This document shows positions 1 to 64,000 of a stretch of 64,000 bases of DNA, piece by piece. Each line of letters starts with the position of its first letter. The stretch's first letter is position 1. The notes below the pieces were generated by a model. It was given only the letters and a program-made list of their open reading frames with translations, did no database searches and was not told the DNA's origin. The translations under genes and the position numbers were made by a program. Source of the stretch: Desulfitobacterium dehalogenans ATCC 51507 (GTDB lineage: Bacteria > Bacillota > Desulfitobacteriia > Desulfitobacteriales > Desulfitobacteriaceae); NCBI RefSeq assembly GCF_000243155.2, contig NC_018017.1, positions 62,001-126,000 on the forward strand. Direction: 5' to 3'.

Positions 1-1
1 G

Positions 2-205
2 CATAAAGTTCCCTGGTATACCTACACAGCCAATGGCGTTCGTCATGAAGTATACTTTGAAAATAAGCAAAGCTTACAACCCAAGATGGAATATGCCCGG
101 GAGCATAAACTCCATGGCGTGGCTATCTGGAGAATAGGGATGGAAGATCCGGCAATTTGGGACAGCTTAGTTAAGACCTACGGAACCAATAAAAATAAGA
201 AATAG
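2..205 (+). CDS. C-terminal fragment of a glycoside hydrolase family 18-like (YaaH/spore germination type) protein
   Basis: Only the last 67 codons lie in the window; the gene begins upstream. The fragment contains a motif around WYTYTANGVRHEVYFEN, then KMEYAREHKLHGVAIWRIGMEDPAIW. This resembles the last two strands and helix of GH18 TIM barrels, where an R-x-G or W-x-L-G segment follows a final hydrophobic strand. Spore-cortex-associated GH18 proteins of the YaaH/YdhD/CotE type end this way, often after LysM repeats, but those parts are not visible. A strong terminator follows. The family call is by eye and the specific substrate cannot be given. Confidence 0.6.
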   Translation, partial: HKVPWYTYTANGVRHEVYFENKQSLQPKMEYAREHKLHGVAIWRIGMEDPAIWDSLVKTYGTNKNKK

Positions 206-239
206 CTAACCAGGCAGATCCGAAACGGGACACACGTAA

Positions 240-276
240 GGAGCAGAAGAATCTCTTCTGCTCCTTTCACTTTTTT
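240..276 (+). terminator. Rho-independent terminator after the GH18-like gene
   Basis: A perfect 11-bp stem (GGAGCAGAAGA / TCTTCTGCTCC) with a 3-nt loop at 240-264 is followed by a T-rich tract ending in six Ts. It separates the upstream gene from rnmV. Confidence 0.85.
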
Positions 277-379
277 GTAGGTGCCTATTTGTGAAATTTG
301 TGAAGGTAGGTTAAGATAGAAAAGATAATAATACATACATTCATTTGATTTATAGTCCCGGGAGGAATTGTCGAAAAAC

Positions 380-988
380 ATGGTTGAAGAGTTAATCGTA
401 GTGGAAGGTAAAAATGATGCTCATGCAGTGCGCAGAGCTTTAGGGAATGTGGATGTACTTTGGACGGAAGGTTATGGGTTGACCCAGGAAAAATTGCTTT
501 ACATCGCCGAGATGGCAAAGCGCCGGGGAGTGATCGTGTTTACGGATCCTGACTCCGTGGGGGAGCAAATCCGGGAACGAATCCGGCGATACGTGCCGGA
601 AGCCAAGCATGTTTATTTGTCCAAAAAAGATGCCCGTTCCCCAAAAGATGATGATATTGGCGTAGAAAATGCAAGCCCCGAGGATATTCAAAAGGCTTTC
701 CAGAAGATTAGGACGGATGCACTCCATTCTGAACAAAATAACAGTGGAGTTCAGGTTAAAGAGGTGCTGTTTGAAATAAAAGATTTGCTGGAAGCAGGGC
801 TGGTGGGATTGAACCATTCTGCAGAACGACGCTTGGCTGTGGGGAAAATCTTAGGTATTGGGGATGCTAATGGCAAGCAATTTTTACATCGCTTAAATCG
901 GTTTGGGATTACCCATGAGGAATTTGACAAGGCGGTTAGGGAGGCTATTCATGGAGAACGCAGCGAATTATACCCGGCGCATCCTTAA
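380..988 (+). CDS. rnmV: Ribonuclease M5 (5S rRNA maturation)
   Basis: The 202-residue protein starts MVEELIVVEGKND and has the Toprim core: VVEGKND carries the catalytic Glu and VFTDPDSVGEQIR the DxD-type motif. The C-terminal half (about residues 100-200) matches the RNase M5-specific domain. RNase M5 trims 5S rRNA precursors in Firmicutes. rsmA overlaps its 3' end, as in B. subtilis. The start is uncertain. A GGGAGG sequence at 359-365 is 14 nt from this ATG and only 2 nt from an in-frame TTG at 368. The ATG gives an N-terminus of family-typical length. Confidence 0.9.
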   Translation: MVEELIVVEGKNDAHAVRRALGNVDVLWTEGYGLTQEKLLYIAEMAKRRGVIVFTDPDSVGEQIRERIRRYVPEAKHVYLSKKDARSPKDDDIGVENASPEDIQKAFQKIRTDALHSEQNNSGVQVKEVLFEIKDLLEAGLVGLNHSAERRLAVGKILGIGDANGKQFLHRLNRFGITHEEFDKAVREAIHGERSELYPAHP

Positions 989-1808
989 GGGCGGTGCTAA
1001 AGCCCATAAATCCTTAGGGCAGAATTTTTTGATGGATGACCGGGTCATTGAGAATATAGTGGCAGCCAGTGTCAAAGAGCCGGCAATCCCCATCGTAGAG
1101 ATTGGACCGGGACTGGGGGTCCTTACCCGGGTCTTGGCCCAAAAAGCTCAGAAGGTATGGGCGGTAGAGCTGGACCAGGGAAAAGTGAATGTACTGCAGA
1201 AGGAACTGCAAGGATTACCGATAGAGATTCTCAATATGGATGCATTAAAGCTGAACTTAAAGGACATCTGGGGAACAAAGAAAGGGGTACTGGTGGGGAA
1301 TCTCCCTTATTACATTACCAGCCCTTTGCTTATGCATTTTTTGGAGCAAAAGGACTCCTTGCATAGTATGGTGGTCATGGTCCAAAAGGAAGTGGCAGAT
1401 CGTTTGGTTGCCAAACCTGGCAGAAAGGACTACGGAGTGCTTTCTATAGCGGCCCAGGTCTCAGCCCAACCGGAGAAACTGTTTGAAGTCCCGCCCCAAG
1501 CTTTCTGGCCGGCACCTAAAGTCACTTCAGCAGTAGTGCGCTTTGACCTGCGCTCTTACCCGGGATTCCGGGTACAGGAAAAGGATTTCTTTCGAGTAGT
1601 AAAGGCCTCTTTCAGTCAAAGGCGCAAAACCTTAGGAAATTCCTTGGCCGGAGGACTTGGCATCCCTAAGCAGCAGGTCGGTGAGATTCTCGCCGCAGCC
1701 GGAGTGGATGAACAAAGGAGAGCGGAAACCTTAAGCATAGAGGAGTTTCAAGCTGTGACGGAAGCGGTTTTAAAAATCCAGGTCAAAGTGGCAGAACTCA
1801 ATAAATAG
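951..1808 (+). CDS. rsmA: 16S rRNA (adenine1518/1519-N6)-dimethyltransferase
   Basis: The 285-residue protein has the KsgA/RsmA hallmarks: HKSLGQNFLMDD at the N-terminus, the SAM-binding VEIGPGLGVLT, and the catalytic NLPYYITSP motif near residue 125. It dimethylates two adenines in the 3' terminal hairpin of 16S rRNA. The ATG at 951 is preceded by GGGAGG (938-943) and lies inside the end of rnmV, a 38-bp overlap, so the two are likely translated from one mRNA. An upstream in-frame ATG at 903 would give an unusual extension without a ribosome site. Confidence 0.95.
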   Translation: MENAANYTRRILKGGAKAHKSLGQNFLMDDRVIENIVAASVKEPAIPIVEIGPGLGVLTRVLAQKAQKVWAVELDQGKVNVLQKELQGLPIEILNMDALKLNLKDIWGTKKGVLVGNLPYYITSPLLMHFLEQKDSLHSMVVMVQKEVADRLVAKPGRKDYGVLSIAAQVSAQPEKLFEVPPQAFWPAPKVTSAVVRFDLRSYPGFRVQEKDFFRVVKASFSQRRKTLGNSLAGGLGIPKQQVGEILAAAGVDEQRRAETLSIEEFQAVTEAVLKIQVKVAELNK

Positions 1809-1868
1809 GGCATTGGCCTTACTTATTTTGAAAATGATAACGAATAGCTATGGAAAAAGTGATAGAAA

Positions 1869-1903
1869 AAGCAGCAAATTACAAAGAATTTGCTGCTTTA
1901 TTA
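1869..1903. terminator. Bidirectional terminator between rsmA and the MTHFR-like gene
   Basis: AAGCAGCAAATT / AATTTGCTGCTT forms a 12-bp stem with a 6-nt loop and is followed on the + strand by TTATTATTTAT. It lies between two convergent genes. Confidence 0.75.
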
Positions 1904-1914
1904 TTTATAGTTTT

Positions 1915-3501
1915 TTATTTAGACACGTCTTGCTTAGTCGAATCTACGCTCTTAGCCTTCTCCTCTTCTTCAGGAGTGGGAATACCCAAGATTTCTCCAG
2001 AGTGATCCCGTCCTAAGAAGAAGTTAGACCATGAGGAGGTTTGATACAAATCCCAATTGGCCGGGGGAATATGATGAGAATCCAGATCCCCTTCCTCACT
2101 ATATTTCTTCAAGCGGGCATAAGCTCTGACATAAATACACTGCTTCTGGTTGGGGTAAACCTCACACCAGCCCTGATAGCTTCCGCCGCAGGCACCGTTC
2201 CTTTGGTTCTTGGGACATTGAGACATAGGACAGAGATAAGCCAGTTCGAACATAGCACAGTCCCCGCAGTCCTTACAGTCGTTGGTGATGACTTTTGCCA
2301 GGTGTTCAAAGCCGTGTTTGCGGTTATCCTTACGTCCTTTATAAATCTTGCGCATGACGGGGAAGAAGTTTTTGCCGGGGGTGAAGAGCATGCTGTGCAT
2401 CATTCTCATACCGCTGTAAGCTACTCCCACAGGGGCATCCAGAGGCAAGTTCTTCCGATTGACAGGTGTGGTGGTATTGAGGCCGGTTTTGGGATCCTTT
2501 TCATAATAATAGAAACCATTGGGCATAGGATAATCAAACTCAGGAATCAGAGCCATCCAGTCTTTGCTGAGCTCCTCGCCCTTTTCAATCACATATTCCA
2601 CTTGCTCATATTTGATATTATGCCCGCCGATATGAACTCCGGCAAAGCCCATGCCTTTCATGAGAGCGTACATCTTAGCGGCTCTCAGCAAGCGGGCACC
2701 GACCCCTTTATCCTCGGCTGTTCTTTCCTTATCAATTTCAGCCAGGAGCTTATCCGTGACAACACAGCCCGGCAGCTGATTCTGGTTCATAATCTTGGCT
2801 GCACCGAAGGGGAGGATATAGATATTGCCTACAAGGGGAACATTCAGATCATTAAGCTTCATGAATTGGAGGACTTCATGGATTTTACGGACATCATAGC
2901 CAAGCTGGGTGACAATAAATTGGGCTCCGCTGGCCACTTTTTTCTTCAGTTTATAATATTGGACCATTTGCTCTGCTTCCGTGCCCTTAAAGGGAGAAAC
3001 GGCGGCACCGGCAAAGAAATCACTGGTTTGGTGATAAGACATTCCCTTAGGGCCAGGAATACCAAGCCCTTGATTCATTTGGGTGATGAGTTCTAAAGCA
3101 TGGGTAGGATCAAGGTCAAAGACCGGCTTGGGGCGGCCTTTAAAGCCAGAGACCGTATAATCTCCGGTCATTACCAAGAGGCTGCGGACTTCTGCCCGAT
3201 CAAGAGCATAAAGCTGGCTCTCCATCTGATTGCGGTTCTTATCCTTACAGGTAAAATGGACAAGGGGCTCTATTCCCAGCTTGAGAATCTCCTGACCAAG
3301 ATAATCGGCGAGAATAGCAGGGTTTCCTCCGGGGTTATCGGTGATGGTCAGGGCATGAACCTTACCGCCCTTAGCTGCCTGTTCTGCAGCAAGCAATGCG
3401 CTTTCTTGAGCTTTCTCACGTGCTCCTCTCCCAGGGACCAGTTCCCAAGTGACGGAGAGGGTGTTAGGGTCCAATAAAGACTGTTTAAAACGGTTCTCCA
3501 T
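1915..3501 (-). CDS. Methylenetetrahydrofolate reductase-like protein with cysteine-rich C-terminal domain
   Basis: The 528-residue protein has an N-terminal TIM barrel of the MetF type (residues about 10-320): SVTWELVPGRG, HALTITDNPGGNP, VTQLGYDV. A C-terminal domain (about 400-480) carries eight cysteines arranged CKDCGDC, LCPMSQC, ACGG, WC and QC. This is the MTHFR_C-type domain found in anaerobes and likely binds metal or Fe-S. It probably interconverts methylene- and methyl-tetrahydrofolate in anaerobic C1 or O-demethylation metabolism. It stands alone, convergent to rsmA. The ATG at 3501 follows a purine-rich AGGGAAAGGG site; an in-frame GTG at 3537 is the alternative. The electron donor is not evident from the locus. 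Confidence 0.8.
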   Translation of the reverse strand: MENRFKQSLLDPNTLSVTWELVPGRGAREKAQESALLAAEQAAKGGKVHALTITDNPGGNPAILADYLGQEILKLGIEPLVHFTCKDKNRNQMESQLYALDRAEVRSLLVMTGDYTVSGFKGRPKPVFDLDPTHALELITQMNQGLGIPGPKGMSYHQTSDFFAGAAVSPFKGTEAEQMVQYYKLKKKVASGAQFIVTQLGYDVRKIHEVLQFMKLNDLNVPLVGNIYILPFGAAKIMNQNQLPGCVVTDKLLAEIDKERTAEDKGVGARLLRAAKMYALMKGMGFAGVHIGGHNIKYEQVEYVIEKGEELSKDWMALIPEFDYPMPNGFYYYEKDPKTGLNTTTPVNRKNLPLDAPVGVAYSGMRMMHSMLFTPGKNFFPVMRKIYKGRKDNRKHGFEHLAKVITNDCKDCGDCAMFELAYLCPMSQCPKNQRNGACGGSYQGWCEVYPNQKQCIYVRAYARLKKYSEEGDLDSHHIPPANWDLYQTSSWSNFFLGRDHSGEILGIPTPEEEEKAKSVDSTKQDVSK

Positions 3502-3926
3502 TTCTATCCCTTTCCCTTCTCTAAGTGTTTTTTCCACCTTATCTATTGGATTTAGTCTCTAGGATTCCGTATTGCCTCCTTCCTCATAGAGATAAACCCA
3601 GGCAAAGCATGTCAATAAGATTGTATAACAATTTAGACAATTCTTTCAATTAAAAAATGCATTATTTTCGAGAAAATTTTCGTTTAAAAATAACTTTTAT
3701 AATAATCTTGCCAAAGTGAATGTTTTGGTTAATAATACATAGTAAACTATAGCTATTCTAATTTTAAATGGTTTGTCCAGTTTTGTTGAGGGACAAAATC
3801 TGGAATGAACGAATCTACCCAAATATTACACCACCCATAACATCTTTTCAATGCATCAGGCTCAAGAGAATTCTCAAAAGTTAGAATTATCAATTGAAGT
3901 GAAGACAGGAAAGGGAGGGATGGCGG
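3502..3926. other. AT-rich intergenic region between divergent genes
   Basis: This 425-bp region separates the MTHFR-like gene (reading left) from chemoreceptor 1 (reading right). No coding frame or recognisable riboswitch is visible. A small inverted repeat TTTGTCC/GGACAAA (3772-3778 and 3791-3797) could be an operator or mRNA hairpin. Both promoters must lie here, but I cannot assign boxes with confidence. Confidence 0.5.
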
Positions 3927-5693
3927 TTGAAAAGCATTAGAACTCGATTGATTTTGGTATTCCTTTTGACATCCATTATGATGGCCGGCATTGTTGGCGG
4001 GTTTAATATCTATAACCAAACGGTGTTGACGCAAAAAAATGTGGATGACTATCGCAAAACTTTATATGAGGAATACGATCGAGGGATCAAAATGAATGTG
4101 GAGATCGCCATAAGCATGATCCAAGGGGTCTATCAGGAGCAGCAAATGGGGTTATTGACTGAAGCCGAGGCTAAGGAAAAAGCCGCAGCTCTGGTGCGTA
4201 AGATTCTCTACGATAATGGAAACTATATTTGGGTGGATACTGTCGAGGGAATCAATGTAGCCTATCTGGGTAAAGACTCCGAGGGAAAAAGCCGGATTGA
4301 TGCAGTAGACCCCACTGGCTTCCTTTATATAAAAGAACTGATCAAGAACGGGATGCAGGAGGGCGGAGGGTACACGGATTATCAATTCGCCAAGCCCAAT
4401 GAATCAGAGCCTAAACCAAAGCGGGGCTATACACGGCTCTTTGAGCCTTATGGCTGGATCGTGGGAACAGGGAACTGGGTCGACGATATCGAAACCAAGG
4501 TTAGTGAAAAAGAAGTTTATTATAAACAACAAATGTTGAAAGATATTATTAAAGTAGTGTCCGCCATGGTTATTGGCCTAGGAGTGGTTGCCGTCCTGGC
4601 TTTTGTCATCAGCCAGCGCATTTCCCAAAGAGTTCAGCGAATCGCCCAGGGGGCGAGAGAGGTTGCTCAGGGTAATCTGACCATTGAAAAGATTATGGTG
4701 GACACTCAAGACGAGCTGGGTCAATTGGCTGAGGACTTTAATCAAATGACCGAAAATCTGGCGGAAGTAGTGAAGAAGGTTGCCTACGCTTCCGAGCAAG
4801 TATCCTTGACCTCCCAAGAGCTTTCAGCCGGTGCTGAAGAGTCTGCGCAAGCGGCTATGGAGGTTGCCGCGGCAGTCACCGATGTTGCACAAGGTACGGA
4901 AAGGCAAATAAGTTCTGTCAGCGAGGTCTCCGAAGTCGTGCGGGAAATGGCGGCAGGGATGGCGCAGGTTTTGACCAATACAGGCTATGTGGTTCGTTCA
5001 GCTGAGGGAACCTCTCAAGCTGCTGCTAAAGGTCAGGGGTCGGTACAAACCACTATTGAGCAAATGAATCATATCCAAAGGGTGGTTAACCATAGTGCGG
5101 AATTAGTGGAACATCTGGGGCTCCGCTCTCAGGAGATTGGTCAAATCATAGAGACTATCTCCGGCATCGCGACCCAGACGAATCTCCTGGCCCTGAACGC
5201 AGCCATTGAAGCTGCCCGGGCGGGTGAACAAGGGCGAGGGTTCGCCGTGGTTGCCGAAGAGGTAAGGAAGCTGGCGGAACAATCCCAAGGGGCGGCCAAG
5301 CAAATCTCTGCTCTGATCTCGGAAATCCAAACGGATACAGTGAAAGCTGTAGAGGCTATGCAGGATGGAACCCATGAAGTAGAGAAAGGGGCAATGGTGG
5401 TCATCGAGGCGGGAAGTGCTTTTGAAGAGATTGCACAGCTCATTCAAGAAGTAACCCGACAAGTCAGGGGTATATCTGCTGAGATTGAGCAAATATCCCA
5501 CGGAAATGAACGGATTATTCGGGCGGTGGAAGAAGTGGATCAGATCAGCCGGGAGATTACGGATCAGACCTATGGTGTATCCGCCTCCACTGAAGAGCAG
5601 TCTGCTTCTGTAGAAGAAATTGCCTCCTCCTGTCAGGTGTTGGAGAATATGGCCATTGAATTGGAAAAGATCCTGGCAAGATTCAAAGTGTGA
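3927..5693 (+). CDS. Methyl-accepting chemotaxis protein, Cache-HAMP-MA (paralog 1)
   Basis: The 588-residue membrane chemoreceptor has TM1 near residues 8-28, then an extracytoplasmic single-Cache-type sensor (about 30-190, with NYIWVDT and [13 protein letters not shown]). TM2 is near 205-225, HAMP near 225-280, and a cytoplasmic signalling domain runs to the end. The hairpin tip, around [19 protein letters not shown] and [18 protein letters not shown], is near residue 410-450. The start is a TTG at 3927 preceded by GGGAGGGATGG. It is a close tandem paralog of the next gene and is closed by its own terminator. The ligand is unknown; Cache sensors of this type commonly bind small organic molecules. 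Confidence 0.93.
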
Positions 5694-5726
5694 ATGAGAT
5701 CATTTAAAAAATTGGAGTTTTATATT

Positions 5727-5757
5727 AAAGGTCACAGCTTTAGCTGTGACCTTTTTG
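5727..5757 (+). terminator. Terminator after chemoreceptor 1
   Basis: AAAGGTCACAGC and GCTGTGACCTTT form a 12-bp perfect stem with a tetraloop (5727-5754), ending in a T-run. Confidence 0.85.
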
Positions 5758-5935
5758 TATTAATCGTCGAATATTCCCAAAATAATGACTATTGGCAATA
5801 AGCAAAATTAATAAAATTATGTTGCATTATGGAAGCAAATAATGAATAATGGTTTAAGGGTCTGACCGCCAACTTTTACATAATTAATGCCTGTATTACA
5901 AAAAAGAGTAAAAACTAAAGAGAGGAGCAAGAAAA

Positions 5936-7702
5936 TTGAAAAGTATCAGGGCACGTCTAACGTTAGCATTTATCTTGACATCAGTACTAATGAGCATTGT
6001 TGTTGGGGGCTATAATATTTACCGGCAGATGGATATGGTAGAAAAGAATGTAGCAACCTACAGGGAGACCCTCTTTGCCGAATACGACCGGGGAATTAAA
6101 ACGGATGTAGAAATTGCTATCAGCGTCATTGAGAAGGTATATAAGGAACAGCAAGGAGGTTTGCTCACAGAGGAAGAGGCTAAGGTCAAGGCCGCCGACT
6201 TAGTTCGGGATCTTCGCTTTGAAGGGGAGAATTACTTCTGGGTCGATACCACTGAAGGAATTAATGTGGTTCTTCTGGGGCGGGATACAGAAGGAAAAAG
6301 TCGTCTTGATGCGGTAGATCCGAACGGTTATGCTTATGTGCGGGATGGATTTGTTAAAAATGCACTGGCTGGTGGGGGCTTCTCCAATTATGAATTTGCC
6401 AAACCCAATGAGACGGAGCCTAAACCCAAGAGAGGGTATACCCAGCTCTTTGAACCCTATGGCTGGGTGGTAGGAACCGGCAACTGGGTGGACGATATTG
6501 AGGTGGAGGTTGTTAAACAAGAGCTGATCTATCAAGATCAGATGTTAAATGATATTATCCGGATTGCCGTCGCCATGATTTTGGGTTTAGCCCTGGTGAG
6601 TGCATTTGCCTTTAAGCTTAGCCAGAATTTCGCCAGGAGAATTAAAATCGTGGCACAGGGCGCCAATGAAATTGCACAGGGCAATCTAAATATTGAGAAA
6701 ATCCAAGTGGATTCACAGGATGAACTGGGTCAATTGGCTCAAGATTTTAACCATATGACGGAGAATCTTATTCAATTGGTCAAACAGGTTTCTCTGGCTT
6801 CGGAACACATCGCCTCTTCTTCTCAACAATTATCTGCTGGGGCCGAACAATCAGCCCAGGCTTCTAATGAGGTAGCAGGTGCTATCACTGAGGTTGCACA
6901 GGGGACAGAAAAGCAGATGACCGCAGTGAATGATGTGGCTGCCGTGGTGGAAGAAATGGCAGCGGGAATGGGGCAAGTGTTAAACAATACGGAATATGTG
7001 GTTCGTTCAGCTGAGGGAACAGCAAAAGCCACCGAGAAAGGTCAACAATCTATCCATACAACCATTAATCAAATGGACCATATCCAAAAAGCGGTTAATC
7101 ATAGTGCTTCTTTAGTGGAGCAACTGGGTATTCGTTCCCAAGAAATTGGACAGATCGTTGAGGCCATCTCCGGGATCGCGGATCAGACCAATCTTTTGGC
7201 TCTCAATGCAGCTATCGAAGCAGCACGGGCCGGAGAACAAGGAAGAGGATTTGCGGTGGTTGCTGAAGAGGTTCGGAAGCTGGCTGAGCAATCCCAGATT
7301 GCAGCGAAACAAATAGCCGATCTCATTGGGGAGATTCAAGAGGATACCCATAAAGCTGTAGACTCTATGAAGAATGGAACACAAGAGGTTGAGATAGGGT
7401 CCAAGGTGGTCTATGAGGCAGGCAGCGCTTTTGAAGAGATTGCCAGGCTTATTCAAGAGGTCACCGAGCAAGTTCGGGGTATCTCCCATGAGATTGAGGA
7501 AATTTCCCATGGCAATGAACGGATTGTTTCCTCCATTCATGAAGTCAATCAGATCAGCAAATCCATTGCCGAACAGACTCTCAATGTGTCGGCTTCGACT
7601 GAGGAGCAATCAGCCTCTGTGGAAGAGATCGCCTCCTCCAGCCAAATGCTGGCCAAAATGACAGAGGATATGGAGCAGGCACTTCGTAGATTCAAGATAT
7701 AA
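5936..7702 (+). CDS. Methyl-accepting chemotaxis protein, Cache-HAMP-MA (paralog 2)
   Basis: The 588-residue protein has exactly the length and architecture of the preceding receptor: TM1, Cache sensor with [10 protein letters not shown] and [15 protein letters not shown]2, HAMP, and a signalling domain with [18 protein letters not shown]. The TTG start at 5936 follows AGAGAGGAGC. The signalling half is nearly identical to paralog 1, while the sensor half differs more (for example [11 protein letters not shown] versus [11 protein letters not shown]). This suggests ligand diversification after tandem duplication. Relics downstream show that the duplicated block once extended further. Confidence 0.93.
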
Positions 7703-7820
7703 AGGCGAAGTTCTTTAAGGTAAAGATAAGCCCAACTAAAATGGGTTGGTGTATTAAATAAATCCATAAGGAGTGGCGGCTGATCCATGCAAACATGGGG
7801 TAAGCCGCTCTTTTTTTGTG
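7692..7820 (-). pseudogene. C-terminal relic of a second acyltransferase (paralog of the gene at 10931-11716)
   Basis: On the minus strand this stretch reads in frame as about 42 codons ending in [29 protein letters not shown] and a stop. The intact acyltransferase ends SRHSLWIYLIHQPIL, LGLVFALKALAFIS. Identity is high, and differences are largely conservative or at third positions, so this is a genuine coding relic rather than chance. The rest of the gene is missing. The stop lies within the end of chemoreceptor 2, the same convergent overlap seen at the intact copy. Part of the relic also forms the hairpin that now terminates chemoreceptor 2. Confidence 0.75.
7772..7817 (+). terminator. Terminator after chemoreceptor 2
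   Basis: GAGTGGCGGCT pairs imperfectly with AGCCGCTC around a CATG-containing loop, followed by seven Ts. The same DNA is part of the acyltransferase relic on the other strand. Confidence 0.6.
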
Positions 7821-8109
7821 CGCCAGCTAATTGAAACTAGTGTGCGCTAAATTTGTCGGAAAAAGGATAACAAAGCAACATAAGGATAATATTTGAAATT
7901 TAGTATATATATCCTAAAGATTGATGTTTTTTTCTACGATAACTTTTATAGGGGATTATCTTAAATATGGCAAGGAGGTATCAAGATTAAAGAATATGGA
8001 ACAGGGAAGGAGAGAGTTATTGTTCTGGTGACATTTAGGGCTAATCGATTCACTGCTTAGTTCCTGTAATGTATTACTTATCACCTACAATGAAAAGAGG
8101 AGAAATCTA
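7821..8109. other. Intergenic region before the two unknown genes
   Basis: AT-rich DNA with no convincing coding frame. A strong AAGGAGGT at about 7974-7980 is followed by ATT rather than a normal start codon and a short frame of about 24 codons. It may be a degenerate leader. The ribosome site for the next gene (AAAAGAGGAG) lies at the right edge. Confidence 0.4.
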
Positions 8110-9111
8110 ATGTTCATTAATTCAATCAAAGCATCAAATATTGATCTACTATCTGTCGTACAAAAAAGATCTGTAAATGGCGGGAGTTATAATAAGAGGG
8201 ATGGTGTAGACTACCTCCGGAAAGCCGGTCACTCCGCTTTAAATGACTCTGATAAGTATTTGAACTATAATATCGCTTTGGGCCGGTGGCAGGCGAATAT
8301 TGCCGACCTCAGTCAGAAAAGCGAAAAGACGAATGACCCCAATATCTTTACGATGGATCAAGGGGAGATATCGCACACTTTGGCTAAAGTTCGGAAACAG
8401 GCACAATCGGTTGATTATTCCGGTATGAGTGATACGGAAATTTACCAGACCATCACAGCACGCTATACGCAGGTTTTTGGCAATGACTTCATGCGTGAAT
8501 CTAATGCTTTTAATTTTTTTATTCAAACCAACGGAGCATATAAAGACGTAGTGGAATCCTACAATAATGAGCTCCGCCAGCAGTTTGACAGCCCCAGCCA
8601 GATTTACAGTGTTGCCCGAAAGGCCACTTATGGGAGCATGACGTTTGAAGAAATCACCAAGGCTATCAAATCCAAATATCCGCCCTTGGCAGAGCAGACC
8701 TTTCGGGAGACGATGGCGATGTGCGGTGAATTGTTGCGATCAGATGTCGATGATTATCAGCTACGATTCTTAGTCCATAATACGGCCAATATGCTGTCGA
8801 GTATGTATGATAACTCGAAGCACACGCCCCAGAGCATTGAGGCAAAACTTGCATTCAGAGAATGGCTATTGGATCAGAAACTGGATCCCGGAGCTATGGC
8901 TTTTTACCTTGATGCTCGAAAACTTGTTGGGCATTCAGTATCGGAAGATGTACATGGTATGATGAAAGATTCTTTTGGGATGTCGCGAGGAGCTAATGGC
9001 CGCTACGATTCTGGTTTTGACTTCGAGATATGGATCAAGCAATATTTGCAGCATCTAAATGACAAGGGGCCTATGGAGGATGCCTTTGACGACTGGTTTA
9101 CAACTCATTAA
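8110..9111 (+). CDS. Hypothetical protein, 333 aa, probably cytoplasmic
   Basis: I do not recognise this protein. It starts MFINSIKASNIDLLS, lacks a signal peptide or membrane segment, and is mostly helical and charged. Recurring aromatic/acidic features include MSDTEIYQTITARYTQVFG near residue 105-125 and a C-terminal DDWFTTH. The ATG at 8110 follows AAAAGAGGAGAA. It lies 29 bp upstream of a secreted protein gene, so the two probably form an operon. Both sit in an island flanked by relics of a duplicated chemoreceptor/acyltransferase junction. A link to motility is only a guess from the neighbours. Confidence 0.75.
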   Translation: MFINSIKASNIDLLSVVQKRSVNGGSYNKRDGVDYLRKAGHSALNDSDKYLNYNIALGRWQANIADLSQKSEKTNDPNIFTMDQGEISHTLAKVRKQAQSVDYSGMSDTEIYQTITARYTQVFGNDFMRESNAFNFFIQTNGAYKDVVESYNNELRQQFDSPSQIYSVARKATYGSMTFEEITKAIKSKYPPLAEQTFRETMAMCGELLRSDVDDYQLRFLVHNTANMLSSMYDNSKHTPQSIEAKLAFREWLLDQKLDPGAMAFYLDARKLVGHSVSEDVHGMMKDSFGMSRGANGRYDSGFDFEIWIKQYLQHLNDKGPMEDAFDDWFTTH

Positions 9112-9146
9112 TTTGACCGAATAGAAAAGATGAGGAGAATGTGGTT

Positions 9147-10874
9147 ATGAAAAGGTTTATTACATTTGTTTTATTATGCGCTTTAATATTGAGCGTTGTT
9201 CTGCCGCCGCCTGTACAAGCGGGACCTGCACTTCCTTTACAATCTTTGGAGATAACAAGTGTTCATTTAAGTGATTATGCATATGCCGAAACCTTACCAG
9301 GCCCAGGGCAAGATCGATGGTGGGAATATCCTTTGACAGCAAGTGGCACGAATGTAAGCAAAAATTTACCAAGTGAAAAAAGATATGTTCGTATTGATTA
9401 TAAACAAATGGGAAATTTAGTAGGCAGCCAGTCGAACACCCTTGATGGGCGCGCTCCGGTCACCTCAAATGTATTGCATTTTCTCGATGAAGATGGCAAT
9501 GTTATAAATTACGGGATGGCATATGGATTTATAATGTACGATGTTTTTGAAATAAACCCTAATACCAACCAAAGCAGATATAATATCAAATTAATGGATA
9601 CTAGGGCGCCTTTATATAAAACTCTTGAGGCTAACCTGTCTATAACCTGGTATGGTAATTCTCCAGCAGGTTCTCCTCCGGTTTCTGTTATTTATAATAG
9701 TGAAACCTTTCCAGACTATGCCGTTGCAGTAGGTACGGACACTACAATGGAATATCAGCTTACCGGCGGCGGTTGGACGACATGCAGTGCCATTCAGGTT
9801 CCCCTGGCGGTTTCCGATAAATTGTTTTGGGTTCGTTACGCTCAGACAGATACTGAAAGTGCTTCTCCTGCTAAAATAATACAGATAAAACCACGCGGGC
9901 CATTTCCAAGCAACATATCTCTCAATAGGACTACCGGAATGATTACCGGATTAACAGAAAATATGGAAATGCGTCTCGACGGTCAGATTTATAGGACGAT
10001 CCCTGAGGAAATACTACTTAACGGTGTTTTATCAATCATTCAGAGTCTCGAATATGGAGAGACAGCAAGAATTGATTTTAGGTATAAAGCTGAGGAAAAT
10101 GAGCCCGCGAGTTTATGGGGGGGCTGGACCCTTACAGATCAATCTCCAGCTGCGCCTGCCGTTTCGTATGACCCATATAATAATCATTCAGTATCTCCTA
10201 TAACCTCCGCCATGCAATATCGCTATGATGGAGGTCCCTGGTATTCTTTAACCGGTACAGGCAGTTATAGCTTATCGGTATATTCACGAATGAGCAGTCA
10301 AAAAACTGTGGAATTTGAAGTGCGCTATAAGGCCACAGGTACACAGTCTGCTTCCCAGATTAAAAAAATAACTTTGCCTAAACTAAGCCCTGCACCATCA
10401 GGAGTAGGATTAGGTTATAAAGATGGTAAATATTCTTTTCATTATGTAAAGCCAAATGTTTGGTATCAGCATTCAACAAGCCCAAGCTTTACTAGCAGTA
10501 CTACTCGCACTACCAGAACTACTACAACAACATTACCTTGTGACTTTCCCTTGAGCTATGGGGATAAAATATATCTAAGAACCGGCACTCCTATCTCTAG
10601 TGTCTCTTCTGCTTGTGTAGAGTTTACTGCGTGGATAAATACTTCAACTTCAACTATTCTTGATGGGAAAGGTTCAAGCATGGGTTTATTTGAAGGTAAT
10701 AGTTTGGAAGATAATGTGTCTTTAGACCCTGCTGAAGGTGCAATTAGTGAACAAGAGTTAACAGAATTTGCGGAGCTGATTGAGATAGAAGACAGTCATG
10801 CCGAATTTGGGGAGTCATCTGCTCAGGCAGAAGAGCCGTTGATTGAAATGCCCACTCTCAGTGAAGATAATTGA
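9147..10874 (+). CDS. Secreted hypothetical protein with N-terminal signal peptide, 575 aa
   Basis: The N-terminus MKRFITFVLLCALILSVVLP followed by PPVQAGPA is a classic Sec signal peptide with a likely cut after QAG or nearby. The mature part is rich in Ser, Thr, Tyr and Pro and looks beta-rich. Segments around EMRLDGQIYRTIP, MEYQLTGGGWTTC and MQYRYDGGPWYSL repeat loosely and suggest tandem Ig-like or adhesin-like units. A Thr/Arg low-complexity stretch is near residue 450-460, and the C-terminus is strongly acidic. The ATG at 9147 is 9 nt from GAGGAG; an in-frame GTG at 9141 is too close. No anchor motif was seen. Function unknown; a surface or released protein is likely. Confidence 0.75.
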   Translation: MKRFITFVLLCALILSVVLPPPVQAGPALPLQSLEITSVHLSDYAYAETLPGPGQDRWWEYPLTASGTNVSKNLPSEKRYVRIDYKQMGNLVGSQSNTLDGRAPVTSNVLHFLDEDGNVINYGMAYGFIMYDVFEINPNTNQSRYNIKLMDTRAPLYKTLEANLSITWYGNSPAGSPPVSVIYNSETFPDYAVAVGTDTTMEYQLTGGGWTTCSAIQVPLAVSDKLFWVRYAQTDTESASPAKIIQIKPRGPFPSNISLNRTTGMITGLTENMEMRLDGQIYRTIPEEILLNGVLSIIQSLEYGETARIDFRYKAEENEPASLWGGWTLTDQSPAAPAVSYDPYNNHSVSPITSAMQYRYDGGPWYSLTGTGSYSLSVYSRMSSQKTVEFEVRYKATGTQSASQIKKITLPKLSPAPSGVGLGYKDGKYSFHYVKPNVWYQHSTSPSFTSSTTRTTRTTTTTLPCDFPLSYGDKIYLRTGTPISSVSSACVEFTAWINTSTSTILDGKGSSMGLFEGNSLEDNVSLDPAEGAISEQELTEFAELIEIEDSHAEFGESSAQAEEPLIEMPTLSEDN

Positions 10875-10893
10875 TGGGATAAAACAAAAAGAG

Positions 10894-10940
10894 GTGTCGG
10901 GTTCGACTGAGAAGCAGGCGCTTCACAGATTCAAGATATA
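10894..10940 (+). pseudogene. 3'-end relic of a chemoreceptor gene
   Basis: TGTCGGGTTCGACTGAGAAGCA followed directly by GGCGCTTCACAGATTCAAGA and TATAA reproduces the end of chemoreceptor 2 (about 7587-7608 joined to 7677-7702). Roughly 70 bp between two GAGCA-like repeats are missing. No other receptor sequence remains upstream. The relic abuts the intact acyltransferase exactly as chemoreceptor 2 abuts its acyltransferase relic. Confidence 0.7.
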
Positions 10941-11716
10941 AAGGCAAGGGCCTTCAAGGCGAAAACAAGCCCAAGCAAAATGGGCTGATGTATCAAGTAA
11001 ATCCATAAAGAGTGGCGGCTGACCCAGGTAACCATGGGGGAGGCTGCCCTTTGTTTTTGAGCGTCCTTTTGACCTGATTTATCGCGATTCTTCTTGCTCT
11101 TTTTCGCCGAAGAAGCGGAGGTTTTTGCCTTGCTTCGGTTCGCAAAGAAATAACGATAACAGAGAACTCCCAAGAAGGTTACCCCGCTATAAGGAAATAA
11201 AGGGTAAAAATCCAAAGTGGAAAAGTCAGGATAGATGAACCCCAGAGGAAGGAGAAGAGGGGTGTTCACTACTTGGTTCTTGATAATAAATCCGATGCCT
11301 ATGGACAGAACCGAGCATAGAAGGAGTACGCTATTGGGAAGTTTTCGAATTAGAGGATAGAGAGCCATCATAACCCCTAAGAAATGGAGAATTCCAAAGC
11401 GGATATATTCCCCGGGAAAGGCGACATAGGTCACCAGGGTAATAATCATCCCAAAAAATAAAACCCGCAGTCCGTTTTTAAGGGGATGCTTGCTTAAACC
11501 GCTGCTTAGGCCGGAAAGGAAAATAAAAAGCAGAGCAGCCGTTTTACCGATGATAAACCATAAAGGGTTATTCACATCAACAGCCAAATTGGTCCATTGA
11601 TCTAAATCATAAATGAGATGATAAGTAATCATTAAGGCAAGAGCCAGAGTACGTAAACTATCAATGACGGGAAAACGGTTTGGGGACAAGAGCTTCATCC
11701 TCTCACAATTAATCAA
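10931..11716 (-). CDS. Polytopic membrane acyltransferase (HGSNAT/DUF1624-like)
   Basis: The protein (about 261 residues) has seven or more hydrophobic segments. An N-terminal RFPVIDSLRTLALALMITYH motif and a WFIIGKTAALLFIFLSGLS segment are typical of the heparan-alpha-glucosaminide acetyltransferase-like (DUF1624) family. The end SLWIYLIHQPIL is the last membrane helix common to acyltransferases. A Lys/Ser-rich loop (about 195-225) precedes it. Such proteins move acyl groups onto cell-surface molecules. The start is uncertain: TTG at 11716 or ATG at 11698, neither with an ideal ribosome site. Its 3' end overlaps a chemoreceptor relic. It lies downstream of a glycosyltransferase on the same strand. 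Confidence 0.75.
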   Translation of the reverse strand: MINCERMKLLSPNRFPVIDSLRTLALALMITYHLIYDLDQWTNLAVDVNNPLWFIIGKTAALLFIFLSGLSSGLSKHPLKNGLRVLFFGMIITLVTYVAFPGEYIRFGILHFLGVMMALYPLIRKLPNSVLLLCSVLSIGIGFIIKNQVVNTPLLLPLGFIYPDFSTLDFYPLFPYSGVTFLGVLCYRYFFANRSKAKTSASSAKKSKKNRDKSGQKDAQKQRAASPMVTWVSRHSLWIYLIHQPILLGLVFALKALAFIS

Positions 11717-11836
11717 AGCCTGCCATTGTCATGACGGGCTTTTGAAAAGGCAATGCCTTTAGGCGACGCCGGATTTTCTATATTACTCATATTATATCAG
11801 GTCAGAAAGTGAACACCAAGGTACCAGTTTCATAAA

Positions 11837-12685
11837 TTATCCGCTAAACTGTACATCTCTTGGAATGATTAAATGATTTTCACAATAGGAATGAGAGGCG
11901 TTTAAAGATTCTGCCCAAAGCTGGAGAATATCAAAGCGCCGTTCGGGATGATATCCCAGCATTTTGTGTTTTCCCAGAGAACGTGTGACCTCTTCGTTAC
12001 GAGCCAAAGTCAGCCCCATCACACAGTCGCCGATGATGGTCTCGGCGATGAGACGAGCATGGCGGCGGTGCTTGCGAGGGGATTTAAGATCTTGATGGCG
12101 TATGGAGGTGGCTACTTTAACCTTGAGGTCGAAACGCTTGGCTAAGACCAGAGTCAGGGGAGGAATAGCGATTGCTTCAGGGATAAGCAGTTCCAGTGCC
12201 CGAGCAGATAAGGCATGGGGTCCATGGGTAGGGGTAGCATTTCCTAAAAACTGAAAGTAGCCTAATTCCTTATTCAAACTTCCCCTAAAGCGCAGGACAA
12301 GATTAGCCAGCTTAGCGCGGTGAGTAATGTAAGGATAGCAGTTGGTTAAGGCTACATCCGTACCTTCGTCTAAGGCGGCCAGGAGTCTTGATAAGCCGTC
12401 ATAAATATCTCCCGAGGTATCTCCATCCACAAAAAGGACTCCATGAGTATTAAGGGAACGGGCATAAAGAGCCCCAATGGCCCGGGGGACATCGATGCCC
12501 AGGGGGTCAGCAAAATAAATGGTATGGATGCGCTGATCCAGGATGGAGCGGGTCAAATCCAGAGTCCGATCGGTACATCCATTGAGAACCAAGATGGCTC
12601 TTTTTATGGGCAATCTTAATACGGTTGCTAAGACAGCCAGGATGCTTTTTTCTTCGTTTTGGGCGGGAATGATCACATCGTACAT
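11837..12685 (-). CDS. Family 2 glycosyltransferase
   Basis: The 282-residue protein begins MYDVIIPAQNEEKSI, the GT2 nucleotide-sugar binding start, followed by LVLNGCTDRT and the DxD-type VLFVDGDTSGDIYDG near residue 90. There is no membrane anchor. It may transfer a sugar to an envelope or spore component. The ATG at 12685 follows GAGGAGGGA. The acyltransferase follows 120 bp downstream on the same strand, which suggests joint surface modification, but the acceptor cannot be inferred. Confidence 0.85.
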   Translation of the reverse strand: MYDVIIPAQNEEKSILAVLATVLRLPIKRAILVLNGCTDRTLDLTRSILDQRIHTIYFADPLGIDVPRAIGALYARSLNTHGVLFVDGDTSGDIYDGLSRLLAALDEGTDVALTNCYPYITHRAKLANLVLRFRGSLNKELGYFQFLGNATPTHGPHALSARALELLIPEAIAIPPLTLVLAKRFDLKVKVATSIRHQDLKSPRKHRRHARLIAETIIGDCVMGLTLARNEEVTRSLGKHKMLGYHPERRFDILQLWAESLNASHSYCENHLIIPRDVQFSG

Positions 12686-12805
12686 GCTATCCCTCCTCAG
12701 GGAAGCTTATTTTAGCTGTTCAGAATGTCTTTCAAAGAATAGTATTGTAAACCTTACTTTCCAAGCAGAGTTTTCTATATTTATATGCCTTTTTTTTTCT
12801 TTGGT

Positions 12806-12814
12806 CATAGGATA
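12806..12814 (+). promoter_or_regulatory. Candidate sigma-K -10 box for yabG
   Basis: CATAGGATA fits the CATANNNTA pattern of sigma-K -10 elements and lies 29 bp before the yabG start. In B. subtilis yabG is transcribed late in the mother cell. No convincing -35 element was seen, so this is tentative. Confidence 0.4.
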
Positions 12815-12842
12815 TAGGGAAGAGGTCGGAAGGAGGGCGCAA

Positions 12843-13676
12843 ATGTTAAAAGTTGGCGACGTTGTAGCTAGAAAATCCCATAAACAAGACTTATTTTTCC
12901 GTATTGAGCAAATAATGTCGGTTAAGGGAGAGCGGATTGCAATCTTAAAGGGAATTAATCTTAGGCTTATAGCTGATGCACCTCTTCAGGATTTGGTGGA
13001 AAAAAACCCATCAGAAGTCGCTCATTATCAACGGGAAGATTACCAGGATATATACAATAAGCTGAAAATAGTGGTCAATCAGCGTAAATATGTTCCAGAG
13101 GCTCAGGATGAATTCTATGAAATTCCAGGGCGGGTGCTTCACCTGGATGGGGATGAGGAATATCTAAGTCAATGCATCAAGACATATCAACAGCTGGGAC
13201 TGGACGCTAAAGGAATCTGCATATCTGAAGTGGAGCAGCCTAAGAAGATACGGCAGATTCTTCAGGAAAATCCTACGGATATCGTGGTCCTCACGGGGCA
13301 TGACGGGTTTCTCAAAGGAAAAAAGGATTTCAAGAGCCTTGACAGCTATCGGAGTTCCCGCTTCTTCGTCCAATCCGTCATTGAGGCCCGCCGCTTCCAG
13401 CCTAATCGGGATGCCCTGGTAATTTTTGCCGGGGCCTGCCAATCCAATTACGAAGCCATTATCAGAGCAGGAGCTAATTTTGCTTCCTCTCCCAAAAGGA
13501 CTTTGATTCATGCCTTTGATCCGGTCTTTATCGTGGAGAGAATCGCCTTTACTCCCATTGATCAGATGGTATCCCTGAAGGAAATCATTCAGCATACGGT
13601 CACCGGTACCGACGGCCTTGGCGGAATCGAGACCCGGGGTCATCTCCGCAAGGGGTATCCGCGAAGCCCTTACTAA
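12843..13676 (+). CDS. yabG: Sporulation-specific protease YabG
   Basis: The 277-residue protein matches YabG throughout: MLKVGDVVARKSH at the start, DIVVLTGHDGFLKG near residue 155, FAGACQSNYEAIIRAGANFASSP near 200, and a C-terminal GTDGLGGIETRG. YabG is a cysteine-type protease (family U57) that processes coat proteins in the mother cell. The ATG at 12843 is chosen because GGAAGGAGGG lies just upstream; the longer frame runs back through the divergent glycosyltransferase. It keeps the B. subtilis position between rsmA and ispE, though other genes have been inserted around it. Confidence 0.93.
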   Translation: MLKVGDVVARKSHKQDLFFRIEQIMSVKGERIAILKGINLRLIADAPLQDLVEKNPSEVAHYQREDYQDIYNKLKIVVNQRKYVPEAQDEFYEIPGRVLHLDGDEEYLSQCIKTYQQLGLDAKGICISEVEQPKKIRQILQENPTDIVVLTGHDGFLKGKKDFKSLDSYRSSRFFVQSVIEARRFQPNRDALVIFAGACQSNYEAIIRAGANFASSPKRTLIHAFDPVFIVERIAFTPIDQMVSLKEIIQHTVTGTDGLGGIETRGHLRKGYPRSPY

Positions 13677-13686
13677 TCATGGAAGA

Positions 13687-13725
13687 GCGCCTGCATTCAT
13701 CCACGCAGGCGCTTATTACATTTTT
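13687..13725 (+). terminator. Terminator after yabG
   Basis: GCGCCTGC / GCAGGCGC forms an 8-bp GC-rich stem with a 10-nt loop, followed by TTATTACATTTTT. Confidence 0.75.
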
Positions 13726-13735
13726 AGCCCCCTGA

Positions 13736-14440
13736 GGCATGGCCGGCTACTCTGAAAAAGATCGGAAAGCTAATTCTCCAGGATTTTGCTTTCGGCGTTC
13801 ACTCTATAAGCTGCGCGGAGCAATCTAATCGCTCAAGACCTCCGCTACGCCGGGCGTACCTGCGCCGCTAAGTAGTCTCCGTGGCGTGTCGGCTTGGGCG
13901 AAACCCTCGCCCGGGTTTCGTGCCCAAATCGCTCCTGCTCAATGGGCGGTTGGAAACGTCCTGTTTCCAACCCGACTCCGCTGCAGCCTTTTCGCGAAGA
14001 GTGCTTACCTGCTCGCTTAGAATCCGTTCTCTGCCTTAAAGCAAAATCCTTGGGCTGTCTTTCGGATCTGAGCGGCGCGGATGTAGGATAAGGCTACACG
14101 GCCCGAGCAACATTTTTATCCTTTGCTCGTGCCACCCCGCGGCATGGGTGTCTACCCTGAAAGAGGCTTATAAAAAGCTCCGGAAAAAGTGCTAAAAAAG
14201 GCCCGCAAGTGTAGCTTTACGCACAAGAGCGAACGGATTTAGCGGAGGGGCGACCGGTTAACAAAGCTTTCTTAACGTAGCGGAGCCACGGTTCACATCA
14301 GGTATTACCCAAAGGTTTGGCGCAGCTGTTAAGAAAGCGAGTTCACCAGCCCTGGAGCTATGAAGTGAGCGATGTGCGTAAAGCTACCCGCCCAGACAAC
14401 GCTTTTCATCCTTTACTGGCCCTGGACACGGTATGGCCAG
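13736..14440 (+). repeat. Large structured intergenic repeat, copy 1
   Basis: About 0.7 kb, present again inverted at 45517-46242 and direct at 58387-59055. Module A (13780-14050) is bounded by 13-bp perfect inverted ends AGGATTTTGCTTT / AAAGCAAAATCCT. It contains further hairpins: TTGGGCGAAACCC with GGGTTTCGTGCCCAA (about 13889-13922) and GGTTGGAAAC / GTTTCCAACC (13948-13972). Module B (14211-14387) is bounded by 15-bp perfect inverted ends GTAGCTTTACGCACA / TGTGCGTAAAGCTAC, with an inner GCTTTCTTAAC / GTTAAGAAAGC pair. A motif CATGG..G.CTAC.CTGAAA recurs at the left end and mid-point, and in part at the right end. It lies between the 3' ends of two convergent genes. Either a structured RNA or a non-autonomous mobile element. 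Confidence 0.85.
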
Positions 14441-14788
14441 CTACTCCGTTATAACCACCGGCGTCCCCACGCCGACTTGGTTATAAAGAGCCTCCACATG
14501 ATGATTATGCATACGAATACAGCCTAAGGATGCTTGAGTACCGATGCTGGAGGGCTTGTTTGTTCCATGAATCCCGTAGTCCGGGAGGGATAGGCCAAGC
14601 CAACGGGTTCCGAAGGCTCCGCCGGGATTAATAACCTTAGTAGACACAGCATAGTTCCCTAGAGGAGTGGGGGTTGCGTTTTTGCCTACGGCACAAGGAT
14701 AGCAGGCTAAGAGTTGATTGCCATCATAGAGCTCTATTTGTCGCGAGGAACGACGGATCATAATTTTTCGCTGGGGTATCGGATTCAT
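14441..14788 (-). CDS. Minimal L,D-transpeptidase (YkuD domain)
   Basis: The 115-residue protein is almost only a YkuD catalytic domain: KIMIRRSSRQIELYDG, TPLGNYAVSTK, then IHGTNKPSSIGTQASLGCIRM. The His and Cys of the HGT...S.GC.RM motif form the active site that cross-links peptidoglycan through 3-3 bonds or attaches proteins. There is no signal peptide or LysM domain, which is unusual for an enzyme that should act outside the membrane. The start at 14788 follows GGAAGGAGGT. Its last codons touch the right end of repeat copy 1. In spore-formers similar short forms can be spore-associated, but that is inference. Confidence 0.88.
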   Translation of the reverse strand: MNPIPQRKIMIRRSSRQIELYDGNQLLACYPCAVGKNATPTPLGNYAVSTKVINPGGAFGTRWLGLSLPDYGIHGTNKPSSIGTQASLGCIRMHNHHVEALYNQVGVGTPVVITE

Positions 14789-14923
14789 CGGGTTACCTCC
14801 TTCCCTATTCCTTTAATCAGTGTATGTTTTCTGAAGGTAAAGGAAACTCAATCTTTTTAGATTCTGAATAATCCGCAGGGGTTAAAGCGGAAAATAAGAG
14901 AAGCAAGCAAAGGGAGGAATTTC

Positions 14924-15733
14924 ATGAATCATTACGTGGAGGGCAAGCTCTTAATCATCGGTGGAGCCGAAGACAAAAAGGGAGAGTGTAAAATACTGAA
15001 GCGGTTTATCCAAGAAGCGGGGGGAAAGGAAAGCCGTGTGGTGGTTTTGACCGCTGCCACGGAAATGCCGGAGCAGGTAGGTTCTGAATATAAGGAGCTC
15101 TTTGAAAGCTTAGGGGCTCCTGAGGTACAGGTCCTGGATATAGACGAAAGGGTCTCAGCCAATCGGGAATCCGTATCTCAGGAATTGCAAAAGGCTACCG
15201 GGGTTTTTTTCACGGGAGGAGACCAGCTGCGCATCACAGGAATTTTAGGGGGAACCCGTTTAGGGACAACCTTACATAGCCTTTATCAAAGAGGAGTCAT
15301 TATTGCCGGAACCAGTGCCGGGGCTTCAGCCATGTCCGATACTATGATCGTGGGCGGGGAGGCGGGTACGCCCAAAAAAGATACCTTAACGATGGCGCCT
15401 GGTCTTGGTCTGCTTCATTCAGTTGTCGTGGATCAACATTTTGCCCAGAGGGGTCGTATCGGTCGACTGCTTTCAGCCATCGCCCAAAACCCTAATGTTC
15501 TCGGGGTGGGTATTGATGAAGATACCTCCATTCTTGTCTATTCGGATGGGCATTTTACTGTGGTAGGTAACCAGACCGTTACAGTGGTGGATGCTTCCCC
15601 TACCATGGCCAGCAATGTATCGGAAATTTCGCCGGGCCAAGCCCTCGTTCTTACCCCTGTTCTCATGCATATCTTGTCCGATGGCTATCGTTTCGACCTC
15701 AAAAGAAGAGCGGCAAACATAAATCTTACTTAG
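14924..15733 (+). CDS. cphB: Cyanophycinase
   Basis: The 269-residue protein is a serine-type exopeptidase of family S51. It has LLIIGGAEDK at the N-terminus, the nucleophile in GVIIAGTSAGASAMSD near residue 130, and VVVDQHFAQRGRIGRLL near 170. Cyanophycinase releases beta-Asp-Arg dipeptides from cyanophycin. The ATG at 14924 follows AAAGGGAGG. It lies 113 bp upstream of cphA on the same strand, so synthesis and breakdown of the storage polymer are encoded together. Confidence 0.93.
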   Translation: MNHYVEGKLLIIGGAEDKKGECKILKRFIQEAGGKESRVVVLTAATEMPEQVGSEYKELFESLGAPEVQVLDIDERVSANRESVSQELQKATGVFFTGGDQLRITGILGGTRLGTTLHSLYQRGVIIAGTSAGASAMSDTMIVGGEAGTPKKDTLTMAPGLGLLHSVVVDQHFAQRGRIGRLLSAIAQNPNVLGVGIDEDTSILVYSDGHFTVVGNQTVTVVDASPTMASNVSEISPGQALVLTPVLMHILSDGYRFDLKRRAANINLT

Positions 15734-15846
15734 GGTATTTACCTTAGAACATCTGGAAAAATGGGAAAAAAGAATATTGTGCCGGAAAAAGGTAAAAATA
15801 CTAGAGGTGTACTTTTCCCATAGGTTGAAGGAGGACAAATAGCACA

Positions 15847-18498
15847 ATGGAGATACTGAAAATCCAGGCGATCCCGGGAGCTAATGTCTACAGCTATCGA
15901 CCGGTCATCCGGGCCGTCGTGGATCTCCAGGAATGGACAGAACGAACAAGCGACACCTTTGGAGACTTTAATACCCGTCTGGTTCAATGTTTGCCCACTC
16001 TTTACGAGCATTTTTGCTCCCGGGGCAAACCGGGAGGATTTGTAGAACGGTTGAATGAGGGAACTTTAGTCGGACATATTATTGAACATGTAACCATCGA
16101 GCTCCTCACTCGTGCAGGACAGAATATTCCTTATGGGAAAACCCTATGTCTGCCTGAACATCCAGGTCATTATGAAATCATTTTCAATTACGATTCACTT
16201 GAAGGAGGAATCGAAGGCTTCAAGCAAGGCTATAACCTGGTGCAAGAGTTGCTATCCGGACAAAAACCCATTGTCACAAGCAAGATCGAGAGCATTAAGG
16301 AAGTTATTCGAAGGTTTGAGCTGGGTGCTTCTACCCGGGCAATTATTGAAGCTGCCGCAGGGCGGGGTATTCCCGTTATACGTTTAAATGACAGCAGTCT
16401 TCTGCAATTGGGCTATGGACGCAACCAAAGGAGAGTTCAGGCTGCTATGAGTGACCAGACCAGCTGTATCGGTGTGGACATTGCTTGTGATAAAGGGTTG
16501 ACGAAAAAGCTGCTCTATGAAGGGGGAATTCCCGTTCCCGATGGGGTGATTGCCTGGGATGAAGAAGAGGCAGTGGAAGGATTTCACCAGCTGGCTCAGC
16601 CTGTCGTGGTCAAGCCTTATAACGGAAACCAGGGAAAAGGTGTGACCCTGAAGCTTAAGAACGAGGCTGAGGTTCGGGCGGCCTTTCGAGTGGCTCAGGC
16701 CTATGGGGATCAAGTGGTCGTCGAGGAGTATATTGAAGGAAAGAACTACCGGCTGCTTGTGGTGGGTGGAAAAATGGTGGCAGCTGCCGAGCGTATTCCG
16801 GCTCATGTCATCGGAGATGGGGCTTCTACGGTGGAAGAGCTTGTTCATCTCGCCAACTCCGATCCCCAGCGGGGAGAGGACCATGAAAAGGCCTTAACCA
16901 AGATAAAAATTGACCCTGTTGTCCTGATGACCTTGACCCAAAAGCAGATCTCTTTGGAGACCGTACCTGCCGATGGGGAGGTTGTTTATCTGAGAGATAG
17001 CGCTAACTTAAGCACAGGGGGAATTTCCGTGGATGTTACGGATCAAGTTCACCCTGATAATGCTGCTTTAGCCGAGTATGCTGCGCGAATCGTTGGGTTG
17101 GATATTGCAGGGGTAGATATGGTCCTGGAGGATATTGAGCAGCCTTACCAGGAGCAACGTGGAGCGATTATCGAGGTCAATGCGGCTCCGGGCTTAAGAA
17201 TGCATCAATCCCCAACCGTGGGCCGGCCTTTGGATGTGGGGAAGACCATCGTTGACCGTGTCCTGCCCAAGGGAAATGGAAGAATTCCCGTCATCTCGGT
17301 TACCGGAACCAATGGTAAGACGACAACCACGCGGATGATCGGAAAAATGCTGATGAATCGGGATTTAGTAGTGGGAATGACCGCCACAGACGGTATTTAT
17401 GTAGGGGGTAAGCTCCTTCTCAAGGGAGATACCACCGGACCGGAAAGTGCTCAGATCGTTCTTCGTCACCCTGATGTTCAGGTGGCTGTGCTGGAAACGG
17501 CACGAGGCGGGATATTGAGAGCCGGGCTGGCCTATGATTATGCCGATGTAGCAGTAGTGACCAATGTAGCCAACGACCATCTTGGCCAGTATGGAATGGA
17601 AAGCTTAGAAGATATTGCTCATGTCAAAAGTCTTATAGCCGAGGTCGTTCGTCCCCATAGCTATGTGGTCCTCAACGCCGATGATCCATTAGTTGCTTCC
17701 TTTGCCCGGAAAACTAAAGGCAAAGTTATTTTCTTCAGTACCGAAAAAGATAACATTACTATACGCAAGCATTTGGCTGTGGGAGGGATCGCCGTCTTCG
17801 TACGCAGGGGGAATATTCTCCTTTGCCAAGGGGAGCAGTCCCATAAGATTTGCGGGGTAAAAGATCTGCCGGTGACCTGGAATGGGAAGGCCCTCCATAA
17901 TTTACAGAATGCTTTAGCGGCCATCGCCGTGGGATGGTCCCTGGGGCTTGAGGGTGAGGGAATCCGCACTTCTTTGTCGGAGTTTACATCCGATCCGGAA
18001 TGCAATCGTGGACGTTTGAACCCTTATACGATTGGGGGAGTTCAGGTCTTCATCGACTATGGTCATAATGCGGCGGGGGTTAAGGCCATTGCCCAGACCT
18101 TGAGGAAGTTTAAGGCTCCCGCAGTGGTGGGTTGTGTGACCGTACCAGGAGACCGGCCGGATGAAACCATCCGGGAAGTCGCCCAGGTAGCGGCCAGAGG
18201 TTTTCATCGGCTGATTATTCGCGAGGATGGGGATCTGAGGGGACGGCAGCCTGGTGAAATTGCCGGGATTATCATGGAGGAAGCTATTGCTTCAGGTATG
18301 GATCCCCGAAGAATTTCCGTTGTTCTTCCAGAACGGGAAGCTTTCTGCCACGGCTTGGATACCTGCAAACCCGGAGAGATTTTCGTAATGTTCTATGAAC
18401 ACCTGGAGCCTATTGAGGAAGAAATCGCCCTCCGTCTCGAATGCGGCCAATTAACTAAAGAAGGGTTTCTTGAAGTAGGTAATCTAGGAGCCATCTAG
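15847..18498 (+). CDS. cphA: Cyanophycin synthetase
   Basis: The 883-residue enzyme has the three-part family architecture. An N-terminal domain covers about 1-160. An ATP-grasp domain covers about 210-470 (VVVKPYNGNQGKGVTLK, IEVNAAPGLRMHQSP). A Mur-ligase-like domain covers about 480-880 (VTGTNGKTTTTRMIGKM, DYGHNAAGVKAI). It polymerises Asp backbone units and adds Arg side chains to form multi-L-arginyl-poly-L-aspartate, a nitrogen and carbon reserve. Length is normal for the family. The ATG at 15847 is preceded by GAAGGAGGAC. A terminator follows. Non-cyanobacterial cyanophycin synthetases, including from this genus, are known. Confidence 0.95.
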   Translation: MEILKIQAIPGANVYSYRPVIRAVVDLQEWTERTSDTFGDFNTRLVQCLPTLYEHFCSRGKPGGFVERLNEGTLVGHIIEHVTIELLTRAGQNIPYGKTLCLPEHPGHYEIIFNYDSLEGGIEGFKQGYNLVQELLSGQKPIVTSKIESIKEVIRRFELGASTRAIIEAAAGRGIPVIRLNDSSLLQLGYGRNQRRVQAAMSDQTSCIGVDIACDKGLTKKLLYEGGIPVPDGVIAWDEEEAVEGFHQLAQPVVVKPYNGNQGKGVTLKLKNEAEVRAAFRVAQAYGDQVVVEEYIEGKNYRLLVVGGKMVAAAERIPAHVIGDGASTVEELVHLANSDPQRGEDHEKALTKIKIDPVVLMTLTQKQISLETVPADGEVVYLRDSANLSTGGISVDVTDQVHPDNAALAEYAARIVGLDIAGVDMVLEDIEQPYQEQRGAIIEVNAAPGLRMHQSPTVGRPLDVGKTIVDRVLPKGNGRIPVISVTGTNGKTTTTRMIGKMLMNRDLVVGMTATDGIYVGGKLLLKGDTTGPESAQIVLRHPDVQVAVLETARGGILRAGLAYDYADVAVVTNVANDHLGQYGMESLEDIAHVKSLIAEVVRPHSYVVLNADDPLVASFARKTKGKVIFFSTEKDNITIRKHLAVGGIAVFVRRGNILLCQGEQSHKICGVKDLPVTWNGKALHNLQNALAAIAVGWSLGLEGEGIRTSLSEFTSDPECNRGRLNPYTIGGVQVFIDYGHNAAGVKAIAQTLRKFKAPAVVGCVTVPGDRPDETIREVAQVAARGFHRLIIREDGDLRGRQPGEIAGIIMEEAIASGMDPRRISVVLPEREAFCHGLDTCKPGEIFVMFYEHLEPIEEEIALRLECGQLTKEGFLEVGNLGAI

Positions 18499-18570
18499 TT
18501 CCAAAGCTATCGCAATGAAGCATGCTCTCCTTACTGCTAAAGTGCTTGGCAGGAGGAGAGCGTGCTTGGA

Positions 18571-18609
18571 AACGGTAGGGTGATTGAATACAATCACCGT
18601 TTTCATTTT
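18571..18609 (+). terminator. Terminator after cphA
   Basis: TGATTG/CAATCA with flanking AACGG/CCGTT forms a bulged stem followed by TTTTCATTTT. A second, weaker hairpin (AGCATGCTCTCC with GGAGAGCGTGCT) lies just upstream at about 18519-18566. Confidence 0.65.
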
Positions 18610-18625
18610 AAGTCTTCTAATTGTT

Positions 18626-19078
18626 TCAAATTTTCTTTTGCATGTGAAAAAACCTATGCCAGCGCCGTTTGATGTGTACTGTTAGACTGAAAAGTAGAAA
18701 GAGACCGATAATGTTATGCGAATCAATCAAGCGATGATGTTGTATTGATTCCTGAAAAATGCTTCCTGCCTGGGATAGAGCTATCCAAGCGTAAAAACCA
18801 GTTCCCATTACTAGAATTGATTCAATGAAAAGAAGTCGATGCCTAGTCAGGAGTTTCCAATAGCGTCTCTTGTGAATTATACAACCAGTCAGAAATGCGA
18901 TCGCCATTACTCTGTGGGTATTTAACCATACTGACTTCTGCACACCTATAAACGTTTCGCGTATGCTGCCGTCACCCACGTGGAATTTTAAAAACATTAT
19001 TAACCCTGTACCAAACACACCAAGATATACTGCAAGAAGGAATATATTTATTCGGCGGTTTTTCTCTTTCTTATTCAA
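18626..19078 (-). CDS. Four-helix membrane protein, DUF4405/cytochrome b-like
   Basis: The 150-residue protein has four hydrophobic segments (about 8-30, 50-70, 80-100, 120-140). Histidines fall in positions typical of heme-b-binding four-helix proteins: NTHRVMAIAFLTGCIIHKRRYW and SHNIIGLFLLFSLTVHIKRRW. The basic C-terminus would face the cytoplasm. The TTG at 19078 follows AAAGGAGGT. Upstream on the same strand is a two-cluster ferredoxin-like frame, so the pair could carry electrons between a cytoplasmic Fe-S protein and the membrane. A MerR-like regulator is divergent. The redox partner is unknown. Confidence 0.7.
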   Translation of the reverse strand: MNKKEKNRRINIFLLAVYLGVFGTGLIMFLKFHVGDGSIRETFIGVQKSVWLNTHRVMAIAFLTGCIIHKRRYWKLLTRHRLLFIESILVMGTGFYAWIALSQAGSIFQESIQHHRLIDSHNIIGLFLLFSLTVHIKRRWHRFFHMQKKI

Positions 19079-19138
19079 TACTCTTTACCTCCTTTGTGTT
19101 TGGTGTCTAAATTAAACATCTTCCCCTGGCCAAAAAGC

Positions 19139-19333
19139 TCATTCATCCCCCTTTTTTGAATATTTAATGATGGCTCCAAATTCACATTCTTTTTCACATT
19201 GATAGCAACCAACACAATTGTCGGGATGAGCAAACCTAACATGCTTGTGAAAAGGCAGATTAACTTTTCCAAGTACCTTCTTCTTGCAGGAAAGGATACA
19301 TTTCCAACATGGCCTTGCAGAGATTTGTGTTAA
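19139..19333 (-). pseudogene. Two-cluster ferredoxin-like frame lacking a standard start codon
   Basis: This minus-strand frame encodes 64 residues between stops. A first Cys cluster PCWKCILSC is followed by VRFAHPDNCVGCYQC and EKECEFGAIIKY, a canonical CxxCxxCxxxC 4Fe-4S ligand set. There is no ATG, GTG or TTG in frame before the first cysteine, and two stops (TAG, TAA) lie immediately upstream. Either translation starts at a non-standard codon (ATT, ATC or TTA), or a small frameshift has broken the 5' end. Any ATG-based caller will miss it or report the wrong frame. It ends 60 bp before the DUF4405 gene, in an operon-like arrangement. Confidence 0.65.
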
Positions 19334-19390
19334 TTACTAAATAATTATTGTGCAAAAAGCATTCCCCCCATACTATAAAGTGTAAAGTGA

Positions 19391-19470
19391 CACTTATCGA
19401 TTACTATATTAAATTGTTATTTTTAACTTGTCAATGTATAATTCTAATAAGTGTATAATTCTGATAAGTG
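19391..19470. promoter_or_regulatory. Tandem operator-like repeats in the divergent MerR/ferredoxin promoter region
   Basis: Two 17-bp direct repeats abut at 19437-19453 (TATAATTCTAATAAGTG) and 19454-19470 (TATAATTCTGATAAGTG). A third, inverted, partial copy (CACTTATCGA) lies at 19391-19400. Each repeat begins with a TATAAT -10-like box. TTGTCA at 19428-19433 is 20 bp from the second TATAAT, a long spacer of the kind MerR regulators act on. The binding protein is probably the adjacent regulator, by inference. Confidence 0.55.
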
Positions 19471-19485
19471 GAGGTTCAGATCTAA

Positions 19486-20160
19486 TTGGAAGAACAATTT
19501 CGAATGAACGAAATCACCAAAAATACCGGCATTAACAAGTCAACAGTTTTATACTATTTATCCTTAGGCCTACTTCCGGATCCAATAAGAACATCAAAAA
19601 ACATGGCATATTATCCTGCTATATATCTTGATATTATCCCTGTAATCCGATATCTCCAGGAAAAAATGCACTTGCCTTTGGGTATTATAAAACAACTAAT
19701 TGATAATATTGGTTTTCAAAGATTTACAACAGAAAATGCGATTCATTATTATGAAACATTCCTAAGCCCGCTCAAGCAAAAGGAAGATCATGTTTTTTAT
19801 AATAGCAAAGAATTCATAAATATCTCAAACCTGGAATCTCATGAAATTCGCCAATTGGAAAACAGCGAATTGCTTTTTCCATCAGGAAGTGAATTATATT
19901 GCAATGAAGACTTGCTTGTAGCAAATGCGTTTAAAAAGCTGAAAGACTATGGGATTACAGTTTCTGATATTAAAAAATTAGCTGATAAAACTGAAACATT
20001 AGCATATGAGATTCATGAACTCTATCACAAATATGCAAAAGGATTAGACTCGGAAGAAGAACAAGAACTTACAAAAGCTATGCGTAAGGAGCTTGAGACG
20101 ATCTTTGGTTATTTGATAAATAAATACATGCAATTAATTTATAAAGAAGAGAATGAATAA
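19486..20160 (+). CDS. MerR-like transcriptional regulator
   Basis: The 224-residue protein has an N-terminal MerR-type winged helix-turn-helix: MNEITKNTGINKSTVLYYL, then GLLPDPIRTSKNMAYYPA. A second half (about 110-190) looks like another MerR-like helical unit: INISNLESHEIRQLENSELL, then KLKDYGITVSDIKKLADK. There are no clustered cysteines, so metal sensing is not indicated. The TTG at 19486 follows GTGGAGG at about 11 nt; an ATG at 19504 would cut into the recognition helices. It is divergent from the ferredoxin/DUF4405 pair and downstream of tandem operator-like repeats, so it probably controls both directions. Confidence 0.75.
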   Translation: MEEQFRMNEITKNTGINKSTVLYYLSLGLLPDPIRTSKNMAYYPAIYLDIIPVIRYLQEKMHLPLGIIKQLIDNIGFQRFTTENAIHYYETFLSPLKQKEDHVFYNSKEFINISNLESHEIRQLENSELLFPSGSELYCNEDLLVANAFKKLKDYGITVSDIKKLADKTETLAYEIHELYHKYAKGLDSEEEQELTKAMRKELETIFGYLINKYMQLIYKEENE

Positions 20161-20310
20161 GTATATTCTTCCTTGCCATCATGGAATAAGAACCTTTCAC
20201 GGTGCAAAAGTTGAGTTAAATAATTAAATAAGACAGATACTAGAAGAACCGGGTTATCTTAGGGTATAATAAATAGAAATACTATTCGAACGTTCGGAAG
20301 GGATAGGGTA

Positions 20311-21183
20311 ATGATTAAGAATCAGGTTGAAATGTTCGCCTACGCCAAAATAAATCTTGCTCTGGCCATAACAGGCCGTCGTCCCGATGGGTATCATGAG
20401 TTGGAAAGCGTCATGCAGTCCATAGGAATCTATGATCGGATACGAGTGACCTTGGCGGAGAGTGGAATTCAGTGCTCCTGCGGAGTATGGAGCGGCCCGG
20501 AGAATCTGGCTTACCGGGCAGCGGAAGCCTTTTTAAGCGGGCTGGGGAGCAGCCAGGGTATTTATATTGAAATTGAGAAGAATATCCCTGTTCAAGCAGG
20601 ATTAGGTGGAGGAAGCGCAGACGCCGCGGCAACCTTGCAGGCTCTGAATAAACTCTTTAAGGAGCCCTATACTCAGGAGCAACTGAAGAGCTTTGCCGCC
20701 CAGCTGGGTGCGGATGTGGCCTTTTGTCTGAAGGGTGGGACCCAATGGGCAACCGGTGTGGGTGAAGAATTAAGAGATTTACCTTATGCTCCGAAAATCA
20801 ATCTTATTCTCATTAAACCTGACCAAGGGGTAACTACTGCCGAAGCCTACCGTACCTTTGACCAGGAAGGAAGATTCTCTCATCTGGATTATGCAATGTG
20901 GCAAGGGGCTTTGGCATCAGGAAGAACAGAAAGCCTTATCCCCCTCCTGTATAACGATTTAGAGCCGGCTTCCATGAAGATTCTCCCGGAAATAGCCTGG
21001 GTCAAAGAAGAATTAATGAAGCAAAACGGATGTCTGGGAGCTTTAATGTCCGGCAGCGGATCCGCAGTGTTTGGAATCATTGAAGCTGCGGAACAAGCGG
21101 AAAGAATTGCTGCGATATGGAGAGAAAGACAATATAATGTCTGGATAACGCATACTATAGAAAGGGGAAATATTTATGGGTAG
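20311..21183 (+). CDS. ispE: 4-diphosphocytidyl-2-C-methyl-D-erythritol kinase
   Basis: The 290-residue GHMP kinase has [24 protein letters not shown] at the N-terminus, the ATP-binding [19 protein letters not shown] near residue 95, and the C-terminal [12 protein letters not shown]. It phosphorylates CDP-methylerythritol in the MEP isoprenoid pathway. This pathway would also supply the prenyl group for the ComX-type pheromone encoded nearby. The ATG at 20311 follows GGAAGGGATAGGG. It overlaps the GntR regulator by 8 bp and keeps its B. subtilis position before purR. Confidence 0.95.
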
Positions 21184-21895
21184 AAAGCTGGTGCCAGTAA
21201 AACTCGATAGTTACAAACCCTTAAGAGAGATTGTGTTCGAATCCTTGCGCGAGGCCATTATCAATGGAGTTCTTGAACCCGGTGAACGCTTAATGGAGAT
21301 CCAATTGGCTGAAGAAATGGGGGTAAGCCGCACCCCGGTCAGAGAAGCGATTCGTAAGCTGGAGCTGGAAAACTTCGTCGTCATGATTCCACGTAAAGGA
21401 GCCTATGTGGCCGGAGTGTCCCATAAGGATGTGGCGGATGTGTTTGAAATCCGTTCCGCTCTGGAAGGCTTAGCTGCCGGACTGGCGGCAGAACGGGCTA
21501 CAGATCAGGAAATTGAAGAGATGGAACGGTTCCTCCTTTATTATGAAGGGCAAGAGATGAGTCTGGAGCAGATGGTAAACTCGGATACGGATTTCCACGC
21601 TTTGGTCTATAAGGCCAGCCGCAACGAGCGCCTGATTCAGATCCTGGCCAATTTGCGGGAGCAGATCCAACGGTTTCGTGCTACTTCCCTGTCCGTTCCG
21701 GGACGGCTTAAGAATGCCATCGATGAACACCGCAACATTGTGGAGGCGTTAGCCCGCCATGATGTGGAAGAGGCACAAACGTTAGCGACGGCTCATATTG
21801 TGACGGCTGAGAATGTTATGTTTGAAGCCCTGCGCCTTTCCAAGGAACTGGGAGACTCTAAGGAGAGCAGTGAAGCCAATTCTGAGAAAGAATAG
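21176..21895 (+). CDS. GntR-family regulator with FadR-type C-terminal (FCD) domain
   Basis: The 239-residue protein has a winged helix (about 10-75: [39 protein letters not shown]). A helical FCD ligand domain follows, with [17 protein letters not shown] and [17 protein letters not shown] supplying the metal-binding Asp/His residues. It overlaps ispE by 8 bp and precedes purR by 11 bp, so it is co-transcribed. Its effector is not evident. This gene is not part of the B. subtilis ispE-purR pair. Confidence 0.9.
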
Positions 21896-21906
21896 AGGGT
21901 TAGTCC

Positions 21907-22734
21907 GTGGAAAAGATGAAACGCGCTGAGCGAATGGTTGCTGTGATGCAAGTACTCATGTCAAAACCTAATATGTTGATTCCTCTGACCATGCTGGCTG
22001 AACGCTTTGGGGCTGCCAAATCCACCATCAGTGAAGATCTGCTGGCCGTTAAGGAAAGCATGCGCTGCACAGGTCAAGGACGTTTGGAGACTGTGTCAGG
22101 TGCTGCCGGGGGAGTTCGTTATATTCCGGAGATTTCAGCAGAGGAAGCCCGCGAATTTCTTGTCAATTTAGCGGAGCGCTTAAGCAGTCAGGACAGGGTC
22201 CTAGCCGGTGGGTTCCTCTATATGACGGATCTTCTTTACGACCCCTCTATTTTACGTCCTTTAGCCTTAATCTTTGCCGGTGTTTTTCGGGAGAAAAAAC
22301 CGGATGTGGTGGTTACGATCGAGACGAAGGGCATACCCCTGGCCTTGGTTACTGCAGAGGCCTTAGGGGTACCTATGGTCATCATCCGTCATGGTAACAA
22401 GGTCACGGAAGGAACTTCTGTCAGTATCAATTATGTCTCCGGTTCTTCAAAACGGATTCAGTCCATGACTCTTGGACGAAGAGCGTTAGAGCCCGGGCGG
22501 AAGGTCTTAGTCATTGACGATTTTATGAAGGCCGGCGGAACTGCCTTAGGAATGATCAATCTTTTGAAGGAGTTTGACGCCGATGTGGTCGGACTAGGGG
22601 TCTTGATGGAGACACCTCGGGAAGAAGAACCCAAGCTTGTCGATCATTATCTATCCCTTCTTCAGCTCAGGGAGCTGGATCCTTTTAAGGGAGTCGTCCA
22701 GGTGATTCCTCAGAATAGTTACTTATCACTCTAA
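21907..22734 (+). CDS. purR: Purine operon repressor
   Basis: The 275-residue protein has an N-terminal winged helix (MKRAERMVAVMQVLMSKPN, FGAAKSTISEDLLAVKE) fused to a phosphoribosyltransferase-like domain with the PRPP loop VLVIDDFMKAGGTALGM near residue 200. In Firmicutes PurR represses purine synthesis genes and is relieved by PRPP. The start is a GTG at 21907 preceded by AGAGGG. It is followed by a hairpin and the spoVG promoter. Confidence 0.95.
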   Translation: MEKMKRAERMVAVMQVLMSKPNMLIPLTMLAERFGAAKSTISEDLLAVKESMRCTGQGRLETVSGAAGGVRYIPEISAEEAREFLVNLAERLSSQDRVLAGGFLYMTDLLYDPSILRPLALIFAGVFREKKPDVVVTIETKGIPLALVTAEALGVPMVIIRHGNKVTEGTSVSINYVSGSSKRIQSMTLGRRALEPGRKVLVIDDFMKAGGTALGMINLLKEFDADVVGLGVLMETPREEEPKLVDHYLSLLQLRELDPFKGVVQVIPQNSYLSL

Positions 22735-22767
22735 AAAACGCTTCCCTTACAGAAAGATCGGGACATA

Positions 22768-22796
22768 TAAGCGAAAAAAAGAATTTTTTCGCTTAA
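22768..22796 (+). terminator. Terminator between purR and spoVG
   Basis: TAAGCGAAAAAA / TTTTTTCGCTTA is a 12-bp perfect stem with a 4-nt loop. It is AU-rich; the stem itself supplies the T-run. Confidence 0.6.
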
Positions 22797-22800
22797 AAGA

Positions 22801-22825
22801 AGGAGTTTTTTACCATATAGAGAAT
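22801..22825 (+). promoter_or_regulatory. Candidate sigma-H promoter of spoVG
   Basis: AGGAGTT (22801-22807) and AGAGAAT (22819-22825) are 11 bp apart and match the sigma-H pattern (AGGA.WW, 11-12 bp, GAAT). The site is 53 bp before the spoVG start. B. subtilis spoVG is the classic sigma-H-dependent gene. Confidence 0.65.
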
Positions 22826-22877
22826 ATGTTTGGTAAGAATATTGCTGGTCACCGGATGAGAAGGGTGGTGATTCATA

Positions 22878-23132
22878 ATGAACATTACTGACGTACGGGT
22901 ACGGAAGGTGAATGTCGAGGGCAAGATGAAAGCAGTTGTTTCTGTTACATTCGACAATTCGTTTGTCGTTCACGATGTGAAAGTAGTGGAAGGGACAAAC
23001 GGGCTTTTCGTTGCTATGCCCAGCCGGAAAACTCCGGAAGGTGAATTCCGTGATATAGCACACCCTATCTCTTCTGCAGCCCGCGAAGTGATTCAAAACG
23101 CAGTATTAAAAGCTTACCAGGAAGCAATGTAA
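22878..23132 (+). CDS. spoVG: Septation/sporulation RNA-binding regulator SpoVG
   Basis: The 84-residue protein is a full-length Spo[37 protein letters not shown], and [17 protein letters not shown]. SpoVG proteins bind nucleic acids and affect septum placement and cortex formation. The ATG at 22878 follows GGGTGGTGA. It lies between purR and glmU as in B. subtilis. Confidence 0.97.
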
Positions 23133-23326
23133 GACAAGCATTTGGGAGGAAGAGACCCTGTATAGGGGTCTCTTTTGCTCATGAGTTAGGGAAAAGACTC
23201 CATAGAAAGATGAAAAACAGGCAGAGAAGATGTATAATGAAAGAGGAATTTGCTGTTTTTTGACGAATTAAAGTTTTTTGGGTATTGAATATTAATCAGG
23301 GTAAACTATTGATGGAGGCGAAGTTT

Positions 23327-24688
23327 ATGCCACATTGGGCTGCGGTGATTATGGCTGCAGGCAAAGGTACCCGAATGAAGTCCAAATTGCCTAAGGTCAT
23401 GCATACACTTGCCGGAAAACCCATGCTTCAACATGTTTTGGATTGTGTTCGCTCCGTGGAGATTCCCCGTTCTATGGTTATTCTAGGTCATGGCAGAGAA
23501 CAGATAGAGGCCACTTTGGATGACCGGACTGAAGTGGTTGTTCAAGAGGAACAATGTGGAACGGGACATGCTATTATGCAAGCAATACCTCATTGCCATG
23601 AGGTTGATCATATTATTGTTTTAAGTGGAGACCAGCCCCTCATCCGGCCGGAGACCCTCAAACAATTGGTAAAGATTCATACTGAAAATAATGCGGCAGC
23701 TACTCTTTTAACGGCCTGCTTTGAGAATCCTTACGGATTAGGGCGGATTCTTAAAGAGGGAGATAAGTTTTTGCGTGTGGTGGAGGAGAAGGATGCCACT
23801 CCTGAGGAACGGCTGATTCAAGAGATTAATACGGGAACCTATTGCTTTAATGTTGCCAAGCTTAGGGATGCCCTAAAGAACATAACTCCCAAGAACGCTC
23901 AAGGAGAGTATTATTTAACCGATGTTTTCTCTGTTTTTCATACTCAAGGGGAAGTCATCCGTACCTACTGCACTGAGGATGTCCATGAAGCGCTGGGGAT
24001 AAACAGCCGGGCCCAGTTGGCGGCAGCCGAGGATGTGGTTCACCAGCGGATTCTGTCCTATTGGATGGAGGAAGGGGTGACCATCATCGACCCTCACTCC
24101 ACTTTTATCGAAGCCGAGGTAGTGCTTCAACCGGATGTGGTACTTCAGCCCTTTACTATTCTTCAGGGCAGGACTCTGGTGGCGGAGGATGCAGTCATTG
24201 GTCCCAGTACGACCTTAAAGGATTGCACTGTGGGAGTAGGATCAGAGGTATCTCATACCGTGGGCAATCAAGCCGTTATCGGCAGCCATTGCACCATTGG
24301 CCCCTATGCTTACCTGCGTCCAGGTACGGTTCTTCAGGATAAGGTTAAAGTGGGAGACTTCGTAGAGATTAAAAACAGCCAGATCGGTGAAGGGTCAAAA
24401 ATTCCTCATCTTAGTTATGTAGGAGATTCCCAAGTGGGGAAATCTGTGAATATAGGGGCAGGAACCATTACCTGTAATTATGATGGGGTCAATAAATATA
24501 AAACGATTATCAGGGATAAGGCTTTTCTGGGAAGCAATACTAATCTTGTAGCTCCGGTGGAAATCGGTGAAGGTGCTGTGACAGGAGCGGGATCCACTAT
24601 CTCCAAGGATGTACCGGCCCACACCTTAGCCGTAGAGCGCAGTACTCAAAAGAATATCGAAAATTGGGTTCGAAATAAGAAAAAGTAG
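23327..24688 (+). CDS. glmU: Bifunctional UDP-GlcNAc pyrophosphorylase / GlcN-1-P acetyltransferase
   Basis: The 453-residue protein has an N-terminal nucleotidyltransferase ([20 protein letters not shown]) and a C-terminal left-handed beta-helix from about residue 250 of hexapeptide repeats ([33 protein letters not shown]). It makes UDP-GlcNAc for peptidoglycan. The ATG at 23327 has GGAGG 8 nt upstream; the longer frame from 23285 adds residues not expected in the family. prs follows after 14 bp. Confidence 0.96.
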
Positions 24689-24702
24689 GGGGATATTTTG
24701 GA

Positions 24703-25644
24703 ATGTCTGTCAAGGAGTTGAAAATCTTTTGCGGCAATGCCAACCGAGCATTAGCGGAAGAAATCGTTGATTATCTGGGGGTTCCTCTGGGAGAAGCTAA
24801 AGTAAAACGCTTTAAGGACGGGGAAATTACCATCGCCATTGATGAAAGCGTCCGGGGGGCGGATGTCTTTGTGGTTCAGCCCACCTGTAATCCGACCAAT
24901 GATAATATCATGGAACTCTTGATCATGATTGATGCCCTGAAAAGAGCGTCGGCTCGCCGCATCACTCCAGTTATCCCTTATTACGGATATGCTCGTCAAG
25001 AACGGAAATCCAAGGCCCGGGATCCGATCACTGCCAAGCTCATGGCTAATCTGATTACCACTGCAGGTGCCGACCGGGTCGTAACCATGGATCTCCATGC
25101 CCCGGCCATTCAAGGTTTCTTTGATATTCCGGTAGACCATCTCCCTGGTGTTCCCATCCTGGCTGAGTACTTTAAGAGCAAGGAATTGGAGAATGTAGTG
25201 GTTGTTTCTCCGGACCATGGAGGGGTACAACGGGCTCGCAATCTGGCGGAACGCATCGGAGCGCCTTTGGCCATCATCGACAAGCGTCGTCCGGAACCCA
25301 ATGTTTCAGAGATTATGAACGTTATCGGCGATATTCAAGGCAAGCATGTGATTATGATCGATGATATCATCGACACAGCAGGGACCATCACTCAAGGCGC
25401 CCAAGTCCTGATGGATCGCGGTGCGTTGGAGGTCTACGCTTGCTGTACTCACCCTGTCTTATCGGGACCGGCCTTTGAACGCCTGGAGAAATCCGTCATC
25501 AAAGAAGTGGTCATTACCAATACCATTCCTGTTCATCCGGAAAACATGATCCCCAAGATTAAAACCCTCTCGGTGGCTCCTTTATTGGGAGCGGCCATCG
25601 TGCGTATTCATGAGGACCTTTCTGTGAGTAAGCTGTTCAGTTAA
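24703..25644 (+). CDS. prs: Ribose-phosphate pyrophosphokinase
   Basis: The 313-residue class I PRPP synthetase has [16 protein letters not shown], the ATP loop [17 protein letters not shown] near residue 95, and the PRPP-binding [14 protein letters not shown] near 220. It makes PRPP for nucleotide, histidine and tryptophan synthesis and is linked to the PurR effector. It forms an operon with glmU and ends at a strong terminator. Confidence 0.97.
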
Positions 25645-25703
25645 TTTCTATCCCCTAGGTCCGAAAGGCCGTGAATGTCAGGGAGAGTTGATATTTTAGA
25701 TAA

Positions 25704-25748
25704 AAAAATCAGAAGTGAGGGACAAAACCCTTCCTTCTGATTTTTTTT
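25704..25748 (+). terminator. Terminator after prs
   Basis: AAAATCAGAAG...AGGG pairs with CCCTT..CTTCTGATTTT around an ACAAAA loop and is followed by eight Ts. It marks the end of the conserved ispE-prs block and the start of the accessory com-like region. Confidence 0.9.
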
Positions 25749-26140
25749 GCGTGGATTATATCTATCAAAGCTCTCACTTGGTTTTCCTCTATTTTAATAA
25801 CAGGGATGAATTGATAATAACACCCACCGATCCCACATTGTGTACCAAGGGGCCCACGACAAGTCCGAGATGCCTTAACATAGTCAAAAGAGTAAGAGCA
25901 GGAAGAGAGAAAAAGAATAGTTCTCTTTTTTCATCCTCGAAAAATGTTATCAGTAAAGTTTTCGGGAATCGGCAATTGAGCCAAAGCAAATTACGACACA
26001 ATAAACTAAATTTCGATAGAGGAAAAATAAGTAAAATAGAGAAGTACAGTGAGTATAGGATCAAGCTGAAGGACATCTTTGTAATTAAGCGACACTGTGG
26101 AAAACTGTAGGTTACGTTTTAATCAGAAAGGGGTTTTAAG
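25749..26140. other. Leader region before the comX-like gene
   Basis: 392 bp of AT-rich DNA without an intact gene. It contains a short P-type ATPase relic on the minus strand (separate entry) and presumably the comX promoter. The ribosome site AAAGGGG lies at about 26129-26134. No B. subtilis-type ComA box (TTGCGG, 4 bp, CCGCAA) was found. Confidence 0.5.
25789..25881 (-). pseudogene. C-terminal relic of a heavy-metal P-type ATPase
   Basis: About 30 codons on the minus strand read LRHLGLVVGPLVHNVGSVG followed by VIINSSLLLK and a stop. Heavy-metal-transporting P-type ATPases end with a helix of the form LLHN.GS..V..NS..LL. No ATPase sequence is visible upstream in this frame, so only a tail remains. 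It may mark an insertion or deletion boundary at the left edge of the com-like locus. Confidence 0.45.
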
Positions 26141-26338
26141 ATGAATTATGCAGCTATCGCGAATTTGGTCCATGAATCTGTCAAAAATCCCACGCGTTTG
26201 GTAACGCAAGATGAAAAGTCGGACGAAAGCAAAATAAAGCCTGGCGAATTTTCTGTTATTCAAAATGTATTTTCCCGGCATGAAGTATCCGGGGGCACTG
26301 TAGCGATTGGACCCACTCCTCTAGATTTGTGGTGGTAA
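26141..26338 (+). CDS. comX: ComX-like quorum-sensing pheromone precursor
   Basis: The 65-residue peptide has no signal sequence and ends PTPLDLWW. ComX pheromones come from the C-terminus of short, poorly conserved precursors and carry a prenylated Trp close to the C-terminus; two adjacent C-terminal Trp residues fit that requirement. The next gene is a ComQ-type prenyl transferase, then a ComP-like kinase and a ComA-like regulator. The ATG at 26141 has AAAGGGG 6-7 nt upstream. The stop at 26338 is 5 bp from the comQ ATG, so translation is probably coupled. In B. subtilis comX follows comQ; here it precedes it. The mature peptide length cannot be told. The call rests on context and the terminal Trp. 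Confidence 0.72.
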   Translation: MNYAAIANLVHESVKNPTRLVTQDEKSDESKIKPGEFSVIQNVFSRHEVSGGTVAIGPTPLDLWW

Positions 26339-26343
26339 ATTTG

Positions 26344-27300
26344 ATGAACCTTCAGCTTGACCAGATTTTTTTAAAAGAAATCGATAGTACTTTGACAAAA
26401 GTTCGGCTGGGTGCGGAAATGGATCGAATGATCCGCGCATGCCTCAATGCCGACAGCCCTACGGGGGAATTGTTTCGCTGGGCCCATTTAACGCGTATGA
26501 GTTGTGAATGTGCGGGCGGGGAGTTGGAAGCTGTGCTGCCGGGTGCCATTGGGATGGAGTTTTTTGCTCTGGCCTTGGATATTTTCGATGACGTGCAGGA
26601 CCAGGATAATGAGCATATGCCCTGGCGCCAGCTTCCGGACGCTCAGGCCATCAATCTGGCCATCTGCCTGCTCATGCTCAGTGATGAGGCCATTTCCGTC
26701 ATCCCGGACAACAGGATGCTTCGAGAAGTTGCGGCAACCTTACACTGTACAGGAATACGCGCCAGCCATGGGCAATTTCAGGAGTTTTTATTTGATGGCC
26801 GGCAACAGGTGTCTTTTGAGCAATATTTTGAGATGGCGGAACAAAAGGCCGGAAGTTTGGCTGCCTGTGCCTGTAGAATCGGAGCCGTCTTAGGCGGTGC
26901 AGAAGAAACGGTGGTCCATTCATTGGAACAGTTTGGGATAAGCCTTGGGATCCTGAATCAAATCAAAAACGATTTAAATGATTTCCTGGATTTTTCCAGA
27001 AAAAAAGATTTTGTGAATAATAAAAAAACCCTGCCCTATGTTTACCTGTTAAATACCCTTAAAGATGAAACCGCCGAGCGGTTTAAAGAGCTGACGCAAG
27101 GGGGTAGCGAAGGATCGCACGGGTTCGGGGATAAAGAAAGGGAATATGTCAGGCAGCTGGCTGCTGAAGAAGGCGTTTCGCAATACTGTACCGTGATGTT
27201 TGAAATCTATTGCCAAAAAGCGAGGGAAATTTTGGAGGGAATTCCTGTTCCCGAAAAGTATAAGGAGAACATGAAAGAACTTGTTGGAGAAAGTGTTTAA
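26344..27300 (+). CDS. comQ: ComQ-type isoprenyl transferase (pheromone-modifying)
   Basis: The 318-residue protein is a divergent polyprenyl synthase. The first Asp-rich motif is FALALDIFDDVQDQDNEH (about residue 75-92) and the second, shortened motif is LNQIKNDLNDFLDFSRKKD (about 205-225). ComQ enzymes keep the first motif and use a prenyl diphosphate to modify a Trp in ComX. Many Cys residues and low similarity to housekeeping IspA argue against general prenyl synthesis. The start is ATG 26344, TTG 26341 or GTG 26329; all are close to the comX stop and lack an independent strong ribosome site, which supports coupling. The 3' end overlaps comP by about 20 bp. Confidence 0.82.
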   Translation: MNLQLDQIFLKEIDSTLTKVRLGAEMDRMIRACLNADSPTGELFRWAHLTRMSCECAGGELEAVLPGAIGMEFFALALDIFDDVQDQDNEHMPWRQLPDAQAINLAICLLMLSDEAISVIPDNRMLREVAATLHCTGIRASHGQFQEFLFDGRQQVSFEQYFEMAEQKAGSLAACACRIGAVLGGAEETVVHSLEQFGISLGILNQIKNDLNDFLDFSRKKDFVNNKKTLPYVYLLNTLKDETAERFKELTQGGSEGSHGFGDKEREYVRQLAAEEGVSQYCTVMFEIYCQKAREILEGIPVPEKYKENMKELVGESV

Positions 27301-29635
27301 ACGGCAAATTTATTATATTGCCAGTATTGTCTTTATTGTGTTGGGGTTGGGATATTTTGCTGCTTGTCTGACCCAACCCTTCATAGGTCTCGGGCTTAAG
27401 AACATCAATGGACAATGGCTGGTGACAACCGCTAATCCTTATGGCGAGGGGTACCGGTCAGGTATCCAGGTGGGGGACGAAATCCTGAAAATCAACGGGG
27501 TGAATGCCGGTGGACACCGTTCTGTCCACAAATGGGAAGAGGCAGAAGGGGCTTCAACGGTTGAGTTTCGGAAACCGGATGAACTGACGGCCCAAACCGT
27601 TACTATATCCAAACAACCTGCTCTGTTGATGGTATTTAGCGAAGCCCCTCTGGTCATCCTGGGGTTTACTTTTTGGTTTTTAGGGTTTATGACCTGGTAC
27701 AAGCGTCCTTTTTTGGAACAGGCGCGCACCTTATTTTGGATGAATTGGATAATTGGCCTGGCGATTGTCTTAGCACACGCTTCCAGCCGTTGTTTATTAT
27801 TGGCTAAAGAATTGGAGAGCATCACGTTTTCGTTGGTCCCTGTGTTCCTTATTGCTTTTATTTCAGTTTTTCCTGCCTATAATCAAAATAAAATAAATAA
27901 AATCAGCTACAAAATTACAATCATCCTATTCCTGACTATTCTTGGCTTATTATTCCTGCATTCTTTGGGTATTGTTCATCTCGTTAGCTTAATAAGAAGA
28001 TTAATGTTATTCAATATGATCATCGGCATTCTTTCTACGCTTTGGAATCTTGGATTACTCATAAAGCTGCCCAAAGATCATCCCAAAAAGAATGAAGTCG
28101 GTATTATCCTATTAGGGATTGGGATCGGCTTTTTACCGTTCGTATTATTGACCGCGTTTCCAATCATTTTAAATTTTGAACAATTGCTTTATACCCAAGT
28201 GAGTTCCTTGTTCGTAGCTGCTGTCCCAGTCTCTTTATACTATATAATTGTCAACAAATATTTGCCAGACAGCCGCCGGCTTTATGAAACAGCCCTTTCT
28301 TATATCGGTGCGGCAGCTATCCTGAGCCTGGTTGTTTTCCTGGCGCTTTTTTTCCTGCAAATCGTGCCCACGATCTATTTTGAAATCTATTCGGCTTTGC
28401 TGCTTTTCACATTACTGTCTATTCTTTGCTTTCATTTTATCCGGATTGGCATCAACAGGCTCTGGGAAAGAAGCCGCTTTTCCCAAGACAAACAAGCTTT
28501 CAAGCAGAAGATGGCTGCCCTGAATGAAAATCTCTCCTCTCTTTTGGCCGAGGATAGGATATTGGATGAGCTGATTAATAGCCTGGGCATTGACGGGATT
28601 TTTATGATTATGGAGAATGCACAGATCGGCTGTCTGAAAAAAGCGGCGGGACGTTTTAAGGAGAATCCCAGGGAATTGGAGATGCTGGAGAACTTTTTTT
28701 ATCAGAATCAAAGGCTTGATCTGGAAGCCAAAATGCTGCCCGACGACTGCCCGGCCGGGATTTATGTCCCATTTATTGCCCAAGACTCTACCTGCGGAAT
28801 TTTCTTTGGCCGGCGTTCTTCCCGCATCAAATTTGAGCAATCGGAATTGCCTTTTCTTACCCTGCTGGCCGGTCAGTTGCAGTATCAGATCATTATGTCG
28901 CTGGTGATCGGCGAGCTGACCAAAGAAATACATTTCCTGACCAAAAGTTCCGGGCGTTCACAGCGAAGAAAAATGGAGCTCCAGGGAATCACCAACGCGT
29001 TGTTCCGTAAGGATGAGCAAAAAAGGAAACTCCTCACCGACGAAATCTGCGCCGGTCCCTTGCAGTGGAGCATGGACCTGAGCCGGTGGCTGAAATACCT
29101 GAAAACGGAATGCCCCGCCGACGACAAGACGCTGAAGGTGATTTCTTATCTGCAGGAACGAGCGGAGGATCTGAATTATGAACTCAATGGTATTGTCAAT
29201 GCTTGGGGCCCCCCGATTCTAACCCACCTGGGACTGGTTCCTGCAGTTCAATGGCTGTGTCAGAAAATCATGACAGAAGAATTGTCCCTGATTTCTCTGA
29301 AAATCAGCGGACTGGACCATCAAAGCCGGCTTAAAGAGGATGTGGAAGTCACCGCCTATCGTTTTTTACAGGAAGGGATCATGAACTCGGTGCGGCACTC
29401 CGGCTCCAATATGCAAACAGTTCACATAGCCCTGAACGAAACCGGGCTTGAATTGACAGTAAGTGATTCCGGCCGGGGCTTTGACGCCGACCAGATAGAA
29501 AACTGGTTATTGACAGGGACCCACTTCGGCCTGGCTGAAATGAAGGAGCGCATTGATAGCCTGGATGGGGAACTTCAGATCATTTCGGGAATAAACCGCG
29601 GAACAACGCTTAAGGCGCTTATCCCAGTTTTATAA
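27281..29635 (+). CDS. comP: ComP-like sensor histidine kinase with degenerate H-box
   Basis: The 784-residue membrane protein has TM1 (about 12-32), then an extracytoplasmic PDZ-like segment (about 38-105, with GYRSGIQVGDEILKINGVNAG). About seven further helices follow (115-385), then a cytoplasmic GAF-like linker and a C-terminal NarL-type kinase region. This is the ComP layout. The ATPase domain is intact: FLQEGIMNSVRHSG (N-box), VSDSGRGFD (G1) and HFGLAEMKERI (G2). The H-box reads KLLTDEICAGPLQ where relatives have E-[LI]-H-D-x-x-x-Q. Cys (codon 29048-29050, residue 590) replaces the phospho-His and Ala the following Asp. The TTG at 27281 overlaps comQ; a GTG at 27293 is possible. Confidence 0.82.
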   Translation: MLEKVFKRQIYYIASIVFIVLGLGYFAACLTQPFIGLGLKNINGQWLVTTANPYGEGYRSGIQVGDEILKINGVNAGGHRSVHKWEEAEGASTVEFRKPDELTAQTVTISKQPALLMVFSEAPLVILGFTFWFLGFMTWYKRPFLEQARTLFWMNWIIGLAIVLAHASSRCLLLAKELESITFSLVPVFLIAFISVFPAYNQNKINKISYKITIILFLTILGLLFLHSLGIVHLVSLIRRLMLFNMIIGILSTLWNLGLLIKLPKDHPKKNEVGIILLGIGIGFLPFVLLTAFPIILNFEQLLYTQVSSLFVAAVPVSLYYIIVNKYLPDSRRLYETALSYIGAAAILSLVVFLALFFLQIVPTIYFEIYSALLLFTLLSILCFHFIRIGINRLWERSRFSQDKQAFKQKMAALNENLSSLLAEDRILDELINSLGIDGIFMIMENAQIGCLKKAAGRFKENPRELEMLENFFYQNQRLDLEAKMLPDDCPAGIYVPFIAQDSTCGIFFGRRSSRIKFEQSELPFLTLLAGQLQYQIIMSLVIGELTKEIHFLTKSSGRSQRRKMELQGITNALFRKDEQKRKLLTDEICAGPLQWSMDLSRWLKYLKTECPADDKTLKVISYLQERAEDLNYELNGIVNAWGPPILTHLGLVPAVQWLCQKIMTEELSLISLKISGLDHQSRLKEDVEVTAYRFLQEGIMNSVRHSGSNMQTVHIALNETGLELTVSDSGRGFDADQIENWLLTGTHFGLAEMKERIDSLDGELQIISGINRGTTLKALIPVL

Positions 29636-29687
29636 TGTGAAAACCCACATCGGGACCCCAAATATGGATGAAGGCGCGTGAGATAGG

Positions 29688-30374
29688 ATGTCCATTCATT
29701 GGGAAAAATCAAAAGAGACAGAAGAACAGGTACATTTGCTCATCGTGGACAGTCACCGGCCTTTTGCGGAAGGGACCAGGGCGTTGCTGTCTTTTGAACC
29801 GCGCATAGTGACCATCGGAATTGCCGGGGATAAAAATTCGTGTCTGAATTTTCTCTGTGATTCCGTGCCGGATGTTGTTTTATTGGATTTTTATCTTCCG
29901 GATATCGGCGGACTGGATTTAATGGATAAAATAAAAGCGGCCCACCCCGATCTAAAGGTTATTCTGATGGTGGAACAAAGCCAGGAGGGCTATGTTCTGG
30001 CGGCAAGCCGGAAAGGAGCCGAAGGGCTGTTGTTGAAAACCTGTGCCGTCGAGGAAATGATACAGGCTGTCTTAAGCGTGTCTAAAGGGGGCGTATATTT
30101 TTCTCCAAGCCCGTCGGCGTTTCCCAAAGTTGAAATAGATTTCAATGATTTGTATTTCCCTGTGAAGCCTGCCGAAGTTCTTAAAAGGCTGTTAACGCCT
30201 CGAGAAAAAGAAATTATGTGCCTTTTAACAAAGGGTCTCCATAACAGAGAGATTGCCGCAGCTTTAGGGATAACCGTCCGGGCGGCTCATCTTCAGGTGA
30301 AGATTATCCTTCTCAAATTTGGGGTCAACACACGTCTGGAAGCCGTCTTATCTTGGGCTTATGTTGACGGGTAA
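29688..30374 (+). CDS. comA: ComA-like response regulator (receiver plus LuxR-type HTH)
   Basis: The 228-residue NarL-family regulator has a receiver domain (about 15-130) and a LuxR-type HTH (about 165-225: LTPREKEIMCLLTKGLHNREIAAAL). The phospho-acceptor Asp (VVLLDFYLPD) and the conserved Lys (LLLKTCA) are present. The acidic pair is reduced to one Asp (LLIVDSHRPF), and the Thr/Ser switch position appears as Glu in VILMVEQSQ. These changes parallel the H-box loss in the neighbouring kinase and suggest non-canonical or phosphate-independent signalling. It lies 52 bp downstream of comP. DNA targets are unknown. Confidence 0.8.
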   Translation: MSIHWEKSKETEEQVHLLIVDSHRPFAEGTRALLSFEPRIVTIGIAGDKNSCLNFLCDSVPDVVLLDFYLPDIGGLDLMDKIKAAHPDLKVILMVEQSQEGYVLAASRKGAEGLLLKTCAVEEMIQAVLSVSKGGVYFSPSPSAFPKVEIDFNDLYFPVKPAEVLKRLLTPREKEIMCLLTKGLHNREIAAALGITVRAAHLQVKIILLKFGVNTRLEAVLSWAYVDG

Positions 30375-30493
30375 TTTTTAAAGGGTTGTCCGCACCGGTT
30401 GGGCTGTTCATTCGGGGCTTAAGATCAGATTTTCCCCGTGAATATGAAAAATACGGAAGTTGTTGTTGCTTAAAATGAATACAAAGGTAATAA

Positions 30494-30528
30494 AAAGTGC
30501 GTTTCCAAATTACGGAAGCGCACTTTAT
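30494..30528. terminator. Terminator between comA and the convergent receiver gene
   Basis: AAAGTGCGTTTCC / GGAAGCGCACTTT (13-bp stem with one G-T pair, 6-nt loop) lies between convergent genes. A-runs on one side and T-rich DNA on the other allow termination from both directions. Confidence 0.7.
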
Positions 30529-30597
30529 CATTTTCAGTATGTTAAAAGTTATAATCGGCCTTCTACGGCGGAATCTATAAATGGCACCCAAATGCAA

Positions 30598-30993
30598 CTA
30601 CCAGGAATTCCCTAGTGGTTTGCTGTCGCTTATTACCTTATCCAGGATGGCGTAGATATCTTCCATGTTGATCGGCTTCTCCAGGATTCTCAGCGGTGAG
30701 GCCTCCGCGAACTGTGGGTGAGCCCCAGATCCGGTGCAAAACACGATCTGACAGACCGTGTCATACTCCCGGATGCGCAGCGCTGTTTCCGCGCCGGAGA
30801 GCTTTTTCATACACTGGTCCAGGAAAATCAGATCGAAACGGATTTGCTCTTTCTCTGCTTGCCTTAGTAGCTCTTCGCCGCTCCCAAACTGGTGGATTTG
30901 AAACCGCACATTCCTCCCGGCTTCGTATTCCCTGATTATCTCCTCCAGTATCCGGCGCAGAAGCGGGATGTCGTCACATAGAGCGATTTTCAT
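30598..30993 (-). CDS. Stand-alone response-regulator receiver
   Basis: The 131-residue protein is only a receiver: MKIALCDD (acidic pair), LIFLDQCMKKLSG (phospho-acceptor Asp), VFCTGSG (Thr/Ser) and LEKPI (Lys). All catalytic residues are present and there is no output domain. The start resembles LytTR-type regulators, but the DNA-binding half is absent. It follows an XRE regulator by 59 bp on the same strand. No kinase is adjacent except the degenerate ComP-like protein 1 kb away. Confidence 0.85.
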   Translation of the reverse strand: MKIALCDDIPLLRRILEEIIREYEAGRNVRFQIHQFGSGEELLRQAEKEQIRFDLIFLDQCMKKLSGAETALRIREYDTVCQIVFCTGSGAHPQFAEASPLRILEKPINMEDIYAILDKVISDSKPLGNSW

Positions 30994-31052
30994 AAGGCGA
31001 ATTCTCCTTGTCTACATCTATTTCACCCCGCGCTTGCGGGGCTTTGTTTGCA

Positions 31053-31421
31053 TTATTCCGGGCGTTCAGGCGGCTGAGCCTCTTGGGACTGAAGAGAGGA
31101 CAGGATTCGTCGCAATTCAATCATAGTGCTGTAAATGACATGTAGTTCATGCAGGGAACAGCTATTCAGGCTGCGTTCAATTTTACGCTGCAGCTCCCGC
31201 CCCTCCGTCCGCTCAGGAAAGAATACGGCATCCACGGAGAAATTGAGGAACCTGGCCAGCTTATACAGGACATCGACCGAAGGTTTCCGGCTGCCGGCTT
31301 CGAGCTGTTTCATATGGACAGTGGCAATATCCACCCGCTCGGCCAGTTCTTCCTGGGTTAAGTTGTTTTCTAAGCGGGCATTTTTGATGGCCCCGCCCAG
31401 CCTTTTGGGATTCAGCTCCAT
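31053..31421 (-). CDS. XRE-family HTH regulator
   Basis: The 122-residue protein has an N-terminal Cro/CI helix-turn-helix (LGGAIKNARLENNLTQEELAE, then VDIATVHMKQLEAGSRKPSVDVL). A helical C-terminal extension contains LQRKIERSLNSC and a Gln/Pro-rich tail. The ATG at 31421 follows GGAGG. It is probably co-transcribed with the receiver downstream. Its promoter region, shared with a second HTH gene reading right, contains short palindromes such as ATCCGCAGCGGAT (about 31455) that could be operators. Confidence 0.85.
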   Translation of the reverse strand: MELNPKRLGGAIKNARLENNLTQEELAERVDIATVHMKQLEAGSRKPSVDVLYKLARFLNFSVDAVFFPERTEGRELQRKIERSLNSCSLHELHVIYSTMIELRRILSSLQSQEAQPPERPE

Positions 31422-31693
31422 TTCCTCAAGCCTCCCCTATAGTAATCTTAAAGAATCCGCAGCGGATTGAACATCAGCGGAAAGAATACTGTGGGGGATT
31501 CTGTGAGAATACTAAGGCAGTATTTGAATAACGCTAAGAGAAATATAATGACTGTTAAGGTAATCATAACATGGATGTTACTTCTATTCCACATTAATTT
31601 ACCGCTGAGGTTATATTGATGCGTAAATGTACTTTTTTATTACGCTTGCTGATAAAATCAAGCCAAAAGACAAAGATATTGGAGTGTGTTCCC

Positions 31694-31903
31694 ATGGTTA
31701 GAATCAAACTGTCCGAACTGCTCGGGAAACATAAAATGAATCAGAAGACGTTGTCAGCACTCACCGGAATCAGGCCTGCAACTTTATCCAAGATGTATTA
31801 CGAAGAAACCAAAAGAATTGAGATTGAGCAGATTGATAAGATTTGTGCTGTGTTTGACTGTAAGATAGAGGATTTACTTGAATATGTGCCGGATGGAAAA
31901 TGA
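31694..31903 (+). CDS. Small XRE-family HTH protein (YozG-like)
   Basis: The 69-residue protein is nearly all helix-turn-helix: MVRIKLSELLGKHKMNQKTL, SALTGIRPATLSKMYYEETK, CAVFDCKIEDLLEYVPD. Such mini-repressors are common near mobile or toxin-antitoxin loci, but no partner toxin is visible. The ATG at 31694 is 9 nt from GGAG; a longer frame back to 31616 has no ribosome site. It is divergent from the other XRE gene. Confidence 0.82.
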   Translation: MVRIKLSELLGKHKMNQKTLSALTGIRPATLSKMYYEETKRIEIEQIDKICAVFDCKIEDLLEYVPDGK

Positions 31904-31970
31904 ACACACGCCGGCAGGTATTTGTTTGAATGAATAAAAAAGGGTTCGGTTAACAAGCCCCAAGCCAAAC

Positions 31971-32008
31971 GAAGCTGCCGGCAAAATCCGCTGGCAGCTT
32001 CGCTGTTC
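31971..32008. terminator. Terminator between the small XRE gene and the DUF2922 gene
   Basis: GAAGCTGCC / GGCAGCTTC with an extended imperfect stem sits between convergent genes. T-rich DNA on the leftward (minus) side (AAAAAAGGG on +) suits termination of the DUF2922 transcript. Confidence 0.6.
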
Positions 32009-32247
32009 TAAGCCTGTTGCGGATCAAACAGGTCGTTTGTCGTGGTGTCAATTACTTTGACATCACGAACGCCTGTAAGAGTACCCGCAGGCGAAACAAA
32101 AATATTTCGGCTGATCACCGTGTTCATAGCCTCCAGCACTTCGGACGGATTCAAATCCGACCGAGGATCGGCCAGGGTAATGGAGGCCGTACCGCCACCG
32201 GTTGTGCCGAACGTCAGCCGGAGTACACGGTTGGTTGAAATGGGCAT
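32008..32247 (-). CDS. DUF2922 family protein
   Basis: The 79-residue protein matches the DUF2922 pattern: VLRLTFGTTGGGTASITLADP, NPSEVLEAMNTVISRNIF, and LTGVRDVKVIDTTTNDLF. Its function is unknown. These small proteins occur in spore-forming Firmicutes next to DUF1659 proteins, as here. The start at 32247 follows GGGAGGGAGGT. It probably shares an operon with the DUF1659 gene 37 bp upstream. Confidence 0.85.
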   Translation of the reverse strand: MPISTNRVLRLTFGTTGGGTASITLADPRSDLNPSEVLEAMNTVISRNIFVSPAGTLTGVRDVKVIDTTTNDLFDPQQA

Positions 32248-32284
32248 GGGCTAACCTCCCTCCCATATCGTATTTTCCTCCAGA

Positions 32285-32512
32285 CTACCCCTCATCAACA
32301 AGGTCAAACTCTTTCCGCAGGACCACATCCAGTGCCGGATGTTCGGTTAAACTGAACAGGGCATGGGCTACGTCATAAATGTCTTGTTCAGCCGCGTTAA
32401 ACCGTACATTGCCCAGTGTTTTTTTTCGGATGATCGGAACCCCGGTCGGAGAAAGCCCAGTTTGAAAAGAGACCACCATTGCCGCCCTTAAAGGCAGTGA
32501 ATTTACGGGCAT
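32285..32512 (-). CDS. DUF1659 family protein
   Basis: The 75-residue protein fits DUF1659: MVVSFQTGLSPTGVPIIRKKTLGNV and DIYDVAHALFSLTEHPALDVVLRKE. Role unknown. The ATG at 32512 follows GGGAGGCGGG. The conserved pairing with DUF2922 suggests the two products work together. Confidence 0.85.
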   Translation of the reverse strand: MPVNSLPLRAAMVVSFQTGLSPTGVPIIRKKTLGNVRFNAAEQDIYDVAHALFSLTEHPALDVVLRKEFDLVDEG

Positions 32513-32596
32513 TCTTCCCGCCTCCCTTCTTCGAAACTTGACGGTTATGCCGTCCGTACAGTCTATGCTTCCGGGTGGACAGGGGTGACAAGTTCA

Positions 32597-33412
32597 TCAC
32601 CATTCATAGGTGGAGTACCTTTCAATCCCCGCCATATTTGATCCGGCAACAGGGGGCCAGTCTTTAAGCCTTTCCACCATATAGGCGGCCAGTTGGCCGG
32701 CGTCCTGGCTGCATTTTTCCTTGACCTGTGGATCAAGCCTGGATAGCTGGCCCAGTGCGGTCAGCAGTTCCTGGAAGGTGTCGGCGATGGTTTTACAGCA
32801 AGCGGTGCATTTTTCTTCATAGTTCACGATAAGGGAGGGGGAGGGGGCGGTTTCCCGGCTCCTTCCCCTCCGGGGATTGATGGTTTTGCTGACGTATTGG
32901 ATTTGGATATCTTCCGGAATTTTGGGCATGGACTGGGCTTGCGGCTCAGCTTGGGGTTGCGCTTTCGCCGGAGCGACCTCGCTCTGTTCTTTGACAGCCT
33001 GATTTAATTGCCGGGACGTCATATTTGCAACATCATTCTGCGCTACAAATTCCTCGCGCTCTTCTTCAGGGAGGCCCAGGAGCAGAACCGCCTGAGTGTA
33101 GGTCAAATTTCCAAGCGCTTGGAAATTTGGGTCCTCTTCAGAGGGGTTGAGGAGCAGGTATCCGTACTCTTCATATAGACGCATCAGGTTTGCAGCTGTG
33201 CTCTTGGAATAATTGACCGACTCCTTAAGCCACTTCAGCCATTCCCCATGTTTGAGCAATTCCTTGGCTTCTTTCAGACGGCGGCCCACCTCGATAGCAT
33301 TCTTCAGCAGCATTTTTCTGGACTCCAGGTTAATCGCGTTAATTTCCGCCGCGATGACAGGGGGCGTGCGTTCGGTGTTTGGAGCATTCATTTTGCCGGC
33401 CCGTCCTTTCAT
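32597..33412 (-). CDS. DUF3102 family protein
   Basis: The 271-residue protein carries a DUF3102-like N-terminal half (about 15-150): INAINLESRKMLLKNAIEVG, LKEAKELLKHGEWLKWLKES, YSKSTAANLMRLYEEYG. A disordered Pro/Gln/Ala linker (about 150-185) and a helical C-terminus with EKCTACCKTIAD follow. The KSTAANLMRLY stretch resembles a ParB/KorB-type helix-turn-helix, so DNA binding is possible. It starts at 33412; an ATG 21 bp inside (33391) is an alternative. It is 85 bp upstream of the DUF1659 gene. Confidence 0.7.
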   Translation of the reverse strand: MKGRAGKMNAPNTERTPPVIAAEINAINLESRKMLLKNAIEVGRRLKEAKELLKHGEWLKWLKESVNYSKSTAANLMRLYEEYGYLLLNPSEEDPNFQALGNLTYTQAVLLLGLPEEEREEFVAQNDVANMTSRQLNQAVKEQSEVAPAKAQPQAEPQAQSMPKIPEDIQIQYVSKTINPRRGRSRETAPSPSLIVNYEEKCTACCKTIADTFQELLTALGQLSRLDPQVKEKCSQDAGQLAAYMVERLKDWPPVAGSNMAGIERYSTYEW

Positions 33413-33505
33413 TTGTCAATCTACCTATAAGATATGTAGACGGGCTCTGGATGGTGAAGGCAAGGCCACCATGAGACAATGAGGATATTAATGCGCTCAA
33501 TAGTA

Positions 33506-33557
33506 CACTCCCCTTATAGATTAGTGTACTTTGAGTACACTAGCTATAAGGGGAGTG
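33506..33557. repeat. Perfect nested inverted repeat (possible cruciform or operator)
   Basis: CACTCCCCTTATAG (33506-33519) pairs with CTATAAGGGGAGTG (33544-33557). Inside, AGTGTACT (33523-33530) pairs with AGTACACT (33534-33541) around a TTG loop. All 22 paired positions are perfect. There is no T-run on either side, so it is not an ordinary terminator. It lies between the PRC-barrel gene's 3' end and the DUF3102 gene's 5' end. Confidence 0.8.
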
Positions 33558-33608
33558 ATCTATTTCCTTATTATTGGGGTTATATAGTTGCTTTTTTGCA
33601 TCAGCCCA

Positions 33609-34484
33609 TTATCCCACAGGTTCTTTTGTCGAAGGGGCTTCAGCCACTTGGCTCTGCTCCGGGTTAACTTCGGGAGATTGCTCAGCAGGAAAAGCATCTG
33701 GAGACTCCGGAGAAGGTTCATCCAAAATGGCTACATCGACTTGCTGGTTGTTGGGAGGGGACAGGATATCCTCATCCTTTGAGGCTGGAGGATCCTGTAT
33801 GGGGTTCACGCTTTCAGCTTCTATGTTCTTTCCTTTACCTTTGTGTTTTCCCTTGGTATGGTGCTTAGATAGGTCCTTATTTTTATTCTTACTAAGCATT
33901 TTTCCAAAAGCCTGGCCCGTTCCGGAGGCAAGGCTGGAGGTGGAGCGGAAAACGGATTTAAAGGTATCATTGATTCCTTTATCGGCTATCATGAGGCTGG
34001 TTTCGCAGCCTTTTTGAGCCACGATAACATCCTGACCGATGGTGACTACATAATCAGCATCGAGGATGGCCTTGCCACTGAAGAACCCTTCTATTTTTCC
34101 GCCGGAGATCTCCATCTGAGTGATCTTGCCTGTATCCGGGTCCACATAAAACTCTTCCACAACGCCAAGAGTTTTACCACTTTGCGTAATGACCCGGGTG
34201 CCGATGATGGTCAATTTTTCCTTGATGAGGCTTAAGATCTCGGGTAAGCTGGCGGACTTTTCCACATAGGAGCCTTTGTCAATGGTAATGGCATCCGCCC
34301 CTACGCTGACGACTTTAGCATAGGGAATGATGCGTTGGTCTTTGAAAAATCCCTTGGGATCAATGACCAAGGCAGCCAGGGCTTTGGACTGAGAGTCTAT
34401 GACCAGGCTTTTCACATATCCAATATGCTGTCCTTCGCTTAGGGAGACGATCGGTAAGGATAAAAACTGTTTACTTGGTTTCAA
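33609..34484 (-). CDS. PRC-barrel domain protein with disordered C-terminal tail
   Basis: The 291-residue protein has two PRC-barrel-like units: LPIVSLSEGQHIGYVKSLVID (about 10-80) and GTRVITQSGKTLGVVEEFYVDPDTG (about 95-165). A Lys/His-rich stretch (about 210-230) and an acidic Pro/Glu/Ser tail follow. PRC barrels act as interaction modules, for example in RimM or photosynthetic proteins; the partner here is unknown. The TTG at 34484 follows AAAGGGGGT; longer frames have no ribosome site. It is divergent from pth. Confidence 0.8.
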   Translation of the reverse strand: MKPSKQFLSLPIVSLSEGQHIGYVKSLVIDSQSKALAALVIDPKGFFKDQRIIPYAKVVSVGADAITIDKGSYVEKSASLPEILSLIKEKLTIIGTRVITQSGKTLGVVEEFYVDPDTGKITQMEISGGKIEGFFSGKAILDADYVVTIGQDVIVAQKGCETSLMIADKGINDTFKSVFRSTSSLASGTGQAFGKMLSKNKNKDLSKHHTKGKHKGKGKNIEAESVNPIQDPPASKDEDILSPPNNQQVDVAILDEPSPESPDAFPAEQSPEVNPEQSQVAEAPSTKEPVG

Positions 34485-34583
34485 TCGTAATACCCCCTTT
34501 ATTTCCTGTGCAAAAACACATAAATCTGCTATCATCAATGTATTCACGGGATGTCTGCAATATGCTTAGAGGAGTGGAGTTTC

Positions 34584-35141
34584 ATGAAGCTCATAGCAGG
34601 TCTGGGCAATCCAGGAGGACAGTATGCGGAGACCCGGCATAATGCCGGATTTCTCCTCCTGGATTGCTTAGCTGAAGAATTAAAACTGGATTTTCGCCCC
34701 AAGTTTCAAGGCTTGGTGGCAGAGACAATGATGGGAGGAGAGAAGGTCTATCTTCTCAAGCCTCAGACTTTTATGAATTTAAGCGGCCGCTCCATTCGGG
34801 AGTTGGCTCAATTCTATAAGATTACCCCAAAGGATATTATAGTGGTCTACGATGATATGGATCTTCCTCTAGGGCGTCTGCGCCTAAGAAGCTCGGGAAG
34901 TGCCGGCGGCCATAACGGCATCAAATCCACCATTGCTGAACTGGGAACAGAGGGGTTTTGGAGGCTTAAAGTGGGCATTGGTAGACCCCCTGCCGGCTGG
35001 GATTCTGCCCGTTATGTGCTGGCTTCCTTTACTAAAGAGGAGATCCCCGTCCTGGAAGAGAGCCTGGATAAGGGGATGAAGGCGGTAGCCCTGTGGGCCA
35101 AAGGAGATGGGGATAAGGCCATGAATTTGTATAATAGGTGA
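34584..35141 (+). CDS. pth: Peptidyl-tRNA hydrolase
   Basis: The 185-residue enzyme has [23 protein letters not shown] (catalytic His), [12 protein letters not shown], and [25 protein letters not shown]. It recycles peptidyl-tRNAs. The ATG at 34584 follows GGAGTGGAG; an upstream in-frame ATG at 34551 lacks a site. In B. subtilis pth (spoVC) directly precedes mfd; here about 2.6 kb of other genes intervene. Confidence 0.96.
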
Positions 35142-35280
35142 AATTCATAAGAAAATTCGGTATAATGTGGATATCAATTCGGGCTGCATGAGCAGCATCA
35201 CCAAAGGCTCATGTTGAGTCTATGTGAAGGATTTTTTCCGGAGTAGAGTAGAAAATTATAATAAGGAGTGGACTGATTAA

Positions 35281-35465
35281 ATGCCACTGCCACAAGAGAA
35301 GGAAGCTATACCTACGCCGATTATCTTTCTTGGCTTGAAGATGAACGCTGGGAGATCATTGACGGCACAGCATATAGGCAGGCGGCGCCATCTCCTGTTC
35401 ACCAAGAGATATTAGTTGGTCTATTGGCTCAGGTTCCTAGACTCAGTTTGCTATGGAGTTTTTAA
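35281..35465 (+). pseudogene. Truncated Uma2/DUF820 endonuclease-fold relic
   Basis: Frame 3 (from 35283) reads ATAREGSYTYADYLSWLEDE, then RWEIIDGTAYRQAAPSPVHQEIL and soon a stop. This is the N-terminus of a Uma2-family (DUF820, restriction-endonuclease-fold) protein. The ATG at 35281 is out of frame by one base (ATGCCACTGCC where ATGGCCACTGCC is expected), and the C-terminal two thirds are missing. A ribosome site (AAGGAG) and a TATAAT-containing upstream region remain. A degraded accessory gene. Confidence 0.7.
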
Positions 35466-35470
35466 AAATA

Positions 35471-35517
35471 AAAGCTCGTGTCAGAGAACTTGCAGTTCTT
35501 TAACACGAGCTTTTTAT
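35471..35517. terminator. Strong terminator between the Uma2 relic and ytoQ
   Basis: AAAGCTCGTGT / ACACGAGCTTT (11 bp, 35471-35481 and 35503-35513) with an inner AGAACT/AGTTCT stem is followed by TTTT. It serves convergent transcripts. Confidence 0.85.
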
Positions 35518-35526
35518 AGTTAGGAA

Positions 35527-35979
35527 TTAGGCTTTTGTCTCAAAAATATAGGAAAGTACCTTTATCGCTTGATCGATGGTTTCAACCGTTACGTTGGCTT
35601 TTTGGGAAAGTTCTTTTAACGGGTGGTGAAGTGCTTCGGGACGAATAATAATAAGGGGTTTATTCAGCGCAATGGCGGTACTGGCATCCATTGCGGTATT
35701 CCATTGCCGATATTTGTTCTCTCCGAAAAGAGCAATAATCAGATCGGATTTTCCTAAGAGAATCTGTGTTCTTAAGTTGTTAATCTTTGAAGCGGTCTCA
35801 TCACGAAAAATAGCATTGGGTTGAGTTCCGAGAACTTGCTCACCGACACTATCTGAATAGTCATGATCCTGCATGGGACCTACAAATTCAATAGGCAAAT
35901 CAAGTGCAGCAGCCTTTTCTTTAAGCTCTTCACGCCATTGTGTGTGGATTTCACCAGCCAGGTAAACGATAAGGTTCAT
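35527..35979 (-). CDS. ytoQ: YtoQ family protein
   Basis: The 150-residue protein matches YtoQ: MNLIVYLAGEIHTQWREELK, EFVGPMQDHDYSD, NNLRTQILLGKSDLIIALFG, and WNTAMDASTAIALNKPLIIIRP. The fold resembles nucleoside 2-deoxyribosyltransferases (the GxIH...W.E start and D.A...A..L.KP pattern), but its reaction is unproven. The ATG at 35979 follows TTGGGGGTG; an upstream frame to 36018 is not needed. Confidence 0.85.
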   Translation of the reverse strand: MNLIVYLAGEIHTQWREELKEKAAALDLPIEFVGPMQDHDYSDSVGEQVLGTQPNAIFRDETASKINNLRTQILLGKSDLIIALFGENKYRQWNTAMDASTAIALNKPLIIIRPEALHHPLKELSQKANVTVETIDQAIKVLSYIFETKA

Positions 35980-36129
35980 TTGATTGCACCCCCAAGGTAA
36001 TAATGTTTTCCTATTCAATTTAGCTTACTTAAGCTAGGAAGTAAAGTTCATGAAGTTTTTCCAGGACTTATCTGGAGTAAATCCTGGGGAATTGAGGCTG
36101 CGATTTTCCCTCGCTTCTGAGGGATCACC

Positions 36130-36291
36130 ATGAATCTTCCAAAAGAGGAGGATAACAGATCATTGCTGCAGAATTCAACTGGAAAAGTTGAGTTCAACGC
36201 TCAATCATTTGGTGTTTGTGGCTACCCAGACAAGACTTCGGGGCGAGGCTTTGCCGATGTCGCCGGGGTAAGAAATTGGAGGTTCGTATGA
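36130..36291 (+). CDS. Possible 53-aa ORF coupled to the phosphate-binding lipoprotein gene
   Basis: The ATG at 36130 has GAGGGA about 7 nt upstream. The frame runs 53 codons (MNLPKEEDNRSLLQNSTGK at its start) to a TGA at 36289-36291 that overlaps the next gene's ATG as ATGA. This four-base overlap is typical of coupled genes. However, the downstream gene has its own strong GGAGG, codon use is unremarkable, and no family is recognised. It could be a leader peptide or chance. Confidence 0.3.
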   Translation: MNLPKEEDNRSLLQNSTGKVEFNAQSFGVCGYPDKTSGRGFADVAGVRNWRFV

Positions 36292-37277
36292 AAAGACAGT
36301 TTTTGATCCTTATAGTTATAACAGCTGTGCTTCTGAGCGGTTGCACCCATCAGGAAAGGGCTGTATCTGGTCATCCGGTGCCGACACAGGAAGTGAGACC
36401 GGACAATGTCTATAACACCATGAGTGAAACAGCTGCTCAATATGGCATTACCCATGAGAACTACCCCCGCATCGATGGCTCGACTTCCACTCAAGGAATC
36501 GCCATGGCTATCAATCGGGCCATGTATCGTTACTCGGAAAACGATAATAGGCCGGAGGATGTCTCAAAGACGGTGCCCTCCTATAAACGCCTAATCGCCG
36601 GAGAAGTAGATCTGATTATTGTGCCTTACGCTTCTTCGGAGGTCCTGGCTTTAGCTCAAAAATCCGGAGTGGAATTGGAATTCTACCCTGTGGCTGCGGA
36701 AGCCCTCATCTTTATTACACCGGTGGAGAACACTACAGATAGTATCACAGGGGACCAGGTACGAACCATTTATCTTGATTATGGAATAAAAAATTGGTCT
36801 GAGCTGGGAGGACCGGATAAGGAATTGATCCCCATTTGTCGGAATGCCGACAGCGGCAGTCAATCTCAGCTGGATAACCTGATTTTATATGATCAGCCTA
36901 TGCACCCTAATATCCAAAAGAACTATGTTGAGCTGACTATGGAGGGAATGCTCGAATTGGTAGCTTTTTATCATAACGGGGGTTTGAATAGCAAGCCCAC
37001 CGACAGCTATGCCTTAGGCTATACCTTGTATACCTATCTCCAGAATATGAATGAAGTGACGGGAGTCGGTTCGCGATTGAAAATCCTCTCCTTTGAAGGA
37101 GTAAAGCCTACGGAAGAGAATATTGCCAAGGGTTCTTATTCCTTGGCCGACGGGTATTATGCCGTGGTGAGAAAGGATTTGCCTGAAGGACATAGTGCCA
37201 GAGGGGCCATAAAATGGCTGCAATCGGATGAAGGAGCCGCCGCTGTAAGGGACCGGGGGTTTATTCCTTTAAAGTGA
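36288..37277 (+). CDS. PstS-like phosphate-binding lipoprotein
   Basis: The 329-residue protein has a lipoprotein signal (MKRQFLILIVITAVLLSGC, lipobox LSGC, Cys about 19). A PstS-type binding domain follows: YPRIDGSTSTQGIAMAINRAM near residue 65, EVDLIIVPYASSEV, NADSGSQSQLDNLIL, and EGAAAVRDRGFIPL at the end. No permease or ATPase genes are adjacent, so it may feed a transporter elsewhere or act as a sensor. The ATG at 36288 follows TTGGAGG. Confidence 0.85.
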   Translation: MKRQFLILIVITAVLLSGCTHQERAVSGHPVPTQEVRPDNVYNTMSETAAQYGITHENYPRIDGSTSTQGIAMAINRAMYRYSENDNRPEDVSKTVPSYKRLIAGEVDLIIVPYASSEVLALAQKSGVELEFYPVAAEALIFITPVENTTDSITGDQVRTIYLDYGIKNWSELGGPDKELIPICRNADSGSQSQLDNLILYDQPMHPNIQKNYVELTMEGMLELVAFYHNGGLNSKPTDSYALGYTLYTYLQNMNEVTGVGSRLKILSFEGVKPTEENIAKGSYSLADGYYAVVRKDLPEGHSARGAIKWLQSDEGAAAVRDRGFIPLK

Positions 37278-37353
37278 GTTACAAAGGAGAGCCTCCAATA
37301 GGATGAATAACCCTGCACCTCTCAGGCAAACCTATTCCTGGGAGGTGTCTTTT

Positions 37354-37530
37354 ATGCTGGTGATGAGGGTTTGTCAGGTCTGTGATCAAGTCTTAGGGGA
37401 GATGGAGCTGGATGACTTGACCTCTGAGCGTCCCGACTCTATAATAAATATCATTGGGAATGTGGCCTATGCCCTTTGCCCAGACTGTATGAGTGAATTG
37501 GAAGTTGGAGAGTACCGCCGATTAAACTAG
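37354..37530 (+). CDS. Small CxxC-pair protein
   Basis: The 58-residue protein starts MLVMRVCQVCDQVLGEMELD and ends CPDCMSELEVGEYRRLN. Two CxxC knuckles about 35 residues apart suggest a zinc ribbon. Family not recognised. The ATG at 37354 follows GGGAGGTG; the longer frame from 37303 lacks a site. It sits between the PstS-like gene and mfd. Confidence 0.7.
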   Translation: MLVMRVCQVCDQVLGEMELDDLTSERPDSIINIIGNVAYALCPDCMSELEVGEYRRLN

Positions 37531-37739
37531 GCGGAGCAAGCAAGCTTTACCGCTTTTCTTTAGGGTGAAATTTCCCTATTCTCCGCCTTGTCCACACTTG
37601 CACTTGTATGTGTTTCCCTAATCTTTACAGTTCTTTCGATATCTGAATAATTACATTAAATCATGCTTAAAACTAGGCTACAATGGGGGTCCCCTTGGCG
37701 GACGTTCATGTTTTTGTGTTGCCTGAAAGGAAGGATTTT

Positions 37740-40700
37740 TTGAAAACCCTCAGCCACTATCTGCGTTTAGGCTTCGATATTGAGGCAGTGGACAAGGCGA
37801 TTTCCTATAAGGAATGGCCGCAAATGATCTATAACTTAACAGGAAGTCAGAAGCCTGCCTTTGCAGCCCAGCTTCTTAAAAGGGGAAAACCGGGTTTGGT
37901 TATTACCTATTCGGAGGAGCTTGCGCAAAAATGGGTCAATGATTTGCGTTCCTGGCTTCCGGAGGAAGATGTGCTCTATTTTCCGGCCTCGGAGTGGCTG
38001 CCTTTTGAAGTGCTTGGAAAAAGCCGGGAAACCACCATTGAGAGAATTCGGGTTCTGAATCGTTTGGCACAGGATAATCACTGTACGGTGGTCGTACCGG
38101 TACTGGCGGTGAATCAGCGGAGTTTTTCCCCCAGCCGCTGGCAGGAGTACATACTGGAGTTAAAGGAAGGGACATCCTATGACTTGAAGGACCTTGCTCA
38201 GAAGCTGATCACGGCAGGTTATGAGCGGCTGGATGTAGTTGACGGCAAAGGCCAATTCGCTATTCGGGGGGGGATCATGGATATTGCTCCCTTGGATGGG
38301 GAACCTTTACGGATAGAGTTTTTTGATGATGAAGTGGACTCCATCCGGGTCTTTGATTTGGAGACCCAAAAATCCACCGAGACTTTAAAAAGTATTAAAA
38401 TTGCCCCTGCCTTGGAGGTAGTGATTCGTCCTGAGGAATTTGAAAAGCTGGGCTGGGAGGTTCGGGCTCAAGCCAGAAAACAAGCCGGACGATTAAGTCG
38501 TAGCGGCCGCTCCGATGTGGCCGAGCAGGTTATGAAACAAGCTCAGAGGATTGAAGAAAGGCTGAAGACGGGTAGAGTGGATGAAAGCATCTATCCTTAT
38601 TTAAGCCTCCTTTCGGAGCCCTTGGAGCCTTTTTTCTCCTTGCTTTCCCAGGATCGCTATGTGATTTTGGATGAACCCTTACGACTGAAAGAACAGCTCG
38701 AATTCCAACAGAAGGAAAGGCTTGAGGAATATACTCAGGCTTTGGCCAAAGGTGAGGAATTCTATAGCCCTGAGGATCAATTCGTAAGCTATGAACAATT
38801 ATTGAACTATGGGGAAGAGCATCCTTTTGTTTTAATCTCCACCTTACCCAGGCAAATTCCCGGGGTTGCTCCAAAACGGATCTTCAACTTAAATGCCCGG
38901 CCTTTGACGGGATTTATGGGGAAAACCGGAATTTTGGTAGATGAGATTGAGCATTGGCAAAAATCCGGCCATATTGTGACTCTCTTTGTCGGGGATGAGG
39001 AGCATGCGGATCGGATGCTGCAAGGCTTAAGGGACCGAGGGGCTCTGGCCAAGAAACATGAACTCAACGAGCCGGTTCAGGAGGGTGGGGTCTATGTCTA
39101 TCCTTCCTCTATTGATCAAGGGTTTGAACTCCCCTTAAGCAAGCTGATTGTATTGAGTGAGGCGGAGATTTATAAACGGGAGCGTAAAGCTCCGATGAAA
39201 CGAAGAAAGACCTCTGAGAAGACGGGGCAAAGGCTGCAATTTGCGGATCTTAAGTCGGGAGATTTTGTGGTCCATGTTCATCATGGGATTGGTCAATTTA
39301 TTGGCATTGAGCGGATTTCCGTAGGGGGAGTGGATAAGGACTATTTTTCCGTAAAATATGCAGGTCAGGATAAGCTCTATGTTCCTCTGGATCAGCTTAA
39401 CCTTTTGCAAAAATATCTAGGAAGTGATGCCGAGACCCTGCCCAAGCTTTATAAGCTGGGGGGCTCCGAATGGAAAAAGGTCAAATCCAAGGCGAAAAGT
39501 GCTATTAAGGAAATGGCCTTCGATTTGGTTAAACTTTATGCCCAACGGGAGGCTACCAAGGGTTACGCCTTTTCCCCCGATAATGTTTGGCAGCAGGAAT
39601 TTGAGGAAAAGTTCCCCTATCAGGAGACTCCGGATCAAATGCAATGCATCATCGAGGTTAAGCAGGATATGATGCGTCAGCGTCCTATGGATCGCTTGCT
39701 CTGCGGAGATGTGGGATATGGGAAGACTGAGGTGGCCTTGCGAGCGGCCTTCAAAGCGGTTATGGACAGCAGGCAGGTGGCGGTCCTGGTTCCTACCACC
39801 ATCCTTGCTCAGCAGCATTTTAACACCTTTCAGGAGCGCTTTATGGGCTATCCCGTGAGCATCCAGATGCTGAGCCGCTTTCGTTCCGCCAAGGAGCAGA
39901 AGCTGATTCTTCAGGGTTTAAAGGAAGGATCCATAGATATCGTGGTGGGGACCCATAAGTTGGTCGCGGATTCGGTTAAGTTCAAGGAATTGGGACTCTT
40001 GATCGTCGATGAAGAGCAGCGGTTTGGGGTTGCCCATAAAGAGAAATTGAAAACTCTAAAAACCAATGTGGATGTCTTGACTCTGTCGGCCACCCCTATT
40101 CCACGGACCTTGCATATGTCCTTGGTAGGGGTTCGGGATCTCAGTGTTATCGAGACCCCGCCGGAGGATCGTTTTCCCGTCCAGACCTATGTGGCAGAAT
40201 TCCGGCCGGATGTGGTGAGGGAAGCCATTCGCCGGGAGATCCAGCGGGGCGGTCAGGTCTTTTTTGTCCATAACCGTGTAGAAGATATGGAGCAGGTGGT
40301 TCATTTCCTCAGTCAGCTGGTACCGGAGGCGCGCTATGGAATCGCCCATGGGCAGATGAGTGAAAAAGAACTGGAGCAGGAGATGCTGGCTTTCCTGGAG
40401 CATGAAAGCGATGTCCTGGTGTGTACCACCATCATTGAGACGGGCTTGGATATGCCTAATGTCAATACTCTGATTATTGATGAAGCGGATCGCCTTGGTC
40501 TGGGGCAGCTTTATCAGCTGCGGGGACGGGTAGGACGCTCCAATCGGAGAGCTTATTCCTACTTTTTATATAAACCCCAGAAGGTTTTGACAGAAGTAGC
40601 TGAAAAACGCCTGGCAGCCATACGGGAATTTACCGAGTTTGGCTCCGGTCTTAAAATTGCCATGCGGGATCTGGAGATCCGCGGGGCAGGGAATTTGATT

Positions 40701-41276
40701 GGAGCTCAACAGCACGGTCATTTGGCTGCCTTAGGATTTGAACTTTATAGTCAGATGCTTAAGGAAGCCGTCCAAGAGATTAAGGGTGAGAAGGTGGAGG
40801 AAAAAATCGAGACCAGTATCGAGGTTCAGGTGGATGCCTATCTGCCGGATATCTATATTGGGGAGCGTCAGCTCAAAGCAGCCCTCTACCAGCGGATGGT
40901 CTCCATTGATAATGAAGAGGATCTCAGTCTGATGATCGATGAATTGATCGACCGCTTCGGTACCCCGCCACGGGAAGTGGAGAACCTCTTGAAGATCGTT
41001 CGGATTAAATGGATTGCCTCAAGGATGAAGATCGAACAGATCCAGCAGGTCAAGCAGCAGGTTGTGTTCCGCTTTGCGGCCGACCCGGGCATATCCGGGG
41101 AAATGCTGATGACCATGGCGACCCAATCTCCCTATCCGGTTTCTTTTGGAACCACAGGAAATGGCAATCTTGAGATTAAAGTCCGTCTGCGCTCTGTGGT
41201 TCAAGAGGAGATTTTAGAGGCTATTCACAAAACGTTAATGGTATTTAATGGTATTGCGTCAAAATCCGCATCCTGA
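37740..41276 (+). CDS. mfd: Transcription-repair coupling factor
   Basis: The 1178-residue protein has an N-terminal UvrB-homology region, an RNA-polymerase interaction domain (GDFVVHVHHGIGQFIGIERI), and a RecG-like helicase (LLCGDVGYGKTEVALRAAFK, DEEQRFGV, TLSATPIPRTLHMS, QLRGRVGRSNRRAYSYF). A C-terminal TRCF domain completes it. It removes RNA polymerase stalled at lesions and recruits UvrA. The start is TTG at 37740 with AAGGAAGGA about 5 nt upstream. An ATG at 37683 would add 19 residues but has no ribosome site. Confidence 0.95.
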   Translation: MKTLSHYLRLGFDIEAVDKAISYKEWPQMIYNLTGSQKPAFAAQLLKRGKPGLVITYSEELAQKWVNDLRSWLPEEDVLYFPASEWLPFEVLGKSRETTIERIRVLNRLAQDNHCTVVVPVLAVNQRSFSPSRWQEYILELKEGTSYDLKDLAQKLITAGYERLDVVDGKGQFAIRGGIMDIAPLDGEPLRIEFFDDEVDSIRVFDLETQKSTETLKSIKIAPALEVVIRPEEFEKLGWEVRAQARKQAGRLSRSGRSDVAEQVMKQAQRIEERLKTGRVDESIYPYLSLLSEPLEPFFSLLSQDRYVILDEPLRLKEQLEFQQKERLEEYTQALAKGEEFYSPEDQFVSYEQLLNYGEEHPFVLISTLPRQIPGVAPKRIFNLNARPLTGFMGKTGILVDEIEHWQKSGHIVTLFVGDEEHADRMLQGLRDRGALAKKHELNEPVQEGGVYVYPSSIDQGFELPLSKLIVLSEAEIYKRERKAPMKRRKTSEKTGQRLQFADLKSGDFVVHVHHGIGQFIGIERISVGGVDKDYFSVKYAGQDKLYVPLDQLNLLQKYLGSDAETLPKLYKLGGSEWKKVKSKAKSAIKEMAFDLVKLYAQREATKGYAFSPDNVWQQEFEEKFPYQETPDQMQCIIEVKQDMMRQRPMDRLLCGDVGYGKTEVALRAAFKAVMDSRQVAVLVPTTILAQQHFNTFQERFMGYPVSIQMLSRFRSAKEQKLILQGLKEGSIDIVVGTHKLVADSVKFKELGLLIVDEEQRFGVAHKEKLKTLKTNVDVLTLSATPIPRTLHMSLVGVRDLSVIETPPEDRFPVQTYVAEFRPDVVREAIRREIQRGGQVFFVHNRVEDMEQVVHFLSQLVPEARYGIAHGQMSEKELEQEMLAFLEHESDVLVCTTIIETGLDMPNVNTLIIDEADRLGLGQLYQLRGRVGRSNRRAYSYFLYKPQKVLTEVAEKRLAAIREFTEFGSGLKIAMRDLEIRGAGNLIGAQQHGHLAALGFELYSQMLKEAVQEIKGEKVEEKIETSIEVQVDAYLPDIYIGERQLKAALYQRMVSIDNEEDLSLMIDELIDRFGTPPREVENLLKIVRIKWIASRMKIEQIQQVKQQVVFRFAADPGISGEMLMTMATQSPYPVSFGTTGNGNLEIKVRLRSVVQEEILEAIHKTLMVFNGIASKSAS

Positions 41277-41312
41277 TATAATTGCTTTTAACGGATGAAA
41301 GGGTGTGTAATA

Positions 41313-42263
41313 ATGAGGAGTTTCCGGAATGGAATAATTGCAGCGTTGCTGGTTTCTACTTTAATCTTAGCTGGATGTTCTTCTGCAGGTGGGAATCAGT
41401 GGGTTGCCAAAGTAAATGGGGAAACCATCACAGAGCAGGACTTTGCAGCTCGAGTCTCCAATGTGCAAAAGACTTATGAAGGCATGGGAATGGACTTTAG
41501 CACCGAACAAGGCAAAGAGGCGTTAGAAGAAGTGAAAAGCCAGATTCTTGAAGCGATGATTGCTTCGCGGCTTGTCATACAGGAAGCTCAAAGACTTAGT
41601 TTGGATCCCAATGATCCATCGATCTTGGAGCAGGAAAAAAATATTATTCAAATGGTTGGGGATGAAACTCAATATCAAGAATGGCTTAAACAACAGGCCA
41701 TGACGGAAGATGAAGTGAGGAGTTACTTTGCTTTATCCGCTGAAATAACCAAAGATGTGACGGTAACCAAAGAACAAGAGAAAACCTTCTTTGACAATAA
41801 CCAAGAGCTTTACGGCGGTAAGGGAGAAGAGGTTCAAGCTCGTCACATCCTGGTGCCGACGGAAGATGAAGCCAAAGCCATTATCAAACAACTGGATGGC
41901 GGAGCGGATTTCGCAGAGTTGGCTAAAGAAAAGTCCACCGATACCGGATCCCAAAGCTCCGGCGGATATTTGGGATCTTTTGGCAAGGGAAGAATGGTTC
42001 CCGAGTTTGAGGCGGTTGCTTTTGCTCAAGAGGTAGGTACCTATACGAAAACACCCGTTAAGTCCGAGTTTGGCTATCATATTATTTTAGTCGAAGATCA
42101 CAAGGCTGCTACCAAAGCGGATTATGAAGCTGTGAAGGATCAAGTGGCGGAAGATGCTTTAGCGGATGCCAAGGCTCAGAAATTTGAAAGTTATTTCTCC
42201 GAGCTGCAGACCAAGGCAGAGGCCAATATCGAGTACTCAGAGAAATATAAACCGGCGTCTTAA
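41313..42263 (+). CDS. prsA: PrsA-like foldase lipoprotein (parvulin-type PPIase)
   Basis: The 316-residue protein has lipoprotein signal MRSFRNGIIAALLVSTLILAG-C. A SurA-N-like helical domain with VAKVNGETITEQDF follows, then a parvulin domain (about 165-260: VQARHILVPTEDEAKAIIKQL, FAELAKEKSTDTGSQSSGGY, LGSFGKGRMVPEFEAVAF) and a Lys/Glu-rich tail. It folds secreted proteins outside the membrane. The ATG at 41313 is chosen (AAAGGG upstream); an ATG at 41295 has no site. It lies between mfd and spoVT, a clostridial-type insertion. Confidence 0.92.
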   Translation: MRSFRNGIIAALLVSTLILAGCSSAGGNQWVAKVNGETITEQDFAARVSNVQKTYEGMGMDFSTEQGKEALEEVKSQILEAMIASRLVIQEAQRLSLDPNDPSILEQEKNIIQMVGDETQYQEWLKQQAMTEDEVRSYFALSAEITKDVTVTKEQEKTFFDNNQELYGGKGEEVQARHILVPTEDEAKAIIKQLDGGADFAELAKEKSTDTGSQSSGGYLGSFGKGRMVPEFEAVAFAQEVGTYTKTPVKSEFGYHIILVEDHKAATKADYEAVKDQVAEDALADAKAQKFESYFSELQTKAEANIEYSEKYKPAS

Positions 42264-42306
42264 AGGATAAGGATTCTCAACAAGATGAATGGTTGACGAC
42301 TCATGA

Positions 42307-42353
42307 AGATATATTTAGAAAGAAGAGATTCTTTTTAAGTATATCTTTTTTTC
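42307..42353 (+). terminator. Terminator after prsA
   Basis: AGATATATTTAGAAAG pairs imperfectly with CTTTTTAAGTATATCT, followed by seven Ts. Confidence 0.65.
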
Positions 42354-42400
42354 ACTCCCTAAACTTTCCTCATCCAATTTAGTAACTTCATGGAAAAAAA

Positions 42401-42431
42401 TGAATAATAGAGAATCACCAGATATATACTA
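42401..42431 (+). promoter_or_regulatory. Candidate sigma-G promoter of spoVT
   Basis: TGAATA (42401-42406) and TATACTA (42425-42431) are 18 bp apart, close to the sigma-G pattern (TGAATA, 17-18 bp, CATACTA). B. subtilis spoVT is expressed by sigma-G in the forespore. The leader to the start codon would be about 140 nt. Confidence 0.55.
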
Positions 42432-42573
42432 TCTATGAAGTTAAAGACAACGCAAAATTTTCCACAGGCAGGACAGTTGTCGGATTAACTCAAGCTTTAG
42501 TGTGGTCTTGCTGTGTCTGTAACGGCCCCATACTAGGTGGCTCGTAGTGACTTATAAGGAGGGAAGAGCGTAC

Positions 42574-43116
42574 ATGAAAGCAACAGGCATCGTAAGAAGA
42601 ATTGATGATCTTGGTCGTGTTGTTATTCCAAAGGAAATACGTCGGACACTTCGCATTCGTGAGGGAGATCCTTTAGAGATCTTCGTAGATCGGGAAGGGG
42701 AAGTGATCCTTAAGAAGTACTCTCCCATTGGTGAGTTGGGTGACTTCGCCAAGGAATATGCGGATTCTCTTTATGAGGCAACCGGTCATATCGCATGTAT
42801 CGCCGATCGGGATGTGATTATCGCTGTCTCGGGTGCTTCCAAGAAAGAATACTTAAATAAGCCCATCTGGACCAGCATAGAGCAAGCTATGGCTGAACGG
42901 AAGACCATGCAGCTTAAAGCTGGTGAAGGTAAGCCGGATGAAGAGGAAGAACATGGTAAGCTGACGAACCAAGTGATAGCTCCGGTCATTGCTGAAGGTG
43001 ATCCCATTGGGGCAGTGATTCTGATGTCTAAGGACCCGAATGTGAAGATGGGTGAGTTGGAATTAAAATTAGTGGAGACAGCTGCTGGTTTTCTAGCCAA
43101 GCAAATGGAACAATAA
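42574..43116 (+). CDS. spoVT: Stage V sporulation transcriptional regulator SpoVT
   Basis: The 180-residue protein has an AbrB-type swapped-hairpin DNA-binding N-terminus (MKATGIVRRIDDLGRVVIPK, IRRTLRIREGDPLEIFVD). A GAF-like C-terminal domain follows (HIACIADRDVIIAVSGASKKEY to the end). It modulates forespore sigma-G gene expression. The ATG at 42574 follows AAGGAGGG. Confidence 0.96.
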   Translation: MKATGIVRRIDDLGRVVIPKEIRRTLRIREGDPLEIFVDREGEVILKKYSPIGELGDFAKEYADSLYEATGHIACIADRDVIIAVSGASKKEYLNKPIWTSIEQAMAERKTMQLKAGEGKPDEEEEHGKLTNQVIAPVIAEGDPIGAVILMSKDPNVKMGELELKLVETAAGFLAKQMEQ

Positions 43117-43248
43117 TGGTTTACAGAGATTGGAGCGGCAGCAGGCCGCTTCAATTTTTTTTATGATAACCATCTCACCCTCTTCTTAATGAATTTTTAT
43201 TAAGGGATAAGGATGTGATACACTAGAGGAAGTCTAGGAGGGATGTCG

Positions 43249-44730
43249 ATGAGTAATGTATTGCATGTGGTGGGCTTGGGACCGGCAGGACTGGAATCCA
43301 TGACCCTTGGTGATTATCGGATGCTTAAGCAGGCCCAGCGAATTTTTTTCCGGACGGTCAACCACCCCTGTGCTCAGGATTTGCTTGCAGAAGGGCTTCA
43401 AGTGGAATCCTTTGACTATCTTTATGAGCAGGAGAATTCTTTTGAGAGGGTCTATGAGGAGATTGTCAACCGTTTGGAGAAGGAGTGTGAGAGATACCCT
43501 GAAGTAGTGTATGGGGTTCCGGGTCATCCTACGGTAGCCGAACGCAGCGTTGTGCTTTTGGTGGACAAACTGTCGAAACGCTTTCAGGTTAAGGTGCATC
43601 CGGCCTTGAGCTTTCTCGATCCCCTTTTCTCGGCGATACCTATGGATCCTGTGGAAGGTTTTTTGCTGCGCAATTATGATGCCCTTAAAGGAAGCGGGAT
43701 TACCGGTAAGGAATGGCTGATTGTACCCCAGGTTTATGATGGTCTTATTGCTTCAGAGGTGAAGCTGGATTTAATGGATATCTATCCGGATGAGGTTGAA
43801 CTCTATGTAGTTCAGGCTCTGGGGACAAAAATGCAAAAGGTTTTAAAATGTCCCTTGTATCAGTTGGATCATCAGAAATTTGACCACTTAACCACGGTAG
43901 TTGTCCCTCCTTATGATGAGGGTATTTCGATGACCAAGCTTTTGGAGGTCATGAGTACCCTGCGGGGTCCGGGGGGATGCCCCTGGGATGCCGAGCAGAC
44001 TCATGATTCCCTCAAACCCTATCTTATCGAGGAAAGCTACGAGGTTCTTGAGGCTATTGAGGCCCGGGATATGTATAATTTGGCTGAAGAGTTGGGAGAC
44101 TTATTATTACAAGTAGTATTCCATGCTCAAGTGGCTCAGGAGGCGGGAGAATTCCAATTTCGAGATGTTCTCAAGAGCATCATTGAGAAGATGATTCGCC
44201 GCCATCCCCATGTCTTCGGTGATGTCCGGGTAAAGAACTCTGCCGAGGTTCTCAGCAATTGGGATCAGATTAAAAAAGAGGAAAAGGGGGAACATGCTGA
44301 AGAAGGATTATTTAATTTTCCTAAGGGTCTGCCTGCTTTGATGTTGGCGGTGAAGACTCAAAAGAAAGTGGCTAAATTCGGCTTTGACTGGCCGGATGTT
44401 AACGGCCCCTTAGCCAAGGTCTATGAGGAATTAAGGGAATTAGAAGAGGCCATGGCGGAACAAAAAGGAATCCAGGAGGAATTCGGAGATATACTCTTTG
44501 CTCTTGTTAATTTGTCCCGATTCATAAAGTGTGACCCGGAAGATTCTTTGCGCAAAACGATCCGAAAATTTCAATTGCGCTTCCTGGAAATGGAGAAATT
44601 AGCGGCTCGTGCAGGAGAAAAACTAGGAGATTTAACTCTCCAAGAGATGGATCATTATTGGGAAATGTCCAAAAGCAAAGAAAAAAACAAAGAGATTGGT
44701 AACAATCCAGAAATAAAAGCAGGAGTTTGA
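43249..44730 (+). CDS. yabN: YabN: tetrapyrrole-methylase-like domain fused to MazG pyrophosphohydrolase
   Basis: The 493-residue fusion has an N-terminal SAM-dependent methylase-like domain (about 1-225: LHVVGLGPAGLESMTLGDY, GVPGHPTVAERSV). A C-terminal MazG region (about 235-485) has LRGPGGCPWDAEQTHDSLK, IEESYEVLEAIEARD, LAEELGDLLLQVVFH and a second EELRELEEAM unit. MazG hydrolyses NTPs to NMPs; the methylase-like part is of uncertain activity. The ATG at 43249 is 6 nt from AGGAGGG; ATG 43243 is too close. It lies between spoVT and hup as in B. subtilis. Confidence 0.93.
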   Translation: MSNVLHVVGLGPAGLESMTLGDYRMLKQAQRIFFRTVNHPCAQDLLAEGLQVESFDYLYEQENSFERVYEEIVNRLEKECERYPEVVYGVPGHPTVAERSVVLLVDKLSKRFQVKVHPALSFLDPLFSAIPMDPVEGFLLRNYDALKGSGITGKEWLIVPQVYDGLIASEVKLDLMDIYPDEVELYVVQALGTKMQKVLKCPLYQLDHQKFDHLTTVVVPPYDEGISMTKLLEVMSTLRGPGGCPWDAEQTHDSLKPYLIEESYEVLEAIEARDMYNLAEELGDLLLQVVFHAQVAQEAGEFQFRDVLKSIIEKMIRRHPHVFGDVRVKNSAEVLSNWDQIKKEEKGEHAEEGLFNFPKGLPALMLAVKTQKKVAKFGFDWPDVNGPLAKVYEELRELEEAMAEQKGIQEEFGDILFALVNLSRFIKCDPEDSLRKTIRKFQLRFLEMEKLAARAGEKLGDLTLQEMDHYWEMSKSKEKNKEIGNNPEIKAGV

Positions 44731-44787
44731 ATATTTATCGCGAAAATATAACGCTGAAACTCAATACATATTTGGGAGGGAATCGTT

Positions 44788-45063
44788 TTGAATAAGGCTG
44801 ATTTAGTGGCTGCTGTTGCAGAAAAAGCCGAAGTATCCAAGAAGGACGCTGAAAAGGCAGTCAACGCTGTATTTGCTTCAATCGAAGAAGCATTGGCAAA
44901 AAACGAGAAGGTTCAATTAGTTGGTTTTGGTACTTTTGAAGTGAAAGATCGCGCAGAGCGTACCGGCAGAAATCCTCAAACCAAAGAAGCTATTGTTATT
45001 CCAGCTTCTAAGGTTCCTGGATTTAAAGCAGGAAAAGCTTTAAAAGACGCTGTCCAACAATAA
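44788..45063 (+). CDS. hup: DNA-binding protein HU
   Basis: The 91-residue protein is a typical [62 protein letters not shown]. It bends and compacts DNA. The TTG at 44788 follows GGGAGG. A terminator follows, so it is likely expressed strongly on its own. Confidence 0.97.
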
Positions 45064-45077
45064 ATCTTTTGAGAAAT

Positions 45078-45107
45078 AAATCAGGTCCGTCAGGGCCTGA
45101 TTTTTCT
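45078..45107 (+). terminator. Terminator after hup
   Basis: AAATCAGGTCC / GGGCCTGATTT with a short GTCA loop is followed by TTTTT. Confidence 0.85.
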
Positions 45108-45239
45108 CACTGTCAGAAAGTATAAGTGCAACCAGCGACTTCGCCTCATTTGCAAGCATGCGTTTAATGCTCGGCGAAGCCGGGTTTTCTTTACTATAGA
45201 CCGCTGGGTCGAGATAACACGACATTTGAGGGGATTACC

Positions 45240-45512
45240 ATGCGAATTGATAAATATTTAAAAGTTTCCCGGTTGATTAAACGCAGAACGGTGGCTAAAG
45301 ACATCTGTGAAGGAGAAAAAATCCGGCTTAATGGTCGGATTGCCAAGCCGTCGGCTGAGGTTAAGCCAGGGGATATCGTGACCCTTGAGATGGCGCGCCA
45401 TCTTCTGGAGGTGCGGGTTCTTTCCACGCCCAACAGTGCCAAGGCTAATGAGGCTCATTTGCTTTATGAGGTGCTGAAGGATGAAAAGCGTGGGGAGCAG
45501 GGGGATATCTGA
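45240..45512 (+). CDS. rqcP: S4-domain RNA-binding protein RqcP
   Basis: The 90-residue protein starts MRIDKYLKVSRLIKRRTVAK and continues with EGEKIRLNGRIAKPSAEVKPGDIV, the S4 fold of the YabO/Hsp15 family. RqcP assists RqcH in C-terminal alanine tailing of stalled nascent chains on 50S subunits. The ATG at 45240 follows GAGGGG. Repeat copy 2 begins almost at its stop codon and separates it from yabP. Confidence 0.92.
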   Translation: MRIDKYLKVSRLIKRRTVAKDICEGEKIRLNGRIAKPSAEVKPGDIVTLEMARHLLEVRVLSTPNSAKANEAHLLYEVLKDEKRGEQGDI

Positions 45513-45516
45513 AGCA

Positions 45517-46242
45517 ACCGGCCATGCTGAGTGCCGGCAGAGGATGAAAGCTTTTGCTCGGGTCGCGTAGCTTTACGCACAACGCTCTCTCTATAGCTCC
45601 AGGGCTGGTCAACTCGCTTTCTTAACAGCTACGCCAAACCCCGCTGCTTTCTGCATGTGAACCAGTGGCTCCACTACGTTAAGAAAGCCTCGTTGACCCG
45701 ACCGCCCCTCCGCTAAAAGCCGTTCGCTTTTGTGCGTAAAGCTACGCTTGCGGGTCTTTTTCAGCTTTTCCTTGGTGTCCTGGGGCCTTTTGTAAGGTCC
45801 TTCTTAAGGTAGCCGACCATGCCGCTCAAGCGGCGTCGGTAAAGACGGAAAAAGCGGCTCGGGTCAGGCGGCTTGCCCCACATTTCCCATAACGTCCCGC
45901 TCGCTCAAGCCTGAAAGGCAGCCCAAGGATTTTGCTTTCAGGCAGAGAACGGATTCTAAGCGAGCGGGTAAGCAATCTTCGCGAAAAGACTGCAGCGGAG
46001 TCGGGTTGGAAACAGGACGTTTCCAACCGGCTATGAGGCAGGAGCCGATTTAGCCACGAAACCCGGGCGAGGGTTTCGCCCAAGCCGCCAATGCCACAGA
46101 GACTACTTAGCGGCGCAGGTGTACCCGACGAAGCGGAGGTCTTGAGCGATTAGATTGCTCCGCGCAGCTTATGGAGTGAACGCCGAAAGCAAAATCCTGG
46201 AAAATCAGCTTTCAGGTCTCTTTCAGAGCAGCCCTAAGGGCG
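45517..46242 (-). repeat. Large structured intergenic repeat, copy 2 (inverted)
   Basis: This is the reverse complement of copies 1 and 3. Module B lies at 45567-45745 (15-bp inverted ends GTAGCTTTACGCACA / TGTGCGTAAAGCTAC). Module A lies at 45926-46198 (13-bp ends AGGATTTTGCTTT / AAAGCAAAATCCT). The GGTTGGAAAC hairpin is fully conserved. A 1-nt indel relative to copies 1 and 3 breaks the open frame they share, which argues that the element is not protein-coding. It is inserted between rqcP and yabP, which are adjacent in B. subtilis. Confidence 0.85.
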
Positions 46243-46338
46243 CTGTATATTCAGTGACCGGCTATAAACGAGGTTAGTTTCTCATTTTCGGATGAAGGGA
46301 GAGACTGGCCTTGTTTTTTTGTATTGCTCTAAATATGG

Positions 46339-46346
46339 CATAAATT
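46339..46346 (+). promoter_or_regulatory. Candidate sigma-E -10 element upstream of yabP
   Basis: CATAAATT resembles the sigma-E -10 consensus (CATACANT), with a weak ATT-containing -35 about 15 bp upstream. B. subtilis yabPQ are sigma-E controlled. Tentative. Confidence 0.35.
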
Positions 46347-46402
46347 AGCCCTTCCAGGAATATGGTTTAAGAAGAAAAATGGAAAAAGGAGGGCTGGGAG
46401 GA

Positions 46403-46672
46403 ATGGAAAAAAATCCATCCAATCACCGGCTGACCATGGATAATCGGCAATTCCTTTCATTAACTGGGGTGTCCAAAGTGCAATCCTTTGATCCGAAGGA
46501 AATATTGTTGGAGACCATTCAAGGGGTACTGAGCATCAAAGGGGATAAATTAGGGATTAAGCATCTGGATCTCAAAGCCGGACAAGTGGAGGTGGAGGGC
46601 CAGATCGATGCTTTGGTGTATCCCCGCAATTCAGGATCGAGACAAAATGCTTGGGCTAAAATCTTCCGCTGA
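46403..46672 (+). CDS. yabP: Spore protein YabP
   Basis: The 89-residue protein has the YabP/YqfC pattern: NRQFLSLTGVSKVQSFDPKE, LLETIQGVLSIKGDKLGIKHL, DLKAGQVEVEGQIDALVYP. It is required for spore cortex formation in B. subtilis together with YabQ. The ATG at 46403 follows GGGAGG; the frame extends upstream without a better site. Confidence 0.92.
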   Translation: MEKNPSNHRLTMDNRQFLSLTGVSKVQSFDPKEILLETIQGVLSIKGDKLGIKHLDLKAGQVEVEGQIDALVYPRNSGSRQNAWAKIFR

Positions 46673-46729
46673 TTGCCTAGGTAGACATGCCTGAGGGCGA
46701 TTGGATAGGGAAGGAGAGGGGGGAGAAAG

Positions 46730-47236
46730 ATTTCTGACTTTGAAGCCTTGATTTGGGTCGTTGCAGCCGGTGCGGCAGTGGGCTTTGTTTTTGATTTTTA
46801 TCGCTCCTTGGGTAAATGGCTGAGGTGGGGAAAAATAACAACAATGGTCGGAGATTTGATCTTCTCTGTTGTGGCACTGTTCCTTCTTTTTAAATTCTTT
46901 CTCAGGGCCAATCATTTGGATTTTCGGTTTTATATTGTGTGGGGAAGTGTATTGGGGTTGTTTCTGTATACACGAATCCTCAGCAAGATAATTCTTTGGT
47001 TGTTTTTTAAATGCTACCGATTCATAGAAGGGTGTGCCTGGCTTATTCTGCAGGTGCTGAAGTTTCCCTTTAAGATACTGGCTGTACTCATGATCCCTCC
47101 CTATGCTGTTTTACGGTGGTTCAGTCTATTGATTTTTCGTATAGCGGAGGCATTCTTTGGAGAACCCATAGCGAAAACCCGCAAAAAAATGATAAGTCTT
47201 TGGGATCGTCTCTTTCCGCCTAGGACTAATGGGTAA
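46730..47236 (+). CDS. yabQ: Spore cortex protein YabQ (possible ATT start)
   Basis: The protein of about 168 residues has five or so hydrophobic segments (WVVAAGAAVGFVFDFYRSLG, FSVVALFLLFKFFL, GLFLYTRILSKIIL) and matches YabQ, a membrane protein needed for cortex formation. A strong ribosome site (GGAGAGGGGGGAG, 46713-46725) sits 4 nt before an in-frame ATT at 46730. The first standard start, TTG at 46748, is 22 nt away and would remove six residues before the first helix. I place the start at ATT with caution. Confidence 0.8.
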   Translation: MSDFEALIWVVAAGAAVGFVFDFYRSLGKWLRWGKITTMVGDLIFSVVALFLLFKFFLRANHLDFRFYIVWGSVLGLFLYTRILSKIILWLFFKCYRFIEGCAWLILQVLKFPFKILAVLMIPPYAVLRWFSLLIFRIAEAFFGEPIAKTRKKMISLWDRLFPPRTNG

Positions 47237-47286
47237 AATTAACAGAAGAGGATTGATTAAAGGGGTGGGCATCTGTATAATAGAAG

Positions 47287-47363
47287 ATGTCCACAGTTTG
47301 TAGTGTCTTTGTCCGCAGTTTGTCCATATTTTGTCCACAAGTTAAGCACAACTTGTGGATAAC
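47287..47363. promoter_or_regulatory. Cluster of DnaA-box-like sites
   Basis: TTGTCCGCA (47309-47317), TTGTCCATA (47320-47328) and TTGTCCACA (47331-47339) follow each other at exactly 11-bp intervals. A perfect DnaA box TTATCCACA lies on the minus strand (47355-47363), and TGTCCACA lies at 47288-47295. CCACAAGTT / AACTTGTGG (47335-47343, 47350-47358) also forms an inverted repeat. The cluster lies directly upstream of the HTH gene and divIC. Confidence 0.6.
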
Positions 47364-47415
47364 TTGTGGGAATGGATATAGAGATGACATAATTTGCATA
47401 AGACAGGTGTATGTT

Positions 47416-47655
47416 GTGCATTTAGAAATTCGGGGTTTGGAGAAGCTGAGCTTTAGGGAACGTCAAGCCGTTATCTTAAAGGAAAGCGGAAAGTCTCAGG
47501 AACAGATTGCCAAGAAATTGCATCTCAGTCCCAGCTCCGTAGCAACCTTGCTTAATCGGGCTAAGGGGAAGGGCTATGAGATTGTGTGTATTATTCCGGA
47601 GGCTGAATTAGGTCTAGGAGGGTTTGATTTTGACGAAGATGAATCCGACAATTAA
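47416..47655 (+). CDS. Small sigma-70 region 4-like HTH protein
   Basis: The 79-residue protein has LEKLSFRERQAVILKESGKSQ followed by IAKKLHLSPSSVATLLNRAKG, a sigma-70 region 4/LuxR-type helix-turn-helix, with an acidic C-terminal tail FDFDEDESDN. It may be a DNA-binding regulator. The GTG at 47416 is preferred (AGG about 8 nt upstream); longer frames run into the DnaA-box-like cluster. It overlaps divIC by 26 bp and would be co-expressed with it. Confidence 0.75.
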   Translation: MHLEIRGLEKLSFRERQAVILKESGKSQEQIAKKLHLSPSSVATLLNRAKGKGYEIVCIIPEAELGLGGFDFDEDESDN

Positions 47656-47950
47656 AGAGTCCCGCCCCAAGACCAGAAAGCGCCGTTTCCGGCCTCTATC
47701 CGCGCTTGTTGTCTTGTTTGCCTTTTTTGTATTATTGAGCTCTGCTTATCAGCTTTACGAACTCCGTAAAGAAGTTAATCAGAGCGTTGCCCAGCTTAAT
47801 CAGGAGAAGGAGAATTTACTTCAGCAACAAAAACTCCTTGAGGAAGAAATTCTGCGATTGAACACCCCCAGTTATATCGAACAGCTGGCAAGGGAGCAAT
47901 TAGGTTTAGTCCGTAAGGGTGAGATTCGTATTGCACCTAAAATGGAATAA
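47630..47950 (+). CDS. divIC: Cell-division protein DivIC (FtsB family)
   Basis: The 106-residue protein has a basic cytoplasmic N-terminus (RPKTRKRRFRP), one membrane helix (LSALVVLFAFFVLLSSAY), a coiled coil (LNQEKENLLQQQKLLEEEIL), and the family motif PSYIEQLAREQLGLVRKGE. DivIC works with FtsL and DivIB at the septum. The TTG at 47630 is 7 nt from AGGAGG; TTG 47624 and ATG 47639 are alternatives. Confidence 0.9.
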   Translation: MTKMNPTIKESRPKTRKRRFRPLSALVVLFAFFVLLSSAYQLYELRKEVNQSVAQLNQEKENLLQQQKLLEEEILRLNTPSYIEQLAREQLGLVRKGEIRIAPKME

Positions 47951-48073
47951 AATACCCCAGGGTTTTGTATAAAATGTAAAGCTGTTCAGGACTTGTTATC
48001 TTGACAGTCCTCTCAGCAGACAGATATAATAAAAATAATGACTTAAATCATCACAAGGAGGAGTTTGCTTCGT

Positions 48074-48460
48074 ATGGCCATTGCGGTTGGCACTATAGTT
48101 GAGGGTGTAGTAACGGGAATTACCAATTTCGGTGCTTTTGTGGAATTACCCGAGAAAGTCACAGGCCTCGTGCACATCTCAGAAGTTGCAGATGCATATG
48201 TTAAAGATGTTAGGGATTATTTGAAGGAACAAGATCGTGTTAAGGTCAAAGTCATCCATGTGGATGAAAAAGGGAAAATTGGACTATCGATTAAACAGGC
48301 TAACCCGAGCCCAAGAAATACGACACGGGAACGTCGCCAGCCAACCGTATCCTTTGAAGACAAACTAGCCAAGTTTATTAAGGATAGCGATGAACGGCAG
48401 CTGGAATTCCGTCGTGCCACTGAATCAAAGCGCGGGGGAAGAGGATCAAGCCGATACTAG
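48074..48460 (+). CDS. yabR: S1 RNA-binding domain protein YabR
   Basis: The 128-residue protein has an N-terminal S1 domain (IVEGVVTGITNFGAFVELPE, GLVHISEVAD, VKVKVIHVDEKGKIGLSIKQ) and a basic low-complexity tail (ESKRGGRGSSRY). It resembles the S1 unit of polynucleotide phosphorylase. The ATG at 48074 gives the family-typical start; TTG 48065 is 3 nt from AGGAGG and so less likely. It lies between divIC and spoIIE as in B. subtilis. Confidence 0.92.
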   Translation: MAIAVGTIVEGVVTGITNFGAFVELPEKVTGLVHISEVADAYVKDVRDYLKEQDRVKVKVIHVDEKGKIGLSIKQANPSPRNTTRERRQPTVSFEDKLAKFIKDSDERQLEFRRATESKRGGRGSSRY

Positions 48461-48485
48461 AAGCTTGAGGTGCTATAGAATAAAT

Positions 48486-48509
48486 GACCGCTGAAAGGCG
48501 GTCTTTTTA
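48486..48509 (+). terminator. Terminator after yabR
   Basis: GACCGC / GGCGGTC (6-7 bp) with a TGAAA loop is followed by TTTTT. Confidence 0.8.
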
Positions 48510-48643
48510 GCATCCTTCGCTCTGTTAAGCAGGACTAGACCGTCATTACGGTGTCATGCTGAACATGAGCGGAGGATCTTTTGTTGTAGAATTCTGAAGG
48601 TTGAGAGTGAAAAGACAAGGATTAAGGCGATATTCATGAAATG

Positions 48644-48708
48644 AGTCGAAAAGTAATCCAAATCCCTGCCTTCCCTAGACAAGCTTTGCCATAGTCATCA
48701 GGTATAAT
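48644..48708 (+). promoter_or_regulatory. Candidate spoIIE promoter with long spacer and Spo0A-like box
   Basis: TAGACA (48676-48681) and TATAAT (48703-48708) are separated by 21 bp, an unusual spacing known for the Spo0A-activated B. subtilis spoIIE promoter. AGTCGAA (48644-48650) matches six of seven bases of the 0A box TGTCGAA. Together they suggest Spo0A-P control, by inference. Confidence 0.45.
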
Positions 48709-48737
48709 GTTGGTATTATATGGTAAGAGGTGAGATT

Positions 48738-50825
48738 ATGGCTGAATGGGCGACGTTGAAACCCAAGCAGGGTTTGCGCAAGGAAAAGCTGACTTTAGAG
48801 GGACATTTTTGGCCTTTTTTATTAGGATTGCTGATAGCCCGCGGAAGTATCTTGGGGTTATACCCCTTTGGGATAGCCTTTGGAGCGGCATTAATGCTTC
48901 ATGGACGCAAAGGCACCATCATGGGACTGCTGGGGGTGACGGCGGGAGTGACCTCCTTGTTCCTGAAGGACTTGGCTTCCGGGTTGGAGATTCTATTGAC
49001 TCTGCTCATCCTGAGTCTTTTCGTGCCCAGGCTTCGCGGCAACAAACGGGAGAGCCTTTATCTCGGGCTTTCCACGGCCCTTGTAACGGGGGGTGTTGCC
49101 TTGGCGGTGCTGAGTTTCGGACAATTCGAAGTCTCATTGGGGATGAAAGCCGCAGTACTCGGCATCCTTAATGGTGGCCTGACGGTGGTTTTTTGGTTTG
49201 CTTTGCGTTATCAAGATGCCCTCTGGCGGGGAAGCTTTACCCGTGAACAGGGAATGGCCTGGCTGCTCATTCTTATCGGGGTGTTGAGCGGCTTGCATGG
49301 CATTATGTTTAAAGAGATTAACTTCTCGGTAGTGGTTCTGAGCTTTTTCATTCTTTTCATTGCCCAGCGTTTTGGAGCAGGGGCAGCAGCTGGGGTGGGA
49401 GCCATGTTGGGTTTTCTCCCTCAGTTGGAGTTTAATCCCCAGAACCTAATGGCTGCCGGAATTTATGGTCTGGCGGGTTTTGGTACAGGAGCTTTTCAGA
49501 AGCTGGGAAAATTGGGGCTTGGGGTCGCCTTTATGAGTATTACCCTGATGTTCACTGTCTACCTTCAGCCGGAGGTGCTTTATTCACAGTTGTTATCTTC
49601 GGGGATTGGTCTGTTGCTCTTTTTGCTTTTCCCCAGCACAACCTCCCAACACGATTTTTTGAAGGACAAGCCCATGCCGGAAGTAGAGTCCACAGTGACG
49701 AAGGTGAAGACGGTAGCGGACATTTTTGATCAAATTGCTTACAGTGCCCAGGCAGCAGAGGCTGAAGTAGGAAAGTCCAAACCGGAGATTCCGGAACTGA
49801 TGAATGTTTTAGTGGAACGAGTCTGCAAGAATTGTCCCACCCTTGACACCTGCTGGACTCGTGAATTTTATCGGACCTACCACCTGCTGTTCAATCTGTT
49901 CGAATGGGTAGAACGGGAGGAAGATATTAATGTACAGAATCTCCCTGTGGAATGGAAGCGTCATTGCGGGAAGCTTAAGGAAATGCTGCTGGGGGTCCAG
50001 TTTATTATGGAGCATGAAAAAAGCATAGAATCCTGGCGCTCCAGGCTGACAGCTAATCAGGAAGCCTTAGCCCGTCAATTCCAAAGTGTTTCCCAAGTCA
50101 TCGGCCACTTGGCCAAGGAGCTTAATGCCCGCCACAATGTGGAGCAGGTCAAACCGGCCAGTCTGGCCCGGCGGCGCAAACAGTTCTTGGATGTGGGAGT
50201 GGCCGCTTTTACGAAGAAAGGGAACAGTATATCCGGAGATAATTATGCCTCATTGGCCTTTTCCCCCACCAAGCACGCCTTCATCGTCAGTGACGGCATG
50301 GGTGTAGGGGAGGGGGCTGCCAAGATGAGCTCCACAGCCTTGAATCTTTTGGAGCAGCTCCTGACCACAGGTTTTGAACCGGAAAGTGCTATTCAGGCGT
50401 TGAATTCCATTTTGGTCCTGCGTTCCCCGGAGGAGAGCTTTGTTACTTTGGATATCGGTATCATCGATTGTGAGTCCGATGATCTTACGTTGATTAAAGT
50501 AGGTGCCTGCCCTTCCTATATTGTCCGCGAGGATAAAGTTCATATGTTTCAGTCCTCCAGTCTGCCTGTAGGGATATTAAACCATGTGGAGATTCCGGTT
50601 ATCGAAGAAAAATTACGCTCTGAAGAGTATTTAGTGCTTGTTACGGACGGAATTCAGGATATACTAAAAGATGGGAAGGATTGGTTGAAAAAGTTCTTGG
50701 ATCGCCAACATCCACAGACCGCCCAGGAATTGGCTGAGGCTATCGTGGGGGAAGCGCGTGCCATGAGCGGCAATGACATGGCGGACGATGGAGTCGTCCT
50801 GGTGGTGAAAAAGAACGTTTTTTGA
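48738..50825 (+). CDS. spoIIE: Stage II sporulation protein E (PP2C-type phosphatase)
   Basis: The 695-residue protein has about ten membrane helices (about 30-310), a central region, and a C-terminal PP2C phosphatase (about 480-695). The phosphatase has SGDNYASLAFSPTKHAFIVSD, DGMGVGEGAAKMS and MADDGVVLVVKK supplying metal-binding Asp residues. SpoIIE dephosphorylates SpoIIAA to activate sigma-F in the forespore and binds FtsZ. It is somewhat shorter than the B. subtilis protein, mainly before the phosphatase. The ATG at 48738 follows AAGAGGTGAG. Confidence 0.95.
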   Translation: MAEWATLKPKQGLRKEKLTLEGHFWPFLLGLLIARGSILGLYPFGIAFGAALMLHGRKGTIMGLLGVTAGVTSLFLKDLASGLEILLTLLILSLFVPRLRGNKRESLYLGLSTALVTGGVALAVLSFGQFEVSLGMKAAVLGILNGGLTVVFWFALRYQDALWRGSFTREQGMAWLLILIGVLSGLHGIMFKEINFSVVVLSFFILFIAQRFGAGAAAGVGAMLGFLPQLEFNPQNLMAAGIYGLAGFGTGAFQKLGKLGLGVAFMSITLMFTVYLQPEVLYSQLLSSGIGLLLFLLFPSTTSQHDFLKDKPMPEVESTVTKVKTVADIFDQIAYSAQAAEAEVGKSKPEIPELMNVLVERVCKNCPTLDTCWTREFYRTYHLLFNLFEWVEREEDINVQNLPVEWKRHCGKLKEMLLGVQFIMEHEKSIESWRSRLTANQEALARQFQSVSQVIGHLAKELNARHNVEQVKPASLARRRKQFLDVGVAAFTKKGNSISGDNYASLAFSPTKHAFIVSDGMGVGEGAAKMSSTALNLLEQLLTTGFEPESAIQALNSILVLRSPEESFVTLDIGIIDCESDDLTLIKVGACPSYIVREDKVHMFQSSSLPVGILNHVEIPVIEEKLRSEEYLVLVTDGIQDILKDGKDWLKKFLDRQHPQTAQELAEAIVGEARAMSGNDMADDGVVLVVKKNVF

Positions 50826-50850
50826 ATAACCGCAGGGAGGGTCAGGGGCA

Positions 50851-52269
50851 TTGTATGAAAAACTAAAGCAGCAGGTATTGCCACAGCTCATTGTGCCCGG
50901 CTCCCGGGTTTTGATGGCTGTTTCGGGAGGGCCCGATTCTATGGCTCTTGCCCACATACTGTGGCGTTATGTTAAGGAAATGAAGGAGCAAAAGATCACT
51001 CTCGTTATAACTCATGTCCATCATGGGGTACGTGAGGAATCGGATGATGAAGAGAAGATGGTAAAAAGCATGGCAAGGGATTGGGAGATCCCTTGTCTTA
51101 TTCATCGTTTTGATTCCAAAGAATATGCTAAGTCGGTGGGAAAATCCTTTCAGACCGCTGCTCGTGAATGGCGGTATGCCTGCTGGAAGGAAGATATGAG
51201 GAAAGAAAATTGCACCCTGCTTGCGACGGCTCATCATCTCGGGGATCAAGCAGAAACCGTACTTTACCGCCTCCTGCGGGGGAGCGGTACAGCGGGCTTG
51301 GCGGGAATTTATCCGCAAAAGGGTGAGCTGATCCGTCCCCTTCTTTCGGTGACTAAGGAGGATATCCTAGAATATTGTCGAAATGAGAACTTACCTTATG
51401 CTTTAGATTGCTCTAATGAGGAGCCCATCTATGCCAGAAATAAAATCCGCTTACAGCTGTTACCGGAACTTCAGCGGGAATACAACCCTAAGATTGTAGA
51501 GACTCTAGGGCGTACGGCTGAGGTTTTACGTTGGGATGAGGAATACCTGGAAGAGGGAGTCCGGGCCGCTTGGAAAAAGTTTGCTATCTTTAGCACAGAG
51601 CATAGGGTGGGTTTGAGGGGGACAATCTTCGACCTTCCCAAAGCCATGTTATCCCGATTGATTCGCAGAGCTGCCACGCTGGTCTCCGGAGAACCCCGAG
51701 GAATTGCCTTTCACTATGTAGAGCAGGTTATGGCTTCTCAGGGCCAGGTGGGCTGGAGCCAGGATCTGCCGGGACTAAAAATCGAGATAGATTATCAAGG
51801 GGTATGGTTTCAAAGGGCGGACTGGGGGCAATATATTAATGAATCCGCGGGTATTCTATCCCCATCTTTACCTATAGACGCCAATTGGGGTGAATGGATC
51901 CCTTGGCGGGATAGAGAGGGGCAGAATTGGCAGGTTGGTCTTTTCAGCTTGGAAAATGAAGCTGATGACGAAGATTATCCAGGTCAATGTGTGGATAAAG
52001 TCTTCTTCGATGGGCAAGGTTTAATAAGAAACGGTGACAAGCTGCAATGGCGGTATCGGCGGGATGGAGACAGCCTGTGGATTGCAGGATTAGGGCATAA
52101 GTCCCTCAAAAAGGTTTTCCAGGATGCCAAAGTACCGGCTAATCAACGACAGGAGATTCCTCTTCTGGCACTGGAGAATGAGATTCTCTGGATACCTGGA
52201 GTGAAGAGGGGAGATCGTTATCCCCTTCGCCAGGGAGGGGGAGCTGTTGGTGTTCTTGTTAAACGCTGA
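50851..52269 (+). CDS. tilS: tRNA(Ile)-lysidine synthetase
   Basis: The 472-residue protein has the PP-loop LMAVSGGPDSMALAHIL near residue 25, TAHHLGDQAETVLYRLLRGSG near 130, and a TilS C-terminal domain (DGDSLWIAGLGHKSLKKVFQDAKVP). It converts C34 of the minor tRNA-Ile to lysidine so that it reads AUA. The TTG at 50851 follows GGGAGGG. In B. subtilis hprT lies between tilS and ftsH; here there are only 164 bp. Confidence 0.95.
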   Translation: MYEKLKQQVLPQLIVPGSRVLMAVSGGPDSMALAHILWRYVKEMKEQKITLVITHVHHGVREESDDEEKMVKSMARDWEIPCLIHRFDSKEYAKSVGKSFQTAAREWRYACWKEDMRKENCTLLATAHHLGDQAETVLYRLLRGSGTAGLAGIYPQKGELIRPLLSVTKEDILEYCRNENLPYALDCSNEEPIYARNKIRLQLLPELQREYNPKIVETLGRTAEVLRWDEEYLEEGVRAAWKKFAIFSTEHRVGLRGTIFDLPKAMLSRLIRRAATLVSGEPRGIAFHYVEQVMASQGQVGWSQDLPGLKIEIDYQGVWFQRADWGQYINESAGILSPSLPIDANWGEWIPWRDREGQNWQVGLFSLENEADDEDYPGQCVDKVFFDGQGLIRNGDKLQWRYRRDGDSLWIAGLGHKSLKKVFQDAKVPANQRQEIPLLALENEILWIPGVKRGDRYPLRQGGGAVGVLVKR

Positions 52270-52433
52270 GATGTTGCAAAGCATCTAAGGATAAGCTTTT
52301 TGAAGCTTGGGAAAAGGAAAGGGAAGAAGAAGGGCCGGATTCGTTGTAAAAGGGGCTTTCCCGTGGTATAATATGTAATATTGTCTTTGTAAAATGAGAC
52401 ATTTTTTTCTCAGAAGAGGGGAGGACCAGACGT

Positions 52434-54407
52434 TTGAAATTTTTCAAAAACGCTGCGGTTTATTTACTGATTATTCTCATTGCGATTATGCTCATAAGAT
52501 GGGCCAACCCACCGGCAACTCAGCCCTTAGATATGGATTACACCAAGTTCTATAATGCGGTGGTTACAGATCAGGTTGCGGAAGTTGTAATCAGTACCGA
52601 TGATAATGTCAATACCTATGAAGTCAAAACCAAAGATGGTCAACAGCATGTGGTACTCGGTCCGTCGGGTGACACTGCTCTGTCTCAGCAAATGCTCGAA
52701 CATAATGTGAGCATGCGGACCAATCCGCCGGCTACGACACCTTGGTGGGCCGGTTTGGTTACTACTTTACTGCCGATTCTCTTAATCGTGGGCTTTTTCT
52801 TCTTTATGATGCAGCAGAGCCAAGGAGGCGGCAACCGGGTTATGCAATTCGGGAAAAGCCGGGCTAAGCTGGTTACGGATGAAAAGAAAAAGGTCACCTT
52901 TGACGATGTGGCGGGAGCCGATGAGGTGAAGGAAGAGCTTGAGGAAGTTGTGGAATTTCTGAAGTTTCCTAAGAAGTTCAATGAATTGGGAGCTAAAATT
53001 CCCAAAGGAGTTCTTCTCTTTGGCCCTCCCGGAACCGGTAAAACTCTTCTGGCCCGAGCTGTGGCAGGGGAGGCTGGGGTTCCCTTCTTTAGTATCAGTG
53101 GCTCAGACTTTGTGGAGATGTTCGTCGGGGTGGGAGCATCCCGGGTTCGTGATTTATTCGAACAAGCCAAGAAGAATGCCCCTTGTATCGTCTTTATTGA
53201 CGAGATCGACGCCGTAGGTCGTCAAAGAGGTGCCGGCCTGGGGGGCGGCCATGATGAGCGGGAGCAGACTCTGAACCAGCTTCTCGTTGAGATGGACGGT
53301 TTTAACGGGAATGAAGGGATCATTATTATTGCTGCCACCAACCGTCCTGATATCCTCGACCCGGCCTTGTTGCGCCCGGGACGTTTTGACCGCCAAGTGG
53401 TAGTGGATGTTCCCGACGTCAGAGGTCGTGAGGAGATCTTAAAAGTTCATGTTAAAGGTAAACCCATGAATAGTGATGTAGAGTTGGATGTCTTAGCCCG
53501 CCGCACACCGGGATTTACCGGAGCAGACCTTGCCAATCTTGTCAATGAGGCGGCCTTGCTTTCCGCTCGTCGGAATGAGAAGGAGATCAAGATGAATGCT
53601 CTTGAGGATTCCGTAGAGCGGGTTATTGCCGGACCGGAGAAAAAGGCCCGGGTCATCAGTGACTTTGAAAAGAAATTGGTTTCTTACCATGAAGCAGGCC
53701 ATGCTTTAGTAGGAGAGATGCTGACCCATACGGATCCCTTGCACAAGGTATCCATTATTCCCCGGGGACGGGCCGGCGGTTATACTTTGCTCCTTCCTAA
53801 GGAAGATCGCAACTATATGACAAAGTCTCATTTATTGGATCAAGTAACTATGCTCTTAGGTGGCCGGGTCGCAGAGGCCTTAGTTCTTCAAGAGATCAGC
53901 ACCGGAGCCTCCAATGACTTAGAGCGGGCTACAGGTCTTGTGCGTAAGATGATTACAGAGCTGGGAATGTCCGAGGAGCTTGGACCTCTTACCTTTGGAC
54001 AAAAGGAAGGGCAAGTGTTCTTAGGACGGGATATTGCCCGGGATCGCAATTACAGTGAAGCGGTAGCTTATGCTATCGATAAAGAGGCACGCCGTATTAT
54101 CGATGAGTGCTATTTAAAGGCCCAGACCATTATTCAGGAGAACATGCATAAGCTCAACGCCATCGCCCAGACTTTGATGGAGAAAGAAACCATTGAAGCC
54201 AAAGAATTTGCCGAACTTATGGCCCAATTTGATAAACCAGTGGAAACCGCACAAGTCTCAGATCCGTCAGAGGCTGAAAATAATACAACAGAAAATGAAG
54301 ATCTTTTACCGACCACAAGGGAGACCTCTGTGGAGGGAGAAGGTAGGACGGAAGTCGGGGGATTAAGCGGGTCAACCTTAGAAGAAGAAAAAAATAAGAT
54401 TGACTAG
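52434..54407 (+). CDS. ftsH: ATP-dependent zinc metalloprotease FtsH
   Basis: The 657-residue membrane AAA protease has two helices (about 6-22 and 105-124), Walker [21 protein letters not shown] near residue 197, Walker [16 protein letters not shown], and SRH-type [15 protein letters not shown]. The zinc site HEAGHALVG is at residue 419. An acidic, poorly conserved tail of about 60 residues is typical. It degrades membrane and regulatory proteins, including during sporulation entry. The TTG at 52434 follows GAGGGGAGG. Confidence 0.97.
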
Positions 54408-54418
54408 GGAGGATGGCT

Positions 54419-54868
54419 ATGGAAAAGACCTTTATCATGCTCAAGCCGGATGCTGTACAGCGCGGGTTGGTTGGGCAAATTATCGCACGCTTTGAAGCAA
54501 AGGGTTGTAAATTGGTAGGAATGAAGCTCATGAGTGTTGACCAGACCTTGGCTGAACAACATTACGCTGAGCACAAGGGGAAAAGCTTTTTTGAACCCAC
54601 GGTCCAATATATTATGTCTTCTCCGGTAGTGGCTATGGTTTGGGAAGGTAAAAATGTAGTGGCTCTTGCTCGGGAGCTTATGGGAGCTACCAACCCTGCC
54701 AATGCCAATCCCGGCTCTATTCGCGGAAGCTTTGGCATGGATATCAGCCGCAATGTAATCCATGGCTCGGATTCCGTGGCCAGTGCAGGGCGGGAGATTG
54801 CCCTCTATTTTAAACCCGAAGAACTTTGTGAATATCGTAAAGCTGGCGAAGAGTGGCTTAGCGATTGA
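54419..54868 (+). CDS. ndk: Nucleoside diphosphate kinase
   Basis: The 149-residue protein is a standard [41 protein letters not shown], and the active-site His in [18 protein letters not shown]. It equilibrates NTP pools. The ATG at 54419 is 6 nt from AGGGAGG; ATG 54413 directly abuts it. The gene starts 12 bp after ftsH. Confidence 0.96.
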
Positions 54869-54877
54869 ACGAGACTT

Positions 54878-54910
54878 CTTTAAGTGGGGGGATTCGTCCC
54901 CCACTTAAAG
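54878..54910. terminator. Strong hairpin after ndk
   Basis: CTTTAAGTGGGGG / CCCCCACTTAAAG is a 13-bp perfect stem with a 7-nt loop, 10 nt after the ndk stop. It lacks a T-run, so it may protect the mRNA end or act as an attenuator rather than terminate alone. Confidence 0.6.
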
Positions 54911-54929
54911 TTAGTCGAGTCCATACTGG

Positions 54930-54986
54930 ACTTAACCGCCCTTGGGCCCCGCCGCCTATAGAGGCGGAGCATTAGGGCGGGTTAGT
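54930..54986. repeat. Nested GC-rich inverted repeat
   Basis: TTAACCGCCCT pairs with AGGGCGGGTTA, enclosing CCGCC...GGCGG around CTATAG. This is the second of three consecutive hairpins between ndk and the DUF881 genes. No T-run. Confidence 0.6.
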
Positions 54987-55008
54987 TCAGTGATAAATAG
55001 AGCGAATT

Positions 55009-55038
55009 AAAAAGGACACCGATTTCGGTGTCCTTTTT
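55009..55038 (+). terminator. Terminator upstream of the DUF881 pair
   Basis: AAAAAGGACACCGA pairs with CGGTGTCCTTTTT, a perfect hairpin ending in five Ts. It ends 41 bp before the next start codon. Confidence 0.85.
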
Positions 55039-55079
55039 AAGAAAATATATTCTTGATAAGAGTTAGAGGTGTATTAACC

Positions 55080-55790
55080 ATGAACTTGCCGAAAAACGGC
55101 AAAATGATCCTTACGGTGGCAAGCCTTATCTTAGGTATTTTATTCATATCCTTGCTGAAAGCGACAGGGGCTACAGGATCCACTGCGAGAACAGATACAA
55201 CCCTAGCTTCATTGATTCAGACCGGCCAAGAAAACGAACAATTAAAAAATGATATTACGAAGCTTAAAGAAGAGTTGGCTAAATTCCAAGAAGGCCAGAA
55301 TGCCTCTAAAGTAGTTCTCGAACAACTGGAAACAGCGAAACGCAATGCCGGGCTGACAAAGGTCACCGGACCCGGTATACGAATTACTCTGGACGATGCA
55401 CCGAATCGGGATATTAATAACGAGGATATCAATTATTACCTGATTCACGAAGAGTACATCCGCCAGATTATCAACTCGCTCTGGAGCGGCGGGGCTGAAG
55501 CTATCGCGGTCAATGGGCAGCGGATTATTGGCAGCACGGAAATTTTTTGCAGCGGGGCCTTCATTCAGATTGGCCAGACCCGTCAAATGCCTCCCTATGT
55601 GATTGAAGCTGTAGGAGATGTAAACTATTTGCAGTCGGCCTTGAACTTTTACTTCTGGGACCGCTTAGGTGAATATCAGCAACAATATGGAATCACAAGA
55701 AAACTTGAGGTGCCAACGGAGCCCCTTGTCATACCGGCAGGTAAGACTCAGCAATTTCGCTATTCTGAACCTATGAAGGAGGCGAAATAA
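55080..55790 (+). CDS. DUF881 (YlxW/YlxX-like) membrane-anchored protein 1
   Basis: The 236-residue protein has one N-terminal membrane helix (MILTVASLILGILFISLLKA), a coiled coil (NEQLKNDITKLKEELAKFQE), and a DUF881 domain (GPGIRITLDDAPN, IINSLWSGGAEAIAVNGQRI). In other Firmicutes such genes lie near division genes; function unknown. The ATG at 55080 follows AGAGGTG. Its stop overlaps the next gene's ATG by 1 bp. Confidence 0.85.
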   Translation: MNLPKNGKMILTVASLILGILFISLLKATGATGSTARTDTTLASLIQTGQENEQLKNDITKLKEELAKFQEGQNASKVVLEQLETAKRNAGLTKVTGPGIRITLDDAPNRDINNEDINYYLIHEEYIRQIINSLWSGGAEAIAVNGQRIIGSTEIFCSGAFIQIGQTRQMPPYVIEAVGDVNYLQSALNFYFWDRLGEYQQQYGITRKLEVPTEPLVIPAGKTQQFRYSEPMKEAK

Positions 55791-56473
55791 TGAAGAAGCG
55801 TACCCTGGCCATACCCTTGACTTTGGTGGCCTTAGTCTTGGGATTCTTACTCACATTGCAGATGCAGACTCAGAAAAGCGTAGTCGAACTGGAGAAGCTC
55901 CAAGCACAAAGAGCCGCTTCCGCCAGAGATTTCCTGGCAGAAGCTCAAGAGGAAAACAAGCTGCTTCAGGAGCAGCACGCAGCCTTAACAACCCAGTTGG
56001 AACAAGCCCGTACCCAAGGAGGAACCAGTCCGGCCCTTCTCGCCGAGTTGGACCGCTATCGGATGATGGACGGTACGGTGAATGTCCAAGGTCCGGGGAT
56101 CATGATTACCATTGATGACCGGCAGCAGGAGCATAAAGTGGTGTTTCCTCTGAGCAACGATGATTTGCTCAAAATAATCAATACCCTAAAGTTTGCTGGA
56201 GCGGAAGCGATTAGCATTAACGGTCAGCGGATTGTTGCCTCAACCTCCATCGTTTACAGCGGGACCACCAAACTTATTAATCAAGTTCCCTTCACTCGAA
56301 CGGAAGGAGTCCCCTATGAAATCCTCGCCAGTGGGAATCAGGATCAACTCCTGGATTATTTCACAAAGTTGGAAGCCCCAGATTTGAAACGCTTAGGGAT
56401 GAGTGTCAGCGTGTCCAGAAAAACCGTTCAAATTCCTTCCTATAAAGGAGTATCTCCTGTAAAAAACCCTTAA
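55790..56473 (+). CDS. DUF881 (YlxW/YlxX-like) membrane-anchored protein 2
   Basis: The 227-residue paralog of the preceding protein has a single N-terminal helix (LAIPLTLVALVLGFLLTLQM), a coiled coil rich in Gln/Glu (about 25-80), and DUF881 (VQGPGIMITIDDRQQ, IINTLKFAGAEAISINGQRI). Overlap by 1 bp shows translational coupling; the two may form a heteromer. Confidence 0.85.
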   Translation: MKKRTLAIPLTLVALVLGFLLTLQMQTQKSVVELEKLQAQRAASARDFLAEAQEENKLLQEQHAALTTQLEQARTQGGTSPALLAELDRYRMMDGTVNVQGPGIMITIDDRQQEHKVVFPLSNDDLLKIINTLKFAGAEAISINGQRIVASTSIVYSGTTKLINQVPFTRTEGVPYEILASGNQDQLLDYFTKLEAPDLKRLGMSVSVSRKTVQIPSYKGVSPVKNP

Positions 56474-56660
56474 TCCTAGTTCTATAAAAAGTTCTTTTTC
56501 CAATGGGGAAATTTTATAATTTTCAAAAAATTTATTAGCATCCAAGCAGGGAATCTTATATTCTCGCCGAATTAGTATAATTGGACTGGAGTTTTCAAGG
56601 ATTTGGAAAAGGGACTTTCATAGTCCGAGAAGAAAGAGTGGAAAAAGGAGTGAATTTTAA

Positions 56661-58331
56661 TTGAAAACCGATATCGAAATTGCACAAGAGGCGACGATGA
56701 AACCGATTACGGAGGTCGCTCAGGGATTGGATCTTCTGGAGGATGAGATTGAGCTTTATGGCAAATACAAAGCCAAGGTCAATTTCAGTGCTTGGGAACG
56801 CCTTAAGGATCAACCCGATGGTAAACTCATCTTAGTGACTGCCATTAATCCTACCCCTGCCGGTGAGGGAAAAACAACGACAACAGTTGGCTTAGGACAA
56901 GCTATGTCTAAGATTGGCAAGAAAGCCATGATTGCATTGCGTGAACCTTCCCTGGGCCCTTGCTTTGGTGTTAAGGGTGGGGCTGCAGGCGGCGGATATG
57001 CTCAAGTTGTGCCGATGGAGGATATCAATCTCCACTTTACAGGTGATTTCCACGCCATTACTTCGACTCATAATTTGTTGGCAGCACTTTTAGATAACCA
57101 TATTCAACAAGGCAATCTTTTAAACATCGACCCTCGTCAAATTGTATTCCGTCGGGTTATGGATATGAATGACAGGGCTTTACGCAAAATTGTGATTGGC
57201 TTAGGTGGTCGTACTGAAGGAATTCCTCGGGAAAACGGCTTTGATATCACAGTGGCTTCCGAAATTATGGCGATTCTCTGCTTAGCCAAGGATCTTATGG
57301 ATCTGAAAGAGCGCTTTGGCCGGATTGTGGTAGCTTACACCTATGACGGCAAGGCGGTTACTGCTCATGATCTGGAAGCTGAAGGTTCTATGGCTCTGCT
57401 CATGAAAGATGCTATTAAACCCAATTTAGTTCAAACTCTGGAGAACACTCCTGTATTTATTCATGGAGGTCCCTTTGCAAATATTGCTCACGGCTGTAAC
57501 AGCGTCGTAGCCACCAAAATGGCAATGAAGCTTGCTGATTATGTCATTACTGAAGCTGGATTCGGTGCTGATCTTGGCGCTGAGAAATTCTACGATCTGA
57601 AATGCCGCTTCGCCGAGCTGAAGCCGGCGGCAACCGTCATCGTAGCGACAGTCCGCGCTCTTAAGATGAATGGTGGAGTCGCTAAGGAAGATTTAGGGCC
57701 TGAGAATCTGGAAGCTTTAGCAAAAGGAATCGTGAACCTTGAAAAGCATATTGAGAATATCGGCAAATTTGGTGTGCCTGCTGTAGTGGCTATCAATCGC
57801 TTCCCCACCGATACCGAGGCAGAATTAGAGTTTGTAGCAGAACGTTGCCGCCAGCTGGGGGCTGAGTTTGCCTTATCGGAAGTCTTCACAAAAGGCGGAG
57901 AAGGCGGTATAGAACTGGCAAAAGCGGTTATCGATATTGTTGATAATAAAGAATCCAATTTCCATGTTCTCTATGAATTGGATCAGCCTATCGCTAAGAA
58001 GATCGAGACCATATGTAAAGAGGTTTATGGTGCCGATGGTGTGAACTTCACTAAAGAGGCCTTAACCTCCATGAAGAAATATGATGAATTAGGTTATGGT
58101 CAATTACCCATTTGTATGGCTAAGACCCAGTATTCCTTAACCGATGATCAGAATGTTCTTGGCCGTCCAACAGGCTTTACCATTACAGTCCGTGAGCTCC
58201 GTCTATCCGCGGGTGCCGGATTCCTTGTAGCCATTACCGGTGCTATTATGACTATGCCCGGACTCCCTAAGCGTCCTGCTGCCTTAAGAATGGATATTGA
58301 CGCTGAAGGGCGCATTACTGGTCTCTTCTAA
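56661..58331 (+). CDS. fhs: Formate-tetrahydrofolate ligase
   Basis: The 556-residue enzyme has the ATP-binding [20 protein letters not shown] near residue 60, [20 protein letters not shown] near 100, and [13 protein letters not shown] near 300. It makes 10-formyl-THF from formate and ATP, an entry step of the Wood-Ljungdahl methyl branch and of purine synthesis. The TTG at 56661 follows AAAAAGGAGTG. A TATAAT box lies near 56575. Together with the MTHFR-like gene it points to anaerobic C1 metabolism. Confidence 0.96.
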
Positions 58332-58386
58332 AATAAGTCATCTGGCTTTGCCCCAGGAAGAAATTTTCTGGGGCTTATTTTCGTTA

Positions 58387-59055
58387 GGCATCGGCTTCTC
58401 GAAAGCTGATTCTCCAGGATTTTGCTTTCGGCGTTCACTCTATAAGCTGCGCGGAGCAATCTAATCGCTCAAGACCTCCGCTGCGCCGGGTCCACCTGCG
58501 CCGCTAAGTAGTCTCTGTGGCGGCTTGGGCGAAACCCTTATTCGGCTTTCGTGCCCAAATCGCTCCTCGAAAGCACTGCTTTCGCACTTGTTCTCAATGG
58601 GCGGTTGGAAACGTCCTGTTTCCAACCCGACTCCGCTGCAGTCTTTTCGCGAAGATTGCTTACCTGCTCGCTTAGAATCCGTTCTCTGCCTTAAAGCAAA
58701 ATCCTTAGGCTGCTTTTCGGGCTTGAGTGGCGCGGATGTCGGACAAGCTACCTGACCCGAGCCGTTTTCATGCTGCTGATGCCACCCCGCGGCATGGATG
58801 GTTACTTTAAAAAAAGACCCCAGAAAAGAGTCGAAAAGAAAATCCGTGAGCGTAGCTTTACGCACAAGAGCGAACGGCTTTAGCGGAAGGGCGGTCGGGT
58901 TAACGAGGCTTTCTTAACATAGCGGAGCCACCGGTTCACATCAGGTATTGCCCAGAGGTTTGGCGTAGCTGTTAAGAAAGCGAGTTAACCAGCTCTGGAG
59001 CTATTGAGTGAGCGATGTGCGTAAAGCTACCCGACCCGGATAAGCTTTTTATAAA
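58387..59055 (+). repeat. Large structured intergenic repeat, copy 3
   Basis: This copy has the same orientation as copy 1. Module A is at 58416-58705 (13-bp inverted ends AGGATTTTGCTTT / AAAGCAAAATCCT). Module B is at 58852-59030 (15-bp inverted ends GTAGCTTTACGCACA / TGTGCGTAAAGCTAC). It has a 24-bp insertion in module A relative to copy 1 containing its own small palindrome (GAAAGCACTGCTTTC), which adds to the folding. It lies between fhs and the HD-domain gene. The open frame across module A is shared with copy 1 but broken in copy 2. Confidence 0.85.
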
Positions 59056-59148
59056 ACCCCTTGGTTGTTAAGTTTAATGTTTTACAGTGGAAGTGGGAAA
59101 GGTATAATCAGATTATAGAAGATAGTCTTGGACAGGAGGAGTACCGGC

Positions 59149-59703
59149 ATGATCTCCATGCCTCGGGTGAACCGGATTCTTCAACATAGGAGTTATGAAG
59201 AGTTTTCGGACAAAAATAAACAAGCTGAAGCGGAGCGAGTGTACTGCCGTCATGGCTCGGATCATGGCCTCGCAGTAGCGAGAATTGCCTACATTTATCT
59301 TTTAGAGAAATACATAGAAGACAGGGGCAGTCTTTCTGAGGCCGGGACAAATAATGCCAATATCAGGTTGGAAGAGAGTTATGGCGTAGGTAAGGAAAGC
59401 ATCTATGCGGCGGGGATTTTGCACGATATCGGCCGGTGGGTGGAATATGAAAGCCAGGAAGACCATGCGCTGGCGGGCGCTCGGTTGGCAAGGCCTATTC
59501 TCAGGGATTGCGGGTTCACGGATGCGGAGATTGAGAGAATTGTCATAGGGATTTCAGAACATCGTCTCCATCCGGATAAGACAAGCAGTATCCTTGGGCA
59601 AGCCCTGGCTTTAGCCGATGATTGGGCAAGGGATTGTAAGAGCTGCCCTAGTAAGGCCGCATGTTATAAATATACTAAGGCAATGGAGGACATTCTAATC
59701 TAA
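59149..59703 (+). CDS. HD-domain phosphohydrolase
   Basis: The 184-residue protein has HD-superfamily metal ligands: H in CRHGSDHGLAVARIA near residue 40, HD in AAGILHDIGRWVEYES near 95, and a later Asp in ALADDWARD. A C-terminal CKSCPSKAACYKY cysteine cluster is unusual for the family and might bind metal. The substrate is unknown. The ATG at 59149 follows CAGGAGGAG. It is 33 bp upstream of folP, so a nucleotide or folate-linked role is possible. Confidence 0.8.
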   Translation: MISMPRVNRILQHRSYEEFSDKNKQAEAERVYCRHGSDHGLAVARIAYIYLLEKYIEDRGSLSEAGTNNANIRLEESYGVGKESIYAAGILHDIGRWVEYESQEDHALAGARLARPILRDCGFTDAEIERIVIGISEHRLHPDKTSSILGQALALADDWARDCKSCPSKAACYKYTKAMEDILI

Positions 59704-59736
59704 AACTTAAGGTTCCAACAAGGAGGTCATATATGT

Positions 59737-60960
59737 ATGAAAGATTATTCCCTGCGCTGGATTGACCTGAACAACGAAATGGAAGCTAAAAAGGCTATGC
59801 AACACATCGGTTCCGACCCAGGGGGAATTGCCCATATGGTTGGTAAGCCTATTGGGAGAGCTCTCAAGCTTGAGAATGTGCCCTTGCCAGCGGCCCATAT
59901 CATTAAGCAGGAAATGCTTTCTCTGGGAGGGGACGCAGCAGTTCATCGTAATGTCATTGTCAATAAGATTGAAGCGACCGATATTCTGCTGGTGGGGACG
60001 ACGAAACATTTTCGCCGGCTCAGTCAGAAGCTGGCGGCTCAACCCTTTGGCTTAAAAGATTTGGGCAAGAGCTTAAAAAGCCTTCTTGAAGCCCTGGAAC
60101 CTCCTAAGCAAAGGGTTCTCTCCTGTCGCGGGAAGGAAATTGTGCTGGGTGAGCGGACCCTGATTATGGGAATACTCAACCTGACGCCGGACTCCTTCTC
60201 AGATGGAGGAAAATTTAATACCTTTGAACATGCCATCAAACAAGCTGAAGCTTTGGTTGAGCAGGGGGCAGATATTCTGGATATCGGAGCAGAGTCCACC
60301 CGCTTAAAACATGATCCGGTCAGTGCCGAAGAAGAATGGAATCGCCTGGAGGCAGTCATCAAGGCTTTATTGCCACGGCTTTCTATTCCGATCTCCGTGG
60401 ATACGTATAAGTCGGAAGTGGCGGAGAAGGCACTGGACGCTGGGGTACATATGATTAATGATATCTGGGGATTGCAAAAGGACCTTAAAATGGCGGAGGT
60501 TGCAGGTAAATATCAGGCGCCGGTGATTGTCATGCATAACCAAGAAGGGAACAGCTACCACCATGTCATGGGGGATATGATGGCCTTCTTAAAAAAGAGC
60601 ATTCATCTTGCTGAAGAACAGGGGCTAACTGGTGACCAGATTATCATCGATCCGGGCATTGGCGGAACAGCCTTCGGCAAGAGCCTGGATATCGATCTGG
60701 AAATCATGAGTCGTTTAGGGGAGTTCCGGTCTTTAGGGCACCCCATACTCTTGGGAACGTCCCGGAAATCCATGATTGGTCAAACCCTGAACCTCCCCAT
60801 GGAGGAACGGTTGGAAGGAACCCTTGCCACCAGTGTGGTAGGTGTAGCCGCTGGAGTGGATATTCTTCGGGTTCATGATGTGCAGGCCAATAAGAGAGCG
60901 GTACAGATGGCGGATGCCATCTATCGTCGCAAGAGAGGAGAGAACTTTAGTGGCGCGTGA
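59737..60960 (+). CDS. folP: Dihydropteroate synthase with N-terminal extension
   Basis: The 407-residue protein has a normal DHPS barrel from about residue 135: LIMGILNLTPDSFSDGGKF, ADILDIGAESTRLKHDPVSA, HMINDIWGLQ, ILLGTSRKSMIGQTL. Before it lies a roughly 130-residue domain (KDYSLRWIDLNNEMEAKKAM, KQEMLSLGGDAAVHRN, LVGTTKHFRRLSQKLA) not found in E. coli FolP. It condenses p-aminobenzoate with the pterin pyrophosphate. The ATG at 59737 follows AAGGAGGT at about 10 nt; ATG 59733 is out of frame. It overlaps folB. Confidence 0.93.
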   Translation: MKDYSLRWIDLNNEMEAKKAMQHIGSDPGGIAHMVGKPIGRALKLENVPLPAAHIIKQEMLSLGGDAAVHRNVIVNKIEATDILLVGTTKHFRRLSQKLAAQPFGLKDLGKSLKSLLEALEPPKQRVLSCRGKEIVLGERTLIMGILNLTPDSFSDGGKFNTFEHAIKQAEALVEQGADILDIGAESTRLKHDPVSAEEEWNRLEAVIKALLPRLSIPISVDTYKSEVAEKALDAGVHMINDIWGLQKDLKMAEVAGKYQAPVIVMHNQEGNSYHHVMGDMMAFLKKSIHLAEEQGLTGDQIIIDPGIGGTAFGKSLDIDLEIMSRLGEFRSLGHPILLGTSRKSMIGQTLNLPMEERLEGTLATSVVGVAAGVDILRVHDVQANKRAVQMADAIYRRKRGENFSGA

Positions 60961-61318
60961 TCGAATCGCTTTACGAGGGTTAAAGTTTTTTGCCTACCAC
61001 GGGGTGCTCCGTGAGGAAAAGATCCTCGGCCAGACCTTTATAGTGGATATTGATCTTTATGCCGATTTAAGCAAGGCGGGACAATCCGATCAAGTGGAGG
61101 ATACCATCAATTATGCTGAGGTTTACGCTCGTATAAAAACCATTGTCAAGATGGAAAAATACCATCTTATTGAACGATTAGCGGAGCGAATCGCCGAGGA
61201 GGTTCTTGGTGAATTCCCTTGTGAAGGGGTGCGTGTCGTCATTCATAAGCCTCAAGCCCCTATTCCGGGGATTTTTGATGAAGCCTTTGTAGAAATTTAT
61301 AGGGAGAAAAACCGGTGA
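60950..61318 (+). CDS. folB: Dihydroneopterin aldolase
   Basis: The 122-residue protein has IALRGLKFFAYHGVLREEKI, LGQTFIVDIDLYADLSKAG, NYAEVYARIK and HLIERLAERIAEEVL, the FolB tunnelling fold. It cleaves dihydroneopterin to the pterin aldehyde step before FolK. The GTG at 60950 follows AGAGGAGAG within the end of folP; longer frames overlap folP extensively. It overlaps folK by 4 bp. Confidence 0.95.
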   Translation: MARDRIALRGLKFFAYHGVLREEKILGQTFIVDIDLYADLSKAGQSDQVEDTINYAEVYARIKTIVKMEKYHLIERLAERIAEEVLGEFPCEGVRVVIHKPQAPIPGIFDEAFVEIYREKNR

Positions 61319-61788
61319 GAGCATATTTGAGTATCGGAAGCAATATGGGGGACCGGGGGTATTATTTGCTGCAGAGCTGCCAAGAATTGGCGACTCATCC
61401 GGAAGTTAAGATCATCAAAAAGTCCGGCACCTACGAAACTAAGCCCTGGGGCAATGTGGATCAACCGGATTTTTGGAATCAAGTGCTGGAGATTGAGACG
61501 TCCTTATCACCTTTGGACTTGTTGGATCTTTGTCAGGAGATTGAAAAATCCCTCGGGAGAGAAAGACTTATACGTTGGGGGCCAAGAACCATTGACATTG
61601 ACCTCTTAAATTATGATAATAAGGTATGGGAAGATCATCGGCTTATTCTTCCTCATCCTCGTATGGAAGAGCGGGAGTTCGTTCTGGCACCCTTACGAGA
61701 GATTGCTCCCCACTATATTCTTCCTTCAGGAAGAAGGGTTACAGAAGTTAGCGGAGATGGAGAGGTATGGCAACTGGAATCTGAGTAA
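61315..61788 (+). CDS. folK: Hydroxymethyldihydropterin pyrophosphokinase
   Basis: The 157-residue protein has AYLSIGSNMGDRGYYL, TKPWGNVDQPDFWNQVLEIE, LGRERLIRWGPRTIDIDLL and LPHPRMEEREFVLAPL, matching HPPK. The GTG at 61315 overlaps the folB stop (GTGA). It completes an HD-folP-folB-folK operon. Confidence 0.96.
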   Translation: MRAYLSIGSNMGDRGYYLLQSCQELATHPEVKIIKKSGTYETKPWGNVDQPDFWNQVLEIETSLSPLDLLDLCQEIEKSLGRERLIRWGPRTIDIDLLNYDNKVWEDHRLILPHPRMEEREFVLAPLREIAPHYILPSGRRVTEVSGDGEVWQLESE

Positions 61789-61944
61789 ACCGGACAATAT
61801 CTAAAGGAATTGTACTGGGGAAGGATGTTCAGGGCCTAAGGAGCTCATAGGTTTATAGTATAGTAAGAATCGATTGAATTGGCTTTTAAGAATACCGCTT
61901 GGATCGTTATGACCGAGACGGAGAAGGAAAGCAAGGCATAGCAT

Positions 61945-61974
61945 AGCACCTTCACGTTTGTGGGGTGCTTTTTT
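61945..61974 (+). terminator. Terminator after folK
   Basis: AGCACC / GGTGCT with a 13-nt loop is followed by TTTTTT. It lies 45 bp before the DUF2520 gene. Confidence 0.6.
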
Positions 61975-62018
61975 ACATTAGCAGACGGTGGGATTTTTTC
62001 GGGTTAGGGGAGGTTAAA

Positions 62019-62876
62019 ATGAATTTCGGAATAATTGGTGCAGGAATTGTAGGGACGGCCATCGCTATTCGTTTGAGGGAAGCGGGACACAATTTGATAG
62101 GAGTACACTCTCGCAGCCAGCGATCTTATGAGAGGTTTTGCACCTATCTTCATTGGGAGAAGCGTCCGCTGGAGGAATGGATCCCTGAAGCAGATCTTCT
62201 CTTTATTACGACACAGGATGGGTTGATTCGCATAGCCGCTGAGGAATTGACTCAGGGGAAACTCTATAAAGAAGGGCAAATTTGGATTCATTGTTCAGGT
62301 TCTGTAAGCTCTCGTGTCATGCAAGTGGATAAGGATTTACCGATACACTATCTATCCCTTCACCCTTTGCAAGCTTTCGCCGGGATTGATCAGGCAGTGG
62401 AGCTTATTCCAGGAACTCACTTTGGGATTGAAGGGGATGCGGATGAAATCGGCTTCGAGATTGTAACTCAGTTAGGAGGAATCCCTCACCGATTGGATCC
62501 TCAGCAAAAGCCCCTCTACCATGCCGGGGCCGTAGTGGCTTCCAATTACCTGGTAACCCTGGTGAGCCTGGCCGTTCAATTATTTGAGGAAGCGGGCATT
62601 ACTAAACAAGAAGCTTTGGAAAGCTTGCTTCCACTAATGAAGGGCGCTCTGCAGAACTTAGAAAATGTAGGGCTTCCCCAGGCACTTACCGGCCCTATAG
62701 CCCGGGGGGATGTGGATGTGATTCGGGGACATCTGGAGCACATGCCGGTGAAGATCGACCCCGTATACCGAGCCTTGGGCCTCTATACCTTGGACATCGG
62801 GCAAAAAAAGATGGAGTTTAACGGGGGGGCTTATTCTAAAGAAGTATGGGAAGAAATGAATAGGCTAATGAAATAG
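62019..62876 (+). CDS. Rossmann-like/DUF2520 reductase, candidate ketopantoate reductase
   Basis: The 285-residue protein has an NAD(P)-binding start MNFGIIGAGIVGTAIAIRLR and a middle LHPLQAFAGIDQAV. A helical DUF2520 C-terminus follows (YHAGAVVASNYLVTLVSLAV, LTGPIARGDVDVIRGHLEHM). It resembles 6-phosphogluconate-dehydrogenase-like reductases. It lies 38 bp upstream of panC-panD, and no panE or ilvC is visible. A DUF2520-type alternative ketopantoate reductase (PanG-like) is therefore a reasonable inference but not proven. The ATG at 62019 follows GGGGAGG. Confidence 0.82.
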   Translation: MNFGIIGAGIVGTAIAIRLREAGHNLIGVHSRSQRSYERFCTYLHWEKRPLEEWIPEADLLFITTQDGLIRIAAEELTQGKLYKEGQIWIHCSGSVSSRVMQVDKDLPIHYLSLHPLQAFAGIDQAVELIPGTHFGIEGDADEIGFEIVTQLGGIPHRLDPQQKPLYHAGAVVASNYLVTLVSLAVQLFEEAGITKQEALESLLPLMKGALQNLENVGLPQALTGPIARGDVDVIRGHLEHMPVKIDPVYRALGLYTLDIGQKKMEFNGGAYSKEVWEEMNRLMK

Positions 62877-62914
62877 ATTTTCAGCACTTAGATTGAGAAA
62901 GGGACGAATGAATC

Positions 62915-63763
62915 ATGATCATCTGTAAAAAAATCTCTGAAGTCCGGGAAATCATCAAAGAGCAACGAAGCCAGGGAAGAAGCATAGCCTTGGTGCCCAC
63001 CATGGGGTATTTGCATGAAGGGCATTTGACTTTGGTGGAAGAGGCTAAGAAAAGCGGTGCTTTTGTGGTGATGAGTATTTTTGTCAATCCGCTGCAATTT
63101 GGTCCTAACGAGGATTTTGCCCGCTATCCCCGGGATTTGGAACGGGATGCCCAGAAGGCCGAAGGGGCTGGGGTACATTTAATTTTTAATCCTGAAGTCG
63201 AAGAGATGTATCCGTCAAAGAATCTCACCCATGTGGAAGTAAATGAGCTGGGAGACAGCCTCTGCGGAGCTTCCCGACCGGGTCATTTTCGTGGTGTGAC
63301 TACGGTGGTCAGCAAACTCTTCCATATTGTTCAGCCGGATCGCGCCTATTTCGGTCAAAAAGATTATCAGCAGTACTTAATCATACGTCAAATGGTGATG
63401 GATCTGAATTTTCCTATTGAAGTCATAGGGGTACCCATTGTCAGAGAAAAAGATGGGTTGGCCTTGAGTTCAAGAAATATTTACTTAAGTCCTGAGCAAC
63501 GGGCGGAAGCACTTGTGTTGCAGAGGAGCCTTGGGAAGGCAGAGAACTGGATCCGTCAGGGAGATCGTTCCGCTCAGAGCATCGAAGAGAGAATTAAGGA
63601 ATTGATTAGAAATGAAAGTTCTGGAGAAATTGATTATGTAGAGATTCGTTCGGCGGAAAACCTGCGCCGGGTAGAACAGATCGAAGGAAAAGTACTCATC
63701 GCCTTAGCCGTGCGCTTTGGTTCAACCCGCCTGATTGATAATAAAGTTTTGGAGGAGATGTAA
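62915..63763 (+). CDS. panC: Pantothenate synthetase
   Basis: The 282-residue enzyme has VPTMGYLHEGHLTLVEEAKK, FVNPLQFGPNEDFARYPRD, GHFRGVTTVVSKLFHIVQPD, RAYFGQKDYQQ and LALSSRNIYLS. It joins pantoate and beta-alanine. The ATG at 62915 follows GAAAGGGACG. Its stop is immediately followed by the panD ATG. Confidence 0.96.
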   Translation: MIICKKISEVREIIKEQRSQGRSIALVPTMGYLHEGHLTLVEEAKKSGAFVVMSIFVNPLQFGPNEDFARYPRDLERDAQKAEGAGVHLIFNPEVEEMYPSKNLTHVEVNELGDSLCGASRPGHFRGVTTVVSKLFHIVQPDRAYFGQKDYQQYLIIRQMVMDLNFPIEVIGVPIVREKDGLALSSRNIYLSPEQRAEALVLQRSLGKAENWIRQGDRSAQSIEERIKELIRNESSGEIDYVEIRSAENLRRVEQIEGKVLIALAVRFGSTRLIDNKVLEEM

Positions 63764-64000
63764 ATGTTCCGAACCATGATGAAGTCCAAGATTCATAGGG
63801 CCACAGTCACTGAAGCCAATCTTAAATATGTAGGAAGCATTACCATTGATGAAGAACTCCTGGAGGCTGCGGATATCCTTCCTAATGAAAAAGTTCAGGT
63901 TGTAAATAATAATAACGGAGCCCGCTTAGAGACTTATGTTATTCCTGGAAAGAGAGGAGAGCGTACCATATGTCTGAATGGGGCTGCAGCCCGCTTAGTT
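63764..64000 (+). CDS. panD: Aspartate 1-decarboxylase (partial, 3' end outside the window)
   Basis: The first 79 codons are present: [20 protein letters not shown], then [19 protein letters not shown] with the Gly-Ser self-cleavage site at residues 24-25 that creates the pyruvoyl cofactor, and LNGAAARLV. It makes beta-alanine for PanC. The start directly follows the panC stop, and GGAGGAG lies 8 nt upstream. The gene runs off the right edge. Confidence 0.95.

Follow-up and report, generated by a model that had tools for sequence, protein, structure and literature searches.

We identified a four-gene locus with the order comX-comQ-comP-comA (XQPA) in a 64,000-nucleotide stretch of the Desulfitobacterium dehalogenans genome (the window; bases 62001-126000 of a 4,321,753-bp single contig). 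The locus very likely encodes ComX/Q/P-type signaling. The explanation that we favor as a whole, and consider fairly probable, is a prenyl-peptide quorum-sensing operon of an X-Q-P-A lineage that has been rebuilt on a pseudo-histidine kinase and a pseudo-receiver. All four genes are on the plus strand, with 5 nt separating comX from comQ and a 20-nt overlap between comQ and comP. The features (positions within the window) are as follows.

25992-25998, plus strand: TACGACA, resembling a Spo0A box (which reads TTCGACA in this orientation), 26 nt ahead of the -35 element
26018-26046, plus strand: sigma-H-type promoter (predicted), with -35 AGAGGAAAA (26018-26026), an 11-nt spacer, and -10 AGAGAAGTA (26038-26046)
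26059-26073, plus strand: leader word GATCAAGCTGAAGGA, conserved with G002 (same genus) and Dehalobacter-like loci and partly with comX-comP (X-P) cassettes
26141-26338, plus strand: comX, 65-aa pheromone precursor ending in PLDLWW; Trp64 invariant, last residue (Trp65) variable
26344-27300, plus strand: comQ, ComQ-type isoprenyl transferase; Asp-rich motifs DDVQDQD (first) and NDLND (second)
27281-29635, plus strand: comP, membrane receptor; TTG start; overlap with comQ also seen in relatives
27389-27604, plus strand: ComP PDZ domain, residues 37 to 108 (Pfam and AlphaFold)
29048-29050, plus strand: ComP Cys590 codon at the phosphoacceptor-His position (DEICAGPLQ versus consensus EIHDGPLQ)
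29345-29626, plus strand: ComP HATPase_c domain (Pfam); N, G1, and G2 boxes intact
29688-30374, plus strand: comA, NarL/LuxR-type regulator with a predicted pseudo-receiver (D21, S22, D67, V95, K117)
29751-29753, plus strand: ComA Ser22 codon, at the position of the second acidic residue (direct Mg2+ ligand) by alignment
30494-30526, plus strand: terminator-like hairpin 3' of comA (consensus match only)

The comQ start was placed at an ATG, as in homologues; an in-frame upstream GTG at 26329 would run into comX. The locus is flanked by prs on one side and by a conserved gene pair on the other. This pair lies just past comA on the opposite strand and encodes a stand-alone receiver-domain protein (30598-30993, minus strand) and an HTH regulator (31053-31421, minus strand); it also adjoins the locus in G002. 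An Rfam search returned no match, and no close relative was found in the plasmid and viral collections searched. The literature searched contained no relevant paper on quorum sensing in Desulfitobacterium or Dehalobacter.

We searched 101 genomes with ComQ and then read the flanks of the matches. The X-Q-P-A order was present in about 30 loci, which belonged to the same family and order, and in one outlying Bacillota metagenome-assembled genome (L137). The named relatives carrying the locus were mostly Desulfosporosinus. The initial annotation had described four codirectional, tightly spaced or overlapping genes with comX first; the open reading frames bear this out, the same four genes recur in the same order in these loci, and the X-first arrangement is real and ancient. 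Within the genus, G002 has the locus in the same neighborhood, and no XQPA locus was found in G003. The window genome itself contains a second X-Q-P-A locus outside the window (G000:C1, about 2655619-2659822; L103 and L189), with a ComQ of 37% identity and a ComX-like end of SQWA. In this second comP the His codon is still present, but a frameshift divides the gene into two frames (506 and 284 aa), whereas the His-less locus in the window is intact.

Partial versions of the locus were also detected. X-P cassettes without comQ or comA were seen in L173, L175, L178, and L176, with a disrupted one in L172 (same bacterial order); these five come from G064, G047, G054, and G004. They imply that several peptide-receptor pairs may share a single prenyltransferase and a single regulator. 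The same bacterial order also includes one X-P-A set (L177) and P-A pairs with no adjacent X or Q, in L184 (G006), L185 (G014), and L186 (G028:C169). The G006 and G014 genomes gave no strong match to ComQ and none to the ComX family at any position. Such pairs could be receivers listening to the signals of others. In Paenibacillus and Chengkuizengella (L134, L136, L139, L140, and L141), the order is comP-comA-comQ, so that the prenyltransferase gene closes the set; in L134, L136, and L140, no gene for a peptide with a Trp near its end was seen 3' of comQ.

Peptide and prenyltransferase

In an alignment of 28 XQPA peptides, Trp64 was present in all 28, and the last position was Gly, Val, Ala, Met, Phe, Ser, Glu, Gln, Trp, or absent. 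Because position 65 varies, Trp65 is simply the last residue of this strain. Residues 1 to 16 were conserved (mean majority identity, 0.74), while residues 53 to 63, before the end, were variable (0.42). The ComX-like frames of the X-P cassettes and of the second window-genome locus end in Trp-x, with one exception that lacks this end. A chance open reading frame was ruled out by the conservation in 28 of 28 peptides and by the comX dN/dS (0.24, window versus G002). The 65-aa peptide ending in Trp-Trp, as first described, therefore stands, and its frame and penultimate Trp are conserved. The proposal that the modified Trp is the last or the second to last residue can be narrowed: the penultimate Trp is conserved and presumably prenylated, whereas the terminal Trp occupies the variable position and is disfavored as the modified residue.

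The window peptide did not match the Pfam ComX family (PF05952), and a single member of the 28 did so, at an E value of 0.14. With hhalign, the XQPA ComX profile was moderately similar to that of canonical clostridial ComX (E = 2.6e-5; probability, 75%), and the alignment of the two families paired an Asn-Pro motif and a Pro-Leu-x-x-Trp end. The earlier statement of no obvious similarity to Bacillus ComX apart from the C-terminal Trp thus holds for Pfam but not at the profile level, where clostridial ComX is recovered. The window precursor (65 aa) falls inside the B. subtilis precursor range (52 to 73 aa) and likewise has a Trp near the C terminus. A near-terminal Trp had been considered unlike known pheromones, in which residues follow the Trp; the contrast is not a marked one, given that the predicted canonical clostridial precursors end exactly in Trp, and here exactly one residue follows the conserved Trp.

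The comQ product matched Pfam PF00348 (E = 1e-21). A tree of 55 sequences placed XQPA, QXPA, and Paenibacillus ComQ on one side (support, 100) and the housekeeping prenyl synthases of G000, G027, and G047 on the other. XQPA and QXPA ComQ each formed a branch of their own, and each lay at a large distance from the housekeeping synthases of these genomes. A housekeeping identity for the comQ product was ruled out by this tree, in agreement with the initial assignment to a ComQ-like prenyl transferase carrying DDVQDQD. The initial annotation had named two tests of its reading, grouping of ComQ with housekeeping enzymes and lack of conservation of the 65-aa frame; in the results, ComQ was set apart, and the frame and its penultimate Trp were kept.

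The Pfam ComX family detected a separate locus in eight genomes of the same order; in every case in which a comQ was observed there, the genes ran Q-X-P-A. Six of these genomes (G020, G022, G027, G032, G039, and G052) carry both locus types. The coexistence of separate QXPA loci in the same genomes, the ComQ branches, and the peptide profiles together indicate that, on sequence evidence, XQPA is an old sister lineage of canonical comQXPA and not a local rearrangement. The main text of a 2014 census (PMC4008528) reports canonical comQXPA loci in Desulfosporosinus and Syntrophobotulus, calls the gene order conserved, and contains no X-first loci. These clostridial loci come from the same order and share homologous Q, P, and A proteins and peptide profile similarity with the window locus; unlike it, they are Q-X-P-A, match Pfam ComX, have a ComX ending in Trp, and retain the ComP His and the ComA acidic pair (DD), and their ComPs are 22 to 25% identical to that of the window.

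The ComQXPA systems of B. subtilis and B. amyloliquefaciens resemble the window locus in having a short precursor with a C-terminal Trp, a ComQ-type prenyltransferase, a ComP with an extracytoplasmic PDZ domain, about 10 membrane helices, and an ATPase domain, and a NarL-type ComA. They differ from it in that the window has the X-Q-P-A order, a peptide without a Pfam ComX match and with one residue after the Trp, CAGPLQ in place of HDSVLQ in ComP (no phosphoacceptor His), and a ComA without the second Mg-binding acid.

Receptor and regulator

In the AlphaFold2 model of ComP (mean pLDDT, 77), a transmembrane helix is followed by an extracytoplasmic PDZ domain, about nine further membrane helices, a GAF-like domain, DHp helices, and an ATPase domain, the last two being kept. 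Sequence alone gives a weak PDZ match (Pfam E = 4e-4), but in the model the domain is folded, with strands and a helix at residues 37 to 108, which upholds the earlier view of a PDZ-containing polytopic ComP. The best matches in a fold search were only histidine-kinase and related signaling domains. The extracellular loop of B. amyloliquefaciens ComP has a PDZ fold, and its His571, which corresponds to the position considered here, is needed for autophosphorylation (PMC9620489).

Most XQPA ComPs have EIHDGPLQ or EIHDGSLQ as their H-box; that of the window is EICAGPLQ, with Cys590 at the His position and Ala replacing the acidic residue after it. We read this position from an alignment of 39 ComPs, which was ungapped there except for one gap just before it in L173. 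The residue was Cys in the window and L031 (same genus), Ser in L032, and Leu in L033, L034, L038, and L039, which look like Dehalobacter; the ComP of the X-P cassette L173, in one of the four Leu-type genomes, also has Leu. An alignment error was ruled out (ungapped apart from L173, and two Desulfitobacterium-type genomes agree), as was a sequencing error (Cys in two genomes, Leu in four). All eight ComPs of one clade lack the His, with 99% clade support in a tree built without that column. Further separate losses occurred in L042 (Tyr, as in DivL) and L176 (Asp), and the tree requires at least three losses. All eight His-less clade members retain intact N, G1, and G2 boxes; only L176 lost these as well. 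The H-box Gln595 is kept in the window, L031, and L032. The HisKA_3 profile matched 15 of 30 family ComPs and gave no match in the window ComP. The only ComP-family protein found in G002, G049, and G051 was the His-less one, and a ComP paralogue with the His therefore does not account for signaling in these genomes.

The His is missing in only 0.3% of HisKA_3 domains (PMC12632262). By its sequence and model, the window ComP fits a pseudo-histidine kinase, that is, a predicted kinase architecture without the phosphoacceptor His. Caulobacter DivL and Corynebacterium ChrS are pseudo-histidine kinases that likewise keep the DHp and ATPase domains, are catalytically disabled, and still act in signaling; unlike them, the window pseudokinase is a predicted pheromone receptor encoded beside a pseudo-receiver.

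In the XQPA loci of the His-less clade, every one of the seven ComAs (six aligned and that of G047 read separately) has Ser or Gly in place of the second acidic residue, a direct Mg2+ ligand, and the switch Thr was also lost in three of the seven (Val, Val, and Ala). Among the 21 other aligned ComAs, the second acid was lost in one (L045), whose ComP has the His. The window ComA deviates from a complete phosphorylation site at S22 (second acid) and V95 (Thr); Asp67 and Lys117 are retained in all aligned ComAs. A pseudo-receiver is defined by the absence of any one of five active-site residues (PMC12632262), and the ComAs of the His-less clade are predicted pseudo-receivers by this definition. 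The window ComA resembles other atypical response regulators (PMC12632262) in lacking at least one of the five residues, but most characterized pseudo-receivers are orphans, whereas this one shares an operon with a presumed partner that is itself His-less. The losses are not always paired: L042 (His to Tyr) keeps the acidic pair, and L045 keeps the His with the acid lost. Because the co-loss of His and acid is a single event in the tree, a statistical coupling cannot be claimed. The L042 region (G025:C1:131500-140000) has the His-to-Tyr XQPA ComP beside a complete ComA receiver, and a second XQPA locus of that genome keeps the His. In L034 (G047), comP is separated from comA by an inserted IS-like transposase gene (reverse complement, 6010-7299).

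Between the window and L031, dN/dS was 0.24 for comX, 0.15 for comQ, 0.22 for comP (0.19 for its kinase part), and 0.22 for comA, and other pairs, both His-less and His-bearing, gave similar values. The His-less clade shows the signature of strong purifying selection, including on ComP, ComA, and the ATP pocket. The L038/L039 ComA receiver had a dN/dS of 0.55, on few changes, and local relaxation is possible there. For the window and L031, dS was 0.56 to 0.69 for comX, comQ, and the ComP sensor part and 0.28 to 0.30 for the ComP kinase part and comA; five upstream neighbor genes gave 0.31 to 0.43. Exchange or joint diversification of signal and receptor is known for B. subtilis pherotypes. The dS mosaic suggests that signal and receptor specificities are exchanged or are diversifying together, and it is only suggestive because the Dehalobacter-like pair L038/L039 shows the opposite pattern.

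Promoter

His-bearing and His-less loci alike have a conserved 39-nt element 5' of comX, in which TTCGACA, a reversed Spo0A box, is placed 26 nt before RnAGGAwWW-N11-12-RnnGAATww, which is the sigma-H consensus. The sigma-H-type score was at least 13 in 26 of 31 comX upstream regions (shuffled sequences: mean, 4.5; maximum, 9). The Spo0A-box-like site was present at about the same spacing in roughly half of the 31, and the comX upstream regions of the Desulfosporosinus group L046 to L058 were without the box. Scanning 14 genomes with the element recovered mostly comX and, in Desulfosporosinus, also comEA-comEC. In G000, G002, and G003, the promoter of comEA carries this box too, equally spaced. 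That G003 has it at comEA while being without an XQPA locus favors a Spo0A (or other core) site over one for ComA and disfavors the element as an operator of the XQPA ComA. The pheromone and DNA-uptake genes thus share a predicted stationary-phase promoter type. A 0A-box-like site 26 nt before a sigma-H-type promoter of comEA-comEC was seen in L217, L223, L225, L226, L258 to L263, and L265. Two gapped-pattern scans for more regulon members gave chance-level matches, and the spacing used missed the known site.

Signal transfer

Because ComP lacks the His and ComA lacks the Mg2+-binding acid, standard phosphotransfer from ComP~P to ComA should be unable to occur, and we are nearly certain, judging from these residues, that the window ComP performs no phosphotransfer. 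The initial assignment of a ComP-like kinase and a ComA-like regulator is therefore retained for the receptor architecture but not for a ComP-ComA phosphorelay. If so, the signal must go by another route or not via ComP. We propose that stationary-phase transcription from the sigma-H-type promoter would yield the 65-aa precursor, that ComQ would prenylate Trp64, that a C-terminal piece ending in Trp(prenyl)-Trp would be released, and that the PDZ and membrane-helix part of ComP would bind it, as expected from family knowledge. Binding would change the nucleotide-dependent conformation of ComP, and ComP would then control ComA not through phosphate but by touching it directly, whether to release, sequester, or allosterically activate it. 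Control of ComA by contact is a tentative proposal, to which we give not quite even chances. Slightly more tentative is the full circuit, in which signaling without phosphoryl transfer was selected in several genera and ATP binding serves only as a conformational switch.

An unlikely competitor is that ComA is still phosphorylated on Asp, by another kinase or a small-molecule donor, and that ComP is only a pheromone-controlled phosphatase or binding partner. The retention of Asp67 and Lys117 in all aligned ComAs and of Gln595 in the window, L031, and L032 fits this, as does the finding that the His is dispensable for HisKA_3 phosphatase activity (PMC12632262); the loss of the direct Mg2+ ligand in all seven clade ComAs, with the switch Thr also gone in three, and the Ala after the His position of the window ComP speak against it. 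Less likely again is that ComP forms a heterodimer with a different histidine kinase that has its His, an arrangement described for the ChrS pseudokinase and HrrS (PMC9491836). The intact ATP domain could phosphorylate a partner in trans, and the second X-Q-P-A locus of the window genome encodes a His-keeping ComP, but that comP is frameshifted, a second ComP-family protein is absent from G002, G049, and G051, and ComA would still lack its Mg2+ ligand.

Early decay, with the output half dying and comX and comQ kept for another reason or not yet lost, is improbable. Catalytic residues have been lost, the second window-genome comP is frameshifted, and a transposase interrupts the G047 locus; against this, the frames are intact in two genera and one further lineage, dN/dS is well below 1 (kinase part included), the promoter is conserved, and the ATP motifs were kept after the His position diversified to Cys, Ser, and Leu. 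We give very little credence to a nonpheromone system in which a small isoprenoid is the product of the prenyl synthase and the short frame is incidental. The peptide has no Pfam ComX match, and ComQ is a diverged polyprenyl synthase, but the frame, its start region, and the penultimate Trp are kept in 28 of 28 peptides and also in comQ-less X-P cassettes, comX has a dN/dS of 0.24, and ComQ groups with QXPA ComQ, away from housekeeping enzymes.

The activation of bacterial pseudo-receivers has been called a mystery, and nearly all characterized ones are orphans (PMC12632262). Here, the genes for a predicted pseudo-receiver and its presumed pseudokinase partner are neighbors, the presumed ligand is encoded in the same operon, and close His-bearing relatives are at hand for comparison, so phosphate-free two-component signaling would be directly testable. 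The analysis also adds a second lineage of ComX, in which comX comes first, as well as X-P cassettes that lack comQ and a predicted promoter architecture shared with the DNA-uptake operon.
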